From: Methanofervidicoccus abyssi
Lineage (GTDB): Archaea; AGJL01; Methanococci; Methanococcales; Methanococcaceae
Length of the DNA stretch: 64,000 nt
Direction: 5' to 3'
Assembly: GCF_004310395.1 (NCBI RefSeq)
Contig: NZ_BFAX01000003.1
Location: 115,333-179,332 of the forward strand
Shown here: piece by piece, positions 1-64,000 of the stretch
Layout: the number at the start of each line of letters is the position of its first letter
Numbering within the stretch: the stretch's first letter is position 1
Program-made: the position numbers and the translations under genes
The notes under the pieces: model-generated
What the model saw: only the letters and a program-made list of their open reading frames with translations
Databases searched by the model: none
Told to the model about the DNA's origin: nothing

Positions 1-40
1 TAAAAACAAAAAACTCTAATTTATCTCAAAATTATAAATA

Positions 41-97
41 AATTTATATCCCCTCTTATTAATATCGGGGAAGAGGTAATTCTCCCTAACAGAAATG
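41..97 (-). repeat. possible copy of the dispersed intergenic element
   Basis: Read on the minus strand, this stretch carries a CTCTT...AAGAG arm pair followed by GGGGATATAAAT. That matches by eye the second block of the element seen at 26190-26220, 26539-26574 and 30424-30453. The first block (TTTCTG...GAATT) is shortened. It lies upstream of the first gene. Assignment is by visual alignment only. Confidence 0.35.
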
Positions 98-166
98 GAA
101 ATCTTATACTTCTGAATATTTTATGGTATTTAACGGTTTTTTATTTTTAAAACCTTCTCCGTTACA

Positions 167-175
167 TTTATATAA
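167..175 (+). promoter_or_regulatory. TATA box for the secreted Cys-rich protein
   Basis: TTTATATAA lies 58 bases before the ATG at 233. This matches the archaeal TATA consensus, and the expected transcription start falls near 195-200. A ribosome binding site AGGTGGT follows at 221-227. No other gene could use it on this strand. Confidence 0.6.
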
Positions 176-232
176 TATTATAATTATAATGATTATTATA
201 CTATCATAAAGTACATATAGAGGTGGTCAGAC

Positions 233-706
233 ATGAGAAAAGGGTTACTGAGTATTGGATTGTTAGCCTTGGTGGTTAGTTTGGTGATTGGAACAGTTGC
301 AGCATATCATGTAGTGTCTGAAAATTCAGTACAAACAACAGACAGCTGTGTATGTGGATGTGGATGTTATACCCATGCAAGATACATGTATGGTCAAAAT
401 GGTAACCACGAAAGGGGAACTCCTCAGTTCATGGGACTTGGAGTTAAGGGGCACTACCTGGGAGAAGTAGAGATTGATAAGGAACAGGTGGAAGAGTACT
501 TAAGCAACGTTACTATTGAGAAGTTTGTAACTCCAAGAGGTGTCACAGTACAGAAATTAATACTTGATGGGCAATGTATCGGGAAGATAGTTGGTGACTA
601 CGACTTCAGTTCACTTGATGTGTATAAAGCATATAATACACAAAATGGAATAAAAGTCTTCCTGAGCTATAATGGAAGCATTGTAGGATTCCTCCTTATG
701 AAGTAA
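233..706 (+). CDS. secreted Cys-rich protein of unknown function
   Basis: 157 residues. Residues 1-24 form a signal peptide (MRKG, then a hydrophobic run ending TVAA), so the protein should be exported. The mature part opens with alternating cysteines C39, C41, C43 and C45 in a CVCGCGC run followed by His48, and has one more cysteine at C115. This could bind a metal or form disulfides, but there is no CxxCH haem c motif. The C-terminal half looks like a small mixed alpha/beta domain. The start is the ATG preceded by AGGTGGT at 221-227, and the gene has its own TATA box. It precedes two membrane proteins with a haem-type helix and a CWB2 protein, which suggests an extracellular or envelope role. 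I do not recognise a family. Confidence 0.75.
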   Translation: MRKGLLSIGLLALVVSLVIGTVAAYHVVSENSVQTTDSCVCGCGCYTHARYMYGQNGNHERGTPQFMGLGVKGHYLGEVEIDKEQVEEYLSNVTIEKFVTPRGVTVQKLILDGQCIGKIVGDYDFSSLDVYKAYNTQNGIKVFLSYNGSIVGFLLMK

Positions 707-763
707 CTTCTTATGATGTAACCTATTCTTTTTTTATTTTTGATTGGCCTAAGAAGGACTGCA

Positions 764-1038
764 AGTGATGAAAATGAAGGTACCAGCTTGGGTAAAGGGG
801 GTTATAGATTTACTCTTGATAGTAGTGTTTATAATAGTGGGACTTTCAGGGATAGCGCTTTATTTAGCACCATCAGGGAAAATCGCAAAAATGATTGGAT
901 GGACATTCCTTGGGCTGTCCAGAGATACATGGATAAACCTGCACGTTTATTTCGGACTGATTATGATTGGTCTTGTAGTAGTTCACATCGTCTTAGGCTT
1001 TAACAGAATGGTTGCAATGCTAAAGTCAGCATTCAAAA
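764..1038 (+). repeat. direct repeat copy 1 (275 bp, identical to 1223-1497)
   Basis: Reading base by base, 764-1038 is identical to 1223-1497, an offset of 459 bp. Identity begins one base before the GTG-ATG start and stops abruptly at codon 90. Flanks on both sides differ. Confidence 0.9.
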
Positions 1039-1046
1039 ATAGTTAA
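768..1046 (+). pseudogene. truncated duplicate of the downstream DUF4405-like membrane protein
   Basis: This frame encodes about 92 residues. The first 90 are identical to the N-terminus of the gene at 1227-1865; two different residues and a stop then follow. It keeps the first two transmembrane helices, including the helix with His59 and His73 spaced 14 apart, and lacks the third helix and the C-terminal cytoplasmic-type domain. A ribosome binding site (AAGGA at 754-758) lies upstream, and GTG at 765 is an alternative start. It may be a non-functional fragment from duplication. It may also be translated, because the truncation leaves a complete two-helix hairpin and the frame is intact. No nucleotide changes separate the copies, so the event is recent or maintained by gene conversion. 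Confidence 0.6.
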
Positions 1047-1222
1047 TAAGGGTCCTTCCTTATGAATTGACTTTTTTCTTTCTTTTATTTTGAGGGTAGT
1101 TGATATGGAATTAATGAAAAAGCTTGAAGTTTTTGCTCTTATCATTAATTGTTGAAAAAAATGATTGTATCCTACTGTGTCTAACGACTCAAAAAAAGAA
1201 GTAATCCACAAATAAAGGTTGT

Positions 1223-1497
1223 AGTGATGAAAATGAAGGTACCAGCTTGGGTAAAGGGGGTTATAGATTTACTCTTGATAGTAGTGTTTATAATAGTGGG
1301 ACTTTCAGGGATAGCGCTTTATTTAGCACCATCAGGGAAAATCGCAAAAATGATTGGATGGACATTCCTTGGGCTGTCCAGAGATACATGGATAAACCTG
1401 CACGTTTATTTCGGACTGATTATGATTGGTCTTGTAGTAGTTCACATCGTCTTAGGCTTTAACAGAATGGTTGCAATGCTAAAGTCAGCATTCAAAA
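1223..1497 (+). repeat. direct repeat copy 2 (275 bp, identical to 764-1038)
   Basis: Second copy of the perfect direct repeat, forming the 5' part of the complete gene at 1227-1865. The spacer between copies (1039-1222) has no clear coding content. Confidence 0.9.
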
Positions 1498-1865
1498 GGG
1501 AGAAAGCTAAAGTAATAGGGGGACTGGCTGTAATGACTTTGGTTCTAATTGGAGGCTACTTTGCCTTTGAGAAAATAACTGGGAAAGAAGGAACTATAAT
1601 AAAAACAACATCTGGGAAATATATAACAACAGATAGTACAACAATTGAGATAACTGGTGCTATGTTGAAGAGTTTTACACTTGAACAGCTCGCTGAAGCA
1701 TACAATGTCGATGTTCAAAAGCTTGTCGAAATCTTAAAGACAGACTATGGTATCGAGGCTAAACCTAATGAACTACTGGAGACTATAGAAATCAATAATG
1801 GGTTTAATAGAAGACAGTTTAAGGAAGTATTATCTGAAGCAGTACAAAAAGCTAAGGGTGATTAA
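1227..1865 (+). CDS. DUF4405-like membrane protein with a putative haem-binding helix
   Basis: 212 residues from ATG 1227 (GTG 1224 is equally open; AAAGGTT at 1214-1220 suits the ATG better). Predicted helices lie at about residues 11-33, 56-78 and 96-113. The second helix has His59 and His73, a 14-residue spacing typical of two haem ligands on one face of a cytochrome b helix. With only one such helix per chain, two chains would be needed to ligate a haem pair; that is inference. The C-terminal part (about 145-212) is soluble and helical, with an HTH- or LysM-like look (LEQLAEAYNVDVQKLVEIL). It sits between two secreted-protein genes and may be an electron-transfer partner for them. The family assignment is from helix pattern and histidines and is tentative. 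Confidence 0.6.
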   Translation: MKMKVPAWVKGVIDLLLIVVFIIVGLSGIALYLAPSGKIAKMIGWTFLGLSRDTWINLHVYFGLIMIGLVVVHIVLGFNRMVAMLKSAFKREKAKVIGGLAVMTLVLIGGYFAFEKITGKEGTIIKTTSGKYITTDSTTIEITGAMLKSFTLEQLAEAYNVDVQKLVEILKTDYGIEAKPNELLETIEINNGFNRRQFKEVLSEAVQKAKGD

Positions 1866-1910
1866 AATCCCAATCTTTAATTTGCTTAAAAATAGTAGAG
1901 GTGATGGAAT

Positions 1911-3083
1911 ATGATGTGGAAAAAGATATTGCCAATAATATTTGGTTTAATGATGCTGGCAGTCCCAGTAACCTTCAAGCCAGTCAGTGCGGCAGATACT
2001 ACAGTAGTAATTCTGGTGAGCGACAATGAAGCTGATTGTGCACTGGCAAACTATCTTGCAAACTTAACAGCCAATGTAGTGGTAGTTAAGACACCATGGG
2101 GAATTTATGATCCAAATATAACTGCAAAAATAATCAGTTATGCTCCCGCTGAAGTAATTATCATTGGTGGACCAGTTGCAGTTCCAGATGAATACGTTGA
2201 AGACCTGCAAAACCTGGGCATCACAGTCGAGAGATGGTGGGGGGAAAACAGGTATGAAACAGACTTAGCAGTAATCAAGAACGCTACAGAGAAGTTCCAG
2301 CTCCAGTTGCAAAACAGAGTTATCCTTGTGGCAGGTACAGACTTAGCAGGAATTGAAAAAGCATTACAGCTTGCAATTCAGAAGAGAGCAATGATAATCT
2401 TAGTAAACCAGACTACAAATATTACAAAAATAATGGATAGGTTAAGAATAAGAACAGAGAATTTTACAATAGTGGAAACACCGGTTATGAACCAAACAAT
2501 GCTCATGATACAGAAACAACTTAAGGAACACCTCAAAGAATGTAACTGTACAAAAGTTCAAGTTAATATGACCGCTGAGAGAGCTCTTGAAGCAATACAA
2601 ATGGCCGAGGAAAAGATAAACGCAGCAAAAGAACTAGCTGAAAATGCAACAAATCCAGCCATTGATAACATACTTACAACTGCGGAGAAGCAGCTTGAAG
2701 ATGCAAAAGATGCGTATAATACTGGAAAATATGGCCTGGCTTATGGCCTTGCACTGGCTGCAAAGTCGAAGGCAGAAGTCGTCGTTAGGCTTGCTGGAGA
2801 AGACATTAGAAAGATGATAATGAACAACACAAAGATGAGACTGGAAAGAGAGCTTGTAAGAGTTGAAGCGCAGATTAGAGTTATGGAGAGGTTAGGTGTC
2901 AACATGACAACAGCACTGCAGTTAATGGAGCAGATAAAGACAGCAATAAGGAATGGTGATTATGACACTGCCCAGGAGCTTATGGTTAAGTTAAAGGAAG
3001 AGATCAGGACATCTTACATGGGTAGTAGAGATATAATCAAAGAGAAATCCCATATACCAGTTAGAGGTAGAGGAAAGCCATAA
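1911..3083 (+). CDS. secreted protein with a CWB2-type cell-wall-binding domain
   Basis: 390 residues. A signal peptide spans residues 1-27, ending in PVSA. Residues about 30-130 match the cell wall binding repeat 2 family (PF04122): alternating beta strands, IIIGGPVAVPDEY near 83-95 and the ENRYETDLAVI signature near 112-122. There is one clear repeat, where bacterial proteins usually carry three. Residues about 185-350 are long amphipathic helices rich in Ala, Glu and Lys, likely coiled coil or a helical bundle, with several N-x-T/S sequons. Because Methanococcales lack peptidoglycan and pseudomurein, the domain probably attaches to the S-layer or another surface polymer. Start ATG 1911 follows AGAGGTGAT. 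It ends the accessory cluster on this strand. Confidence 0.75.
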   Translation: MMWKKILPIIFGLMMLAVPVTFKPVSAADTTVVILVSDNEADCALANYLANLTANVVVVKTPWGIYDPNITAKIISYAPAEVIIIGGPVAVPDEYVEDLQNLGITVERWWGENRYETDLAVIKNATEKFQLQLQNRVILVAGTDLAGIEKALQLAIQKRAMIILVNQTTNITKIMDRLRIRTENFTIVETPVMNQTMLMIQKQLKEHLKECNCTKVQVNMTAERALEAIQMAEEKINAAKELAENATNPAIDNILTTAEKQLEDAKDAYNTGKYGLAYGLALAAKSKAEVVVRLAGEDIRKMIMNNTKMRLERELVRVEAQIRVMERLGVNMTTALQLMEQIKTAIRNGDYDTAQELMVKLKEEIRTSYMGSRDIIKEKSHIPVRGRGKP

Positions 3084-3147
3084 ATACTTTTCTCAATCTC
3101 TCCTTACTTTGTTTTTAACTGTCGTTTTAATTGTATTGAGGATGTTA

Positions 3148-3434
3148 ATGTTATCACCTTTGATAAGTGAATTAGAGGAAGAGATTGCCAATGCTCACCA
3201 TAATTACCCATGCTTAGGAAGTATGGAGTATAATAAGGAGTTGGAGGATACCATACTCCATGAGGCAGGATATATAGCATTGGAGACCTTAAAAAAAGCC
3301 CTTTTACCCTATAAATGTAAAAATAAATAAGGTCTTTTTTAAAGGATGATATTCCCTCTCAAAAGGATAGAAAGAAGATCTTAGAGGAGGTATTTAACAA
3401 TAAAAAATTTAATATGTACTCCTCAAATACATAA
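3148..3434 (+). pseudogene. small gene with an apparent -1 frameshift
   Basis: From ATG 3148 (GAGG at 3138-3141, six bases before) a frame runs to a stop at 3328-3330, giving about 60 residues. From 3327 the -1 frame stays open to a stop at 3432-3434 and reads like real protein (KDDIPSQKDRKKILEEVF, charged and helical). Joining the two at the A-rich stretch 3318-3330 gives one product of about 95 residues. The N-terminal part contains HHNYPCLGSMEYNKELEDT and an HEAGY segment. I do not recognise the family. A disrupted gene, a sequencing indel or programmed frameshifting would all look like this. A longer frame from TTG 3109 exists but has no ribosome binding site. Confidence 0.45.
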
Positions 3435-3436
3435 AT

Positions 3437-3464
3437 ACTTAAAAATGCTTACTTAAAAATGCTT
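3437..3464. repeat. tandem 14-bp repeat, two copies
   Basis: ACTTAAAAATGCTT occurs twice in direct tandem (3437-3450 and 3451-3464), just after the broken small gene and before the 3' end of the phosphatase gene. It could be replication slippage in AT-rich DNA. Confidence 0.8.
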
Positions 3465-3530
3465 TAAAAAAATAAAAAAAGTATTATATTTTATAATTTA
3501 AAAAAAGAATTAATAATTATTTAGTTTATT

Positions 3531-5054
3531 TTAAGACTCTGCCATCTCCATTATTAGGGCTACATCCTTATAATCTATTATTCCGTTGTTATCCATATCA
3601 AGCCTTTTTTCATCGTCATTTGTTGCTATTTTACCAACATACTGGTTTAATGTTATGTAAGCATCATCTAAGTCGATCCTATAGTTTCCATTGGCATCTC
3701 CCTTTATAACGCCAACTCCATTTGTAATTATCATTCTATCTCCGCCAAATAACATTAAATCGGCAATTTCTTTACTTGTATCTACATGGTGCCTAAATCC
3801 TCTAAAGTGCTCTGCTCCAGGACCGTATGCCATGATAGGAACTGGAACTCCAGTATGTTTGTGGGATACAAATCTTACTCCTACCTTTTCACTGATAATC
3901 TCTCCTATGGCATTTCCAAGGGCATATTTATTATCAGATTTCATGGCATCTTCAATTTTCTTGACTTCCTCATCTGTTAAGTCCAATCCAGTGTATTTTT
4001 TAATAACTTCCTTTGGATCCCCTCCATTCTCTATTTCTTTTGCCATTGTTTCAGTGGAGGCCTTGATATTGAGTATTTCCTTCTCATCTATTGGATCTCC
4101 ATAATCTATTCCAACCCCTAATCCTCCAGTTTCATGATCTGCAAGGACTATTACTAAGGTATTTTTATTTTTTCTTGCGTAATCGAGACAGTAGCCTACA
4201 ACTTCATCAAATTCCTTAGTTTCTGCTACAACAGAGGCAATATCATTGCCATGGGCTGCATGATCTATTCTTCCCCCCTCTACCATTAAGAAGAAACCCT
4301 TATCTGAATCCTTTTCCAATAACTCTATGGCCTTCTTTGTCATCTCCAATAATCCCACAGTTTTATTATCTCTATCCAATACATAGGGTATGTGGCTATC
4401 GGCAAATAATCCTAAAACATACTTTCCATTGGCACTTTCCAACCCTTCTCTAGTATATACTACTTCATATCCATTTTTCTTGGCTAATTTTAATATATCA
4501 TCACTAAATTTTTCCTTACCTCCCCCAAATAATACATTGACCTTTTCCTCTATTAATTGACGTGCTATTTCTTCTTCCATACTTCTTTTTTCTACGTGGG
4601 ATGCAAACACTGCTGGGGTAGCATGGGTTATCCTTGTAGTGGTTACCAATCCAGTTGCTTTACCACTGCATTTAGCCAATTCTAAAAGGGAAGTCACATT
4701 TACTAATTTATCATTAACTTTTACAGTAGATATCATTCCATTGTAGGTTTTAAATCCTGTAGCTATGGCAGTTCCTGCCGCTGCAGAATCTGTTACTGGA
4801 CCACTTAATGAATCTGTAAGTTCATATCCCGTATAGGGCATATCCTCCATATTTAAATGTCCATAACATATCTTTGTTATCTCAATGTGAGCAAGTCCCA
4901 TACCATCTCCGATCAATATAATTACATTCTTTACTCCACCATTGGATTTAATAGTTATATCTTCCATGGCATAGTTTTTTGCCACACTTGCCTGGAATGC
5001 AATTAGGATAAATATTGTAAATAATACACCTAATATACCTATTTTTTTATTCAA
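3531..5054 (-). CDS. secreted alkaline phosphatase with a C-terminal dockerin-like domain
   Basis: 507 residues. A signal peptide spans about 1-25. The phosphomonoesterase domain (about 40-440) has the family motifs: metal ligand in LIGDGMG near D50, nucleophile Ser90 in TDSAAAGTA, E259/D264/H268 in VEGGRIDHAAH, D306-H307 in ADHETGG and H400 in HKHTG. The enzyme should release phosphate from organic monoesters outside the membrane. Residues about 450-507 hold two Ca-binding dockerin-type repeats (starting GDANGNYRIDLDDA and DMDNNGIIDYKD), which normally dock to cohesins. No cohesin gene is visible here. The gene is monocistronic with a TATA box at 5113-5121. pstB and phoU at 42640-44129 are other phosphate-uptake genes in the window. 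Confidence 0.93.
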   Translation of the reverse strand: MNKKIGILGVLFTIFILIAFQASVAKNYAMEDITIKSNGGVKNVIILIGDGMGLAHIEITKICYGHLNMEDMPYTGYELTDSLSGPVTDSAAAGTAIATGFKTYNGMISTVKVNDKLVNVTSLLELAKCSGKATGLVTTTRITHATPAVFASHVEKRSMEEEIARQLIEEKVNVLFGGGKEKFSDDILKLAKKNGYEVVYTREGLESANGKYVLGLFADSHIPYVLDRDNKTVGLLEMTKKAIELLEKDSDKGFFLMVEGGRIDHAAHGNDIASVVAETKEFDEVVGYCLDYARKNKNTLVIVLADHETGGLGVGIDYGDPIDEKEILNIKASTETMAKEIENGGDPKEVIKKYTGLDLTDEEVKKIEDAMKSDNKYALGNAIGEIISEKVGVRFVSHKHTGVPVPIMAYGPGAEHFRGFRHHVDTSKEIADLMLFGGDRMIITNGVGVIKGDANGNYRIDLDDAYITLNQYVGKIATNDDEKRLDMDNNGIIDYKDVALIMEMAES

Positions 5055-5391
5055 TTTATCACCCTATTGTGGTTAGATTATGTATCTACATGGTTATTGT
5101 GTTCATATACTAGTATATAAATTTTTTCATTTTTGAAATATAATTCATAAAGTAGGAACAATAATATAGAAAAAATAAGTGTTATTATAAAAATTAAAAA
5201 TATAAAGGAATAAAAATAGTATTATTTTTTTATAAAAAATATTTTATAAGATTTTTATAGTTCTAATAAAATTATAACAGAAAATATTATATATCAAAAT
5301 ATTATGAAGTAAAGGCAACTACTAATAACTATTTTAAAGATTTAAAGAATGCTTTAAATAACATTTTCTTTAAAATATATGGTGAAAGAGG
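5055..5391. other. divergent intergenic region between phosphatase and rpoA2
   Basis: 337 bp, very AT-rich. It holds the phosphatase promoter on the minus strand. On the plus side there is an A/T-rich leader ending in the ribosome binding site of rpoA2 (GGTGAAAGAGG just before 5392). No convincing gene is present. Confidence 0.6.
5113..5121 (-). promoter_or_regulatory. TATA box for alkaline phosphatase
   Basis: On the minus strand this reads TTTATATAC, about 60 bases upstream of the ATG ending at 5054. The spacing fits an archaeal promoter with a short leader. Confidence 0.55.
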
Positions 5392-6582
5392 ATGGATTTA
5401 GAAAAAAAACTGGAGAAAACTATACTACCTCTTTCAATAAGGAAAGAGTTGATAGATAAAATAACGAAGGAGAACATTACAGATGAGAAAATTATAGATG
5501 AGATAATATCTGAAACTGTGGAAGCGTACAAAAAAACACTTGTGGAACCTACTGAAGCTGTAGGTATTGTTGCAGCTCAATCTATTGGAGAACCCAGTAC
5601 TCAGATGACTATGAGAACTTTCCACTACGCAGGGGTTGCAGAACTTAACGTTACCTTAGGTCTTCCAAGAATGATAGAGATCGTGGATGCTAGAAGAGAA
5701 CCCTCAACCCCTACTATGACGATATATTTAACTGAAGAGTACAGATACGATAGGAAAAAGGCTGAAGAGGTTGCCAGGAATATCGAGAGTATAACACTTG
5801 AAGACATTGTAGATGATATAAATATCGACTTAGTTAACAACTGTATAAACGTAATCTTAAACAGAGAGAAAATGACTAAAAGGGATATTGTAGTGGAGGA
5901 TGTGGTTAACGCTATTAAAAGAAAAATGAAATTAAAAATAGAAGTAGATGGGAATATACTCCGGTTAATAATTAAGTCCCCTTTCTTAAAATCCTTGAGC
6001 AAAAGAATTCCCAAGGTCAAGTCTATACATCTCAAGGGAGTACCAAATATCTCAAGAATAATTATAAGGAAGGATGAAACTACAGGGGAATACGTCCTGT
6101 ACAGTGAAGGTTCTAACCTAAGAGAGGTATTTAAAGTGGAAGGTGTGGATACAACAAGGACTATTACAAACAACATAATAGAGATACAGGAAGTACTAGG
6201 CATAGAGGCTGCAAGGAACGCTATTATTAACGAGATGAGTGATACCTTAAGTCAGCAGGGGCTTACAGTGGATATTAGACATCTTATGTTAGTTGCCGAT
6301 ATTATGACAGTGGATGGTGTAGTAAAACCTATAGGAAGACATGGAGTCAGTGGAGAGAAGGCTTCAGTTCTTGCAAGGGCGGCATTCGAAGAGACAGTAA
6401 AGCACCTATACACTGCAGCCCAGCGAGGATATGTGGATAAGTTGAATGGTGTTATAGAGAACATTATCGTTGGAAAACCTGTGTCCGTTGGGACTGGATG
6501 TGTGGATGTTTATATAGATAGAGATTACGAAGAAGGTAAGATGAAAGTTAATGAGGAAGAGGAAGGGAAGGAAAAAGTATAA
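5392..6582 (+). CDS. rpoA2: DNA-directed RNA polymerase subunit A''
   Basis: 396 residues, the C-terminal part of the largest RNA polymerase subunit, which archaea encode separately from A'. Early motifs include [20 protein letters not shown] and [12 protein letters not shown], the bridge-helix/trigger-loop region. The C-terminal clamp and jaw region has [11 protein letters not shown] and [12 protein letters not shown]. Length matches archaeal A''. There is no intein, although the M. jannaschii orthologue carries one. The start follows GGTGAAAGAGG. The gene heads the rpl30e-nusA-rps12-rps7 block as usual, but its usual upstream neighbour rpoA1 is absent: the gene before it is the divergent phosphatase. 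Confidence 0.97.
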
Positions 6583-6594
6583 ATATTTAAATGA

Positions 6595-6621
6595 GTAACT
6601 GGAAATATAGTTACTTTTCTT
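6595..6621 (+). terminator. stem-loop plus T-run after rpoA2
   Basis: GTAACT (6595-6600) pairs with AGTTAC (6609-6614) across an eight-base loop and is followed by TTTTCTT. It lies 12 bases after the rpoA2 stop and before a 146-bp gap to rpl30e, so it could terminate or attenuate transcription. Confidence 0.4.
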
Positions 6622-6728
6622 ACATAATTTATAATAATTATAATAATAATATATTGTTTCTTCCTGTTTTTACTCTTTCTTAAACTACTTTTTTATACCA
6701 TCAATTAAGATGAAAGGAGGTAATAACA

Positions 6729-7028
6729 ATGGACATCAACAAGGCTATAAGAACTGCTGTAGATACTGGAGATGTAGTACTAGGTTCAAGGGAGAGTATA
6801 AGATCTATAAAACATGGAGAAGGTAAGTTGATAATTATAGCAGAAAACTGTAAAAAGGATATTATGGAGGATGTGAAATACTACGCTAAATTGTCCAATA
6901 TTCCCGTTTATATTCACGATGTAACATCCCTGGAGTTGGGGGCTATCTGTGGAAAACCTTTCCCTGTCTCTGTGATGGTGATATTAGATCCTGGAAACTC
7001 AGATATCCTGAATATAGTCAAAAGTTAA
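6729..7028 (+). CDS. rpl30e: 50S ribosomal protein L30e
   Basis: 99 residues, full length for archaeal eL30, an L7Ae-like RNA-binding fold of the large subunit. Typical features are the N-terminal helix [19 protein letters not shown], the [13 protein letters not shown] strand-turn, and the segment ending [17 protein letters not shown] strong AAAGGAGGT ribosome binding site precedes ATG 6729. It lies between rpoA2 and nusA, the conserved archaeal order, and 16 bases before nusA. Confidence 0.95.
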
Positions 7029-7044
7029 AGATAGGTGATACTTA

Positions 7045-7596
7045 ATGAAAGTTAGACTGACGAGAGAAGACATAATGAAGATCAACTTCTTTGAAAAATT
7101 AACTGGAGCGGAGGTAATTGACTGTGTATCTGATGATGAGAGGATCGTCTTTGTTGTCAAAGAAGGTAACATGGGCGCAGCAATTGGAAGAGGAGGAGAG
7201 AATGTCAAAACTGCCATGGAAAAGTTTAACAAGAAGATAGATATTGTAGAATATTCTAAGGATTTAAAGAAGTTTGTTAGAAACATATTTGAACCTCTTA
7301 AGTTAGAGGATGTATGGATAAAAAAACAGAATGGTAAAGTAGTGGTATATGTCAGGGTAGATCCAAAACTTAAAAGAGCTATCATTGGAGAAAGGGGAAA
7401 AAATATAAATAGAGCAATAACTATAATGAGTAGACTTTCTGATGCAAAGAATATAAAGGTAATTTCAGGATTTAGAAGACCAAGATTGGCATATAGGAGG
7501 TTTAGAAGGGGGAGATTTACGAAGAGAGTGGTGAAAAGGCCTAAAATAAAGGAAGAAACACCTAATAAAACCAACCAAGAGGAGAATCAACAATAA
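7045..7596 (+). CDS. nusA: archaeal NusA-family KH-domain protein
   Basis: 183 residues. It carries two KH RNA-binding domains: the first has the GxxG loop in AAIGRGGENVK (about 50-60) and the second has AIIGERGKNINRAI (about 112-125). The tail from about 145 is basic and Arg-rich. Archaeal NusA lacks the N-terminal polymerase-binding and S1 domains of the bacterial protein, so this length is normal. It probably binds nascent RNA to influence termination or rRNA transcription. ATG 7045 follows AGGTGATACTTA. It is followed after 13 bases by rps12. Confidence 0.93.
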   Translation: MKVRLTREDIMKINFFEKLTGAEVIDCVSDDERIVFVVKEGNMGAAIGRGGENVKTAMEKFNKKIDIVEYSKDLKKFVRNIFEPLKLEDVWIKKQNGKVVVYVRVDPKLKRAIIGERGKNINRAITIMSRLSDAKNIKVISGFRRPRLAYRRFRRGRFTKRVVKRPKIKEETPNKTNQEENQQ

Positions 7597-7609
7597 ATGA
7601 GGTGATAGG

Positions 7610-8053
7610 ATGCCAGGAAGTAAATCTCCAAGGGGAGAATTTGCAGGAAGAAAGTTAGTATTAAAGAGGAAGAAGTGTAGATGGCACGACTACAAGTATG
7701 TAAGAAGAGTTTTAAAGTTGAAGGAGAAGTATGACCCCCTCGAAGGGGCTCCTATGGCAAGAGGTATTGTGATTGAAAAGGTAGGACTGGAGGCAAAACA
7801 GCCAAACTCTGCTATTAGAAAGTGTGTTAAAGTGCAGTTGATCAAGAACGGTAGGGTAGTTACAGCCTTTGCCCCAGGAAATCATGCTATTAACTTCATA
7901 GATGAACATGACGAGGTAATTATCGAAGGTATTGGAGGTCCAAAGGGACAGGCTAAGGGAGATATTCCAGGAGTTAGGTATAAAGTTGTTATGGTAGGTA
8001 AGAACTCCCTGAAGGAACTTGTTAGAGGAAGACAGGAGAAGGTTAAGAGATAA
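7610..8053 (+). CDS. rps12: 30S ribosomal protein S12 (uS12)
   Basis: 147 residues, normal for archaeal/eukaryotic-type uS12, the decoding-centre protein. The conserved core is present: [18 protein letters not shown] and [23 protein letters not shown] 7610 follows GAGGTGATAGG. Operon with nusA upstream and rps7 downstream. Confidence 0.97.
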
Positions 8054-8074
8054 TAAAATTAGAGGGGTGAAAGT

Positions 8075-8641
8075 GTGGAGATCAAGCTATTCAACAGATG
8101 GGACACTACCGAAGTTGTTGTTAGAGATCCGAGTTTGAGGAGTTATATAAATATAAGACCCATAATTGTACCTCATACTGCAGGGAGAAACACGAAGAAG
8201 ATGTTTGACAAAGTTAAGATGAATATTGTAGAGAGACTTGCCAACAACCTTATGAGAAGGGAGCAGAATACAGGTAAGAAACATAAGGCTTTAAAGACAG
8301 TTGAAGAGGCTTTTGAGATCATAGAGAAGAGGACAAAGAAGAATCCTGTCCAGGTACTAGTTGAGGCTCTGGAGAATGCAGGACCTAGGGAAGAGACAAC
8401 TAGAATATCTTATGGAGGTATTACCTTCCTACAGTCAGTGGATGTTTCACCTTCTAGAAGGTTAGATATAGCACTGAGGAATATTGCCCTAGGGGCACAG
8501 TATGCTGCACGTAGAAACAAGAAATCCTTTGCAGAGTGCCTTGCCGATGAGATAATATACGCTGCAAAGGGAGATATACAGAGAAGTTATGCGGTAAGAA
8601 AGAAGGAAGAGAAAGAGAGAGTAGCAGAATCTGCGAGATAA
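8075..8641 (+). CDS. rps7: 30S ribosomal protein S7 (uS7)
   Basis: 188 residues, archaeal length. uS7 nucleates assembly of the 16S rRNA 3' domain and forms part of the E site. Diagnostic segments are [10 protein letters not shown]-like helices ([16 protein letters not shown]), [17 protein letters not shown] and [14 protein letters not shown]. The start is GTG 8075, preceded by AGGGGTGAAA; no nearer ATG fits. It ends the rpoA2-rps7 run; EF-2 follows after 118 bp with its own leader. Confidence 0.96.
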
Positions 8642-8759
8642 CCTAATTACATATTTATATCCAGAATGTATATCATAAAATATGACATTTTAATCATAAA
8701 AAGTTATTAATAATGGGTATTATAATAAAGATTATCATTAAAATCTAAAGGAGGAGATT

Positions 8760-10943
8760 ATGGGAAGAAGGGCAAAGATGGTTGAAAAGATTAAAAAACT
8801 AATGGAGATACATGACAGGATCAGGAATATAGGTATCTGTGCTCATATAGATCATGGTAAAACAACTCTATCTGACAACTTACTTGCTGGGGCAGGAATG
8901 ATCTCCAAGGAACTTGCTGGGGAGCAGCTGGCACTGGACTTTGACGAGGAAGAGGCTGCAAGAGGTATTACTATCTATGCAGCAAACGTCTCCATGGTCC
9001 ACGAATACGAGGGTAAGGAGTACCTTATTAACTTAATAGACACTCCAGGGCACGTAGACTTTGGAGGGGACGTTACAAGGGCAATGAGGGCTATAGACGG
9101 TACCATCGTCGTTGTATGTGCTGTAGAAGGGGTAATGCCTCAGACAGAGACTGTATTAAGACAGGCACTCAAGGAGAAGGTTAAACCTGTCCTATTTATA
9201 AACAAAGTAGATAGACTTATAAACGAGTTGAAACTGACACCTGAAGAATTGATGAATAGATTTACAAAGATTATTAATGACGTCAACAAGTTGATACTTA
9301 AGATGGCTCCTGAGGAGTTCAGGGATAAATGGATAGTGAATGTAACTGATGGTAGTGTGGCATTTGGTTCTGCCTACTACAACTGGGCAATATCTGTACC
9401 CTTTATGAAGAAAAAAGGAGTGTCCTTCAAAGATATTATTAAATACTGTGAAGAAGATAGACAGAGAGAACTTGCTGAGAAGGCTCCACTCCACGAGGTA
9501 ATTCTAGACATGGTAATTAAACATCTACCAGATCCACCAACTGCTCAGAAGTATAGAATTCCAAATATCTGGAAGGGAGATCTTAACTCAGAGATAGGTA
9601 AGGCTATGGTAAACTGTGATCCTGACGGTCCTTTAGCAGGCATTGTAACAAAGATTATAATGGATAAACATGCCGGTGCAGTGGCTGCCTGTAGGCTCTT
9701 CAGTGGTAGGGTAAAGCAAGGGGATGAGTTATATTTAGTTGGTATAAAACAGAAGGCAAGGGCTCAGCAGGTTGCTATATTCATGGGTGCAGAGAGGATA
9801 CAGGTCCAAAGTGTTTCAGCTGGGAACATCTGTGCAATATCTGGGTTGAAGGAGGCAAGTGCAGGAGAAACTATCTGTAAGCCCGATTGTATAATAGATC
9901 CACCATTCGAGTCTATAACCCACGTAAGTGAACCTGTTATTACAGTGGCAATAGAGGCAAAGAACACCAAAGATCTTCCAAAGTTAATCGAGGTTCTTAG
10001 ACAGATAGCAAGGGAAGATAACACTGTAAGAGTGGAGATTAACGAAGAGACAGGGGAACATCTAATCAGTGGTATGGGAGAACTTCATATAGAAGTTATT
10101 ACAAAGACTAAGATAGGTAGGGATGCAGGTATCGAAGTAGAGGTTGGAGAACCTATAGTAGTATACAGGGAAACTGTAACTGGTAAATCTCCAGTAATAG
10201 AGAGTAAGTCTCCTAACAAACATAACAAACTGTACTTCGTAGTAGAACCTTTGGATGAAGGAGTACTTCAGGCCTACAAGGAAGGTAAGATAAAGGATGA
10301 GGACTTCAAGAAGAGGACAACACCAGAGGTAGAGAAGGTGCTAGTAGAGGCGGGAATGGACAAGGAAGAAGCTAAGAGGGTAATGTCCATATACGGAGGA
10401 AACATGTTCATCAACATGACTAGAGGTATTATCCAGTTGGATGAGGCTAGGGAGTTGTTAATTGAAGGTTTCAAAGAGGCTATGAAAAGTGGTCCTTTAG
10501 CTGCCGAGAAGTGTCTTGGAGTGAAGGTTAAACTTGTAGATGCAGTATTCCACGAAGATGCTATTCACAGGGGACCATCCCAGTTAATACCTGCTGTAAG
10601 ATGGGGTATAAGAGAGGCAATGATGCAGGCAAAACCAGTGCTCTTAGAGCCTATCCAGAAGGTATTCATCAACACACCACAGGACTACATGGGGGATGCA
10701 ATGAGGGAGATAAGCAACAGAAGAGGGCAGATATTAGATATAGAACAGGAAGGAGATATGACAATTATAAAGGCAAAGGTACCAGTTGCAGAGATGTTTG
10801 GATTTGCCAGTGCAATTAGGGGTGCTACTCAGGGTAGGTGTCTCTGGAGTATAGAGTTTGCAGGTTTTGAGAAAGTACCTAACGAATTACAGGATAAAGT
10901 TATAAGAGAGATAAGAGAGAGAAAGGGGTTAAAGGTAGAGTAA
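8760..10943 (+). CDS. fusA: translation elongation factor 2
   Basis: 727 residues, full length for aEF-2, the GTPase that drives translocation. The G domain has [20 protein letters not shown] and NKVDR. Domain IV carries the diphthamide-site segment [15 protein letters not shown] near residue 600, so the diphthamide pathway should be present in the genome. Start ATG 8760 follows GGAGGAG at 8750-8756. A TATA-like TTTATAT at 8654-8660 may provide a separate promoter. Conserved order with rps7 upstream and EF-1alpha downstream. Confidence 0.97.
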
Positions 10944-11075
10944 CACATTACCACAAAATATATATATCCCTTTATAATAATAAGTATAGCAATCTTTTTC
11001 AAATATATAATAAAATATCTTTTAATTTTTTATTATTAAACAATTGAAAACAAAAAAATAGAACGAGGTAGGAGT

Positions 11076-12362
11076 ATGGCAAAGAAGAAGCCAGTACTAA
11101 ATGTAGCATTTATAGGACACGTAGATGCAGGTAAATCCACAACAGTAGGTAGGTTACTCCTAGACAGTGGTGCTATAGATCCACAGGAATTGGAGAAGTT
11201 AAGAAGAGAAGCTGAAGAAAAGGGTAAGGCAGGATTCGAGTTTGCATATATTATGGACAAGTTGAAAGAGGAGAGAGAAAGAGGAGTAACCATAGACGTT
11301 GCCCACAAGAAGTTTGAAAGTAAGAAGTACGAGGTAACAATCGTAGACTGTCCTGGACACAGAGACTTTATTAAAAACATGATTACAGGAGCATCCCAGG
11401 CAGATGCTGCAATATTAGTAGTTGATGTAAATGACGCTAAAACGGGAATTCAACCACAGACAAGGGAACACATGTTCCTAATTAGAACTCTTGGAGTAAA
11501 CCAGTTAGCAGTAGCAATAAACAAGATGGATACCGTCAACTACAGTGAAGAAGAGTATAAAAAGATGAAGGAGATGCTCTCCAACCAGTTGTTGAAGATA
11601 TTAGGTTACAACCCTGACAACATCCACTTCGTACCTACCGCAGCATATCATGGAGACAACGTTGTTAAGAAGTCAGAAAAGATGCCATGGTATAACGGAC
11701 CTACATTAGTAGAAGTTATAGACACATTCAACCCACCAGAGAAACCAGTAGACAAACCACTGAGACTCCCAATCCAAGATGTATACTCCATTACAGGAGT
11801 AGGTACAGTTCCAGTTGGAAGGGTAGAAACAGGAGTCATGAGACCAGGAGATAAGATAGTATTTGAGCCCGCTGGAGTTACAGGAGAAGTTAAATCAATA
11901 GAGATGCACCACGAACCAATACAACAGGCAGAACCTGGAGACAACATAGGGTTCAACGTAAGGGGTGTTAGTAAGAAGGATATTAAGAGAGGAGATGTAG
12001 TAGGACATCCAGACAATCCACCAACAGTGGCTTCAGAGTTCACAGCACAGATCGTAGTCCTACAACACCCAACTGTAATTACAGCAGGATACACACCTGT
12101 ATTCCATGCACATACTGCTCAAGTAGCATGTACCTTTGCAGAACTTCTTAAGAAGTTAAATCCTGCTACTGGTGAAGTTGTAGAGGAAAATCCAGACTAT
12201 CTAAAAACAGGAGATGCTGCAATAGTTAAAATAGTGCCTACAAAACCAATGGTAATTGAGAATGTAAGAGAAATTCCACAACTTGGTAGGTTTGCAATAA
12301 GGGATATGGGAATGACTGTTGCGGCAGGTATGTGTATAGATGTCAAACCAAAGAACAAGTAA
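11076..12362 (+). CDS. tuf: translation elongation factor 1-alpha
   Basis: 428 residues. This GTPase delivers aminoacyl-tRNA to the ribosome. G motifs are [14 protein letters not shown] (14-27), DCPGHRDF (about 92-99) and NKMDTVN, followed by two beta-barrel domains. Start ATG 11076 follows GAGGTAGGAG. The 132-bp leader after EF-2 includes an AAATATATAA box at about 11001-11010, so it may have its own promoter. Followed by rps10 after 76 bp, with a T-rich run between (12368-12386). Confidence 0.97.
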
Positions 12363-12367
12363 TATCT

Positions 12368-12386
12368 TTCTTATTTTTCTTTTTTG
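12368..12386 (+). terminator. T-rich run after EF-1alpha
   Basis: A pyrimidine stretch with runs of four to six T directly after the EF-1alpha stop. This is typical of intrinsic archaeal termination, though rps10 lies only 50 bases further and may be read through. Confidence 0.3.
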
Positions 12387-12438
12387 AATTAATTTTTTAC
12401 AATACTATTCTTTTTTATCTATTAATGAGGATGAGATT

Positions 12439-12747
12439 ATGCAGAGGGCTAGAATAAAGTTAAGTAGTACAGATCACAGAGAATTAGATGAAGTCTGTAG
12501 GCAGATAAAAGAGATCGCCGAGAAGACAGGTGTTGATATATCGGGGCCTATTCCTTTACCTACGAAGAAGTTAAAAGTAGTAACAAGAAAATCCCCAGAT
12601 GGAGAAGGTTCCTCCACCTTTGACAGATGGACAATGAAGATACATAAGAGATTAATAGATATTGAAGCAGACGAGAGGACTATGAAACGTATTATGAAGA
12701 TAAGAATACCAGATTCTGTTCAGATAGAGATTGAACTGAGAAGCTAA
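12439..12747 (+). CDS. rps10: 30S ribosomal protein S10 (uS10)
   Basis: 102 residues, archaeal length. uS10 is part of the small-subunit head. Conserved segments are [34 protein letters not shown] and the loop [17 protein letters not shown]. It follows EF-1alpha as in many archaea. Ribosome binding site GAGGATGAGATT precedes ATG 12439. It is the last gene of the block and is followed by a hairpin array. Confidence 0.96.
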
Positions 12748-12782
12748 TTTTAAATAGCCTTAATATTCATAGGTAGATTGCT

Positions 12783-12809
12783 GTTGCAATAGTATTAAAC
12801 TATTGCAAC
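12783..12809. repeat. perfect 11-bp inverted repeat after rps10
   Basis: GTTGCAATAGT (12783-12793) and ACTATTGCAAC (12799-12809) are exact reverse complements around ATTAA. It lies 36 bases after the rps10 stop. A modest T-run follows (CTCTTTTT at 12816-12823). It could terminate the operon or mark a processed 3' end. Confidence 0.75.
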
Positions 12810-12828
12810 AAAAACCTCTTTTTAAAAT

Positions 12829-12891
12829 CCTTATCCCATAGTGGATAAGGAGAAAAATATCGTTATAACTATATTCCGTAGTGGATATAGT
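12829..12891. repeat. two further tandem hairpins with similar loops
   Basis: CCTTATCC (12829-12836) pairs with GGATAAGG (12843-12850) around CATAGT. Next, ACTATATTCC (12868-12877) pairs with GGATATAGT (12883-12891) around GTAGT, with one bulged T. Both apices share the pattern CC-(C)RTAGT-GG, so they look like related units whose stems have diverged. Confidence 0.65.
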
Positions 12892-13043
12892 GTATTTTGT
12901 TCACTTTTATAAATTTATTTAGTTAAAAATTTGATTAAAAAAATAAAAATAATTTTTAGTTTTCCAACGTTTATACTACGACATTAGTTAAAACAGTAAT
13001 AAAAAAATAGAAAATATAGAAATAGAGTGATATATTTATCTTA

Positions 13044-13238
13044 TTATAAATCCCTTCCTCTGAAACCCCATCCACATCTCCTACCTCTTCCAGGACCTAA
13101 TCCTCTTCCCCCTCCATCTATCCTATGGATACAATTAGCAGGAGCACCACAGTGTGGGCAGGTTTCAGGTTTTGGGGTCCCATAGGGCACTTCAATTACC
13201 TTCTGACAGTTACTACATACGAATTTTTTCATATCCAT
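13044..13238 (-). CDS. small zinc-ribbon protein with Gly/Arg-rich tail
   Basis: 64 residues. Two CxxC pairs (FVCSNCQKV and ETCPHCGAP) can hold one zinc ion. The tail from about 43 is Gly/Arg-rich with GPGRGRRCGWGF. A similar composition is seen in small methanogen proteins found near NifX/NifB-type iron-sulfur genes, but none is present here. It sits 9 bases downstream of the 90-residue protein and likely shares its transcript. ATG 13238 follows GGGAT; the in-frame ATG two codons later is an alternative. Confidence 0.65.
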   Translation of the reverse strand: MDMKKFVCSNCQKVIEVPYGTPKPETCPHCGAPANCIHRIDGGGRGLGPGRGRRCGWGFRGRDL

Positions 13239-13247
13239 TATATCCCA

Positions 13248-13520
13248 TTACTCCCTTTTAATATTTCTTAACTCTTCTTCTAATATTTTTAATTCTTCTT
13301 TTAAGTATTTTATCCTTTCTCTCAGGTACCTCTCTCTATCTTCTTCTGATATATCTTCGAAGAACAGATCCCATGCATGGACCAATCTACCTCTTTCATC
13401 TACGTAGAATGCATGAGGCCCAAATCCACATCTACATGGCCCTACATACCTAAATCTACCGGATATTCTTGGGAATAAAAAGTGTCTATGCATCCCTCTG
13501 AAAAACCTCCATCCAAACAT
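13248..13520 (-). CDS. small DUF5320-like protein with a C-terminal coiled coil
   Basis: 90 residues. The N-terminal half is rich in Phe, Arg, His and Gly with a CRCGFGPHAF motif. The C-terminal half (about 55-90) is a charged coiled coil (EEDRERYLRERIKYLKEEL). This two-part design resembles small methanogen proteins of the DUF5320 type, whose function is unknown. ATG 13520 follows GGTGATAAATC. It is first in a two-gene unit with the zinc-ribbon protein. Confidence 0.6.
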   Translation of the reverse strand: MFGWRFFRGMHRHFLFPRISGRFRYVGPCRCGFGPHAFYVDERGRLVHAWDLFFEDISEEDRERYLRERIKYLKEELKILEEELRNIKRE

Positions 13521-13617
13521 GATTTATCACCTTTTATTTTTTTCTAATAATAACACATATGTGTATTAATATATATACTTTTCGGTTTCTATTTATTAAA
13601 ATAGGTTATTTAATACT

Positions 13618-14859
13618 TTAAGAGGACATAGATTTTCTATATATAATCAACATATTTTCTAATGGGCACTTCTTATAGACACTCTCTAAGTTCCCTAAAT
13701 ACTCTCCATCCACAAACTTCTTTAACTCCTTCCCTAGAGGGCCCACAAGTATAAATTTAAAGTATTTTTTATACTTACTTAGTACATCTCCTAATTTTTT
13801 CTCATTTATTTCCTCACAGGTGCATCCAAAATCTCCACCTATTACAACTACTCCTCTGTTAAACACACTTTTGAAATCTCTTATTGCGTAATCTATAGAT
13901 TTCACATCAAGACCTGGATTTATATTCTCAACAATAATGGGGTTGTAGGATCTTATATTCATCCTACCTCTAATTTTGAAGTAGTAGATCCTATTAAGTA
14001 TATTTTCTATATCTAAGAAATTTTCACAGATTCTTATAGCGAAGAGAGAGTTCTCCACATAATGAGTTCCAAAAACACCCCTGTTAAACTCTACAACCTT
14101 ATCTCTGTATCTGTACTTCAAGGGATACTTGGAGAGAATCTCTAAATTATCACAGTCTATTTCAACTATATTTCCTTCAATACTCCTCCCTGTTCTAAGA
14201 GAATATTCCTTAATAACTCTCTTATTTATATATACTTTCTCACCCCATTTCATAGAAGCTACCTTTGCAACAAGAGCATCCCTTAAACCCCCACCTATGG
14301 AGTAATTCTCCAGGACATTTATAAGAGCTCCGTATCTACAAGATGTTATGCCCAAAGATACCTCGAATATAAAGAGATCGTAGTTATCTATGGCATCTTT
14401 TTCGTATAACCTATCTATATTTTTCAATACTGACACTGGAGTGATAGAGCCTCTATTACTGTTGTTTATAAAAGTCCTGTACTCTCCACTTAGTATGTGA
14501 TATACAAGTTCCGTGGTAGTGGTTTTTCCCTTCACCCCTGTAACCACTATAAATTTCCTATGTATATTACCGTATTTTTCCCTTATAATCTCTGAGACGG
14601 CATCATGGAAAGAAGTAAATTTACAGTCTATGGGACAATGTATTGGAGCTACTACTTCCTGATAATTAGAGATATCTGGTTTCTCCTTACGTGGAACTAT
14701 TTTTAAATGTTTAATTATATCCCTGTATTTTTTTATGATATTCTTATCTTTCTCTAACTTTCCATAGATATCCCAGAGATGGATGTCTCTATACCCTAAA
14801 TTGTAGTATTCCCTTGCAACATCCAGTGCTCCGTGGTTTATATCTACAATAAGTATCAA
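13618..14859 (-). CDS. cfbE: Mur ligase-family protein, probably coenzyme F430 synthase
   Basis: 413 residues. The central Mur-ligase ATPase domain has its P-loop GVKGKTTTTEL at about 108-118, then an FEVSLG segment and a C-terminal ligase-type fold with VVIGGDFG. Methanococcales lack pseudomurein, so a cell-wall role is unlikely. The known methanogen member is CfbE, which uses ATP to convert 15,17(3)-seco-F430-17(3)-acid to coenzyme F430, the nickel cofactor of methyl-coenzyme M reductase. The N-terminal 100 residues, with CPIDC and HDAVSEIIREKYG, fit that family in my reading. The start is TTG 14859 with AAGGTGA upstream. It lies 52 bases downstream of ftsY and is probably cotranscribed. 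A generic Mur-like ligase remains possible. Confidence 0.7.
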   Translation of the reverse strand: MILIVDINHGALDVAREYYNLGYRDIHLWDIYGKLEKDKNIIKKYRDIIKHLKIVPRKEKPDISNYQEVVAPIHCPIDCKFTSFHDAVSEIIREKYGNIHRKFIVVTGVKGKTTTTELVYHILSGEYRTFINNSNRGSITPVSVLKNIDRLYEKDAIDNYDLFIFEVSLGITSCRYGALINVLENYSIGGGLRDALVAKVASMKWGEKVYINKRVIKEYSLRTGRSIEGNIVEIDCDNLEILSKYPLKYRYRDKVVEFNRGVFGTHYVENSLFAIRICENFLDIENILNRIYYFKIRGRMNIRSYNPIIVENINPGLDVKSIDYAIRDFKSVFNRGVVVIGGDFGCTCEEINEKKLGDVLSKYKKYFKFILVGPLGKELKKFVDGEYLGNLESVYKKCPLENMLIIYRKSMSS

Positions 14860-14911
14860 CTTTCTTCACCTTATCAATATCCTTTCTTCATTTCTAAATG
14901 TCCTTCATTTC

Positions 14912-15979
14912 CTACCCATTAAACAGTTTATCTATCATCCACTCTACACTGAACTCCTCCAAATCCTCATACCTCTGTCCAGTCCCTAGGAATAAAATAG
15001 GTTTCCCAATGGCATAGGCTATAGAGAGTGCAGCACCGCCCTTGGCATCAGCATCTACCTTCGTTAAGATAACTCCCTCAATATTTACAGCCTTATTGAA
15101 CTCTTCAGCCTGGATTATGGCATCGTTACCTGTGAGGGCATCCCCTACGAATATCACCAGATCAGGTTTTGTCACTCTTACAACTTTCCTAATCTCCTCC
15201 ATGAGATTTACATTTGTAGCCTGCCGTCCTGCAGTGTCAGCCAGTACCACATCTATACCTCTTGCCTTTGCATGCTCAATAGCATCGTAAATTACAGCTG
15301 CACTGTCAGCCCCCCTTTGCTGTTTTATCACCTTAACACCTATTCTCTTCCCATGCTCTTCAAGTTGTTCTATGGCACCAGCCCTGAAGGTATCCCCTGC
15401 CGCCAGGACTATAGAGTATCCTTTTTTCTTCAGTAGGTAGGCTAGTTTGGCGATTGTGGTAGTCTTCCCAGTTCCATTTATTCCAACAAACAGTATAACT
15501 GTGGGTTCTCCCCTCTTCTTTTTCTCCTCGATAATCTGGTAGATATCTACAGTCTTTTGAGACAATACTTCCTTTATAGCATTCTTCAGAGCCTCTCTAA
15601 TTACCTCTTCAGGATCTTCCTTAGGTCCTATCTTCCTACCTATTAGTTGATCCCGAAGAGATTGAATAAGTTTTTCGGTAACTTCGTAGGCCACATCAGC
15701 CTCCAACAATTCCAACTCTAACTCCTCTAAAACTTCCTCTACATCTTCTTCAGTTAACACAACCTCCTTCCCAAGGGCTCTTTTTATTGTTTTAGTTATT
15801 CTAAATCTATCGAAGAAGCCTATATCAGCCTTTTCTTTACTCTCTTTTTTATCCTCCTTTTTTACAGTTGTATCTTCTATCCTAGATTCTTCAGTTTCTT
15901 CTTTACTCCCCTTTAAATATATCATCTCACTTAATTTAGACACCGCTTTGTTGAGTTTTTCCTTTAAACTTTTGAACAT
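14912..15979 (-). CDS. ftsY: signal recognition particle receptor FtsY
   Basis: 355 residues from ATG 15979, chosen because GGTGA stands just upstream; the longer open frame to 16093 adds 38 residues of unlikely composition. FtsY docks SRP-bound ribosomes at the Sec translocon. It has an N-terminal charged A region (about 20-60), a helical N domain and a GTPase G domain with [21 protein letters not shown] and [10 protein letters not shown]. The C-terminal [14 protein letters not shown] segment is diagnostic. It is divergent from the PF01877 RNA-binding protein gene (start at 16072) and followed by the Mur-like ligase. Confidence 0.96.
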
Positions 15980-16071
15980 AATGTCACCATTTTTATAGTT
16001 AAAGTTAAAAATATTACAAAGAATATGATTTTCATTATAACAATAATGATATAAATAAAAAAGGGATAAAT

Positions 16072-16533
16072 ATGCCAAATGTAGATATATCAAATATCAA
16101 CATCTCTGCTATATCTCATGCTACAGAAGATGACGATAAAGTATTAGAAGCCATGATCTACTTTTTACCGGAGGATATAGAGGAAGATAGTGTATATATC
16201 GAGACTGTTGAAAATGAGGGATGTTTCGGAAATCCAATAAAGATCCACACCATTACTATAAATAAAGGTAAGGTTGCCAAGAAGGTATTTAAACATATCA
16301 TGGAGTTGATAAAATCTAAGGAAAAAAATGTAAATAAGTTAAAAGGGGACATAGATTTGAGAGTAGAAAAAAGTAAGATATACCTTAGATTTAATAAACA
16401 GAAAGCTTATCTTGGAGAGTGTGATCTAGTTGATGGAGACGATACAGTAAGGATAGTGATAAACTTTAAGATATTCTCCCCTAAGAATAAAGAAGAGAAG
16501 GTTAAGGAGATAGTGTTAAAGGAGTTGGAGTAA
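16072..16533 (+). CDS. PF01877-type RNA-binding protein (COG1325)
   Basis: 153 residues. The fold suggested by [26 protein letters not shown] and [18 protein letters not shown] matches the archaeal PF01877 family of small RNA-binding proteins, sometimes linked to exosome or rRNA maturation. The exact role is unknown. ATG 16072 follows AAGGGATAAAT. The gene is alone, divergent from ftsY, with a 211-bp AT-rich gap to the radical SAM gene. Confidence 0.8.
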
Positions 16534-16744
16534 TATATTAATTATTATAAGAATAAACACTGAAAAGAGTTGAAAAAGATAGGTACCTTTTGAAATCTGG
16601 AATTGTTATTGGGTTTTCTTTCCTTTTATGGTTTAATCCTTTTTACTATTAACAATTTTTTATTATTTTTTTATAAAATTTTATTACTATTTTACTGTTT
16701 TTTACAATTTTCACCAACTTAATAAAAATTTAAAAGGTGTACCT

Positions 16745-18073
16745 ATGAAAAGTATAGTTGTAGATTTCAACAAATTTAAAATGATAACAGATGTTAAATT
16801 AAAAGGTGATTCCTTAAACATTGAGATATGTAAAAATTACGAGATATTCCTCCCCCTAGATAAAATACTGGATCACCACTATCTATTAGAAGATAAAAAA
16901 CTTCTAATAGAAGGTAAAATAACCGAGTATAAATTACACTCTCTGAAGGCCAGTATCCTCAATCTTATCTCACTCTCTATCTCCCAAGGTATGAAGAGTA
17001 AAATAACTGGGAGAAAAACATACTACATATGTGAGCCAGTACCTCTACTGGGACATACTGCCTTTGGTTTAATAGATAGAGGGACTAACATTATTCAAGT
17101 TAGAGGATTATGCGGTTGCAACATAAACTGTCCCTTCTGTTCCGTTGATGAAGGTAGATACTCCAAGACTAGGAAGAACGACTACTACGTAGATATGGAT
17201 CATTTATTAAAGTGGTATCTGAAAATAGTGGAAGTTAAAGGTAATAAACACCTGGAGGCACACTTAGATGGGCAGGGGGAACCAACACTATACCATCCTC
17301 TACCAGATCTTGTGCAACACCTCCATGAGATCAACAGTAAAGGGGATGGAATAGTAACTATCCAGACAAACGGAGTAGGTTTAACCTACAAATTGATAGA
17401 CGAATTAGAAGAAGCTGGACTACACAGAATAAACCTATCCATAAACGCCATAGATGAAAAGATGAGTAGAGCCTTAGCAGGTAGTAGATCCTACGATATA
17501 AAACGTATATTGGAGATAGCGGAGTACATCAAGAATACAAAGATACACCTTCTGATAGCACCTATACTCCTCCCAGGTATAAACGATGAAGAGTTCAAGA
17601 AGGTGATAGATTACGCTGTAGAGTTGGAAAGGAGGAACCCTCAAAATACTATAAATCCCATCACAGGTAGAAAGGATCCAATACTTGGAGTCCAACTATG
17701 TCTGATATACCAGTTCGGTAGAAAGATGAAGAAAATGAAGGTGTGGAATTTTAAGAAGTTCTATAAACTACTGAAAAAGTACGAAGAAGAGTACAGGAAA
17801 AAAGGTGTAGATATCCAACTGATAACTCCACTCTCCAAGACTTTTGGGAGTCATAGAAGAAAGAGATTTCCTATACCTTTCAAGGTAAATAGTAAAGTTA
17901 AAGCTAAAGTAATACTGGATGGGAGGATCAAAGGGGAAATAATTGGATGTGCTAAGGATAGACTTATACAGATAATAAATGTAGGAGATCCTGAGAGATG
18001 GATAGGGAAAGAAGTTAAGGTAAGGATACTTAGTACTAAAGATGGAGTATTTGTAGGGGAGTTGTCTCATTGA
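16745..18073 (+). CDS. radical SAM protein with C-terminal TRAM domain
   Basis: 442 residues. The radical SAM cluster motif CxxxCxxC is in CNINCPFCSVDEG near residues 130-138. Further SAM-binding features are GQGEPTLYHP (about 180) and QTNGVGL, with an ILLPGINDEEF loop. The C-terminal 60 residues (KVNSKVKAKVIL... to KEVKVRILSTKDG) form a TRAM beta-barrel, which usually binds RNA. This matches an archaeal group of uncharacterised radical SAM-TRAM proteins (COG2100); a tRNA or rRNA substrate is inference. ATG 16745 follows AAAAGGTGTACCT. Its 3' end overlaps the convergent rfcL gene by 7 bp. An 11-bp perfect inverted repeat lies in its 5' part. Confidence 0.85.
   Translation: MKSIVVDFNKFKMITDVKLKGDSLNIEICKNYEIFLPLDKILDHHYLLEDKKLLIEGKITEYKLHSLKASILNLISLSISQGMKSKITGRKTYYICEPVPLLGHTAFGLIDRGTNIIQVRGLCGCNINCPFCSVDEGRYSKTRKNDYYVDMDHLLKWYLKIVEVKGNKHLEAHLDGQGEPTLYHPLPDLVQHLHEINSKGDGIVTIQTNGVGLTYKLIDELEEAGLHRINLSINAIDEKMSRALAGSRSYDIKRILEIAEYIKNTKIHLLIAPILLPGINDEEFKKVIDYAVELERRNPQNTINPITGRKDPILGVQLCLIYQFGRKMKKMKVWNFKKFYKLLKKYEEEYRKKGVDIQLITPLSKTFGSHRRKRFPIPFKVNSKVKAKVILDGRIKGEIIGCAKDRLIQIINVGDPERWIGKEVKVRILSTKDGVFVGELSH
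16882..16911. repeat. 11-bp perfect inverted repeat inside the radical SAM gene
   Basis: TCTATTAGAAG (16882-16892) and CTTCTAATAGA (16901-16911) are exact reverse complements around an A-rich eight-base loop, within codons about 46-56. In the mRNA it would form a hairpin close to the start of the coding region. Confidence 0.7.
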
Positions 18074-19476
18074 AAGAAAGCATCCAACGTCATCTGTTTT
18101 CCTTTAGTTTCTTTTTTATCCTTTTCTTTTTCCTTTTTCTTTTTATTTTCCTCTTTTTTTACCTTCTCATTCTTAGTATCTTTAACCTTAATCTCCTTCT
18201 TTTCAACCTTTTTATACTTTTTCTCTTTATCCTTAATATCCTTTAGTATCTTGAATATCTTCTTTGCAGTGTCCTTATCTGTTAAATACTCTACTTCATC
18301 CTCTGTAAATTCGTAGAAATCTACTATCTTGGCTCCTAATTTAGAATTCTCCTTAAGTATGGTAGATAGATAATGGAGATCTTCCCTAGCCCTTTTAATG
18401 GATACATGAGTTTTTTCACTGATCTTGGAGAGTATTTTCTTTAAGATTTCTCTCTCCGATTTAACCTGCAAAAGTTTATTAAATACCTTTGGCCTTACAT
18501 AGGGAGTAAATCCTCTATACTTCTCCTCCTTTGCAAGGGCCACTCCAGCAGTCATGAGACTTGAAGCGTATCTCCAGAAGCTGTAATTCTGTCTCCTGTT
18601 TGCCCTCCCTAAAAAGAGATCTGCTTTTGAGAGGTAGTCGTAGGCGGTGGCAACTTCGTTCATCTTCTTATACTCCCTTGGAATATTTTCAGCCAGCCAC
18701 TCTTCTAAGGTTTCAAGATCTTCCTTAAAATCCCAGAGTGCAAGTAGTGCGATGTTGTAGTGAGTAGTTTTTAGTATCATCCTTATAGTATCGAAAATAG
18801 TCTTTTCAACGTTTCTACTGTCTAACTTCTTGGCATCTTCTAAACTTAAACTGCCTCCAAGTGCCAAAGATTCCAGATCGTTAATTGCAGCCCTCAGATC
18901 TCCCTCTGCATGTCTTGCTATAACTCTAAGGGTATCTTCATCTATATCTAAACCTTCATTACGTGCAATTTTTTTTAAGACGGAGAAAATCACAGTTGTA
19001 GGTATTGGCTTTAAGTTAATAACTTTACAACTCTCCCTGAGAGGCTTAAGGGATGGTTTGTAGATATCATTTGCAGTCAGTATCAGCGGGTTTTTTGCAA
19101 CTTTTACTATTTTCAGTATCTCTTTTAAACCACCTTTGTCACTACTTCCAGATATACCATCTACCTCATCTAACACTATAAGTATCCTCCTACCGAAGAT
19201 GGACTTAGATCCTGAGGCACTTCCTACTATACTTCTGATAACTTCAGCACTCCTTCTATCACTTGCATTTAACTCTATTACATCGAAGTTATAATCCCTT
19301 CCAAGAGCCTTAGCCATTGTTGTTTTACCACATCCTGGGGGGCCGGCAAGGAGGACAGGTTTTCTTTCTTTACCACTGATGAAATCCTCCATCCATCTTT
19401 TCAACTCCTCTTTAGCCACCTTGTTACCAGCTACTTCATCTAAGGTTTTCGGCCTGTACTTCTCAACCCAGTTCAT
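18067..19476 (-). CDS. rfcL: replication factor C large subunit
   Basis: 469 residues. The AAA+ clamp loader subunit, with RFC small subunits, loads PCNA on DNA. Motifs are the N-terminal WVEKYRPKTLDEVAG, Walker A AGPPGCGKTTMAKAL (about 44-58), Walker B LIVLDEVDG and sensor 1 LTANDIY. The tail (about 400-455) is a Lys/Glu-rich linker ending in a PCNA-binding PIP box, QMTLDAFF. No intein is present. ATG 19476 follows GGTGATTAC. It is monocistronic and convergent with the radical SAM gene. Confidence 0.96.
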   Translation of the reverse strand: MNWVEKYRPKTLDEVAGNKVAKEELKRWMEDFISGKERKPVLLAGPPGCGKTTMAKALGRDYNFDVIELNASDRRSAEVIRSIVGSASGSKSIFGRRILIVLDEVDGISGSSDKGGLKEILKIVKVAKNPLILTANDIYKPSLKPLRESCKVINLKPIPTTVIFSVLKKIARNEGLDIDEDTLRVIARHAEGDLRAAINDLESLALGGSLSLEDAKKLDSRNVEKTIFDTIRMILKTTHYNIALLALWDFKEDLETLEEWLAENIPREYKKMNEVATAYDYLSKADLFLGRANRRQNYSFWRYASSLMTAGVALAKEEKYRGFTPYVRPKVFNKLLQVKSEREILKKILSKISEKTHVSIKRAREDLHYLSTILKENSKLGAKIVDFYEFTEDEVEYLTDKDTAKKIFKILKDIKDKEKKYKKVEKKEIKVKDTKNEKVKKEENKKKKEKEKDKKETKGKQMTLDAFFQ

Positions 19477-19828
19477 GTAATCACCAAAAAGATTTATTGT
19501 AAAAAGATAAAAAATTAGAAGAATTAAAAATGTTTTATACCCAATAGGGAATTTTATTTTATCCTTCCAATACTCAAGAATATCTTTTTTTTAATTTTAA
19601 TTATTTTATACTAATAAAATAAGTAGGAGTTGCTAAGAAACGATAGTAAGATTTTTTACTCTTAATACCTAATTTACTCTTTTAGATGTTTGGATACTAT
19701 CTCGAAGTTTGATATAAATAACTTTGTTTAAGACTATATTAACTAATAACTAAGTATATCTATTACTTTAATTAGTATTTTGTTGTTCTGAGAATTCTAA
19801 CAAAAATTAAAAACATCCAAGTGATACC
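19477..19828. other. divergent intergenic region between rfcL and purF
   Basis: 352 bp, AT-rich. A likely purF TATA element GATATAAATA lies at 19711-19720. The stretch before it (about 19676-19720, CTCTTTT...ATCTCGAAGTTTGATATAAA) resembles block 2 of the dispersed element at 26190-26220. No gene seen. Confidence 0.5.
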
Positions 19829-21196
19829 ATGTGTGGCATATTTGGGGCTTACTCTTTCTCCGGAGAGGATGTAGTTAAAAAGATATACTACGGTCTCTAT
19901 GCATTACAACATAGAGGACAGGAAGGAGCAGGGATTGCTGTAAGTAATGGAAAGAATATTTACAGTTATAAGGGCCTTGGATTAGTTTCTGAAGTGTTCA
20001 GTAAAGAAGTGATAAATTCTCTGAGGGGACAGGTAGGTATAGGGCATGTTAGATATTCCACTACAGGAGGTACCTTCGTGGAAAACTGTCAGCCCTTCAT
20101 CGTAAATAGTACTCTTGGTAATTTAGCAATAGCTCATAATGGGGATATCCTGAACTCCCATATATTAAGAGAAGAGTTGGAGAAACAGGGGCATATATTC
20201 ACATCTTCAACAGACTCTGAGGTTATAGCTCACCTACTTGTGAAGGAATTATTGAGGACAGGGGATATTATCCGATCTATAGAAGAAGTTTCAAAAAAGA
20301 TCGTAGGGGCCTACTCACTTGTTATCCTCTACAATAACAGTCTTATTGCTGTAAGAGATCCCTACGGTTTTAAACCTCTATGTATAGGGAAAGACGAGAA
20401 GGATAACTACTATATCTCTTCTGAGAGTTGTGGTTTAGATGTTATAAATGGAGAACTTATAAGGGATGTATCTCCAGGAGAAATTATAATAATAAACAGA
20501 AATGGTATTGAAACCTACAGGATAGAAGAAAACCCAGGAGGATCCACATGTATGTTTGAGTATGTCTATTTCGCCAGACCAGATTCTATAATAGATGGTA
20601 TAAGTGTTTATAACGTTAGGAGGAGATTAGGAAAGGTACTTGCCAAAGAGGAACCCTGTGAGGGAGATCTTGTATCTCCTGTCCCAGACTCTGGAGTAAC
20701 TTCTGCTATAGGCTACTCTGAGGAGTTGGGCATTCCTTACTACGAGGCACTGATAAAGAACAGATATGTAGGTAGAACCTTTATTCTTCCATCTCAGGAA
20801 GAGAGGGATCTCGCTGTGAGGTTGAAGTTGAACCCTGTAAAACCTATAATAGAAGGCAAAAGAGTAATATTGATCGATGACAGTATAGTGAGAGGTACAA
20901 CCTCTAAGAGGATAGTCAATATAGTAAGAAAAGCTGGAGCAAAAGAGGTACATCTTAGGGTAGGCTCTCCAAGAATAATCTCTCCCTGCTACTACGGTAT
21001 AGATATGCCAACTAAGGAGGAGTTAATTGCCAGTTCCAAGTCCCTCGAAGAGATTAGGAGATATATAAATGTGGATTCCTTAGGCTATCTCAGTGTTCAG
21101 GGGTTGATAAGAGGTATAGGAAGAGAGGATCTCTGTTTAGCCTGTGTCACAGGGAGGTATCCAACTGACGTATCCTGTAAGTTTTGTTGTAAATAA
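19829..21196 (+). CDS. purF: amidophosphoribosyltransferase
   Basis: 455 residues. It catalyses the first committed step of purine synthesis, PRPP plus glutamine to phosphoribosylamine. It is an Ntn hydrolase: MCGIFGAYS places the nucleophile Cys immediately after Met1, without a propeptide. The PRTase domain has the PRPP loop VILIDDSIVRGTTS (about 350-363). Cysteines at CMFEYVYFA and the C-terminal CLACVTGRYPTDVSCKFC suit the [4Fe-4S] cluster seen in the Bacillus-type enzyme. Start ATG 19829 follows CAAGTGATACC. It is monocistronic and convergent with secD. Confidence 0.97.
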   Translation: MCGIFGAYSFSGEDVVKKIYYGLYALQHRGQEGAGIAVSNGKNIYSYKGLGLVSEVFSKEVINSLRGQVGIGHVRYSTTGGTFVENCQPFIVNSTLGNLAIAHNGDILNSHILREELEKQGHIFTSSTDSEVIAHLLVKELLRTGDIIRSIEEVSKKIVGAYSLVILYNNSLIAVRDPYGFKPLCIGKDEKDNYYISSESCGLDVINGELIRDVSPGEIIIINRNGIETYRIEENPGGSTCMFEYVYFARPDSIIDGISVYNVRRRLGKVLAKEEPCEGDLVSPVPDSGVTSAIGYSEELGIPYYEALIKNRYVGRTFILPSQEERDLAVRLKLNPVKPIIEGKRVILIDDSIVRGTTSKRIVNIVRKAGAKEVHLRVGSPRIISPCYYGIDMPTKEELIASSKSLEEIRRYINVDSLGYLSVQGLIRGIGREDLCLACVTGRYPTDVSCKFCCK

Positions 21197-21510
21197 AAGA
21201 TTATAATATTCCAGTTCCTATTAAAAATCTTATAAAAAAATTTAACAGTTATTACAATTATTGTGTATATATTATAATAATAATGAAGTTAAAAAATAAC
21301 GAAAACTGTTTCAAAACTTCTATTCTCTTCAAATATAGATGTATTCTCTTCTACTTTTTAAATATTTGGAAAAAAAGAGTTCTCTTAAATAGGACTATAG
21401 TAAAATGATTATAAAAATAAAAAATTAAAAAATTAGAATAAAGAGAGTAGATATTCCAGGAGATAATAGGAGATTTACTCTTTTTACCCATATATCTTAC
21501 TACAAAAAAT
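21197..21510. other. convergent gap between purF and secD
   Basis: 314 bp of AT-rich DNA with no gene. A stretch at about 21338-21380 (ATTCTCTTCTACTTTTTAAATATTTGG) resembles block 1 of the dispersed intergenic element, most closely the copy at 57160-57200. Confidence 0.4.
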
Positions 21511-22683
21511 TTAAAACCCTCTTTTTGCCATGTATTGGATTATCCTTGCAAATGCAGGTCTCGTAATAAATACTCCTATAAGTACTCCAATTATTGTAGT
21601 AATTGCAAATCCTTTTAACATTCCTATACTCATAACAAAGAGTGGGAGCATTGCTGCGATAGTTGTCCCTGCAGCTGCAAATATTATAAAGAACGCTCTC
21701 CTAATACTACTTTTAATTTTTTTTGATCCCTTAGATAAGGTTTCATCGGTAATGACGATCTGGTCATCTACTCCTGTACCTACAGAGGCTATAATTCCTG
21801 CAATAGACGCTAAATCCAGTCTCCAATTTATCAGAGATGCCACTCCAAGTATAATTAAAATCTCAGAGGCACAGGTAATAAGTATGGGAATTATAATTGA
21901 AGGTTTTTTATATCTAATTGATATAATAGCACCTACAGCAAGGAATGCAAAAAAACCTGCTATTAACGCTCCCTTTATAAACTCTTCTCCTAAGGTTGGT
22001 GATATGGTATTTATATATTCTATTTCCAATTTTACTGGAAGAGATCCTGATTTAAGTGCAGTATAGATAGCCCAAGCTTCATCTATGTCTTCCTTAGTAG
22101 GATTGTTCCCTGCCACTGTAATTATCTGATCCTTATGGGGCTTTCCATCTGCTAAACCTGGCGATAGTACTGGAGCACTTATCAACTTACCGTCCATGTA
22201 GAGTTCTACTCTATGGCCAGCTTTTCCATAGGCCACCTCTGCAAACTTCCTAGCTCCTTCATCCGTCAATTTAAGTACCACTCCATAGCCATTTGGTGTT
22301 AAGGTAGGTTTCTCTACATACTCTATATCTCTTCCAGTGTAGGCAGTTATATTGTCGATCTTTGCTACAAATACTCCCTGCTGAGTTAAGATCTTTTTTA
22401 TCCTCTCCACATCTGCATTCTTTGGGATTTCCACTACAATCTCGTCGTTGCCCCTAGAGTATACGGTAATATCGCTTAAACCGTAGGTATTGAGCCTACT
22501 TCTAAGTACCTCGGTGATTATAGTCATATTCTCCTGGGATACTGCTTTACTGGTTTTCAGTACTATAATAGTACCTCCACTTAGATCTACTCCAAAGGAT
22601 ATACCCTTAAAAGAAATTATAAGTATTGAAAGTATTACAGACACAACTAGTATCAATATCTTACTATCCTTCAGTATATTCAT
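21511..22683 (-). CDS. secD: protein-export membrane protein SecD
   Basis: 390 residues. SecD with SecF uses the proton gradient to assist late protein translocation. An N-terminal transmembrane helix precedes the motif GVDLSGGT (about 32-39). The large external P1 domain is shorter than in bacteria, as usual in archaea. Five C-terminal helices follow, with the DDQIVITDE segment. ATG 22683 follows GAGGGATAGAG. It is 20 bases downstream of secF, the archaeal order, and is the reverse of the bacterial order. Confidence 0.95.
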   Translation of the reverse strand: MNILKDSKILILVVSVILSILIISFKGISFGVDLSGGTIIVLKTSKAVSQENMTIITEVLRSRLNTYGLSDITVYSRGNDEIVVEIPKNADVERIKKILTQQGVFVAKIDNITAYTGRDIEYVEKPTLTPNGYGVVLKLTDEGARKFAEVAYGKAGHRVELYMDGKLISAPVLSPGLADGKPHKDQIITVAGNNPTKEDIDEAWAIYTALKSGSLPVKLEIEYINTISPTLGEEFIKGALIAGFFAFLAVGAIISIRYKKPSIIIPILITCASEILIILGVASLINWRLDLASIAGIIASVGTGVDDQIVITDETLSKGSKKIKSSIRRAFFIIFAAAGTTIAAMLPLFVMSIGMLKGFAITTIIGVLIGVFITRPAFARIIQYMAKRGF

Positions 22684-22703
22684 CTCTATCCCTCAAATTG
22701 AAT

Positions 22704-23552
22704 TTATTTTCTCTTCCTGTACTCCAAGAGGTAGTACTTTAATATACCAACGTTTGTCAGCCAAGTTGTCAGTAGATCTGCAGTCAATCCAAAGAGTATA
22801 ACTAGAGCTATATTTCTCAGTAGGATTGCTGCAGGTACTATATAGGTAACCACTACGTAGAGAACAAGCATGGCCACTATGGTGGTTAAGGACATGGTTA
22901 TACCAGTTTTCATGGCCTCTCTTATCCTTTCCTCTATATTTCCAACTTTTCTCTTTAACACCCTTGTGGTCAGTAATATGTCTGTATCTACACTGTAGCC
23001 TATGAGCATAAGTAGGGCTGCAATTGTTGCTGTAGAGATAGGCACACTGAATATACTCATAAGACCCAACGCCATAACTATATCGGACACTGCAGCGAGG
23101 ACCACTGCCAAGGATGGTATAAGAGATCTAAATACCAGATACACCACAACAGCCATAAATAGAAAGGCGAAGGTAATAGCTTTTAACCCATCACTCCAGA
23201 ATCTCTTACTTAATGTAGGGCTTATTTCCTTCTGGGAGTATTTGAGTTCCTCTAAGTTAGATACCTGGAAGAATTTTTTCAGCCCATTTATGATCTTGTC
23301 AGTATCTACGTTGCTCCCAGCCCTTATTATAATAAAGGTCCCAGAAGGAGAAAAAGATTTCTTTACCTCAACATCTGGAGGAAGGTATTCTTTTAATTTT
23401 TCCACATTTACATCTTTGGGGACGGTAATTGTTATCTCTACACCACCACTTACATCTATACTCTCCTTTAACCCATGTGTATATACAATTATCACTGAGA
23501 TTAAAGTTAGTATCACGGGAACAAGTGCCAGTACCTTGTAATCCAACTTCAT
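22704..23552 (-). CDS. secF: protein-export membrane protein SecF
   Basis: 282 residues. It has six predicted helices: the first at about 8-25, then an external domain with SIDVSGGVEITIT (about 32-44), and helices 2-6 from about 125. Motifs SDIVMALGLM and GYSVDTDILLTTRVL are typical. It partners SecD. ATG 23552 follows GGAGGTATTTAA. First gene of the secF-secD pair. Confidence 0.95.
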   Translation of the reverse strand: MKLDYKVLALVPVILTLISVIIVYTHGLKESIDVSGGVEITITVPKDVNVEKLKEYLPPDVEVKKSFSPSGTFIIIRAGSNVDTDKIINGLKKFFQVSNLEELKYSQKEISPTLSKRFWSDGLKAITFAFLFMAVVVYLVFRSLIPSLAVVLAAVSDIVMALGLMSIFSVPISTATIAALLMLIGYSVDTDILLTTRVLKRKVGNIEERIREAMKTGITMSLTTIVAMLVLYVVVTYIVPAAILLRNIALVILFGLTADLLTTWLTNVGILKYYLLEYRKRK

Positions 23553-23636
23553 TTAAATACCTCCTTATAATTAAATCGGTGATAAAAATAAAAATATAAA
23601 AATTATATAAATAATAAATAATGGGAAACTTTAGGA

Positions 23637-24401
23637 TTAAACCTTTAAATTAAACAGTACCTTAGCATTTATATAAGACACCTTTTTAATAATCTCTTCC
23701 TCTATCTCCTCCATCTTCATCTTTAGAACAGTCCTTGGAACAGCTAAAATATCGGAAGGTGCTGAAGAAGAGTCGCTATTTAATAGGGATCTATCTCCTT
23801 CATATTCTTTAACTATCTCTACCACTTCCCCTGGTGTTAACTTGCCGGGTTGTACAGTGAGCCCTATATACATCCCCCTGTCGTATATCATCGAAACTGT
23901 CTCCTTATTACAGTGATCTATTACTATCCTTCTCTCCATATCCTTCTTTAAACTTAGGGAGTCAATAATCTCCAATATAGTTTTTGTAACTTCCTTTTTG
24001 TTTCTCCTAGGAGTATGGACAACTGCCGGCAAGTTTAACCCCTGAGCTATCAACAACTGCCTCTCAAAAACTTCTATCTCCTCTTTACTACTCTTCTCTA
24101 AACCTATCTCTCCAACACCTACTACATGTTTATTTTTTAGATATTCCTTCAACATACTGTAATTTACATCTGGTGGTATCATCCTGGGATGGATACCTAA
24201 GCAGACGAATACCTTTAAACCATTCTTCTTCCCTCTTTCTATCTCACCTTCTATTAATCTATCAAAGTGAGCTCTAAGAACATCCATAGAGTAGGGCTTT
24301 AAGGGATCGTGGGCCAAGGTAATAACTCCATCTAAGGAAAGTGCCATCCTTTCAAAATCTTCATAGGGCCTTGTATCTGAGTGGATGTGTGTATCTATCA
24401 T
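23637..24401 (-). CDS. TatD-type metal-dependent hydrolase (paralogue 1)
   Basis: 254 residues from ATG 24401, chosen because AAGGTGG lies just upstream; the longer frame to 24434 adds 11 residues. It is a TIM-barrel amidohydrolase: HxH in IDTHIHSD (about 2-9), GIHPRM, the glutamate in VGVGEIGLE, a histidine in VVHTP and IDHCN, and Asp in [10 protein letters not shown]. It belongs to an archaeal branch (COG1099) rather than classical TatD DNases, and its substrate is unknown. A second member lies at 61542-62294; the two share the layout and the closing AVPRT/ALPRT motif. Confidence 0.8.
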
Positions 24402-24540
24402 ATTTTCCACCTTAGTAATTTTCTTAATTAACATTTTTTTAATTATTATCTAACGTTTAAATATTTTATAGTTAAAACTTATAAAGAGAGATTTCGGTGA
24501 GACAGTTTTTTCCTAAGGATATTATGAGTTGAGTGAAGAT

Positions 24541-24560
24541 AAAGGATATAAAAGGATATA
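24541..24560. repeat. tandem 10-bp repeat
   Basis: AAAGGATATA occurs twice in direct tandem in the gap between the MiaB-like gene and the hydrolase. Possibly slippage; the repeated GGATATA resembles a TATA-like element. Confidence 0.6.
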
Positions 24561-24659
24561 ATAGAATAAAAGGAATCTCAGGAAGGGATAAAGATAAAGC
24601 CGTAAGGTATCAGAAATAAGGAAAAGAGGTTTGGATAAGTCTATTCACTTATAGAAAAA

Positions 24660-25931
24660 TCACTGACTGATTCTCAATACCTCTCCAAATAACCCGAAGG
24701 TTTTGGCATCCGTTATCTTCACATCTATAAAGTTTCCAACCTTTAGGCCATCCTCCCAATTAAACTTCACTACCTTACAGTTATGAGCAATACCTTTTCC
24801 CTTCTCGGTGATAAGCACCTTTAAAGTTTTACCAATATACTTTTTGTTATTCTCGTAACTAAGTTCCCTTCTTAACTTATCTAAAATCTTCGATCTCATC
24901 TTTCTTATTTTGGTATCTATCTGTTTCATCTTGGCAGCTAACGTATGTCTCCTTGGAGTATATTTGGCTCCATGGATGTAGTCAGGTTTTATCTTCTTCA
25001 ACACCTCCAAGGTGTTCTCAAAGTTCTCCTCACTCTCTGTGGGAAACCCAACAATTATATCTGTGTTAAAGTTAAGATCTTTTACCTTTCTCTTAAACTC
25101 TTTAACTATATCTATAAACTCATCTACTGTGTATTCTCTCTTCATATCTTTTAGCACTTTATCATCACCACTTTGAAGAGGTAAATGTAGGAACTTTGCT
25201 ATCTTATCACTTCTATAGCAATCTAAGAGATCGTCTATAATCTCAGGTACGTTTTTGGCATGCATCATTCCTATTCTCATAGTATAGACACCTTCAACCG
25301 AGAAGATAATATCCTTCAGTAGATCTGGAAGAGTATATCCCTTATCAAACCCGTAGCATGCAGTATCTTGGGCTGTTATAAGTATGTGCTTTACTCCACT
25401 ATCTACGTACTCCCTCGCCTTTTTAACTAGAAGATCCTTATCGTAGGATAGGAGATCTCCTCGGGCAACCTTCACTATACAGTATGTACACTTCCCAACA
25501 CACCCCTCAGAGATGGGAAGAGGCATAATTAACCCCTCAGGTTTTAGATATTTCAGTTTCTCATTTATATTTACATTTGAGGGTCTAGATACCCCCTTAT
25601 CTTTGAAGTGCCTATAGATCATTTCTCCACTTAGATGAGCTTCTCTAGGCATTATAAGGAGATCGGCCTTATCAATAACTTTCTCCCTTAGGGCTTTTGG
25701 CATACATCCTGCAACTACAATCTTCTTGTTTAGAGATCTGAAGTACTCTATCCTGGAGATCATCCTGTTCTCAGTCTCCAATCTAACTACACAGGTATTG
25801 ATAACTACAATATCTGCATCCTCCACGGTATCTACTATTTGGAAATCTTTAAATAGTTTCAGTGAGTTTTTTATAATTTTAGTATCTGCGGTGTTGAGGG
25901 TGCATCCATAACCTTCTATGTAGATATTCAT
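24660..25931 (-). CDS. MiaB-like tRNA methylthiotransferase (MtaB/CDKAL1 type)
   Basis: 423 residues from ATG 25931, preceded by AAAGGTGAAGG; the longer GTG start at 25940 lies inside that site. The order is an N-terminal UPF0004 domain with cysteines in EGYGCTLNTAD, NTCVV and AGCMPKAL, a radical SAM domain with CVGKCTYC (about 148-155), and a C-terminal TRAM domain (about 355-420). The archaeal/eukaryotic group converts t6A to 2-methylthio-t6A at position 37 of ANN-decoding tRNAs. Monocistronic. Confidence is high for the family and good for the substrate. Confidence 0.92.
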   Translation of the reverse strand: MNIYIEGYGCTLNTADTKIIKNSLKLFKDFQIVDTVEDADIVVINTCVVRLETENRMISRIEYFRSLNKKIVVAGCMPKALREKVIDKADLLIMPREAHLSGEMIYRHFKDKGVSRPSNVNINEKLKYLKPEGLIMPLPISEGCVGKCTYCIVKVARGDLLSYDKDLLVKKAREYVDSGVKHILITAQDTACYGFDKGYTLPDLLKDIIFSVEGVYTMRIGMMHAKNVPEIIDDLLDCYRSDKIAKFLHLPLQSGDDKVLKDMKREYTVDEFIDIVKEFKRKVKDLNFNTDIIVGFPTESEENFENTLEVLKKIKPDYIHGAKYTPRRHTLAAKMKQIDTKIRKMRSKILDKLRRELSYENNKKYIGKTLKVLITEKGKGIAHNCKVVKFNWEDGLKVGNFIDVKITDAKTFGLFGEVLRISQ

Positions 25932-26116
25932 AACCTTCACCTTTGATATTTAGTAACAATTATAATATTCTAATATATAAATCCTAAAATACAAAATTAT
26001 AATCCTGAACTCATTATATATTTAAACAACAATGTCAGGAAACCTCAACAAATTACTGGCTCTGACAAAAGTTACTCACTCTAAGAAAATAATCAATAAA
26101 AATCGAAACTATTAAC

Positions 26117-26220
26117 TATATCTCCAAATATTTTTTCTAAACATTAGAATATGGTGAAAGATTCCTGTCGTGATATTGTTATTCGAAGGTTCTCTTCTTC
26201 CAACTATCCGAGTTGATATA
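26117..26220 (+). repeat. dispersed intergenic element, copy a
   Basis: Block 1 has TTTCTAAACATT at 26134-26145, preceded by TATCTCC. Block 2 at 26190-26220 reads TTCTCTTCTTCCAA, then CCGAGTTGATATA. Both blocks recur in the same order at 26445-26574 and 30372-30453. Confidence 0.5.
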
Positions 26221-26444
26221 AAAATTGCCTATCTCTTTATATTTTATTTTTTAATAACTTTTCTATTATATTATTCAAATATTTATAATATACTCTAAAA
26301 CAAAGTAATATAAAAAAATAAAAAAGTAAAAAAAGTGAATTTTCTATAAATTCTCCTTCGCAGAAGTTTTTTATTTCGTTTATTAATTTTTTGTTTTTAT
26401 TTGATAAAAAATAATAAAAGGAAGTAAAGCATTGACTGTATCTA

Positions 26445-26574
26445 TGTCTCACGATATTTCCTGAACATTAAGGAAGGTGAGAATTCTATTGTGTGATATA
26501 AAGGATATCTTAACAGTTGTAGTAGATATTTTGGGAAATTCTCTTTTCTCTAATGCCAAGAGTAGGAGGATATA
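26445..26574 (+). repeat. dispersed intergenic element, copy b
   Basis: Block 1 has TTCCTGAACATT at 26458-26469, preceded by GTCTCACGATA. Block 2 at 26539-26574 has CTCTT...AAGAG arms and ends GGAGGATATA. This is the best preserved copy. Confidence 0.55.
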
Positions 26575-26812
26575 TTTATATTCAGGTGGATGGAATTTTT
26601 TATTTTTTAATTATTTTTAAACTATCACTTTTGATGAATATTGGGGTAATATTATTTATAATTATTATTTAACTATAAAGATTAAAAAAGAACTCCAATA
26701 TAGTACTTCAAATACTTAGAAAGTGATAAAATTTTCCTAAGTAGGTAGTGTACTTTCGATATTATATAGTTGAGAGTTAAATACTATATAAGGTTTTAAT
26801 GGGGGTGATTCT

Positions 26813-27733
26813 ATGCATCTACTGACACTCTATCATTTAGAGAGGAAAGATATTCTAAACATCATAGAAGATGGTATCTATTTTAAAAAACATAGGGGAA
26901 AAGAGGATCCTATACTAAAGGGTAAAACAATAGCAATGATATTCGAGAGTCCCTCTACCAGGACGAGGATAAGTTTTGACATAGCAATAAGGGAGTTGGG
27001 AGGACACTCTCTAATACTCAACGTTGGAGAGATTCATCTGGGGAAGAAGGAAAGTATAAAGGATACTGCCAAAGTTCTAAGTAGATACGTCCACGGTATT
27101 GTTGCAAGAGTGAAGAATCACCGGATTTTAGAGGAGTTGGTAGAGTATGGAAGTGTCCCTGTCATCAACGCCCTTAGTAACCTCTCCCATCCCTGTCAAA
27201 TACTTGCAGACCTCCTAACGATATATGAGTATAAAGGTAAGTTTAAAGGCCTTAAACTCGCCTTCCTTGGGGATGGAAACAACGTCTGCAACTCATTGAT
27301 AGTAGGAGGTACCTTAGTTGGAATGGATGTATATGTGGCTACCCCAAGAGGTTATGAACCTAATGGAATGTTTGTAAAGAAGAGTTTTGAAATTATAGAT
27401 AGATATGGAGAAGGTAGTTTAACACTGACTAACGATCCTATAGAAGCTGTTGAGGATGCTGATATTGTATATACAGACGTATGGATAAGTATGAGTGATA
27501 AAAATAAAAGTATAGAAGAGGTTAAAAAGATATTTCCTCCTTATCAGGTTAACAGTAAACTTCTAAGTTATGCTAAGGATGACGTCATTGTAATGCACTG
27601 TCTCCCTGCAAGTAGGGGGATGGAGATAACAGACGATGTAATAGATGGAGAACACTCTGTAGTGTATGATGAAGCAGAGAATAGACTCCATGTACAGAAG
27701 GCTGTATTTAAATATATATACTCAAAGGGTTAA
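26813..27733 (+). CDS. argF: ornithine carbamoyltransferase
   Basis: 306 residues, standard length. It condenses carbamoyl phosphate and ornithine to citrulline in arginine synthesis. Carbamoyl-phosphate motif [10 protein letters not shown] (about 46-55), HPCQ (about 126-129) and the ornithine-binding MHCLPASRG (about 262-270) are intact. ATG 26813 follows GGGGGTGATTCT. It stands alone and ends 4 bases from the convergent sepF stop. Confidence 0.97.
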
Positions 27734-27737
27734 TATT

Positions 27738-28169
27738 CTATTCTTCCTTTTTTATATTCAATAGATTTTTTTCTTCCCTCTCTCTAACAGCTTTCTCTAT
27801 TATCACATTCTTAGGTAGTACCAATATCCTGTTGTTACATACTCTAACTATTTTACCTCCCATTTTTACAGTTTCATCTCTTAAGTATTTAATGACATTT
27901 AAATATTTTTCATCTAAACACTTCTCCAGATCTACGGTATTTGCAATTACTATGCATCCATTCTCTACCCACACCAATATCTCGTTAGCATCCTTCTGAT
28001 TCTCTAGATCTAAAACTTTTATCCTGATAATATTATCCTCTTCTTCATCAATATCTAAATGGAGTTCTTCATACATCTCAACTGGCAAAATATCGTTGTT
28101 AGGTTTTTTTCCAAATTCTATATTTTTCTCCTCTCCTTTTAGGAGTTTCAAAAGAGATTTAAATACCAT
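27738..28169 (-). CDS. sepF: SepF-family cell division protein
   Basis: 143 residues. The N-terminal 12 residues (MVFKSLLKLLKG) form an amphipathic helix suited to membrane binding. An acidic linker follows, then the SepF core (about 45-130) with ending GGKIVRVCNNRILVLP. In archaea SepF tethers FtsZ to the membrane, and FtsZ is encoded at 36664-37758. ATG 28169 follows GGTGAGGGT. It lies 18 bases after a small GTPase gene, so the two probably share a transcript. Confidence 0.88.
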   Translation of the reverse strand: MVFKSLLKLLKGEEKNIEFGKKPNNDILPVEMYEELHLDIDEEEDNIIRIKVLDLENQKDANEILVWVENGCIVIANTVDLEKCLDEKYLNVIKYLRDETVKMGGKIVRVCNNRILVLPKNVIIEKAVREREEKNLLNIKKEE

Positions 28170-28187
28170 ACCCTCACCATTTCTCTT

Positions 28188-28760
28188 TTAAATTATAGTT
28201 TTTAAGATGTTGGTAATGGCATCTATTAGATCAGATATTCCCTCATAGGTCACTGCGGATGTGAAGATACACCTGTTATTTAGCCTATCTTCAACGTACC
28301 TTTTCAACTCTTCCCTACTCCTACTATCTAGCAGATCACACTTATTTATTACCACTATAATAGGTTTTTGATAACGGAATTTAAGACTATGATGAATCTT
28401 CTCAAAACTTTTAAGTAACCCTTTTTCCCCATCTATAACATGAATGATAAGGTTTGCATCTTCTATCTCCCTGTAGGTTCTTTCCAACACCTTTCCAACC
28501 ATTACAGGGGATCTCTTCTCACCTGTAAAGAGCCCTCCTAGATCTACAAATATCACATCTACCATCTTTGGATGTCTCTTAGATCTACCACACTTCAACC
28601 GTCCCCAGAACTTCCGCACTGGGTTCTTGGTAGTACCTCCTACCTCAGAAACTCTTGAAATATTTTTTCCAAAGATAGCATTTATTAGAGCAGATTTCCC
28701 TGAATTCTCAGGCCCTATCATTACAACCTTAAATATCTCTTCCCTATATACATCTTCCAT
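28188..28760 (-). CDS. small Era-like GTPase upstream of sepF
   Basis: 190 residues, a single GTPase domain: G1 GPENSGKS (16-23), G2 Thr in GGTTKNP, G3 DLGG (73-76), G4 NKCD (139-142), G5 TSA (167-169). The Lys/Arg-rich stretch 46-66 is a basic insert between G2 and G3. There is no KH or other effector domain, so it is not Era itself. The gene precedes sepF by 18 bases; a link to division or membrane events is inference from position. ATG 28760 has only a weak ribosome binding site. Confidence 0.8.
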   Translation of the reverse strand: MEDVYREEIFKVVMIGPENSGKSALINAIFGKNISRVSEVGGTTKNPVRKFWGRLKCGRSKRHPKMVDVIFVDLGGLFTGEKRSPVMVGKVLERTYREIEDANLIIHVIDGEKGLLKSFEKIHHSLKFRYQKPIIVVINKCDLLDSRSREELKRYVEDRLNNRCIFTSAVTYEGISDLIDAITNILKTII

Positions 28761-28816
28761 AGTTATCTTATTAATTTTTTAATCTCCATTATTATAATAA
28801 TTTTTATTATTTATCT

Positions 28817-30259
28817 TTAACCCTTAATAACACCTATAGGTTTCATCCTACAGACCTTCATGGATATACCTATATTATGGACTATATCTGCCACAATATC
28901 TATATCTTTGTAAGCTTCGGGACACTCTTCTGCAAGAACCCCTTTAGAATCAGCCATAACGTATATACCCATACTCTCTAACTTACTTTTAATTTCCTTT
29001 GAACTGTAGATCTTCACTGCTTTAGCCCTACTAAGTACTCTACCTGCTCCATGTGCAGTGGATCCAAAGGTCTCCTCCATGGCTCTCTCTGTACCGTGCA
29101 TAAGGTAGGATGCACTTCCCATATCTCCCGGAAGTATAATTGGCTGGCCAACACTCTCGTACTTTGAAGGTATGTCTTCACAACCTGGCCCGAAGGATCG
29201 TGTAGCACCCTTTCTATGCACCATTAACCTTTTCAATTTACCATCTACTTTATGCACCTCCCTCTTTGCTATGTTATGAGCTACGTCGTATATAATGTCC
29301 ATCTCTAGATCTTCTGCAGGTATTCTCAGTACATCCTCGAAACTTTCCCTTACCCAGTGAGTTATAAGTTGTCTATTTGTCCAGGCATAATTTGCACCAC
29401 AGTTCATGGCCTTAAAGTACCTTATACCTTCTTCCGAATTTATTGGAGCACAGGCCAACTGTCTATCAGGTAGTTTTATACCATATTTTCTAGCAGCTTT
29501 CTCCATGTATCTAAGATAATCTGCACATATCTGATGGCCCAACCCCCTTGAACCACTGTGAATCATTACCAATACCTGGTCCTTCTCAACACCGTATACC
29601 TTTGCAACTCTATCGTCAAATACCTCATCTACGTACTGAATCTCCAAGAAGTGGTTACCACTGCCTAAGGAACCTAACTGGGGCAGTCCTCTCTTCTTAG
29701 CACTGTCTGATACTAAGGAGGCATCAGCGTTCTTTATACATCCATTCTCTTCTATATACTTAACATCCTTCTTCCATCCATACCCATTTTTAATTGCCCA
29801 GTAAACACCTTCCTCGAGTACATCATCTATCTCTCCCATACTTAACTTTATCTTCCCTTTACTCCCTAAACCTGATGGTATGTTTCTAAAGAGAGTTTTA
29901 ACTAACTCCTTTATAAAGGGCTGAACCTCTTCTCTTGTAAGATTCGTCCTTATAAGCCTAACACCACAGTTTATATCGAAACCTACTCCCCCTGGACTTA
30001 TTACACCATCCTCCTCATCAAATGCTGCGACTCCACCTATACAGAACCCATAACCGTAGTGACAGTCTGGCATAGCCAGGGAGTACTTCTGAATTCCAGG
30101 AAGACAGGCTACATTTGCCACCTGCTCCAAAACTTCCTTCTCCAACTGTTCAACAAGTTTATCGTTTAGATATAACCTTCCAGGAACCAACATACATCCT
30201 TTATAATTCTTCGGAAGTTGCCAGATATATTCATCGATTTTAACTAATATGTCTTCCAA
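28817..30259 (-). CDS. rtcB: RNA-splicing ligase RtcB
   Basis: 480 residues, full length without the intein found in the M. jannaschii orthologue. RtcB joins 2',3'-cyclic phosphate and 5'-hydroxyl ends of tRNA halves after intron removal, using GTP and Mn. Metal and guanylate features are present: DINCGVRL (with the Cys ligand, about 94-101), GSGNHFLE (about 199-206), HSGSRGLGH (about 234-242), and the region around HGAGRVLSR with the guanylated His (about 403-411). The start is TTG 30259 after AAGGTGATACC. 56 bases separate it from the GTPase gene. Confidence 0.96.
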
Positions 30260-30597
30260 GGTATCACCTTAATTTTTTTAATTTTAAATTAATGTAACCA
30301 TAACTGTATAAAAAGATAAAAATAAATAAAAAATCCTAAGATAATTAATAATAATGGGAAATATATGAAGATCTTTTCTGAACACTGGAATAAAGAAACT
30401 GTATTAGAGGTATTCAGAGAACCGTCTTCCTCCAATCTTCAGGGGGGGATATAACTGTTCTTTTATTTTCTAACGACCATTTTTTATTATTAATTATTTT
30501 TTAAAATTATTTTTTCTAAATATTTATGACTTCTAGTGGGAACAGAGGTTAAATATCAGAAAGTTAAATATTTTTAAGGTTTATCAAAAAACTTTCA
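30260..30597. other. intergenic region between rtcB and the SWIM protein
   Basis: 338 bp, AT-rich, no gene. It contains copy c of the dispersed element (30372-30453), including a run of seven G just before GATATA. Confidence 0.5.
30372..30453 (+). repeat. dispersed intergenic element, copy c
   Basis: Block 1 TTTCTGAACACT at 30375-30386 and block 2 at 30424-30453 (GTCTTCCTCCAA, then GGGGGGGATATA). It matches copy a in order, orientation and spacing to within a few bases. Confidence 0.5.
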
Positions 30598-31272
30598 TCA
30601 TCGTATATTGTAGTCGTAGTAATATTCCTCTACAAACCATAGTATGTTGTACTTCTTCGCCAGGACAAATAACTTCTCTACAACTTCCCTGTTCCCTCTC
30701 TCGAATATCTCATGGAGTATCATATCCAACATATCGTATAGTTCTTCGTCCTCAAAATAAGAAGAAGATAGTATATCTTCCAAAAGTTTAAGTAATTCTT
30801 CATCCTTGGAGTTTTTTAAAAACCTATTCCTTAGAAATGATTTAAAGGTATAGATATTTTTCCTCTCGTATGGAATAAGTTTTAAAATAGAACGACCTTC
30901 CTCTAAGAGATTGCTGTCCTTCTTAATAATTACTTTCCATAGGTTGTATTCTACAACTACATTCCTTAAGATCTCCAATATTTCTTCTTTCGATTTCTTT
31001 TTCAAATCTTCAAATATCTTATCTCCATCTACATAATCATTGTTTAAAAAAGCCTCTATAAGAGCATAGGCATGTTTGCAGTTGTATCTATAGGAACAGG
31101 AACAGGTACCTGAATAATCCTTCAAATCTACAACAGTATTGTAGAGTTCTCCACCCAATACTTTACCGTATAGTTTGTTACCAAACTTTACACAGTATTT
31201 TACCAAGTTGTTTCTATAATAGTTTCTACCTCTCTCTCTTATCTTACTTTCATATATCCATTTATACTTCAT
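30598..31272 (-). CDS. SWIM zinc-finger protein
   Basis: 224 residues. A SWIM motif CxCx5CxH is exact at C57, C59, C65 and H67 within CSCSYRYNCKHA. In archaea SWIM proteins can bind DNA or act with Swi2/Snf2 ATPases or recombinase paralogues. The rest (about 85-224) is helical and charged with no recognised domain. ATG 31272 has a poor ribosome binding site. It is divergent from the glutamate synthase genes, and no Snf2 or RadA-type gene is adjacent. Confidence 0.75.
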   Translation of the reverse strand: MKYKWIYESKIRERGRNYYRNNLVKYCVKFGNKLYGKVLGGELYNTVVDLKDYSGTCSCSYRYNCKHAYALIEAFLNNDYVDGDKIFEDLKKKSKEEILEILRNVVVEYNLWKVIIKKDSNLLEEGRSILKLIPYERKNIYTFKSFLRNRFLKNSKDEELLKLLEDILSSSYFEDEELYDMLDMILHEIFERGNREVVEKLFVLAKKYNILWFVEEYYYDYNIR

Positions 31273-31354
31273 AGTATAACCATAATAAAATTTTTATAAT
31301 ATAAATAATTTTTTATTAAATAAAATTAAACTTATGAAATATAATAATACTTTG

Positions 31355-31363
31355 TTATATAAT
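31355..31363 (+). promoter_or_regulatory. TATA box for the glutamate synthase genes
   Basis: TTATATAAT lies 53 bases before ATG 31416. No GGAA-N6-TTCC nitrogen operator of the NrpR type was seen around it. Confidence 0.5.
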
Positions 31364-31415
31364 CTCTTTTTTAATTCTATTATACTTTAATCGGACCTAA
31401 ATTGGAGGGCTAAAT

Positions 31416-32498
31416 ATGTGTGGCATTATTGGATTTATAAGTAGAAAGAAGAGGTTGATAAGAGGAGATAAGATAGCGATAGCATTAGATAGTTTAAAGG
31501 AGAGGGGAAATGGACAAGGTTCAGGATACGTAGGTTATGGAATTTATCCAGAATATAAGGATTACTATGCCTTACATGTTTTCTTAAAGAACATCCCTAC
31601 TTACCATCAGATAATAGATAAGATAAAAAATATACTGAGTAAATATGGGGTTGTAGTCAAGGATGAAGAGATCCCGGTAAAGGAAGGGGTTTTAAAAAAG
31701 GAGTTTATACCTTGGAGGTTCTTCTACGACTTTCACGACTCCTACAAGGATATTGAAAACGATCTAATGGTAAATATAGTTATGGAGATAAACGACAGGG
31801 TTAATGGAGCCTTTGTATTCTCCAGTGGTAAGAACTTAGGTGTCTTCAAGGCTACAGGATGGCCTAAGGAAGTGGCAGAATTCTACAGGTTGGATGAGTA
31901 CGAGGGTTATATGTGGCTGGCTCATGCAAGGTATCCTACAAACACGAGAGGTTGGTGGGGAGGCGCCCATCCTTTCAATATACTCAACTGGTCTGTTGTA
32001 CATAATGGGGAAATAACAAGTTACGGCACAAATAAGAGGTATGTGGAGAGTTTCGGTTATAAGTGTAAGATGTTCACAGATACAGAGGTTGTGGCCTATA
32101 TCTTCGACCTTCTCATTAGGAAACATAAACTACCTGTGGAGTACGCCCTAAGTGCCATAGCACCTAAGTTCTGGGATGAGATAGATAGGATGGATGAGGA
32201 GGAGAGGAGGATACATGAAGCAATAAGGATGACCTACGGTCCGGCAGCTCTAAATGGACCCTTCGCTATAGTGGTTGGTACCCATGAAGGAATGATATTT
32301 ATGAATGGAGATATAGAGAAAAACAATACCATGATAGGACTTACGGATAGAATAAAACTTAGACCTCTTGTAGCCGCTGAGAAGGATGATTTAGTATTTG
32401 TATCCAGTGAGGAAGCTGCCATAAGAAGAATATGTCCTGAATTAGATAAAGTGGAGATGCCTAATGCTGGGTCTCCTGTAATCGTTAGAATAGAGTAA
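31416..32498 (+). CDS. glutamate synthase, glutamine amidotransferase subunit
   Basis: 360 residues. A class II amidotransferase with nucleophile Cys2 in MCGIIGF. Later segments [10 protein letters not shown] (about 169-178) and [10 protein letters not shown] (about 195-204) match the glutaminase active site of GltB domain 1. In methanogens the large GOGAT polypeptide is split, and this is the piece releasing ammonia from glutamine. A GGAGGG site precedes ATG 31416. The FMN synthase gene follows after 28 bases. Confidence 0.9.
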
Positions 32499-32526
32499 AG
32501 AGTAGAATATAGAGGAGGAGTGTAAA

Positions 32527-34059
32527 ATGATACCCTCAGCAGTTCCACCAAAGTACAAGGTAGAAATAGATAGAGATAGGTGTATGCTCTGTGGGAGATG
32601 TGTAGAGGAATGTTCCTGGGGAGTTTATAGAAAGGAAAAGGATAGAATAGTCATATACTCCAATAGATGTGGAGCCTGTCAGAGATGTATAGTTATGTGT
32701 CCAAGAGATGCTATAACGGTAAGGAAAAATACAACATGTTGGAGAGATCACCCACTTTGGACAGCAGAAGTAAGGGAAGACATTATAAATCAATCTAAGA
32801 CTGGCTGCGTATTACTAAGTGGTATGGGAAATGCTAAGGAGTATCCAACCTATTTCGACCGTATAGTCCTAGATGCCTGTCAGGTGACCAACCCATCTAT
32901 AGATCCCCTTCGAGAACCTATGGAATTGAGAACTTATATAGGAAAGAAACCAAAAAAGTTAGAGTTTGAATTTGTAGAGGAGGAAATAGACGGTAAAAAA
33001 ATTAAGAAAGCTAAGTTAAAAACTAAAATAGCACCTAATTTAAAGTTGGAGACACCTATCATGATAGCACATATGTCCTATGGGGCCCTGTCTTTAAATG
33101 CTCATTTAGCAATGGCAAAGGCTGTTAAGGAGTGTGGAACCTACATGGGTTCTGGAGAAGGGGGTCTCCATAAGGCACTCTATCCATATGCAGATCATAT
33201 AATTACTCAGGTGGCAAGCGGTAGGTTCGGGGTAAATGTGGATTACTTAAACAGAGGAGCTGCAATTGAGATAAAGATAGGACAAGGTTCAAAACCTGGA
33301 ATAGGAGGCCATCTACCGGGAGAGAAGGTAACTGCAGAGGTTTCTATGACAAGGATGATCCCTGAAGGTACTGATGCCATATCTCCAGCCCCACACCACG
33401 ATATCTACTCTATAGAAGATTTGGCACAGTTGGTAAGGAGTTTGAAGGAGGCAACAAGATGGAAGAAACCTGTCTTTGTAAAGATTGCAGCAGTACATAA
33501 CGTAGCAGCTATTGCAAATGGTATTGCAACATCAGATGCAGATGCAGTTGTAATAGATGGATTTAAGGGAGGTACAGGAGCAGCTCCAAAGGTATTCAGA
33601 GATCATGTTGGGATACCTATAGAGATGGCAATTGCAGCAGTTGATGAAAGACTTAGGGAAGAAGGTGTTAGAAACGAGGTGAGTATTATAGCCAGTGGAG
33701 GTATTAGGAACTCTGCAGATGTGTTTAAGGCTATAGCCCTTGGAGCGGATGCAGTATATATTGGAACTGCAGCTATGGTGGCCTTAGGTTGTAGAGTATG
33801 TGGTAGATGCTACACTGGACAGTGTGCCTGGGGTATTGCAACACAGAGACCTGAGTTAGTTAACAGGTTAGATATTGAGGAAGGAGCTAGGAGAGTGGCA
33901 AACCTTATAAAGGCCTGGACTCTCGAGATCAAGGAGTTACTTGGAGCGGCTGGAATTAATTCTATAGAGAGTTTAAGAGGAAATAGGGATAGATTAAGAG
34001 GTATTGGGTTAAATGAGGTGGAGTTAAAGGCTTTAGGGATCAAACACGTTGGATTTTAG
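32527..34059 (+). CDS. glutamate synthase, FMN/Fe-S synthase subunit
   Basis: 510 residues. An N-terminal two-[4Fe-4S] ferredoxin module (CMLCGRCVEEC at about 19 and CGACQRCIVMCP at about 49) is fused to the FMN TIM-barrel synthase domain of GltB. Signature segments are GSGEGGLHKALY, GSKPGIGGHLPGEKV, DGFKGGTGAAPK, and CRVCGRCYTGQC for the 3Fe-4S cluster (about 423-434). It should reduce 2-oxoglutarate plus ammonia to glutamate. The fused ferredoxin suits a low-potential or F420-derived electron source. ATG 32527 follows GAGGAGTG. Confidence 0.93.
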   Translation: MIPSAVPPKYKVEIDRDRCMLCGRCVEECSWGVYRKEKDRIVIYSNRCGACQRCIVMCPRDAITVRKNTTCWRDHPLWTAEVREDIINQSKTGCVLLSGMGNAKEYPTYFDRIVLDACQVTNPSIDPLREPMELRTYIGKKPKKLEFEFVEEEIDGKKIKKAKLKTKIAPNLKLETPIMIAHMSYGALSLNAHLAMAKAVKECGTYMGSGEGGLHKALYPYADHIITQVASGRFGVNVDYLNRGAAIEIKIGQGSKPGIGGHLPGEKVTAEVSMTRMIPEGTDAISPAPHHDIYSIEDLAQLVRSLKEATRWKKPVFVKIAAVHNVAAIANGIATSDADAVVIDGFKGGTGAAPKVFRDHVGIPIEMAIAAVDERLREEGVRNEVSIIASGGIRNSADVFKAIALGADAVYIGTAAMVALGCRVCGRCYTGQCAWGIATQRPELVNRLDIEEGARRVANLIKAWTLEIKELLGAAGINSIESLRGNRDRLRGIGLNEVELKALGIKHVGF

Positions 34060-34100
34060 ATAAACAATAATTATAACAATTACTGTTATAATAAAAACAG

Positions 34101-34122
34101 TTACAATTGGAATCAGTTGTAA
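34101..34122 (+). terminator. stem-loop after the synthase subunit gene
   Basis: TTACAA (34101-34106) pairs with TTGTAA (34117-34122) and an A-run follows. It lies in the 230-bp gap that interrupts the four-gene set, with a further imperfect repeat (CAATTACTGTT/AACAGTTACAATTG) just upstream. It may reduce readthrough. Confidence 0.3.
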
Positions 34123-34202
34123 AAAGAGATTCTTCAGGATATTAAACCACTCAATATTAACTAATCTTGCTGTTTAAGGTTTTAATCTCTATCTTTTAAC
34201 AG

Positions 34203-34232
34203 GTGAATAAAAAATAAGTGAATAAAAAATAA
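34203..34232. repeat. tandem 15-bp repeat
   Basis: GTGAATAAAAAATAA is present twice in exact tandem in the leader of the GXGXG gene. Confidence 0.75.
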
Positions 34233-34289
34233 GTCTATAGAATATTTTTTAAAATATCTTTTAATTTTTTAATTTTTTAAGGTGAAATC

Positions 34290-35075
34290 ATGGGGAATGA
34301 GGAGATAGTAGTAATAGACGCCAAGGACATGAATTACAGGGAGTTAAATGAAAAAATCCATGAAGTTCTGAATAAAAACCCCAACATAAAAAAGATAGTC
34401 TTAAAAAATGTTTTAGGACAGAGATACATAGGAAACGGTATCCAAAAGAGGGGTCTAACCATTGAGGTCTACGGAGTACCTGGGGGAGATCTTGGGATGT
34501 TCATGAGTGGTCCTACTATTATAGTCTACGGTAATACAGAACATGCTCCTGGGAACACCATGGATGACGGTAAGATTATAATCCACGGAAGTGGGGGAGA
34601 CGTAACTGGACACTCTATGAGAGGAGGAAAGATATTTGTAAGGGATGATGTGGGTTATAGAAGTGGTATCCATATGAAGGAGTATAAGGATAAGTTTCCA
34701 GTACTGGTTATAGGTGGTAGGGCTAAAGATTTCTTGGGAGAGTATATGGCAGGAGGCATGATATTGGTGCTGAATATAGATAGAGAAGGTAAAGACCTTG
34801 GAAAGATTGAGGGGAGGATGATAGGGACAGGTATCCATGGAGGTAGTATTTATATAAGGGGAGAAGTGGATGGGTTCCAACTTGGTGTAGCGGCAGATAT
34901 TAAGGAATTTACAGAAGAGGATAGAGAGAAAATAAAGAAGTATATAGAGGAGTTCTGTAATTATTTCAACCTAAATGAAGATATAAGGGAGAAATTGATT
35001 AACTCGGAATACACGAAGATAGCACCAGTATCTAAGAGACCTTTTGGAAAGTTATACACTCACGATTTAAGATAA
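34290..35075 (+). CDS. glutamate synthase, GXGXG-domain subunit
   Basis: 261 residues. A right-handed beta-helix with repeated G-x-x-G units (YGNTEHAPGNTMDDGKI, GDVTGHSMRGGKI and GRAKDFLGEYMAGGMI) matches domain 3 of GltB, here a separate protein. In the full enzyme it is structural and supports the ammonia tunnel. The C-terminal about 50 residues are helical. ATG 34290 follows AAGGTGAAATC. Confidence 0.9.
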   Translation: MGNEEIVVIDAKDMNYRELNEKIHEVLNKNPNIKKIVLKNVLGQRYIGNGIQKRGLTIEVYGVPGGDLGMFMSGPTIIVYGNTEHAPGNTMDDGKIIIHGSGGDVTGHSMRGGKIFVRDDVGYRSGIHMKEYKDKFPVLVIGGRAKDFLGEYMAGGMILVLNIDREGKDLGKIEGRMIGTGIHGGSIYIRGEVDGFQLGVAADIKEFTEEDREKIKKYIEEFCNYFNLNEDIREKLINSEYTKIAPVSKRPFGKLYTHDLR

Positions 35076-35093
35076 AAGATAAAGGTGGAAGGA

Positions 35094-36167
35094 ATGAAGT
35101 CCTACTTGAACTTAAAGGAGGAAGTGTGGGATAGAAACATATGTTCAGGATGTGGGGCCTGTGTTTCAGTATGCCCTGTGGATAACATATACTTCAAGGA
35201 GGAGAGTCCTGTAAAGTTTGTATGTGATGAATGTGCCTGTATTATAGAACCTGTGGAGGGTATTGAACATCCAGTATCTGCAGAGTTCTGTAAAACTACA
35301 CTCTACGATGTAAGATGTGGAGCCTGCTACGACGCCTGTCCAAGGACAGAGAAAGCCCGTATCTCAGATACTGAACCTGGTTTAGGTAGGATACTGAAAA
35401 AATATAGGGTCAAGGCAAAGATAGATGTAAAGAACGCCCAAAATGGAGGGGTGGTAACTGCAATACTTACCAACGCCTTTGAGGAGGGACTTATAGATGG
35501 GGCATTAGTTATGAAGGAGGATAAATGGACATTAGAACCAGAACCCTATCTTGCCACCTCAAAGGAAGAAGTTATAGAATCTGCAGGGAGTAAGTACAGC
35601 TGGAACGTCCCTATACTTAAAACCCTTAAGGATGCAGTGATGAATAAAAAACTGAGGAGAATAGCGGTAGTAGGAACTCCCTGTGTAATGGATGCCATAT
35701 ATCAGATAATGTCTTCAAATAACGATCTACTTAGACCTTTCAAAAATGCCATAAGACTGAAGATAGGACTATTCTGTTTTGAGACTTACGACTATGATAA
35801 GATGATAAAGATACTTGAGGAAAGAAATATCAATCCTTGGACAGTGAGGAAGATGGAGATAGTAAGGGGGGAGTTGAGAGTTACACTTATAAATGGGGAT
35901 ACTGTTAGATTCAGCTTGAAAGATATAGAACATGCAGTTAGAGTAGGTTGTAAAGTTTGTAGAGATTTCACAGGAGTTACTGCAGATATCTCTGTAGGAA
36001 ACGTAGGGACACCCCTTGGATACTCCACTGTACTTGTAAGAACACCTTGGGGCGAGGGATTTATAGATAGAGCATATAGAAATGGGTATATTTCTATAGA
36101 GGGAGACGTAAATTTAGATGCTATCAGAAAACTTTTGGAGTTAAAGAAAAAAAGAAAGACTGTGTAG
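35094..36167 (+). CDS. FrhB-family F420-interacting iron-sulfur flavoprotein
   Basis: 357 residues from ATG 35094; GTG 35085 lies inside the AAAGGTGG ribosome binding site. The N-terminus has ferredoxin-type CSGCGACVSVCP (about 17-28) and a further CGACYDACP (about 77-85). The rest is the FrhB/FdhB domain that binds FAD and F420 (AQNGGVVTAILT, SKYSWNVPILKTL, GTPCVMDAI, CRDFTGVTADISVG). FrhB relatives pass electrons between F420 and iron-sulfur partners. It follows the split glutamate synthase genes, the same association as in M. jannaschii, so F420H2 is the likely donor for GOGAT. The biochemical link is inference. Confidence 0.88.
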   Translation: MKSYLNLKEEVWDRNICSGCGACVSVCPVDNIYFKEESPVKFVCDECACIIEPVEGIEHPVSAEFCKTTLYDVRCGACYDACPRTEKARISDTEPGLGRILKKYRVKAKIDVKNAQNGGVVTAILTNAFEEGLIDGALVMKEDKWTLEPEPYLATSKEEVIESAGSKYSWNVPILKTLKDAVMNKKLRRIAVVGTPCVMDAIYQIMSSNNDLLRPFKNAIRLKIGLFCFETYDYDKMIKILEERNINPWTVRKMEIVRGELRVTLINGDTVRFSLKDIEHAVRVGCKVCRDFTGVTADISVGNVGTPLGYSTVLVRTPWGEGFIDRAYRNGYISIEGDVNLDAIRKLLELKKKRKTV

Positions 36168-36435
36168 ATTTTCGATCTAATTTTATATTGGAAACTTTAA
36201 AGATTTCCCTAATATCTCAATATCTCCTATTTCTTTCGAAGATCCTAATTTCTATCAAGTAGTAGTTAAAGTTAAAAAAATAATTATGATAATATATTAA
36301 AAATTAATAATAATAGTGAATAATAAAAAATTATTTCAATAATTTTGAATTATATGAGATTGAGGAAAATCAGCAATGAGTTGATTTTTCATGTTGAGAA
36401 GAAGGATTGTCTCTTAACACTCGAAGAATACTACC

Positions 36436-36663
36436 TTATACCTTTTTAACCAATCCCTTTAGATACACTATAGGTACATGTATTATATATCCCAACATCC
36501 CTAAGAAACATATCCCTAAACCTGTAACCTTTGCAACATTTAAATACTCTTCTGTTGTAGGTTTCCTCAGTACCATCAGCACCCTTTTGCACTGATTTAG
36601 GAAGGATTTCAATCTTTCTATTTTTTCTTCTATCTCTATTTTCCCTTTCATATCATCCCCCAT
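36436..36663 (-). CDS. secE: preprotein translocase subunit SecE (Sec61 gamma)
   Basis: 75 residues, or 71 if translation starts at the second ATG (36651), which has GGGGGATGAT directly upstream. An amphipathic N-terminal helix with KIERLKSFLNQCKRVLMVLRKPT and a single membrane helix (about 48-70) are classic. It completes the SecY channel. It starts right after the ftsZ stop with no gap, so it is translationally linked to ftsZ. The nusG/spt5 gene often found next to secE in archaea is not here. Confidence 0.92.
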   Translation of the reverse strand: MGDDMKGKIEIEEKIERLKSFLNQCKRVLMVLRKPTTEEYLNVAKVTGLGICFLGMLGYIIHVPIVYLKGLVKKV

Positions 36664-37758
36664 TTAGATACTAGGAAGTATATCGATAACTACTGGTTTT
36701 TTACCCTTTGGTGTGCTAAATGGTGCTATTTCAGTGGATTTAGTACCTGTAATTATAAGTAATACTTTGATAGTATTCTCCGCATTTTCATCAATTGTAG
36801 TACCCCAAATTATAGTAGCATTCTCATCTAATCTCTCTGTAACTGTTGAGACTATTTCCTTAGCTTCCTCTACACTCATATCCTTTGGCCCTGTAATATG
36901 TATCAGTGCACCTTTAGCCCCATCTACCTCCACACAGAGGAGAGGACTGTTCAACGCCATATTTATAGCTTCTTTAGCCCTGTTCTCGGAATCACTCTCT
37001 CCTATACCTATCATTGCTATACCGCCGTTACTCATCACAGCCTTTACATCTGCAAAGTCTAGATGAATATCACCAACGTTCTGCACAAGATCTATCATAC
37101 CTTTTACAGAGTTAATGAGGATCTCGTCAGCAACCTTAAATGCCACTCTCAGAGGTACATTTGGAACTATCTCTAGGAGTTTGTCATTTGGGATTATAAC
37201 TATGGTATCTGCTACTTTTTTCAACTTCTCCAGTCCCTGTATAGCGTTGTTCATTCTGATCTTTCCCTCCATGGAGAAAGGTAAGGTAACCACTGCAACA
37301 GTTAAGGCCCCTAACTTCCTCGATATCTCTGCCACTATTGGAGCAGATCCTGTTCCAGTACCTCCACCTAGCCCACAAGTTATAAATACCATGTCAGAGT
37401 CCTGTATAGCCTTTTTAATATCCTCAGCATTTTCCTTGGCAGCCTCTTCCCCCTTCACAGGATCTCCACCAGCACCCAACCCCCTTGTAAGGTTTTTACC
37501 TATGAGAACCTTTACATCTGCCTTTGTCTTTATAAGTTGTTGGGCATCGGTATTTATAGCAACAGTTTTTATCCCTTCTATCTTCTCCTTTGCTAGTCTA
37601 TTTAAGGCGTTATTCCCTGCACCTCCACAACCTACTACAGTTATTTTAATCTTAGACTTCTCGATAAATTCCAAAAGTTCTTTATCAACTTCCGACATTT
37701 CCATATCTTCTTCTATAGGTTCAATCCCTTCCTCAACTATACCCTTTAAAAACTTCAA
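36664..37758 (-). CDS. ftsZ: cell division protein FtsZ
   Basis: 364 residues. Tubulin-type GTPase forming the division ring. Motifs are VGCGGAGNNALNRL (about 37-50), the tubulin signature GGGTGTGSAP (about 132-141) and the T7 catalytic NVDFADVKAVM-equivalent LDFADVKAVMSNGG. The start is TTG 37758 after AGGAGGTAATACT; the MKFLK N-terminus fits the Methanococcales orthologue. A variable acidic N-terminal extension of about 35 residues precedes the core. Cotranscribed with secE. SepF at 27738 is the likely membrane anchor. Confidence 0.97.
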   Translation of the reverse strand: MKFLKGIVEEGIEPIEEDMEMSEVDKELLEFIEKSKIKITVVGCGGAGNNALNRLAKEKIEGIKTVAINTDAQQLIKTKADVKVLIGKNLTRGLGAGGDPVKGEEAAKENAEDIKKAIQDSDMVFITCGLGGGTGTGSAPIVAEISRKLGALTVAVVTLPFSMEGKIRMNNAIQGLEKLKKVADTIVIIPNDKLLEIVPNVPLRVAFKVADEILINSVKGMIDLVQNVGDIHLDFADVKAVMSNGGIAMIGIGESDSENRAKEAINMALNSPLLCVEVDGAKGALIHITGPKDMSVEEAKEIVSTVTERLDENATIIWGTTIDENAENTIKVLLIITGTKSTEIAPFSTPKGKKPVVIDILPSI

Positions 37759-37934
37759 AGTATTACCTCCTGCTACTTTTTTATCTGATTATTTTTAACA
37801 TTTAATTTATTAATCTTTTGATAAGATTACTATATAAATTATTGAGAATAATAATAATTGGCGATCTATAAAGAATTATATTATATGATATTATATCATA
37901 ATTTATATATTTTTATATTTATGAGGTGGGTTAA

Positions 37935-39032
37935 ATGATATCATCCAAAGCAAGAGAAAAGGCTAAAAGGAAGATTATAGAAGTTGCCAACAGTATGTAC
38001 GATCTTATATTAAAGGGAAAGAGACCAAAACTCAAAATACCTATTAGAAGTTTAAGTAATGCAAAGTTTGATAGAGAAAAAGGCACCTTTGTACTGCTGG
38101 GAAAGGAGAAAGAGAGGACTTTAACAGTCAATCAGGCAAAGGTCTTTGCACAAACTATTAAAATGATGGAATTTGCAAAGGAACTCTTAGATAATAACGA
38201 CTTTTCAACTCTAAGGGAGGCGTATTACGTTTCAAAGAACTGGGGGGAAGCGAGATTTGATGATCAACAGCCATCTAACGAGGTTATAGAGGATCTCGAG
38301 GCTGCACTTGGGTGTCTAAGGGAGGAGTTGGGATTTATTCCAGAGGAAGATGGTTCTGCAGTGGTAGGCCCCTTGAAGATAGTGGATAGGACTGTAGAAG
38401 GTGAAGAGTTGAAGGTAGACTGTAGAAAGTTAGGTAGTGGTGCCTACAACATTCCCAATGATGTTACAAGGTTGGAGTTTGAGACAGATGCAGATTTTAT
38501 ACTTGCAATAGAGACTGCAGGTATGTTTGCCAGATTAAACGCTGAAAAATTCTGGAAGAAGAAGAATTGTATCTTAGTATCTTTAAAGGGAGTCCCTGCA
38601 AGAGCTACTAGGAGATTTATAAAGAGATTAAATGAAGAACATGGTCTTCCAGTCCTAGTATTCACAGATGGAGATCCCTATGGGTATCTAAACATCTATA
38701 GAACATTGAAGGTAGGGAGTGGTAAGGCCGTCCATCTTGCAGAGAAGCTGGCTGTCCCAAGTGCCAGGTTGATAGGAGTTACACCTCAAGATATAGTGGA
38801 TTACGATTTACCAACACATCCCTTGAAGGAACAGGATATAAAGAGGTTGAAAGACGGGTTAAAGAATGATGACTTTGTAAAGAGTTTCCCCGAGTGGCAG
38901 AAGGCACTTAATCAGATGTTGATGATGAAGAAAAGGGCTGAACAGCAGTCTCTCGCTAAGTATGGTTTAAAGTACGTTGTTAATGAGTACCTCCCAGCGA
39001 AGATAGAAGATCCGAAGAGTTGGCTACCTTAG
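37935..39032 (+). CDS. top6A: type II DNA topoisomerase VI subunit A
   Basis: 365 residues. It cleaves DNA with the active-site tyrosine in REAYYVSKNWGEA (about 94-106), in the WH/CAP domain. The Toprim metal site is at FTDGDPYGYLNIY (about 248-260). Full-length and related to Spo11. ATG 37935 follows GAGGTGGGTTAA. The partner top6B is not in the window, though the two genes are often adjacent in archaea. Confidence 0.96.
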   Translation: MISSKAREKAKRKIIEVANSMYDLILKGKRPKLKIPIRSLSNAKFDREKGTFVLLGKEKERTLTVNQAKVFAQTIKMMEFAKELLDNNDFSTLREAYYVSKNWGEARFDDQQPSNEVIEDLEAALGCLREELGFIPEEDGSAVVGPLKIVDRTVEGEELKVDCRKLGSGAYNIPNDVTRLEFETDADFILAIETAGMFARLNAEKFWKKKNCILVSLKGVPARATRRFIKRLNEEHGLPVLVFTDGDPYGYLNIYRTLKVGSGKAVHLAEKLAVPSARLIGVTPQDIVDYDLPTHPLKEQDIKRLKDGLKNDDFVKSFPEWQKALNQMLMMKKRAEQQSLAKYGLKYVVNEYLPAKIEDPKSWLP

Positions 39033-39256
39033 GGAAAATAATAAAATTCTTTATTTACTTATATATAATTTTAATTGAATTTTGGCTAATAATTATTTAA
39101 AAAATTATTATAATAAAAATAATATAGAATAAGATCTCTCTAAACAGAATGAATCTTTTTTCTAGCTATTCCTGACCACTGGAGAGTAAAAGTGAATTCT
39201 GAATTTTACTAAACCACTGACAAAGATGGGTATTTCTATTATTCATGTCATGAATT

Positions 39257-41101
39257 TTAATCCTCAGATATAGGTAGTCCTGTTAATTTTATACTATATC
39301 CATACTCCTTAGTATTCCTTCCTGCGAGCATATCTACAATTGAGGGGTATTGCTCTAAAGGATCTTCTACAAAATATGGGTTATAACTAACTCCTTCTCC
39401 GTAATGAGTTCCATAGGCTCTATCTGGTGAGATGTAGATTAGTGGGTATATCCTTGTAATTTTTCCACTGACATATACTTTAGGTTCTATAGGTGCATAC
39501 TTTCTAACTCTGAAGTTATCGAAGTATACGTACTGATGACTGTCATTATGGTCTCCCCAAGAGGTACCAAGTTCAAAGCGTCTTCCATAGGGGTTGGTTA
39601 TTATTGTATCTATCATCCATGGGTTTTCAATATTGTATTTTATATAGTCTTCTAGAGGAGTATATGTCCCCTTTACTTCTTTTACCTTAATTCCATTTAC
39701 TTCCTTTTCAGTAATAAGGATCTTTATAAGGTACCAAGTTCCTCTTTCGGGTGATGTGATGTTGTTATAATCTACTCTTGTTCTATAGATATACTTAATG
39801 TCATAGGGATAGGGATATTCCTCACATACCATTACTTCTCGAGATATTTGAGCTACTTGTGTCCAATATAAATCTATATAATCTGACCATAGTGCGCTCC
39901 ATACGCCCCTTCGTCTTCCATATCCTTCCCCTAGATCAAACCTACCCCCTAGATCAAAGGTATAGAATGCATCTGGGTGGACAGTAAGCAACCAATAGTA
40001 TTGAGGGTCTGCAAAATACCCCACCATTATATTTGGAGCTTGAGAAGAGGTATAATCATTATCCCCCCTTGCAACAACCTCTATTATATAACTACTCAAA
40101 TTTGTATAGTTTGTGGAAATTATTCTTGCAACTGGAGGAGCATCTTCACATTCTATTACCTGTCTATTATATAGATCGTTATATAGAGGATAATTGCTGT
40201 TATTAAATCTCCAGCTCCCATAAAGAATATTCCACTTGGTACCTGAACTGTTTTCAAAATCATCAAATAACTCAAATACCGAATCTCCATTACTCTCCGA
40301 TATTTTTGGATAGGTGGATGCTAAGTATATGGTAGTATTTTTGTGAGCTTTTAATTCCGGGACTTTTATCCATATAATAGCCTTGTCGTTTTTAATACCG
40401 TCATTTGTATAGTTCCAATACTCTATCCAATAAGGTATATAGGTATTATTATATACAAATCTTAACCCTGTACCATTTGGATCTATAGAAAAAATAAAAT
40501 TACTGTTGTTTAGGGTAATATTAACCTGAAAATCTTTTAAATCGTAGTTATTAGGATTGTATATATATATCGGCATAATATATGTAGGTTTTCGATAGTG
40601 GTATGCATCCAGTATAGTTTTTACAGTGACATATTGGGAAGAGTTTATATTTTCTGTTTTATTTATGGTCCCATTGTAGGAGAGAGTATAGTTAAAGATA
40701 TAAGATATTTTAAATGTAAATCCATCAACCATGGTAATATTAGTTATATGGAAAAAATATGTAAAGTTATATCCTTGATCACTGTAATATCTACTAATAT
40801 TATCTAAATAATTATTTATACAATTCTCCGTATTATTTTCTAAGTATTCAATAACCTCTTCAGGACTGTCGAAAAATCCTTCATTGGCAACTTTTAAACT
40901 GGCATTATTCAACACCTTACTGAATACGGACGATATTGAAGAAGACACCACATGCTCTATAGAAGAAGACTTTAAATCAACAGATGTAGCCCTCATCTCT
41001 TCTATTATCTGTCTTCTTTGGAAATCGATAGTATTATAAAAAAGTGCTGCAGTTAGTAGTAGTAAAAGAGCCAATATAAGCATACTCTGGGAAGTATACA
41101 T
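39257..41101 (-). CDS. large surface protein with pilin-like N-terminus and DUF2341 domain
   Basis: 614 residues from ATG 41101, with GGTGG upstream; the longer GTG start overlaps that site. The N-terminus has one hydrophobic helix (about 7-25) without an obvious cleavage site, as in archaeal pilin-like secreted proteins. A DUF2341 region lies near 180-270 (PYWIEYWNYTND, IIWIKVPEL, TTIYLA). The following half looks like a lectin-type beta sandwich with tryptophans and FDNFRV. About fifteen N-x-S/T sequons suggest a heavily N-glycosylated surface protein. It is the last gene of a three-gene operon, and its start is one base after the preceding stop. Role unknown; adhesion is plausible. Confidence 0.75.
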   Translation of the reverse strand: MYTSQSMLILALLLLLTAALFYNTIDFQRRQIIEEMRATSVDLKSSSIEHVVSSSISSVFSKVLNNASLKVANEGFFDSPEEVIEYLENNTENCINNYLDNISRYYSDQGYNFTYFFHITNITMVDGFTFKISYIFNYTLSYNGTINKTENINSSQYVTVKTILDAYHYRKPTYIMPIYIYNPNNYDLKDFQVNITLNNSNFIFSIDPNGTGLRFVYNNTYIPYWIEYWNYTNDGIKNDKAIIWIKVPELKAHKNTTIYLASTYPKISESNGDSVFELFDDFENSSGTKWNILYGSWRFNNSNYPLYNDLYNRQVIECEDAPPVARIISTNYTNLSSYIIEVVARGDNDYTSSQAPNIMVGYFADPQYYWLLTVHPDAFYTFDLGGRFDLGEGYGRRRGVWSALWSDYIDLYWTQVAQISREVMVCEEYPYPYDIKYIYRTRVDYNNITSPERGTWYLIKILITEKEVNGIKVKEVKGTYTPLEDYIKYNIENPWMIDTIITNPYGRRFELGTSWGDHNDSHQYVYFDNFRVRKYAPIEPKVYVSGKITRIYPLIYISPDRAYGTHYGEGVSYNPYFVEDPLEQYPSIVDMLAGRNTKEYGYSIKLTGLPISED

Positions 41102-41102
41102 A

Positions 41103-41630
41103 TTAACCACCGTAGATTAAGGTAATATTAATAGGATCACTTGATCTAACGTAATATACGGCTCTTTTAAGAGGGTATTTAAAATTATTTAAATAATCAT
41201 ACGTCTCATTCTCACTTAGAAAGTGTCTGTCTGTTAAATTGAGTGTAGTGCTGTCTCCATATATGCCGTACCACCCCTCTGTTCTATTCAATACTACAAC
41301 TGTAGATACTATAACTAAATCTTTGTTACTTAGATCTCCCTCCGATATATTATAGCCTCCAATACGTAGAATGTAATTATCTAGATTAATCCTGTTTTTC
41401 AATATATTCTCCGCTATATATCCATAACCGTTATTTATAAGGAGTATAGCAGATTCCAAAGTGCCATCAGATACAAGGGATTTTAACTGATCACTTGCCT
41501 TATCGTATAGAATATTCATCCTAACAGCTTCGGTATAACTACCTATATGTTCTTCCATAGAGAGAGTAAAGAACCCCATTCCAACAATAAGAATAATCAC
41601 TCCTAACATTACATCACTGTCAAAAATCAT
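41103..41630 (-). CDS. pilin-like membrane-anchored protein
   Basis: 175 residues. One N-terminal hydrophobic segment (about 8-24, LGVIILIVGMGFFTLSM) follows a short acidic start (MIFDSD), then an external domain with sequons and a YYVRSSDP ending. The design is like archaeal minor pilins but without a clear class III signal. ATG 41630 follows GGGGATAGTT. Middle gene of the operon, nine bases after the upstream gene. Not recognised beyond this. Confidence 0.65.
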   Translation of the reverse strand: MIFDSDVMLGVIILIVGMGFFTLSMEEHIGSYTEAVRMNILYDKASDQLKSLVSDGTLESAILLINNGYGYIAENILKNRINLDNYILRIGGYNISEGDLSNKDLVIVSTVVVLNRTEGWYGIYGDSTTLNLTDRHFLSENETYDYLNNFKYPLKRAVYYVRSSDPINITLIYGG

Positions 41631-41639
41631 AACTATCCC

Positions 41640-42473
41640 CTAATTCCTCAGAGGTATGACACAGGATATATTTGCAGGTCTTAACACCAATACGTATATT
41701 GTAGAAGGTTGAGTGTATCTAATATACAAAGTTATAGGTACATCTCTGGATATATTTAATATTTTTATTTCGTTGGGTTGATAACTGTAGGTATTTATAA
41801 CCTTTCCAAAACCACTTATCCTTGGAGTACTATTAATTTCCATTTCAAATGGAACCCCATTAACAGAAATTGTTACATTTACAGATTCTGGAGCAGAAAT
41901 ATTGATATATTCTAATTTAGAAGACACATTAGTGCCAAAATATAATACTTCCCCTATAGATATATCTTCAGATATATCGGTACTACTATTATATTTCCAC
42001 ATTTCTACAGGTACCAACAGATTCTTTGTTTTAACGTAAATATTACCAAAATTTTGTATTTGTGTAGGGATAGACATATCTGTTATATTTACGTTAGATA
42101 TTATATTTGGAACATTTCTAAAGTAATAGATAACATTTGAAAAGTAATAGGCAGCATTTGAATATGGATCAAAGGTCCCTGGAATAGTTTCTCTTGAGGT
42201 ATAATACATTTCCCTTACTCTATCAACAAATCTTAAATAATCTGGAACATAGGAATCTGATGGAAACTCATAATCCTTAAATATTTTATCAGCTATGAGA
42301 TTACTCTTTTCAAAGGCTTCAATATTCCTTTTCTCTTCGTGAAATGTTAAGATGTTATAAGTAATAGTAAAGTATCCAACGTAAAAGATAAGAAGTACAG
42401 CCATAACTGCTACAATAGCTTCAAAGGTAAATATATATCCCTTATTTGATTTCAACTTAGATAGTCCTACCAT
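41640..42473 (-). CDS. pilin-like membrane-anchored protein, first of operon
   Basis: 277 residues from ATG 42473, with AAGGAG just upstream; a longer frame to 42497 has no site. The N-terminus KSNKGYIFTFEAIVAVMAVL is a classic archaeal pilin-like start: basic residues, Gly, then a hydrophobic helix with Phe and Glu at +5 positions, though no peptidase cleavage is certain. The external region has many sequons and a C-terminal beta domain. With the two following genes it likely builds or decorates a surface structure. No pilus ATPase or platform gene is nearby. Confidence 0.65.
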   Translation of the reverse strand: MVGLSKLKSNKGYIFTFEAIVAVMAVLLIFYVGYFTITYNILTFHEEKRNIEAFEKSNLIADKIFKDYEFPSDSYVPDYLRFVDRVREMYYTSRETIPGTFDPYSNAAYYFSNVIYYFRNVPNIISNVNITDMSIPTQIQNFGNIYVKTKNLLVPVEMWKYNSSTDISEDISIGEVLYFGTNVSSKLEYINISAPESVNVTISVNGVPFEMEINSTPRISGFGKVINTYSYQPNEIKILNISRDVPITLYIRYTQPSTIYVLVLRPANISCVIPLRN

Positions 42474-42639
42474 ACACATCTCCTTCTTAATGATCAATAA
42501 TAAAAATAATCAAATATTAACAATATCTTATTATCTCAAATGATATTTATAAAGGTTATATCTAAAAATTAATAGTAAATGATAATAAATATAAAAATAA
42601 CGCATAAAATAGTAGATCTTCTGTTAATTCTCTAAATCC

Positions 42640-43350
42640 TCAAAATTCCCTCTCCAATTTAATATACTTTATTTTCTCTACGTTGTACTTCTGTTCAAAC
42701 TCTTCCTCCTTTATCCGCTCTCCAGTGATCATATAAACTACCCTATCTCCAATAGATGCTATTATATCTCCACTTCTCTCCAAGTACTTGGCCATGAATA
42801 TAGTTTCAGTAGCCATGGTAATATTTCTCGGATCTTCAATGATATAACTGATCATCTCTCTGTAAAGTTGTTCGTAGAGTTTATCTATCTTTTTATCTCG
42901 TGCATATACGTCCCTGGCCAACTTCTCATCTCTATTTTTAAATGCCTGGAGAGCATCCCACAACATTTCTCCAAGGCGCTCCGTCATAGTTATTACAATC
43001 TCATTCTCCCTCTTAATGTTTAACTTAGATCTTAGAGTGATATCTGCAATCTTAGAAGCACAGTCCCCTATTTTCTCCAGTTTTGATATTATCTTTATAA
43101 TGGTTAATATAGTCCTCAAGTCTGTTGCCACAGGCTGATAGAGTGCTATAAGTTTAATACATTCATCCTCAATCTCCATCTCTTTTAGATCTATAATATC
43201 GTCTCCTCTCTTTATCTTTTCTGCAAGTTCCTTATCCCAGTTCAAAAATGCTTCTGTAGATTTATTTAAAGCAGATATACAGATATTCCCCATCTCAATG
43301 ACATTATCTTCAACAATTTTTAACTTGGAGTAAAATACATCCTTTGTCAT
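42640..43350 (-). CDS. phoU: phosphate signalling protein PhoU
   Basis: 236 residues from ATG 43350 (GGGTGAT upstream; GTG 43359 is inside that site). Two tandem PhoU three-helix repeats, each with an acidic metal-binding face: IKRGDDIIDLKEMEIED (about 50) and RDKKIDKLYEQL (about 150). KIISKLEKIGDCASKIADI and KYLERSGDIIASI are typical. PhoU modulates the Pst transporter. It follows pstB by 17 bases. pstS, pstC and pstA are not in the window. Confidence 0.93.
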   Translation of the reverse strand: MTKDVFYSKLKIVEDNVIEMGNICISALNKSTEAFLNWDKELAEKIKRGDDIIDLKEMEIEDECIKLIALYQPVATDLRTILTIIKIISKLEKIGDCASKIADITLRSKLNIKRENEIVITMTERLGEMLWDALQAFKNRDEKLARDVYARDKKIDKLYEQLYREMISYIIEDPRNITMATETIFMAKYLERSGDIIASIGDRVVYMITGERIKEEEFEQKYNVEKIKYIKLEREF

Positions 43351-43367
43351 ATATATCACCCAGTTAC

Positions 43368-44129
43368 TTATCCAAATCTACCACTGATATAATCTTCAGT
43401 CTCCTTCCTTGAAGGTGCAAGGAATATCTTCTCAGTTTTGTCGAACTCTATAAGTTCCCCCATTAAAAAGAATGCTGTATAATCTGACACCCTACTTGCC
43501 TGCTGCATGTTGTGAGTAACAACTACAACGGTGTAATCTTCCTTTAACTCCACCATAAGATCTTCTATTTTCTGAGTAGAGATAGGATCAAGTGCAGATG
43601 TAGGTTCATCTAACAGTATAACCTCGGGTTTAACTGCTATGGTACGGGCAATACAGAGTCTCTGCTGCTGTCCCCCCGACAGTTCAAATGCAGATTTTTT
43701 CAAGTCTTCCTTAACCTCATCCCATAATGCTGCCTTCTTTAGAGCCCACTCCACGATCTCATCTAACGTATCTTTATCCTTTATACCATGAATCCTTGGA
43801 CCAAAAGCTACATTATCATAGATACTCATTGGAAAAGGATTTGGCTTTTGGAAAACCATGCCTACCCTCTTCCTCAGATCTACCACATCTACATCTTCAT
43901 CGTATATATTCTTTCCATCTAAGAGTACTTCTCCTTCAATCCTTGCATTGGGGATGAGATCGTTCAACCTATTGAGACATCTTATAAAGGAACTTTTACC
44001 ACATCCACTAGGCCCTATAAGGGCTGTTATCTTGTTCTCGTATATTGGTAAGTTTATATTTTTAAGGGCGTGAAAATCCCCATAGTATAAGTTTAAATTT
44101 TTGGTTTCTATCTTTATCTTTTTACTCAT
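43368..44129 (-). CDS. pstB: phosphate ABC transporter ATP-binding protein PstB
   Basis: 253 residues, full length. Walker [18 protein letters not shown] (about 38-54), Q-loop [18 protein letters not shown], signature LSGGQQQRL (about 150-158), Walker [14 protein letters not shown]. The NPFP motif after the Q-loop is PstB-specific. It powers phosphate import. ATG 44129 follows GGTGGTGTA. Transcribed with phoU. Confidence 0.96.
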
Positions 44130-44588
44130 TACACCACCGTAGATAAATTTTATTTTTATGAAAATGATCCTAAAGCTGTTTTTTATTAATTTTTAAATTT
44201 TAATGTATATTATTCATTGATATTTTAATTAAATTTGAGAGTATATTTTATATAAATGTTTCTATAATGTCAAATTTAATTCACAAAATATAAACAATTA
44301 AACAATATTAACAACTATATTTATAAAAAATAAACCCCGATAACATATAAAAGGAGTTTCTTTTTTAAATTTTTTTAACTTTTTAATAGCTTCTAATAAT
44401 TGTATATTATTTTATTAATTTTAAATGAGTTTAAAATGTTATGTGTGTTTAATGTAATTATAACAACATAAAAATAAAAAATGATAATTTAGTAAGCCTT
44501 TGATATTACTCCTGGGAACAATTATAACAAATTATATAAACAACCTTTAACCAATATTAAACTAACAATAAAATATAGGAGGAGCATC
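44130..44588. other. divergent intergenic region between pstB and ppsA
   Basis: 459 bp, strongly AT-rich, carrying promoters for both genes. The ppsA TATA box is at 44532-44540. TATA-like TTTATATAAAT on either strand near 44250 may serve pstB. No gene seen. Confidence 0.5.
44532..44540 (+). promoter_or_regulatory. TATA box for ppsA
   Basis: TTATATAAA lies 49 bases before ATG 44589, with the ribosome binding site GGAGGAG just before the start. Confidence 0.6.
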
Positions 44589-46886
44589 ATGAAATTAATA
44601 GCCTGGTTAGATGAGTTGTCCAATAGGGATGTTGATATTGCCGGTGGAAAAGGAGCCTCTCTTGGAGAGATGTGGAATGCAGGTCTACCAGTACCTCCTG
44701 CATTTATAGTTACTGCAGAAGCATATAGGTACTTTATAAGGGAGACGAAACTTGATAAAAAAATAAGGGAAATTCTAAAAGATGTGGATGTAAATAATCC
44801 TGAAGAGTTAAATAAAAAATCAGAAGAGATAAGAAAACTGATACTAGATGCTAAGATGCCTAAGGATCTCGAAATAATTATTATCGAGAGTTATAACAGA
44901 CTCTGTGAAGAGAGTGGTGAAGAGGAGGTATTTGTTGCAGTTCGAAGTTCTGCTACTGCAGAGGATCTACCTGATGCAAGTTTCGCTGGACAGCAGGAAA
45001 CTTACTTAAACATAAAAGGGGCTGAAAACGTTGTTAAAGCTGTTCAGAAATGTTTTGCTTCCCTATTTACTCCAAGGGCCATATTCTACAGAGAGCAGAA
45101 AGGATTTGATCACTTCAAGGTGGCACTGGCTGTAGTAGTACAGAAGATGGTAAACTCTGAAAAGGCCGGTGTGTTATTTACCGTGAACCCTATAAATCAG
45201 AATTACGAGGAAATGGTAATAGAAGGAGCGTGGGGACTTGGAGAGGGGGTAGTAAGTGGTGTAGTAACTCCAGATACTTATATCATAGATAAAAAAACCT
45301 TAACCCCAAAGAGCATCTCCGTAGCAAGAAAAGATGTAATGTTTATAAGGGATGAAAAGGGAGAGACAAAAAAGGTAGAGACTCCTGAAGATCTAAGGGA
45401 GAAAAGAGTACTCTCTGACGAGGAACTTAGAAAACTAGCCGAGATGGGATTGACTATCGAGAAACACTATGGAAAACCTATGGATATTGAATGGGGTATA
45501 GAAAAGGGAAATATATTTATGCTCCAGGCTAGACCGATAACTACCTTAGATAAGAAGAAGGGAGAGACATCTAAAGAATCCGAAGAGTTAGGGGAGATAA
45601 TACTAAAAGGTATTGGGGCTTCTCCAGGTTTGGCTTCTGGTAAGGTGAAGATAATCTATGACATCAAAGAGATAGATAAGATAGAGGAAGGAGATATCTT
45701 AGTAACAAAGATGACAACGCCAGATATGGTACCTGCCATGAAGAAGGCCAGTGCCATAGTTACAGATGACGGGGGATTAACCTGCCATGCGGCCATTATA
45801 TCAAGAGAGTTAGGTACGCCCTGTGTTGTAGGTACCCAGAGAGCTACAGAGATATTGAAGGACAATATGGTAGTTACAGTGGATGGAGAGAAGGGTATTG
45901 TATATAGGGGAGAGATAAAGAAGGAGAAGATAGAAAGAGGTGAAGACATACAGATAAGTACAGGAGCACCAGTAATCATAACTGCAACTGAGATTATGGT
46001 AAACGTTTCCATGCCTGAAGTTGCAGAGAGGGCTGCTGCAACTGGGGCCGATGGAGTAGGACTTCTAAGGGCAGAACATATGATCCTTGGGACAGGTGTT
46101 CATCCAATTAAGATACTTAAGGAGAAGGGTGAAGAGGCTCTTGTAGAGGTTTTCGCAGAGGGTATTAGAAAGGTAGCAGATGCTTTCTATCCAAGACCTG
46201 TAACATACAGAACCTTGGACGCTCCAACAGATGAATTCAGAGGGTTAGAAGGAGGAGAGGATGAACCTGTAGAACAGAACCCTATGTTAGGTTGGAGGGG
46301 GATTAGAAGGGGGTTAGATGAGAAGGAAATACTAAAATGTGAATTACTTGCAATAAAGAAACTGAGAAGTGAAGGTTATAAAAACATAAGGATAATGATA
46401 CCTCTAGTTACAAACCCTTCAGAAGTTAGAAAGGTAAAAGAACTGGCCAGGGAGATAGGTTTAGAGTTAGGAAAAGATGTTGAATTTGGCGTGATGGTGG
46501 AGACACCAGCGGCTGCACTTATTATAGAGGATATTATAAAGGAAGGAATTGACTTTGTTTCCTTAGGTACAAACGATCTAACCCAATATACAATAGCTAT
46601 AGATAGGAACAACGAACTTGTTGCAAAGTATTACAGGGAGAATCACCCTGCAGTTTTAAAGTTAATAGAGCATGTCATAAGGACATGTAAAAAATACGGT
46701 GTGAAAACTTCCATATGTGGCCAGGCTGGAAGTAGACCTTCTATGGTGGAGAAACTTGTTAGGTGGGGTATTGATAGTATTTCTGCAAACATAGATGCGA
46801 TAGATACTATAAGGAAAACTGTGGCAAGAACTGAGCAGAGAATAATATTGGAGACTATTAGAGATAAGAAGTTCAAGATGGATTAA
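44589..46886 (+). CDS. ppsA: phosphoenolpyruvate synthase
   Basis: 765 residues, full length and without the intein of the M. jannaschii enzyme. It converts pyruvate and ATP to PEP, AMP and phosphate, feeding gluconeogenesis from CO2 fixation. The N-terminal ATP-grasp domain (about 1-325) has GGKGASLGEM and RSSATAEDLPDASFAGQQET-type motifs. The swivelling domain has the phospho-His in GGLTCHAAIISREL (about 395-408). The C-terminal TIM barrel has GADGVGLLRAEHM and SICGQAGSRP. GGAGGAG precedes ATG 44589. Two small genes follow on the same strand. Confidence 0.97.
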   Translation: MKLIAWLDELSNRDVDIAGGKGASLGEMWNAGLPVPPAFIVTAEAYRYFIRETKLDKKIREILKDVDVNNPEELNKKSEEIRKLILDAKMPKDLEIIIIESYNRLCEESGEEEVFVAVRSSATAEDLPDASFAGQQETYLNIKGAENVVKAVQKCFASLFTPRAIFYREQKGFDHFKVALAVVVQKMVNSEKAGVLFTVNPINQNYEEMVIEGAWGLGEGVVSGVVTPDTYIIDKKTLTPKSISVARKDVMFIRDEKGETKKVETPEDLREKRVLSDEELRKLAEMGLTIEKHYGKPMDIEWGIEKGNIFMLQARPITTLDKKKGETSKESEELGEIILKGIGASPGLASGKVKIIYDIKEIDKIEEGDILVTKMTTPDMVPAMKKASAIVTDDGGLTCHAAIISRELGTPCVVGTQRATEILKDNMVVTVDGEKGIVYRGEIKKEKIERGEDIQISTGAPVIITATEIMVNVSMPEVAERAAATGADGVGLLRAEHMILGTGVHPIKILKEKGEEALVEVFAEGIRKVADAFYPRPVTYRTLDAPTDEFRGLEGGEDEPVEQNPMLGWRGIRRGLDEKEILKCELLAIKKLRSEGYKNIRIMIPLVTNPSEVRKVKELAREIGLELGKDVEFGVMVETPAAALIIEDIIKEGIDFVSLGTNDLTQYTIAIDRNNELVAKYYRENHPAVLKLIEHVIRTCKKYGVKTSICGQAGSRPSMVEKLVRWGIDSISANIDAIDTIRKTVARTEQRIILETIRDKKFKMD

Positions 46887-46963
46887 AAGATTTATAAATA
46901 ACATATTTTTTATTTTTATTATTATTTTTTTAATTATTATTTTATTATATTCTGGATGGTAGC

Positions 46964-47275
46964 ATGGTAGATAAAAAGATCCTAAATAGAATTACCAAGG
47001 AGAAGGTAGAGGAGTATCTCAGGAAAACAGAAGAAGCAATAGGAATTATTAAAAAAGGCCTACCTCCAGAGAGGAGTTTACTCTACGATGTCGCTTTGGA
47101 CTTTCTATCTATGATAGAGTGTTATTTTAAGGATGCAAAGGTATTTATAGAGAAAGGGGATTATATAAATGGATTTGCTTCTCTGAATTACGCCTACGGC
47201 TGGATAGATGCTGGAGTCCGTTTAGGTATATTCGATGTTGGAAATGACGATGTAAAATTCACATTGGCGAAGTAA
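46964..47275 (+). CDS. DUF357 family protein
   Basis: 103 residues, all helical. The pattern [20 protein letters not shown] and [20 protein letters not shown] fits the archaeal DUF357 family, a helical bundle with unknown function. ATG 46964 follows GGATGGTAGC. It lies 77 bp after ppsA and 25 bases before the UPF0212 gene. Confidence 0.8.
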
Positions 47276-47300
47276 AATTAAAAAATACGGTGAGAGGAAG

Positions 47301-47642
47301 ATGCCCAATTATCATGTAACCCTACAGGCCCCCTACATAGTAAAAAACGTTGAAGATGTGGAAGATGCTATAGGTGTAGCAATATCCAGTGTGGGAAAGT
47401 TGTTAAACAAGAACAACATGGAGTATGTGGATATAGATGTAGGATTAACCATATGTCCAAAGTGTGGAGAACCTATAGACTGTGTCTTAGTGGTTGCCAG
47501 GACTGCCATGGTAGGGCTGTTACTCTCTATGAAAGTCTTCAATGCAGAGAATTTAGAGCATGCCATAAGAATAGCTAAATCCACCATAGGTAAGGCTTTG
47601 AAAGACATACCTCTCGAGGTAGTGGATGTAGTGGAAATATAA
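47301..47642 (+). CDS. UPF0212 (DUF555) family protein
   Basis: 113 residues. It matches the archaeal UPF0212 family: start [15 protein letters not shown], and a [10 protein letters not shown] half-zinc-ribbon near 52-61 between two predicted alpha/beta halves ([19 protein letters not shown] and [16 protein letters not shown]), which look like an internal repeat. Function unknown. ATG 47301 follows GGTGAGAGGAAG. Probably cotranscribed with the DUF357 gene. Confidence 0.85.
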
Positions 47643-48008
47643 TATTTAATAACATTTAATAACTTATTATACTTATTTAGAAAAATCTTTATATAATATC
47701 AATAGTTTTGTTTCCTAACCTTCCTTTCATTTTTCCACACTTCTAGAAATAAAATCCTACCACTAATTATTCTTTTTAGGTAGAAACCACATTCCACAGA
47801 AGGTTTTCTAAATACTGAGACACTGAGAAATATAAAGTTGTCCCTATCTTTAGTTAAGAGTTAATTCGGAAACTTCCGTTTCTCTATTATTTTTCTTTTT
47901 TCTTATTTTTTAATCTTATAATTATCATTTTAATTAATTATTATTTTAATTTTTATTTACAGGAACTAGGGTTATAAGTTATAATAATTAATAAATTTAG
48001 GTGTAAAT
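47643..48008. other. intergenic region before the MnmC-like gene
   Basis: 366 bp, AT-rich, no gene seen. The part 47790-47830 contains TTTCTAAATACTGAG, resembling block 1 of the dispersed element. A short palindrome CGGAA-AC-TTCCG lies at 47868-47879. Confidence 0.4.
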
Positions 48009-49040
48009 ATGCTCCCAAATAAGGTTGCCATAGATATTATCAGAAGATACATGGCAAGATTTGAAAAGGGGGAGGATATAGAGGAGTTTAGAAGAGACCT
48101 TATTAAGGATCTTCTGAATCACGGCGTTTTAGTTAAAACTGAAGATGGTACCTACACATTGGTATCAGAATGTAAAGAAGAACTTATGCATTCTAGAATA
48201 GGGGCATTAAAGGAGAGTGTTGAAAAGTTCGTAATACCTTCAAATCTAAAACATATAAAAAATCCAAAGATACTGGATCTCTGTAGTGGAATAGGTTACA
48301 ACTCTATAGGGGCTCTTCACTACAATAGAAACTGCAAAATAGATATGGTAGAGTGTTGTAAAGAAGTGCTCTTTCTATCTCTATGTTTAGATATACCCTA
48401 CGAGGAACATAATATAATTAAAAATAGGATTAAGGATTTTCTCGAAGGAGATGTAAACAGAAGTACTATAAACATATACCTTGAAGATGGAAGGAACGCT
48501 ATCAAGAAGTTGGAAGGTGGATATAATGTAGTATTTCACGATGCATTTTCTCCCCAACGGGATGCTGTACTGTACACTGTAGATTTTTTAAGGAAGGTTT
48601 ACAAAAAGATGGACGATAACGGTGTTTTAATCTCCTACTCTTCTTCCATACCCTTTAGAAGTGCACTGGTAGAGGCTGGTTTTATCCTATCGGAGGGACA
48701 CCCTGTAGGTAGAAGGAGGGGAATAACTATAGCCTACAAGAATCCTTCTCCAGATAGAAAGATAAGGAGAATATCTCCGACGGATGAAAGACTTATAGCA
48801 ATATCTACAGTTGGAATACCCTACCGAGATCCTAACTTAAACTTCACCCATGAAGAGATTGTAGAGCATAGAAAGTTGGAGAGGATGGAATTTAAGAAGA
48901 GACTGTTAGAAATAGGTAGATACTATTCTACGAAGAAGGTTAAATTGGGAAAGGTAGATAAGAGGTTTTTAAATATTCAAAGGTTGGATTTAAACTCCAC
49001 TCAGGTAATTTTAAAGATGAGAGAGGTTTTAGGGATATAA
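48009..49040 (+). CDS. MnmC-like SAM-dependent methyltransferase (COG4121)
   Basis: 343 residues. The N-terminal about 75 residues are helical and could be a wHTH. A Rossmann methyltransferase core follows, with SAM motif ILDLCSGIGYNSIGAL (about 89-104), VFHDAFSPQRD (about 178-188), and GVLISYSSSIPFRSALVEAGF. This fits the MnmC2/DUF752 family, which in bacteria methylates the wobble uridine of tRNA. The archaeal substrate is not established. The C-terminal 90 residues are basic. ATG 48009 follows AGGTGTAAAT. It is convergent with the glycosyltransferase, one base apart. Confidence 0.8.
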   Translation: MLPNKVAIDIIRRYMARFEKGEDIEEFRRDLIKDLLNHGVLVKTEDGTYTLVSECKEELMHSRIGALKESVEKFVIPSNLKHIKNPKILDLCSGIGYNSIGALHYNRNCKIDMVECCKEVLFLSLCLDIPYEEHNIIKNRIKDFLEGDVNRSTINIYLEDGRNAIKKLEGGYNVVFHDAFSPQRDAVLYTVDFLRKVYKKMDDNGVLISYSSSIPFRSALVEAGFILSEGHPVGRRRGITIAYKNPSPDRKIRRISPTDERLIAISTVGIPYRDPNLNFTHEEIVEHRKLERMEFKKRLLEIGRYYSTKKVKLGKVDKRFLNIQRLDLNSTQVILKMREVLGI

Positions 49041-49041
49041 G

Positions 49042-49779
49042 TTATTTTTTAAAAACATCCAATTTAAGAGAGTTCTTGAGATCCGTCACCATATACTTCG
49101 CAACTTCTACCATAACATCGAAGATCTTCTTGGTGGTAATATAAGAATAAGCTTCTGGATGATATTCAACATCTATGTATTCTTCTACTATCTTTGCCCG
49201 TTTTTTAGCTAACTGTATAGCCACTAAATGCTCTACACTGTACCCTTCTCCAAAATATATATCTTTTAGGAGATCAGCTCTGATGATCCTAAACCCACAC
49301 TGTATGTCCCTAAAAAAGTATATCTTACCCACATAAAGGGAAATCAAAACAGACATGAAAACACTGGCTAAGAAATTAGATACCTGCCTGTGGAAAGGTA
49401 TAGAAGAGTATCTCCTTATACCAAAAACAGCATCCCCCTTACATTCTTTCAATTTTTTAAACATCTTTGGAATATCCTTAGGTTTATGTTGATAATCTCC
49501 ATCCATAAATACGATGTATTTATATCCTAATTCCAGTGCTAACTCTGTTCCACTTTTAAGAGCCTCTGATTTACCTTCGTTCTTCTCTTTAAATATAGTG
49601 TATATTTTATTTTTATACTCTTCTCTACTTAGATACTCCTCAATAACTTTTTTAGTGTTATCCACGCTTCCATCGTCTACAATGAGTACATCTACAGGTA
49701 TAGTATTTAAATCCTTTAAAACCTTTAAAATATTTTTTTCTTCGTTGTAAATTGGGATTATTACTATGGACTCTTTCAT
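49042..49779 (-). CDS. family 2 glycosyltransferase
   Basis: 245 residues. GT-A fold: IVIIPIYNEEKNI (about 5-17), LIVDDGSVDNT, and MDGDYQHKP with the DxD-like metal site (about 92-100). QCGFRI near 160 is typical of polyprenyl-phosphate sugar transferases of the DPM1/DolP-glucose type. A short hydrophobic segment at about 132-150 could touch the membrane. A role in the N-glycosylation or lipid-linked sugar pathway is likely. ATG 49779 follows AGAGGAAATCGT. Confidence 0.85.
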   Translation of the reverse strand: MKESIVIIPIYNEEKNILKVLKDLNTIPVDVLIVDDGSVDNTKKVIEEYLSREEYKNKIYTIFKEKNEGKSEALKSGTELALELGYKYIVFMDGDYQHKPKDIPKMFKKLKECKGDAVFGIRRYSSIPFHRQVSNFLASVFMSVLISLYVGKIYFFRDIQCGFRIIRADLLKDIYFGEGYSVEHLVAIQLAKKRAKIVEEYIDVEYHPEAYSYITTKKIFDVMVEVAKYMVTDLKNSLKLDVFKK

Positions 49780-49977
49780 ACGATTTCCTCTAAATTCTTA
49801 GTATAAATAACTAAAAAATAGTTAAGAGAGATGTAGAAAATCTGTATTAGATTATTATTAGATTGGTTATTTTTAAGCTTTTGTTTATGAAAGAGTTATT
49901 AAAATAATAGAAATCATAATTATAAAAATTATAAAAAGGATTTAAATATTTATTTTTTATCCATTATAGGGATTGAT

Positions 49978-52314
49978 ATGAAAATAAAGAAAATAATTAT
50001 AAAGGGGATAGTGCAAGGTGTCGGATTTAGACCTTTCATCTACAGAATAGGCAAGGAGAACAACCTAAGAGGTTATGTAAAAAATATGGGAAACTACGTT
50101 GAGATAGTAGTTGCTGGTGAAGATAAAGATATAAAAAACTTTCTAAAGGATATAAAAAATAAAAAACCACCTTTGGCTCACATAGAGAAGATAGTGGTAT
50201 TGGATTACAACGCTCCTCTACATTACAGGGATTTCGTTATAGAAGGTAGTGATAGTAAAACAGATGAAGACGGGGGGACTGTACCCCCGGATGTATCTAT
50301 ATGTGAGGAGTGTCTAAAAGAGATGTGGGATAGAAATAATAGGCGATACATGTATCCTTTTACGGCATGTACAAACTGTGGTCCAAGATTTACCATAGTA
50401 AGAAAACTTCCCTACGATAGAGAGAATACTTCTATGGCTCAATTTCCTCTATGTGAGGAGTGTCTAAGAGAGTACAGAGATCCATTAGATAGAAGGTTCC
50501 ACGCCCAGGCTACATGTTGTCCAAAATGTGGTCCAAAGGTGTATCTAGTAGACAGTGAGAGTGATGTATTAGATGAAGGGAATAGTGCTATACTTAAAAG
50601 TGTAAAACTTCTAAATGAGGGCTATATTCTCGCTGTGAAGGGTATTGGAGGTACCCATCTTGCATGTAGATGTGATATAGACGATGTTATTCTAAAACTC
50701 AGGGAACGTCTAAATAGACCAACCCAGCCCTTTGCAGTAATGACAAAGGAGGAGAATGTCAAACTCTTTACAGAGATTGATGAAGAAGAGTTATCTCTTT
50801 TGAAGTCTCCAAGGAGGCCTATTGTAGTACTGAAGAAGGGAAGGGATTACAGTAGATACTTCTCAGAGTACATCTCCAACTTAGATACAGTAGGTGTTAT
50901 GCTACCTTACTCTGGGTTGCACTATCTCCTTTTGGAAGGTTCAGAGGCTCTGGCCTATGTTATGACATCTGCAAATCTCCCTGGCTATCCTATGGTTATA
51001 AATAATAGAGATATATTCTATAAACTGAGAGGTATTGCAGATTACTTTTTGATCCATAACAGGGAGATAGTTAATAGATGTGATGACAGTGTGGTTAAGA
51101 AGGTGAATAACAGGGTGGTATTTCTTAGGAGATCGAGGGGATACGTCCCAGAGCCTGTTGTTGTGGTAAATCATAGGGATATTAGGGAAAACAAAGAAAA
51201 TATAATTGCTGTAGGTCCTGAAATGAATTCAACGGCATGTTTAGTTAAAGGTAATAGATTTTACCTATCTCAACATATTGGAAACACCTCGAAATATGAG
51301 ACGTTTATATACTTAAGTAAAGGGATAGAGAACTTACTGAGGATCACAAATACCAAGGATATTCATGGAGTTGTATGTGATCTACATCCAACTTATAACT
51401 CAACTAAGTTGGCTGAGGAGTTGGCAGAGAGGTTTAATGCAGAACTCTACAGGATCCAACATCATAAAGCCCATGCCTACTCCCTCCTTGGAGACGAGGA
51501 TAATTTTCAGGAGTCTATAATTATTGCAGTGGATGGTTTGGGATACGGAGAAGATGGTAAGGTATGGGGCGGCGAGATACTGAGATATAGGAATAATAGT
51601 ATGAAGAGGATAGGACACTTAGAGGAACAGTATATGCCTGGAGGAGATCTATGTACAGAGTACCCTCTCAGGATGTTGATGTCCATACTCTATAAAAAAT
51701 TAGAAGAAGGGGAATTACTGGAGTTTATAAGGAGTTACAATATTTTCGACGATAGAATTTTGGAACTTATACTCTTCCAGTTAGATAGAAAGATAAATGT
51801 TATGGAAACTACTTCCTGTGGAAGGGTGTTAGATGCCGTATCTGCTCTGCTCTCCATCTGCCATAGAAAAACCTACGACGGAGAACCTGCTGTAAGGTTG
51901 GAAGGTTTTGTAAGATCCAAAGGTTATGGAGATGATGAATATAAGAGATGCCTAGAAATGGCCAGGGAAGATATAAAGATAAAAAATAAAAAACTTATTA
52001 CAAGTGATCTGGTATATAGGGCTTATAATATGTTGTTAGAGGGATACGAAAGGGAGTTCATAGGGTTGTACATCCATCTTGCTATAGGGGAGGGGTTATC
52101 TTCTATGGCCGTAAAATTTGGGGAGAGAGAAGGAGTGGAGTATATAGGTATTACTGGAGGAGTGTCCTATAACAGTATAATATGTAAAGTAGTAAAAGAT
52201 AGGGTTGAAGAGGAGGGTTTCAAGTTTCTATACCACAGTAAGGTGCCAAATGGAGATGGAGGCGTAAGTTTTGGTCAGGGTATTGGGTATATTTTGAATA
52301 AGGATTTAAAATAA
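49978..52314 (+). CDS. hypF: carbamoyltransferase HypF
   Basis: 778 residues, full length. HypF makes the carbamoyl group that becomes the cyanide ligand of [NiFe]-hydrogenases. Domain order: acylphosphatase (about 1-90, VQGVGFRPFIYRI), two zinc fingers (CEECLKEM...CTNCGP and CEECLREY...CCPKCGP, about 108-180), YrdC-type domain (about 205-385), and the Kae1-like domain (about 410-775, HHKAHAYSLLG and GITGGVSYNSII). No other hyp genes are adjacent. ATG 49978 follows AGGGATTGAT. Confidence 0.96.
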   Translation: MKIKKIIIKGIVQGVGFRPFIYRIGKENNLRGYVKNMGNYVEIVVAGEDKDIKNFLKDIKNKKPPLAHIEKIVVLDYNAPLHYRDFVIEGSDSKTDEDGGTVPPDVSICEECLKEMWDRNNRRYMYPFTACTNCGPRFTIVRKLPYDRENTSMAQFPLCEECLREYRDPLDRRFHAQATCCPKCGPKVYLVDSESDVLDEGNSAILKSVKLLNEGYILAVKGIGGTHLACRCDIDDVILKLRERLNRPTQPFAVMTKEENVKLFTEIDEEELSLLKSPRRPIVVLKKGRDYSRYFSEYISNLDTVGVMLPYSGLHYLLLEGSEALAYVMTSANLPGYPMVINNRDIFYKLRGIADYFLIHNREIVNRCDDSVVKKVNNRVVFLRRSRGYVPEPVVVVNHRDIRENKENIIAVGPEMNSTACLVKGNRFYLSQHIGNTSKYETFIYLSKGIENLLRITNTKDIHGVVCDLHPTYNSTKLAEELAERFNAELYRIQHHKAHAYSLLGDEDNFQESIIIAVDGLGYGEDGKVWGGEILRYRNNSMKRIGHLEEQYMPGGDLCTEYPLRMLMSILYKKLEEGELLEFIRSYNIFDDRILELILFQLDRKINVMETTSCGRVLDAVSALLSICHRKTYDGEPAVRLEGFVRSKGYGDDEYKRCLEMAREDIKIKNKKLITSDLVYRAYNMLLEGYEREFIGLYIHLAIGEGLSSMAVKFGEREGVEYIGITGGVSYNSIICKVVKDRVEEEGFKFLYHSKVPNGDGGVSFGQGIGYILNKDLK

Positions 52315-52636
52315 TATAAAAATAATGGGGAATTGTAAAAATAAGGAAAGTGTATTTGTGCCCAGGAAAAATCCGCGATATTTCAATTAATTATTCCCAT
52401 TAGGATTTTTACTATAATTATTCTCCCTCGTTTTTAATAGAAAACTCGGGTTAATCATAATAACAAAAGTCGAATATCCAATAGAGCAAACACGTGTAAT
52501 GTGAATAATTAGTTTAAAATGTTTATATAAACGAAGGAATTAAGCATCATTCTCTTCATCCTACCTTCGAATTGTATCTTCATATTTGAATCACTTCATT
52601 TATCTTCTACGTTAGATCGTACTCCCTCTTAAAAAA
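52315..52636. other. convergent gap after hypF with an orphan TATA element
   Basis: 322 bp between two gene ends. It contains the palindromic TATA sequence 52521-52532. A near-palindrome lies at 52425-52450 (CCC...GGG arms with TTTT/AAAA), and a CGAAGG/CCTTCG pair near 52532 and 52563. No protein gene seen. Confidence 0.45.
52521..52532. promoter_or_regulatory. palindromic TATA element without a gene
   Basis: GTTTATATAAAC is a perfect 12-bp palindrome and a strong archaeal TATA match. Both neighbouring genes end here, so neither uses it as its promoter. It could drive a small RNA or be fortuitous. Confidence 0.4.
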
Positions 52637-52930
52637 TCACTCATACAACTCACATTTCAGAGAATATACCACAGTATTCTTTGGAAATAGGTTTTTAATT
52701 TTATCTCTTATCTCTTTAAGTTCCCTCTCTTCAGGTCTATATTTTACCTCTTTATCTAGGGTAAATCCACATCTGTAATAACAGGTATCTCCAACAATCA
52801 TTCCAATCTCTGGGAACTCTATAGATCTCACCACTACATCTTCCCCAACGATCTCTACAATTTTCTCAAGTATCTTCTTGAAATCTATTTTCTCTTTGGT
52901 GTAAAATACTCCATCTATCATTATTTTCAT
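52637..52930 (-). CDS. small protein of unknown function
   Basis: 97 residues. An alpha/beta pattern with a central GDTCYYRCGF (about 47-56) and one more cysteine near the C-terminus (LKCELYE) could bind a metal. It has no signal peptide or membrane helix. ATG 52930 follows AAAGGGATACT. It is divergent from fae-hps by about 100 bp. I do not recognise a family, but the codon use and ribosome binding site support a real gene. Confidence 0.65.
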   Translation of the reverse strand: MKIMIDGVFYTKEKIDFKKILEKIVEIVGEDVVVRSIEFPEIGMIVGDTCYYRCGFTLDKEVKYRPEERELKEIRDKIKNLFPKNTVVYSLKCELYE

Positions 52931-53031
52931 AGTATCCCTTTAATAAAAAAAATATTAAAGATAATAATAAACATAATTAGTAGTATTATAAAAAATTTCT
53001 AAATAAAAAATAATTTCTAATGGGGATATTT

Positions 53032-54186
53032 ATGTTAAAGTTTGGTGAAGGAGTTCTTGGAAGAGATATTACCGCCATCGTCAATGTAGTACTAGGTAAG
53101 GGAGAAACAATAGATACTGTATTCACAAATGCTCTAACAAGGGTGCCTACTCCTATTCTAGCAAACCTAAGAGATAACCTTATAGTAAAACCCTTAACTC
53201 TGGTAGTGCCTAGGAATACCTTAAATAGTGACATCCAGTGCAACCTTCTACACGGTCCTATACAGTATGGAGTGGCAAAAGCTGTTGTAGATTTAGACCT
53301 AGATGGAGATCTGAAGTTAATAGTTACAGTCTCTGTACCAGATGTACCTTATACCACCTTAAACAAGAGAAAACTGTTCCAATACTACTACGGTGCTACG
53401 AGATTGGCTATAAGTAGGGCTTTAAATGACTATCCATCGAAGGAGAAGATAAAAAGGGAGAAGTACAGAGCACTTCATCCACTAGTTGGCTTTAGAGATA
53501 TAAGGTTGGAGCGACCTCCTTATCTACAGGTTGCATTGGATGTGCCTTCTATGGAGAATGTGGAGTATGTATTGGAGTCTCTCCCTCCAAGTGATAGGAT
53601 AATAGTTGAAGCAGGTACTCCTCTTATTAAGAAGTACGGTATTGAAGTTGTCGAACGCATAAGGGAAATATACGACGGTTTCATCGTTGCAGATCTGAAG
53701 ACATTAGACACTGGAAGAGTCGAGGTAAGGATGGCTTTTGAATCTACAGCAAATGCAGTGGTTTTAAGTGGTACTGCACCGAGGGAGACTATACTCAAAG
53801 GCATACATGAGTGTGAGAGGTGTGGTATTATGAGTTATTTGGATACTATAAATGTAAGGGATCCTTTTGGCCTCTACAACTCCTTGGAGTTAAAACCTGA
53901 TGTCCTACTTCTACACAGGGCTATAGATGAGGAAGAGAAGGTCCCAATGAAAGAGTATAGGGATGTTAAGAGAAGGGAAAAACTTCTCCTTGGTATAGCT
54001 GGAGGAGTTACCTTGGAAAACATAGAAAAGTTGAAGAATAGATATCATATCATCGTTGTAGGTAGGGGGATCACAAAATCTAGGGATCCAGGTAGGGTTG
54101 CAAGGGCTATAGTGAATAAATTAGGAGATGACATAGATCAGTACAGGTTGTACTTAGAGGAGGATGAGGATGTTCCTATCAGATAA
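53032..54186 (+). CDS. fae-hps: bifunctional formaldehyde-activating enzyme / hexulose-6-phosphate synthase
   Basis: 384 residues from ATG 53032 (GGGGAT upstream; the ATG at 53020 overlaps it). Residues 1-160 are Fae, joining formaldehyde to tetrahydromethanopterin (LKFGEGVLG, HGPIQYGVAKAVVD). Residues about 165-384 are Hps of the KGPDC/HPS family (LQVALDVPS, IVEAGTPLI, IVADLKTLDTG, GIAGGVTLENI). In methanogens the fusion runs the reverse ribulose monophosphate route to make ribose 5-phosphate. Its 3' end overlaps the next gene by 17 bases. Confidence 0.95.
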   Translation: MLKFGEGVLGRDITAIVNVVLGKGETIDTVFTNALTRVPTPILANLRDNLIVKPLTLVVPRNTLNSDIQCNLLHGPIQYGVAKAVVDLDLDGDLKLIVTVSVPDVPYTTLNKRKLFQYYYGATRLAISRALNDYPSKEKIKREKYRALHPLVGFRDIRLERPPYLQVALDVPSMENVEYVLESLPPSDRIIVEAGTPLIKKYGIEVVERIREIYDGFIVADLKTLDTGRVEVRMAFESTANAVVLSGTAPRETILKGIHECERCGIMSYLDTINVRDPFGLYNSLELKPDVLLLHRAIDEEEKVPMKEYRDVKRREKLLLGIAGGVTLENIEKLKNRYHIIVVGRGITKSRDPGRVARAIVNKLGDDIDQYRLYLEEDEDVPIR

Positions 54187-55276
54187 TATAATCTCTATTA
54201 ACGATAATAACTTCCTGGAAAATATTAAAGGTAAAAAACCCCTTTTTATTTCTGTCATCTCCAACATAGAGACAACTAAGTATCTTCCTATTTCCGGAGT
54301 TAACAGAAAAGTAATAGAATATACACCTGCGGCAGATATGGAGTTGGTAATACTTGGAAGAAGCATCTCCCTCCCTTCTCCTCCAGTGGACACTACCATG
54401 TGTCCAAGTCCTGCAACTATAACTAGGGCTAATGTCTATCTGAAGGATATTCCTGTCTTAACTGTAGATGCTGGGGCTGAGATAAAACCAAAGATACCTA
54501 CCTCTACCTACATCCCAGTGGATAGAAAACCTACTGGAGATATCTCCAAGGGTCTTGCAATGGAGAACTCTAAAAAACTCTTTGAAACTGGTAGAAAGAT
54601 AGGAAAGAAATTAGTAGTGGAGAGAGATTTTCAGGTTGCCGTTATCGGAGAATGCGTACCTGGAGGTACAACTTCTGCCCTCGGAGTACTCTTAGGGCTG
54701 GGATACGATGCAGAGGATAAAGTAAGCTCTGGCTCTGTTAAAAACCCTAAAGAGTTAAAGTTAAAGGTTGTTGAGGAGGGTTTAAAGAGAGCTAAATCTC
54801 AGGATGTATTCGATATACTCAATGCAGTTGGAGACAAGATGATGCCTGTTGTTGCAGGAATGGTATTTTCACTGGTTAAATGTAAAAGGTACGTTATTTT
54901 AGGTGGGGGTACCCAGATGGCCTCGGTGCTTGCAGTTATAAAGGAGATAGATAGGAAGTATGTAAAAGAGGAAGTTCTAGATTCAGGTTATATCTCTATA
55001 GGCACTACAGAGTTTCTTTTAAGGGATAGAAATTCAGATATTAAAGGATTAATAAAAGAGATAGAATGTAATATTCCATTATACGCCTCAAGGTTTTACT
55101 ATGAAAGATCTAAGATAGAGGGTTTAAAGGCTTACTGTAGAGGTGCTGTAAAAGAAGGTGTTGGTGCTGGAGGGATCTCTGTGTATTCTTATACGAATGG
55201 ATTATCCCCCGATAATATCAGAGAGTACGTTGAGAAAAATTACTGGGAGTGGTACAAGAGTAAAAGTAGTGATTAA
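54170..55276 (+). CDS. CobT-like protein (UPF0284)
   Basis: 368 residues from ATG 54170; AGGAGG at 54157-54162 gives good spacing, while ATG 54164 is too close. Related to nicotinate-nucleotide dimethylbenzimidazole phosphoribosyltransferase, with AVIGECVPGGTTSALGVL (about 160-177) and LGGGTQMASVLAV (about 248-260). The archaeal UPF0284 branch is thought to activate the lower cobamide ligand; this is unproven. cobS lies 3 kb downstream. The start lies inside the fae-hps 3' end, so translational coupling is likely. Confidence 0.85.
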   Translation: MFLSDNIISINDNNFLENIKGKKPLFISVISNIETTKYLPISGVNRKVIEYTPAADMELVILGRSISLPSPPVDTTMCPSPATITRANVYLKDIPVLTVDAGAEIKPKIPTSTYIPVDRKPTGDISKGLAMENSKKLFETGRKIGKKLVVERDFQVAVIGECVPGGTTSALGVLLGLGYDAEDKVSSGSVKNPKELKLKVVEEGLKRAKSQDVFDILNAVGDKMMPVVAGMVFSLVKCKRYVILGGGTQMASVLAVIKEIDRKYVKEEVLDSGYISIGTTEFLLRDRNSDIKGLIKEIECNIPLYASRFYYERSKIEGLKAYCRGAVKEGVGAGGISVYSYTNGLSPDNIREYVEKNYWEWYKSKSSD

Positions 55277-55520
55277 GGGAGATATTTATCATATTTTTAA
55301 AATAATAAAAAACAATAAAAAAGATAAAAACCCCTTAGAAGAAATATTAACAAAAATTCTATTCTGTTTCCCCAGTGTCCAATATAAGTCAAAAGATACT
55401 GTAAGATTTTTATTTTTTTACCTGTATTTATTTGTGATAATTACTCTTCTTATTTAGAATTTTATAATGAGAGGTATATATTGTTATATTAACACTATAA
55501 AAATATGAGTAGGTGAGCTT

Positions 55521-56993
55521 GTGAAACACTTTCTTGGAAAGATTCATTTAAGGTGGTGTAAATATTGCAACCTTCCCGTGTTGGATAGAGTTTGTAATAT
55601 ATGTAAAAGAGAAACTGTTCAAGTGAAGATAACTCCTCCTGGAGACGTTAGACCTGCATTTCCAAAGGATATAGAAATGATAAACAACATTTTGAAGAAT
55701 CAATTCAACATTCAAGACAATATATTTAAAAACAAGATAGTATTGCTGAATAAAACCCCTGGAGTAGACTATATGAAGGAGATTATCTTAGATGGTACAG
55801 TCTTCGCTATCTTGAAATATGACGTTGAAAAGAGTAACTGGTCCATACTACCTACTGTGGAAGGGGCACGTAAGATAATAAAAGGAGGAAGTTGTAAAAA
55901 AGTAGTTGGGATCAGAAAAGATGTTGTACCTTATATATTAGAGAGGCATGCTTCAGTTTTAAGACCTGGAGTGGTGTATTTCTCCAAGGATATTAAGAAG
56001 GGAGATGACGTTGTTGTAGTAGTTATGGAGGAGGATACTAAGAACTTTAAAGACACCCAAGTTTTAGGAGTGGGAAAGGCAAGGATGGATTATCAGGAGG
56101 TTAGGGAGAGAAGTAAAGGAATGGTAGTTAAGATAAGGCATGCCGAACCTCCGAAAGAGGCTACATACTTGAGGGAAACGGGAGATTTTGAAGAATCCAT
56201 AGAGAAGATGATCCAGGCCAACGAACATGTTATTACAAAATATGAGAAAGAGACTATAGGATTTATGAGAAACACTACAGAGAGAATAAAAAAGCCTATT
56301 GTTATAGCCTATTCTGGAGGTAAAGATAGCCTCACAGTACTACTGTTATCTCTGAAGGCCTTGAGAGGGAAGGGGATTAAATTTGATGTGATCTTTATAG
56401 ATACTGGATTGGAGTTACCTGAAACTTTGGAGAACGTAGAAGAGGTAGAAAGAAGGTACAACTTAGAAATTGTCAGGATAAAGTCTGAAGATTTCTGGGA
56501 GAAACTTGAGGAGTACGGTCCTCCGGGGAGGGACTATAGGTGGTGTAGTGAAGTATGTAAGATGAAACCTGTTGAAAAGTTCATCAGGAGTAGATACATA
56601 AACGGGTGTTTAACCTTTGTAGGTCTTAGAAAGTACGAGTCTATAAACCGTTCAAAAAAACCAAGTGTCTGGAAGAGTAAGTATATAGAAGGGCAGATAC
56701 AATGTGCTCCAATACTTCACTGGTCTGCAATGCATGTGTGGTTATATCTCTTTAAAAATAGAGCACCTTACAACAAGCTCTACAAGTTAGGTTTTGACAG
56801 GGTTGGATGTTACATCTGTCCTGCCATGGAACTTGGAGAGATTGAGCTGATTAAAAGATACTATCCTCAACTCTGGGAAAAATGGGAGAGGTATTTAAGG
56901 GAATACGCTGAGAAGAACAACTTGGATGAGGAATGGGTTAGAGGAGGTTGGAGATGGAGATATAGAGAGAGTAAAGTAGCTTCAAGTAGTTGA
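55521..56993 (+). CDS. PAPS-reductase-like PP-loop protein with zinc ribbon and PUA domain
   Basis: 490 residues. The N-terminus carries a zinc ribbon (WCKYCNLPVLDRVCNICKRE, about 12-31). A PUA-like domain spans about 125-205 (ARKIIKGGSCKKVVGI, ASVLRPGVVYF). The PP-loop ATPase domain has AYSGGKDSLTVLL (about 256-268) and the cysteine pairs WCSEVCKMKP and GCYICPA typical of iron-sulfur PAPS/APS reductase relatives. PUA and zinc ribbon point to RNA, so tRNA thiolation is as likely as sulfate reduction. GTG 55521 follows AGGTGAGCTT. Monocistronic. Confidence 0.8.
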   Translation: MKHFLGKIHLRWCKYCNLPVLDRVCNICKRETVQVKITPPGDVRPAFPKDIEMINNILKNQFNIQDNIFKNKIVLLNKTPGVDYMKEIILDGTVFAILKYDVEKSNWSILPTVEGARKIIKGGSCKKVVGIRKDVVPYILERHASVLRPGVVYFSKDIKKGDDVVVVVMEEDTKNFKDTQVLGVGKARMDYQEVRERSKGMVVKIRHAEPPKEATYLRETGDFEESIEKMIQANEHVITKYEKETIGFMRNTTERIKKPIVIAYSGGKDSLTVLLLSLKALRGKGIKFDVIFIDTGLELPETLENVEEVERRYNLEIVRIKSEDFWEKLEEYGPPGRDYRWCSEVCKMKPVEKFIRSRYINGCLTFVGLRKYESINRSKKPSVWKSKYIEGQIQCAPILHWSAMHVWLYLFKNRAPYNKLYKLGFDRVGCYICPAMELGEIELIKRYYPQLWEKWERYLREYAEKNNLDEEWVRGGWRWRYRESKVASSS

Positions 56994-57359
56994 TACGAAA
57001 TTACTTCATTTATTACTACAATCGTTGTGTTGAAATCCCTTTTATTGTTATATCTTAGTCCCATCAAAAAGGTAATATAATGGTTATAAGAATAATAACA
57101 AAATAATAAACAAAAACTGTTTTTGTAATAAAATAAAAACCTCTATACATCCTAAATATAAATGCATTTCTCCTACTCTTCCTGAACATTGAGAAAGGGA
57201 TAATTCTTTAGAGATTTTTATCAATTTTTTTATTATAATTAATATTATAAATATAATATTAACCACTACTTTGATGGGAACTGAAGTTAAGTTTAAAATG
57301 TTAGATATTTGAAATAATATAAATAATAATCGTTAAGATTAATTTAAGAGGGATCAACA
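56994..57359. other. intergenic region before the 94-residue protein gene
   Basis: 366 bp, AT-rich, no gene. It contains one of the clearest block 1 copies of the dispersed element (TTCCTGAACATTGAGAAAGG at 57179-57198). Confidence 0.5.
57160..57205 (+). repeat. dispersed intergenic element, block 1 copy
   Basis: TTCTCCTACTC then TTCCTGAACATTGAG. It matches copy b (26445-26480) at most positions through the core. Block 2 is not recognisable downstream. Confidence 0.45.
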
Positions 57360-57644
57360 ATGCCAAAGATGATACTACCTCCAAGATTAACCATGGCATT
57401 AGGGGGGTATATAAGAGAAACTGTAGTACCTTACAGTAAAGATGAGGCAGAACCCTTTCCCTACAGAAATGTAATAGTAGGTAATCCTACAGATAAGCCT
57501 GTAAAGATAGATGTCCCAGTTTATGACAAAGAATGGATAGATAGGCATAGGAAGTTGGGACTTATAGTTGTACCTGTTAAGGTTGAAGACGACTTTGTGG
57601 GGCTCTTTAATATGGTAAGGAAGAAGGTAAAGGGATCTAAATAA
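57360..57644 (+). CDS. small methanogen protein, possibly hydrogenase Ehb subunit P
   Basis: 94 residues, soluble, with an LGGYIRETVVPYS segment, NPTDKPVKIDVPVYD and a WIDRHRKLGL helix. This pattern resembles EhbP of the energy-converting hydrogenase B complex, which methanogens use to drive ferredoxin reduction for anabolism, but I recall the family only loosely. ATG 57360 follows AGAGGGATCAAC. It is 20 bases before the HAD phosphatase. No other ehb genes are adjacent; in Methanococcales such genes are often scattered. Confidence 0.5.
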   Translation: MPKMILPPRLTMALGGYIRETVVPYSKDEAEPFPYRNVIVGNPTDKPVKIDVPVYDKEWIDRHRKLGLIVVPVKVEDDFVGLFNMVRKKVKGSK

Positions 57645-57664
57645 AAATACTAAAAGGTGCCTAA

Positions 57665-58354
57665 ATGACTATAAAGGGAGTATTATTCGATTTAGATGAT
57701 ACCCTTTACGATTCTACCACCTTTGTAGATAGGGCTAGAAAAGAGGCCATAAAGATGATGATAGATGCTGGGTTAAATGCTACAGAGGAAGAGGCTTATA
57801 ACATCCTCCAGAGGATTATTAAACAGAAAGGTTCGAATTACGGTCACCATTTTGATGATCTAGTAAAGGCTATAGAGGGACAGTACAACCCTAAGATAGT
57901 TACCATGGGCATAATCACCTATCACAACGTTAAATTTGCTCTTCTAAGACCTTACCCAGATACTATAAAAACCCTCATAGAGTTAAAAAAGATGAGATTG
58001 AAACTGGGGGTAGTTACAGATGGTATTACTGTAAAACAGTGGGAGAAACTTATAAGGCTAGGGATAGCAGATTTCTTTGATGAGGTTGTAACTTCAGAAG
58101 AGTACGGACTTGGAAAACCGAATATCGAGTTCTACAGATATGCCCTTAAGAAGATGAACTTAAAAGGGGAAGAGGTAGTATATGTAGGGGACAGAATGGA
58201 TAATGACATTATACCGGCGAGTAAAGTAGGTATGCATACTATAAGAATACTTAGGGGTAAATATAAAGATATGAAAGGTAAATGTAAATACGAAGTTAAA
58301 AGTTTAAGGGAGGTTGTAGATATAGTAAAAAAATTGATAGAGGAAGGAGTGTAG
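57665..58354 (+). CDS. HAD-family phosphatase (glyceraldehyde 3-phosphate phosphatase type)
   Basis: 229 residues. HAD motif I FDLDDTLYDST (about 8-18), motif II VVTDG (about 117), and motif III/IV KPN and YVGDRMDNDIIPA (about 177-189). A helical cap lies at about 20-95. The closest characterised type in M. jannaschii is a phosphatase active on glyceraldehyde 3-phosphate; substrate assignment is moderate. ATG 57665 follows AAAAGGTGCCTAA. Six bases before cobS. Confidence 0.82.
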   Translation: MTIKGVLFDLDDTLYDSTTFVDRARKEAIKMMIDAGLNATEEEAYNILQRIIKQKGSNYGHHFDDLVKAIEGQYNPKIVTMGIITYHNVKFALLRPYPDTIKTLIELKKMRLKLGVVTDGITVKQWEKLIRLGIADFFDEVVTSEEYGLGKPNIEFYRYALKKMNLKGEEVVYVGDRMDNDIIPASKVGMHTIRILRGKYKDMKGKCKYEVKSLREVVDIVKKLIEEGV

Positions 58355-58360
58355 GATAAG

Positions 58361-59143
58361 ATGAAAAAACTAGGTGATGCCATAGATGGGATTAAGGGAT
58401 TGATCGCCTTTATGACTAGGATACCTGTAGGAAACTTCCACAGTGATCTCGAGGAGATTTCTAAGTACCTACTGTTTGTCCTGTTGATAGGAATGTTTAT
58501 AGGATTCTTAGGATCTCTTGTAACCTTTCCCTTTTACTGTTTGAAGGTGGATGCTCCTATTTTGATAGGTACTTTAGTACTTTTCACCATGTTATATATA
58601 CAAGGTTTCCATCATGTAGATGGGTTGGGGGATTACGGAGATGCCTGGATGGTAATGGGAGGTGCCAGGAGGAAATTAGAAGTGATGAGAGATGTATATG
58701 TAGGTGTTGGGGCCCTTGTGTTCATATTTTTCATAGAGATGATCTCCTTAACATCCATAGGTTACCTCTACTCTAAACTTCCATTCCTAACATTTTTGAA
58801 GTTAATGATACTAACAGAGGCATCTTCTAGGTTAGGACTTCTCACCTGTGCATGCTGCGGTATTCCCTCTAAAGAAGGTACAGGGAGGTACTTTGTTAAG
58901 AATACTAACGAATATCATCTATCCTTAGGTTATCTCATAATGATGATACTCTCATTTCTCTTAGACATGCCAAAGATTGGAGTGTTATGCTCTACTGTTG
59001 CTGTGTTCTTTGCTATGGCTGTTGCAAAGAAATCTAACAGTGAGATAAACTGTGTCACTGGAGATGTGTTAGGGGCCACCGTCGAGATGACAAGGGCAGT
59101 GGTTTTACTAAGTGCATACCTCGGGACAAATTTATATATATGA
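58361..59143 (+). CDS. cobS: adenosylcobinamide-GDP ribazoletransferase
   Basis: 260 residues, polytopic membrane enzyme completing the cobamide by attaching alpha-ribazole. Motifs are MTRIPVG (about 18-24), GFHHVDGLGDYGDAWM (about 84-99) and the C-terminal INCVTGDVLGATVEMTRA (about 226-243). About five to six helices. ATG 58361 follows GGAAGGAGTG, six bases after the phosphatase stop. Cobamide is needed for the methyltransferases of methanogenesis. Confidence 0.94.
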   Translation: MKKLGDAIDGIKGLIAFMTRIPVGNFHSDLEEISKYLLFVLLIGMFIGFLGSLVTFPFYCLKVDAPILIGTLVLFTMLYIQGFHHVDGLGDYGDAWMVMGGARRKLEVMRDVYVGVGALVFIFFIEMISLTSIGYLYSKLPFLTFLKLMILTEASSRLGLLTCACCGIPSKEGTGRYFVKNTNEYHLSLGYLIMMILSFLLDMPKIGVLCSTVAVFFAMAVAKKSNSEINCVTGDVLGATVEMTRAVVLLSAYLGTNLYI

Positions 59144-59189
59144 TCACAGTAAAAAATAGAGAACTACAATAATTATTTTGGTGAATACT

Positions 59190-59534
59190 ATGATCGATAG
59201 AATCTTGGCAGATCTGAACAAGGTAGAAGGTATAAAGGGTTCAATGGTTGTAGGTAAGGATGGACTTGTAATAGCAGCCCAGATGCCTCCTGGAATAGAT
59301 GTGGAGTTAATAGGTGCAATGGCCTCAGCAGCCTATGGTTCTGCGGAGAGAACAGCATCTGAAATGAACCAGGGAGCCTTACAACAGATGATGATAGAAG
59401 GTGAGCATGGTAAAACACTTATGACCGATGTGGGAGATAGCATATTGGTAGTACTTACAGATACCAATGTAAATTTAGGATTAATAAGGTTAGCCATGAA
59501 GAGAAGTACAGAGAAGGTTAAGAATACCCTTTAA
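59190..59534 (+). CDS. Roadblock/LC7 domain protein
   Basis: 114 residues from ATG 59190, with TTGGTGA upstream; TTG 59178 and GTG 59181 fall within or next to that site. The Roadblock/LC7 fold is clear: ILADLNKVEGIKGSMVV, GLVIAAQMPPGID, and the C-terminal SILVVLTDTNVNLGLIRL. Such proteins regulate small Ras-like GTPases as MglB-like activators or scaffolds. A single small GTPase of a different (Era-like) type lies at 28188. It is 46 bases after cobS, convergent with the next gene. Confidence 0.88.
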   Translation: MIDRILADLNKVEGIKGSMVVGKDGLVIAAQMPPGIDVELIGAMASAAYGSAERTASEMNQGALQQMMIEGEHGKTLMTDVGDSILVVLTDTNVNLGLIRLAMKRSTEKVKNTL

Positions 59535-59546
59535 ATTGAAAAGTCT

Positions 59547-60509
59547 TTACAGTATATTTTTAAGTATATTTGCTATCTCATAGATATCCTCGAGAGAGAG
59601 GGAGTTAATATCTATCTTCTTCATCTCGAGTACAATACCTTTTTTCAATACCCTTTCATAGATAGGGCATTTAGTGATGAAGGATTTTCCATTATCCAAC
59701 TTTATAACTTTATTTATTTTTTTAGACACCTCTCCTGGATTTTCATGTTCCACAAATACACATACCCCCTCTTCACCTTTGAAGTAGGCTTTCTCCAATT
59801 TCTCCTTTAGAATATCACAGTATTCTACCAATTTTCTATACGTCTTTCTTGCATTGAGAGCTTCCTCTTTCATAAGGCCGTATATATTAATTACCTTGAA
59901 GGCTTTTAAGAGATTCTTTAACTCTTCTATCTTACCATTATCCCTGAGAATATCTTCTATTTTTTTATTTATACCTAGGAATCCTCCATAATCACAGTTT
60001 ATTATTTTAGGAGATCCTGTTGAACAAACTACTATATCTCCATACCCACAGGTTCCCCCTACGCCTCCGGAGGCATCTTCTACAAGTATCACATCCATGT
60101 CTTCACACACCTTTTTTATCTCCTCCATAGGCTGATGTACTAAATAGCCTCCAAGGGTTGTTAAAAATAGAGCGTGGATATCATTTTTCCTTAAAATATC
60201 CTCCAACGTACATGGATCCACCATGCCTAAGTTAGTTTTAAGTTTCACAACGTTAAATTTAAACGTCCTTGGATACTCTAAGAAACCTTTCCATCCTCCC
60301 ATATCAGGTACTAAGATATTTTCACATTCCTTTTTTTCAATATTTCTCAGTATATAGGAGGCTACATATAATCCAGCGTTTCCAGAAGGTAGTATAGATA
60401 TATCCATCTCGTATTTCAGTAGATCTTTTATGACTGTTATCAACTCCTTAAGGTCTCCTTTAGATTCTACTATCCCTCTTACGGAAGGTTTTCTATATGG
60501 GAGTATCAT
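59547..60509 (-). CDS. PLP-dependent aminotransferase-like protein
   Basis: 320 residues. It has a fold-type I pattern: substrate/phosphate loop PSGNAGLYVA (about 41-50), Asp in VEDASGGVGG (about 146), and a likely Schiff-base lysine in STGSPKIINCDYGG (about 167-180). The C-terminal small domain is shorter than usual. The closest types are DegT/DnrJ or cysteine-desulfurase-like enzymes. The substrate is unknown. ATG 60509 follows GGTGATCTC. No pathway neighbours. Confidence 0.7.
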   Translation of the reverse strand: MILPYRKPSVRGIVESKGDLKELITVIKDLLKYEMDISILPSGNAGLYVASYILRNIEKKECENILVPDMGGWKGFLEYPRTFKFNVVKLKTNLGMVDPCTLEDILRKNDIHALFLTTLGGYLVHQPMEEIKKVCEDMDVILVEDASGGVGGTCGYGDIVVCSTGSPKIINCDYGGFLGINKKIEDILRDNGKIEELKNLLKAFKVINIYGLMKEEALNARKTYRKLVEYCDILKEKLEKAYFKGEEGVCVFVEHENPGEVSKKINKVIKLDNGKSFITKCPIYERVLKKGIVLEMKKIDINSLSLEDIYEIANILKNIL

Positions 60510-61170
60510 GAGATCACCAGGATTTTTTTATATTATAAAAAACTCTTTATACTATAACAATTATCAACCCAATAAAAATATTTATTATAATTAAGATTGT
60601 TATAACTTAAAATGAGAAAAAAGAGTACATCTCACCGTTATTTTCTCGAAAACTTTGAGTACTGGAAAAAATAAGACGGACTTTTATTAATTTTCTATTT
60701 CTATTATATAAGTATAGAGCAAAAATTATTATTGGGAGGGTTTTTTTACCTTCTTTTTATTAATAATTTTATCTCAATTAATAGAATCGCCCGTGTTTAT
60801 TATTTAATGTTAATTTCTGTTAAACTTTTAAACTAACAACAACTATTTGGTATCCCAATAAAAAAATTCTTCTTCTTTTAAAATTTTATATTTAGGATTT
60901 TTTAAATAGTCATAAATCGATAAATATGAAAATTAATAATAAAAATAGTAGAGTCTTAAATTTAGGTACTCTTTCCATTAAATGGACTATATTGTGTACT
61001 GGGAAGGTATTACAGGATTTTATATTAAACCTTCTTTTTTAAGAGTTTTTTATTTTTTTATTTAACTTTTTTAAATTATATTATTATTTTATTTATAATA
61101 AATCTAATTATTATTTTAACACAACCAACTATCCAAAAGAGAAATAATTGTATATACACAATACACAACT
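60510..61170. other. long AT-rich intergenic region upstream of the aminotransferase gene
   Basis: 661 bp with no credible gene. A block 1-like copy of the dispersed element lies at 60630-60665. The rest is runs of A and T with short inverted repeats. Confidence 0.45.
60630..60665 (+). repeat. dispersed intergenic element, block 1 copy
   Basis: TCTCACCGTTATTTTCTCG then AAAACTTTGAG. It aligns with TCTCACGATATTTCCTG then AACATTAAG of copy b at 26449-26472. Block 2 is not recognisable nearby. Confidence 0.4.
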
Positions 61171-61530
61171 TCAATGATACTTTTTTATCTCATCTATGAT
61201 ATACTGGCAAGCTAAAAATGCCTCCTTTCTATGTTTACCAAATACATAAATAGATGTTACTATATCCCCAACCTTTAAGTAACCTACGTTATGATACACC
61301 ACCACATCTATAATATCAAACCTTTTGAGAGCATCCTCCACTATATCTCTTATCTCCTTAGATATATCATCTACAACCATACCGTCTGAAGGCATCTTTT
61401 TTCCACATATTATATCGTAATTCCTCACATAACCTGTTATAGATACATAGCAACCCATTTCTCCCTTATATTTTTCTATAAGTCTATTTATAGCGTCTCT
61501 GAATTCCTCGTAGTTGTTATATACCTTCAT
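61171..61530 (-). CDS. moaE: MoaE-family molybdopterin synthase large subunit, short form
   Basis: 119 residues. MoaE features include YVSITGYVRN (about 28-37), VVYHNVGYLKVGDIVTSIYV (about 77-96) and HRKEAFLACQYIIDE (about 100-114). MoaE builds the dithiolene of molybdopterin. Usual length is 140-150; this one ends right after the helix and lacks the PxWKkE segment with the second catalytic lysine of the E. coli enzyme. A lysine (EIKK) at the position of the first remains. ATG 61530 follows GGTGATAATGTA. The upstream hydrolase ends 11 bases before it. Confidence 0.8.
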   Translation of the reverse strand: MKVYNNYEEFRDAINRLIEKYKGEMGCYVSITGYVRNYDIICGKKMPSDGMVVDDISKEIRDIVEDALKRFDIIDVVVYHNVGYLKVGDIVTSIYVFGKHRKEAFLACQYIIDEIKKYH

Positions 61531-61541
61531 TACATTATCAC

Positions 61542-62294
61542 CTATAATCTGTAGAAATCCCTTGCATTTTTATACGTACTTTCAACTATTTTCCTCTTCT
61601 CTAGTCCCCTTTTTTTCATAAGTAATCTTGTCCTGGGAAGTGCGTAGATATCTGACTTCAAACTCCCTAAGTCACTACTCAGTATAAACTTCCTATCGTA
61701 ATTTTCTATAATCTCAACAGCCTCCTCTGGATTTATCTTCGTAGGTTGTACTGTCAAACCAACATACACATCCATATCAATGAGATCTACAGTATCTCTA
61801 TTTATATGATCTATCATCACTAGATCCTCCTCTATCTCTACCTCTTTAAGTATCTTCAGAATCTCCTGTAAAGCCTTACCTTTATCCTTCTCTGGTGTGT
61901 GGATCACTACAGGCATACTGTACTCCATAGCCAGTTTAAGTTGCTCCTTTAGGAGATTTTTCTCATCATCTCTCAGATAATGGAGTCCAGTTTCTCCTAC
62001 GCCTACAACGTTTTTATCTTCTAAATATCTTGGCATCTCCTCTATCAACCTCTGCCATTCCTTTGGATACCCCATTGGATGTATTCCTATAGCTACTTTA
62101 ACATCTACCCCTGCCATTAAACCCCTCTTAGTTTCCATCCCTATCAGTCTCTCCCAGTGATCGAGATATACCTCTGGGACACTCATCCTATAGGGATTGT
62201 GGGCACAGGTGACAATCTTTTCAATACCACATAGAGCCATCTTTTCCAGGTCTTCAAAACTTCTAACATCCAGGTGCGTATGGGCATCGATCAT
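61542..62294 (-). CDS. TatD-type metal-dependent hydrolase (paralogue 2)
   Basis: 250 residues from ATG 62294, preceded by GGTGATC; the longer start to 62306 overlaps it. TIM-barrel amidohydrolase with HxH in IDAHTHLD, GIHPMGYP, GVGETGLH, VVIHTP, IDHIN and SSDLGSLKSD. It is paralogous to the gene at 23637-24401, sharing length, motif order and the ALPRT ending. Substrate unknown. Eleven bases upstream of moaE, probably same transcript. Confidence 0.82.
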   Translation of the reverse strand: MIDAHTHLDVRSFEDLEKMALCGIEKIVTCAHNPYRMSVPEVYLDHWERLIGMETKRGLMAGVDVKVAIGIHPMGYPKEWQRLIEEMPRYLEDKNVVGVGETGLHYLRDDEKNLLKEQLKLAMEYSMPVVIHTPEKDKGKALQEILKILKEVEIEEDLVMIDHINRDTVDLIDMDVYVGLTVQPTKINPEEAVEIIENYDRKFILSSDLGSLKSDIYALPRTRLLMKKRGLEKRKIVESTYKNARDFYRL

Positions 62295-62550
62295 GAGGAT
62301 CACCAATTTATGATTTTAAGTAACATTATGATAATACTTATTGCATTATCTATGAAAAATCTGGTTAATAAAGGTTTGTAGATGGACGGAGATCTCGAAA
62401 TATTTGGTCATTACATTTAAATTACTTCGAGGAAGGACAAGGTTTTTTGGATCAAAAAAATTTATTTGATCTTAATTACCCAGTTAATTTTTATTTTTAA
62501 GTAATAGTCATTATATTTACTATTTTATCATTATAATTTTACTTATATAT

Positions 62551-63249
62551 TTAATATCTACCAATAGAACCAAGTTTCAAAGTAGAGTTAAAATATACCT
62601 TCCCATCTTCCTCTACCTTAATCTTAAACCCTCTAAAATCCACTCCCCTCTCAAGAGCCCTGTAGAACATCTCACTGAATTCCTTATCTATCTCCCAGTT
62701 GGGAAGGAAGTACTTACAGTCTCTAACTGCCATTATAAGTATTACAGCATTATAACCCATCTCTTTAGCCTCTATTAACTCCCTAAGATGCTTTACACCC
62801 CTTTTCGTCGGAGCATCTGGGAAGTATCCTATACCTCCCTTCACGAGGTTGCAACCCTTTAACTCTACAAAGGTGTTGTTATCCACTAGAAAATCAAAAC
62901 GACTGTTTTTAAATTTAACCTCCTTCTCTATCTTCCTAGGCGTAAAACCCAATATGCCCTTTGCTATGGCTCTATGTGCTATAAAAGAGTGGAGAGATGT
63001 ATTTACAAGTACCCACTCTCCCCTAACATTAACCGTTATCAATGTGTAGTCGGTTTTTAACCCCTCCCTGTTTTTCACTACCCATATCTTTCTACCTCTA
63101 ACTAGTATATCCCTGAGACGTCCAGTATCTGCTATGTAGCAATTTCTCTCCTTACTATCTATAACTATTTTCCCTAAAAACCTGTTCACCCTTTTTATAA
63201 ATTTACCAACCTCCAGGTTTCCAAGATTATTTAGATCCATAAGTTCCAA
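62551..63249 (-). CDS. sfsA: SfsA family protein
   Basis: 232 residues, standard length. SfsA family with CYIADTGRLRDIL (about 37-49), the nuclease-like core RFDFLVDNNTFVELKGCNLV (about 118-137) and FPDAPTKRGVKHLREL (about 143-158). The middle motif is a PD-(D/E)xK arrangement, and in E. coli the protein binds DNA. The true function is not settled. The start is TTG 63249, ideally spaced after AAAGGTGAAAT; ATG 63240 is an alternative 14 bases from that site. Confidence 0.92.
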   Translation of the reverse strand: MELMDLNNLGNLEVGKFIKRVNRFLGKIVIDSKERNCYIADTGRLRDILVRGRKIWVVKNREGLKTDYTLITVNVRGEWVLVNTSLHSFIAHRAIAKGILGFTPRKIEKEVKFKNSRFDFLVDNNTFVELKGCNLVKGGIGYFPDAPTKRGVKHLRELIEAKEMGYNAVILIMAVRDCKYFLPNWEIDKEFSEMFYRALERGVDFRGFKIKVEEDGKVYFNSTLKLGSIGRY

Positions 63250-63461
63250 AATTTCACCTTTACGTAGTTAAAAGATTAACTAGCTCCTATCAAAAGTAAA
63301 TGATTAAAAGAATAAAAAAATAAAAAAAGAAAAATTAGAATATTAATAAGAAAAAGATAAAAACTCTTTTAAAGAGAAAAAGTTTTAATATAAACCTTAT
63401 TGTATTATTTTTTATTTGATATTAATTATTTTTTTAATAATTATTATTCCCGATTTTCACC

Positions 63462-64000
63462 TTATTGCCTTATTACCCTAAGTACAACAGCCAGGATTCC
63501 AAAAAATATCTCTATTATCCACAGAGTTAAAACTAACTCGTACTCCCTCATTGGATATATTTTTAAAATAAGTCTTGGGAGGGAGAGGTACCCCCTACCT
63601 GGATCCAGTTTTCCGTCTTCCCGTAAGGTAGTAGGTTTGTGGTCTTCTCTCTTTGTAACACCTGCGGAAAGGTACTTCAAGAATGCATCTATAATGTAAG
63701 GGGTCATTATAATAATAAACTCAGGTATGGAGTATCTAATAGCGAGAGTAACTAAAAATGCTCCTATAGGGAGAGTGCCCACATCTCCTGGAAACACCTT
63801 AGCTGGATACTTATTAAAGAGTAGCAGTCCTAAATAAGAGGCTATAAAAATAAGAATCAACCTGAAACCATCGTATTCTCCATTTAACAATAACACTATA
63901 CCTAAAAAAAATGCCGAAATTATTCCTAGTCCTATCTCCAATCCGTTGAATCCAGCTAACATATTTGTAAAGTTTGAAAAGATAGAGACACCTAAGATCA
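63462..64000 (-). CDS. GlcNAc-1-phosphate transferase family protein (MraY/Alg7-like), 5' end beyond window
   Basis: Partial: the frame stays open from 63962 to the window edge, and the residues before the internal Met (FTNMLAGFNGLE) are the conserved family motif, so the true start lies beyond 64000. Further features are the FPGDVGTLPIGA metal motif and the HKPTTLRED loop, with at least four helices. The family transfers GlcNAc-1-P to a polyprenol phosphate. In methanogens without pseudomurein the likely role is the first step of protein N-glycosylation (AglH type). It fits with the sequon-rich surface proteins encoded in the window. Confidence 0.85.
   Translation of the reverse strand, partial: ILGVSIFSNFTNMLAGFNGLEIGLGIISAFFLGIVLLLNGEYDGFRLILIFIASYLGLLLFNKYPAKVFPGDVGTLPIGAFLVTLAIRYSIPEFIIIMTPYIIDAFLKYLSAGVTKREDHKPTTLREDGKLDPGRGYLSLPRLILKIYPMREYELVLTLWIIEIFFGILAVVLRVIRQ

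Follow-up and report, generated by a model that had tools for sequence, protein, structure and literature searches.

What cohesins and dockerins do outside cellulosomes is described as not known by Timmers et al. (2017; PMC5244752). The closest described systems come from ANME archaea: a section devoted to these domains reports ABC binding proteins with dockerins, scaffoldin-like proteins in which as many as five cohesins occur, and proteins that combine S-layer and dockerin domains (Chadwick et al., 2022; PMC9012536). Multi-cohesin scaffoldins are lacking in other archaea according to Peer et al. (2009), as cited in that section. Dockerin-bearing binding proteins (SBPs) are already published for ANME archaea, and the kind of system considered here is known. 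The non-cellulosomal cohesin of Archaeoglobus fulgidus (2xdh), also archaeal, has the same predicted fold as the Methanococcales cohesin modelled below (VIA-align Z 17.0, rmsd 1.8 over 123 residues) at 18% identity.

The system of the Methanococcales resembles that of ANME archaea in its dockerins on ABC SBPs, its multi-cohesin proteins, and the presence of S-layer domains. As far as the ANME section goes, the S-layer domain accompanies dockerins in ANME-2c, whereas it accompanies cohesins in Methanococcales, and the binding proteins named are of the NikA/OppA and TroA types rather than the Peripla_BP_2 type; neither phosphatase cargo nor lipobox replacement appears in that section (PMC9012536). 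In the anchoring scaffoldins of clostridial cellulosomes, a cohesin is likewise fused to a surface module and holds dockerin-bearing proteins, but the cargo consists of polysaccharide hydrolases instead of a phosphatase and binding proteins, and the surface module is an SLH domain (a point found partly in PMC9012536 and partly general knowledge) instead of S_layer_C. Homologous phosphatases and SBPs of other Methanococcales presumably occupy the same location, held there by a predicted lipid-modified cysteine rather than a dockerin. A literature search covering few subscription papers returned no dockerin work on Methanococcales and no dockerin-bearing phosphatases, and no priority is claimed; cohesins bearing an S-layer module, a phosphatase as cargo, replacement of the lipobox, and multi-cohesin Methanococcales proteins did not appear in combination in the literature searched. 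The reading put forward here, which we hold to be probable with some reserve, is that a phosphatase would be tethered to the cell surface through a dockerin lodged in the cohesin of an S-layer-associated protein, the dockerin replacing a lipid anchor in lineages with cohesins.

The window analysed is a stretch of 64,000 nucleotides from Methanofervidicoccus abyssi (contig NZ_BFAX01000003.1), whose genome comprises 1.31 Mb in five contigs. It encodes the phosphatase with the following features.

3531..5054 (-): whole ORF, TTG start, 507 aa; alkaline phosphatase ending in a dockerin
4980..5054 (-): residues 1-25, hydrophobic, taken for an ordinary signal peptide that has no lipobox cysteine; boundary set by eye
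3765..4931 (-): alkaline phosphatase domain, residues 42-430, PF00245 E 1.7e-83
3534..3704 (-): dockerin tail, residues 451-507, 57 residues
3663..3698 (-): calcium loop 1, DANGNYRIDLDD, 12 residues, from residue 453
3564..3599 (-): calcium loop 2, DMDNNGIIDYKD, 12 residues, from residue 486

The protein contains VTDSAAAG, RIDHAAH, and ADHETGG, which we take to be the catalytic motifs of alkaline phosphatase. Its best solved relative is 3a52, a cold-active alkaline phosphatase (E 6e-64), and its nearest named matches, 79-89% identical, come from Methanothermococcus single-cell genomes and MAGs. Signal peptides and lipoboxes were called by eye or by pattern, without a signal-peptide program. 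The ORF at 1911-3083 (+), convergent with the phosphatase, looks secreted and may encode a further surface protein: it has a CW_binding_2 match (1.7e-6) and, overlapping it, a weak one to S_layer_C (0.0025). Upstream on the same strand lies a tandem partial duplication (765-1046 and 1224-1865), in which a 93-aa ORF repeats almost exactly the first ~91 residues of the next ORF, a membrane protein of 213 aa.

A dockerin consists of two duplicated calcium loops with ligands at positions 1, 3, 5, 9, and 12. All 11 tailed orthologues have the two loops complete. Shuffling the 62-residue tail 200000 times produced such a pair 6 times, and among the 257 stop-to-stop frames of at least 60 aa in the window one contains it, the phosphatase ORF. 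The dockerin profile PF00404 aligns to residues 451-502 of the window protein (E 0.024) at 15.3 bits, below the cut-off of 22.9, a shortfall shared by the tails of G006 (21.9 bits) and G025 (20.7 bits). A generic EF-hand pair or a chance resemblance might produce such a score, and the PDB matches of a profile built from 10 tails do include EF-hand proteins. Four orthologous tails nevertheless pass the cut-off (G001 at 26.1 bits, G007 at 23.2, and G009 and G012 at 23.0, with their neighbours), and the 10-tail profile ranks dockerins first (2y3n_B, 6.7e-5; 2ccl_B, 8.9e-4; 1ohz_B, 0.002), with the EF-hand protein 1c7v just after them (0.0021). In VIA-align, a tail model of middling quality (pLDDT 71.7, pTM 0.57) returns dockerins in rows 1-19 at Z 5.3-2.4, the best at rmsd 1.9 over 47 residues, and EF-hand proteins at Z ~2. 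Foldseek with the same model gave nothing below E 0.27 and was uninformative. Together with the rarity of the loop pair among shuffles and its retention across 11 orthologues, these rankings leave an EF-hand or chance origin scarcely credible. The preliminary description had proposed an alkaline phosphatase with a dockerin-like tail of two calcium-binding repeats, and the calcium loops and profile searches confirm that tail as a genuine dockerin, with a dockerin-like model pointing the same way, even though the window protein itself misses the profile cut-off that four of its orthologues reach.

The tail is not of the common type. An HMM of SBP dockerins scores it at 0.0 bits (best shuffled tail, 12.9), and the idea that all dockerins here form one class was dropped on that account. 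Compared profile to profile, phosphatase tails and SBP dockerins are weakly similar yet in register (probability 28%, E 6.4e-4). The phosphatase-tail profile retrieves phosphatases only, 11 of them plus a remnant in G002. Judged by these comparisons, the phosphatase tail is a dockerin class distinct from the SBP dockerins encoded beside cohesins. As the SBP-dockerin HMM does not see the tail and the tail's own profile finds phosphatases only, the partner is perhaps another cohesin or none.

If there is none, the tail might be a lineage-specific, dockerin-derived calcium module that stabilises the phosphatase or its dimer and has lost cohesin binding. The separate class and the phosphatase-only retrieval fit this reading, as do tailed phosphatases in two genomes where a search with the curated cohesin profile PF00963 found no match. 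One, in an Archaeoglobaceae MAG, is an alkaline phosphatase behind a calcineurin-like domain; the other, in Haloarcula pellucida, has a degenerate first calcium loop. The completeness of both loops in all 11 orthologues speaks against a loss of cohesin binding, and on the whole of the evidence given here and below we consider such a module rather unlikely, though a rival to be taken seriously.

In the 782-aa Archaeoglobaceae protein (L145:9038-11386), a calcineurin-like phosphoesterase and an alkaline phosphatase are fused to a dockerin-like tail. In G002 (L108:189-311), the dockerin tail is reduced to its last 37-41 residues, directly preceded by upstream flank sequence, as if a deletion had removed the phosphatase gene from its promoter as far as the tail. 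G009 and G012 are placed in different genera, and their phosphatases (L064 and L066) look identical where aligned, which suggests that the gene was transferred recently or that the classification is at fault. The contig with L209:2-145, titled Thermococcus paralvinellae, starts with a phosphatase tail of the Methanothermococcus type (88% identical) and is probably mis-binned.

The dockerin had been taken to imply a cohesin partner, and a search of the genome with PF00963 was proposed. That profile, which at E 0.1 matches 26 of 61 genomes, has no match in the window's genome at E values up to 1, a result overturned by a family-specific profile. At the end of contig C2, directly downstream of a dockerin-SBP, lies a gene whose product starts with a hydrophobic stretch and contains a cohesin-like domain, CARDB, and S_layer_C. 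Its cohesin-like domain aligns (up to E 1e-52) with proteins from the cohesin clusters of relatives, and some relatives in the same profile family pass PF00963. A profile of 31 cohesin sequences finds two intact ORFs in the window's genome (C2:226354-226758 and C3:974-1420, both among the 31 seeds) and one fragment (C2:224282-224584). Against solved structures, this profile matches 3l8q at 7.3e-11. An AlphaFold model of the cohesin domain (pLDDT 90.4) retrieves cohesins in Foldseek rows 1-37, the archaeal 2xdh among them, and cohesins with Z up to 18.0 in VIA-align. On profile and model evidence, the genome has predicted cohesins that the curated PF00963 model overlooks. Negatives from PF00963 are therefore weak, and those in the Archaeoglobaceae and Haloarcula genomes lend the stabilising calcium module correspondingly less.

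Three dockerin proteins were found in the genome, the phosphatase and two SBPs. A cellulosome would carry dockerin-bearing polysaccharide hydrolases on a scaffoldin, and these three are other cargo; cohesin and dockerin proteins occur together in one genome without a cellulosome, as a non-cellulosomal cohesin-dockerin system. Contig C2 ends and contig C3 begins inside near-identical tandem ORFs with cohesin and S_layer_C (L061:11292-12570 and L084:2-2356), so that the boundary is probably an assembly break within a repeat; a third paralogue of the cohesin ORF begins before contig C3. Also on C2, a 101-aa ORF (L061:9166-9471, -) retains half a cohesin-like domain, the C-terminal one, and is perhaps the remnant of a small cohesin protein found there in relatives.

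Both cohesin ORFs carry an identical 123-residue module (123/123) that contains S_layer_C. PF05124 matches the two at E 1.1e-10, covering only profile positions 108-172 of 177. The same module recurs on contig C4, on a calcineurin-like phosphoesterase (118/122 identical; L139:1-1785) and on another ORF (122/123 identical), and it is distantly similar (21/66) to the end of a 562-residue S-layer-type protein on C2. Its placement is suggested by the PF05124 family and by kinship with this S-layer-type protein: the module of the cohesin proteins probably sits in the S-layer. The calcineurin-like phosphoesterase, fused straight to the module, would correspond to the dockerin phosphatase but with direct anchoring. 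The implied cohesin partner thus exists as a predicted protein in the same genome, probably located at the S-layer.

Whether the phosphatase docks onto these particular cohesins is a separate matter. The tail might dock elsewhere, for example onto a cohesin encoded in the C2-C3 assembly gap or onto a cohesin of another cell. Its distinct class, the several cohesin classes of relatives, and the contigs that break within tandem cohesin genes are all compatible with such a partner, whereas the genome-wide profile search yields just the two intact ORFs and the fragment, and there is no sign of docking across cells; we regard a partner of this kind as distinctly improbable. Docking onto the S-layer-associated cohesins is the reading retained below.

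The preliminary description expected such domains to be absent from this organism; for this clade that expectation is wrong. A cluster that recurs in relatives encodes a dockerin-SBP and a protein of 760-1350 aa with 2-5 cohesin-like domains, with further cohesin proteins nearby. Those multi-cohesin proteins that were scanned carry CARDB and S_layer_C in G004 and G011, and CARDB and beta-helix repeats in G007, where the tailed phosphatase is encoded ~8 kb from the cohesin cluster. Of the 36 genomes of the order surveyed (G000-G035), 25 have cohesins and 25 have SBP-type dockerins. The two coincide in 24 genomes and are both missing from 10 (p 4.6e-7), the two discordant genomes being G001 (64% complete), with a cohesin only, and G019, with a dockerin-SBP and no cohesin found by the family-specific profile. 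Profiles A2 and A4 were built partly from genomes later searched, and a recount with the 13 seed genomes of either profile removed gives 11/1/1/10 (p 1.1e-4); among genomes at least 90% complete it is 19/0/1/7 (p 9.0e-6). These p values are indicative only, since related genomes are not independent. Tailed phosphatases are accompanied by cohesins in 10 of 11 genomes, an association that argues against the calcium module and is by itself non-significant (Fisher p 0.12). The exception, G008, keeps an intact phosphatase tail with no cohesin found by the family-specific profile, as expected of a tail that no longer binds one.

The survey of SBPs covers 67 ORFs of the Peripla_BP_2 type, with matches in 33 of the 36 genomes. 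They were screened with a general lipobox pattern; the pattern was widened by allowing proline at -2, and one G024 protein (L234) thereby changed from unflagged to flagged. In cohesin-bearing genomes, 44 ORFs carry a dockerin and no lipobox, some of them interrupted by stops. In the cohesin-less genomes G024, G027, G028, G029, and G033, 10 ORFs (two each) carry a lipobox and no dockerin. One further dockerin ORF is that of G019, a genome without a cohesin found. Outside these groups stand 12 ORFs, comprising seven partial ones (six dockerin-less, one with a dockerin), one (G005) without a visible start region, and four without a visible signal peptide. In Methanococcales, the dockerin would thus be an alternative to the lipoprotein anchor, used in lineages with S-layer cohesins, while cohesin-less lineages use the lipobox.

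The phosphatases show a similar exchange. By eye, a lipobox-like cysteine is present in 0 of 10 tailed phosphatases with a readable start (the eleventh is partial) and in 4 of 4 dockerin-less phosphatases of the order (one each in G014 and G031, two in G034); a fifth, more distant dockerin-less phosphatase from outside the order (G058) lacks one. The four dockerin-less phosphatases from within the order are complete as enzymes, which together with their lipobox-like cysteines indicates that the tail trades with an anchor, contrary to a role in stabilising the enzyme. The genomes of these four lipobox phosphatases hold cohesins, so the phosphatase swap does not track cohesin presence.

In the proposed mechanism, the phosphatase would be exported via its plain signal peptide; its dockerin would fold with calcium and then plug into the cohesin of an S-layer-associated protein, and the docked enzyme would release phosphate near membrane transporters. 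The SBPs would follow the same docking principle instead of using a lipid anchor. Dockerins sit on SBPs in lineages that have cohesin/S-layer anchors, and in one clade on the phosphatase too. The sequences themselves show the domain identities, the joining of cohesin to an S-layer module, the gene linkage, the co-occurrence, and the anchor swap. The most conjectural step is the binding of the phosphatase's divergent dockerin to these cohesins, ahead of export and of placement in the S-layer. A broader proposal, on which we are evenly divided, is that the cohesin-dockerin pair serves in Methanococcales as an interchangeable substitute for the lipoprotein anchoring of nutrient-acquisition proteins: where S-layer cohesins are present, SBPs, and in one clade the phosphatase through a second dockerin specificity, would trade the lipobox for a dockerin and form a non-covalent, calcium-dependent scavenging array tethered to the S-layer.

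Archaea that lack an outer membrane need a way to retain the enzymes and binding proteins they secrete. Those studied here probably keep nutrient-gathering proteins at the surface by plug-and-socket domains rather than lipid anchors. Methanococcales includes cultured, genetically tractable species. Orthologues whose anchor, dockerin or lipobox, follows the presence of S-layer cohesins would make non-cellulosomal cohesin/dockerin function directly testable. The second dockerin-SBP of the M. abyssi genome (L062:7787-9067, -) adjoins a 1226-aa ORF that by eye resembles the cobaltochelatase CobN, hinting at cobalt or corrinoid cargo.
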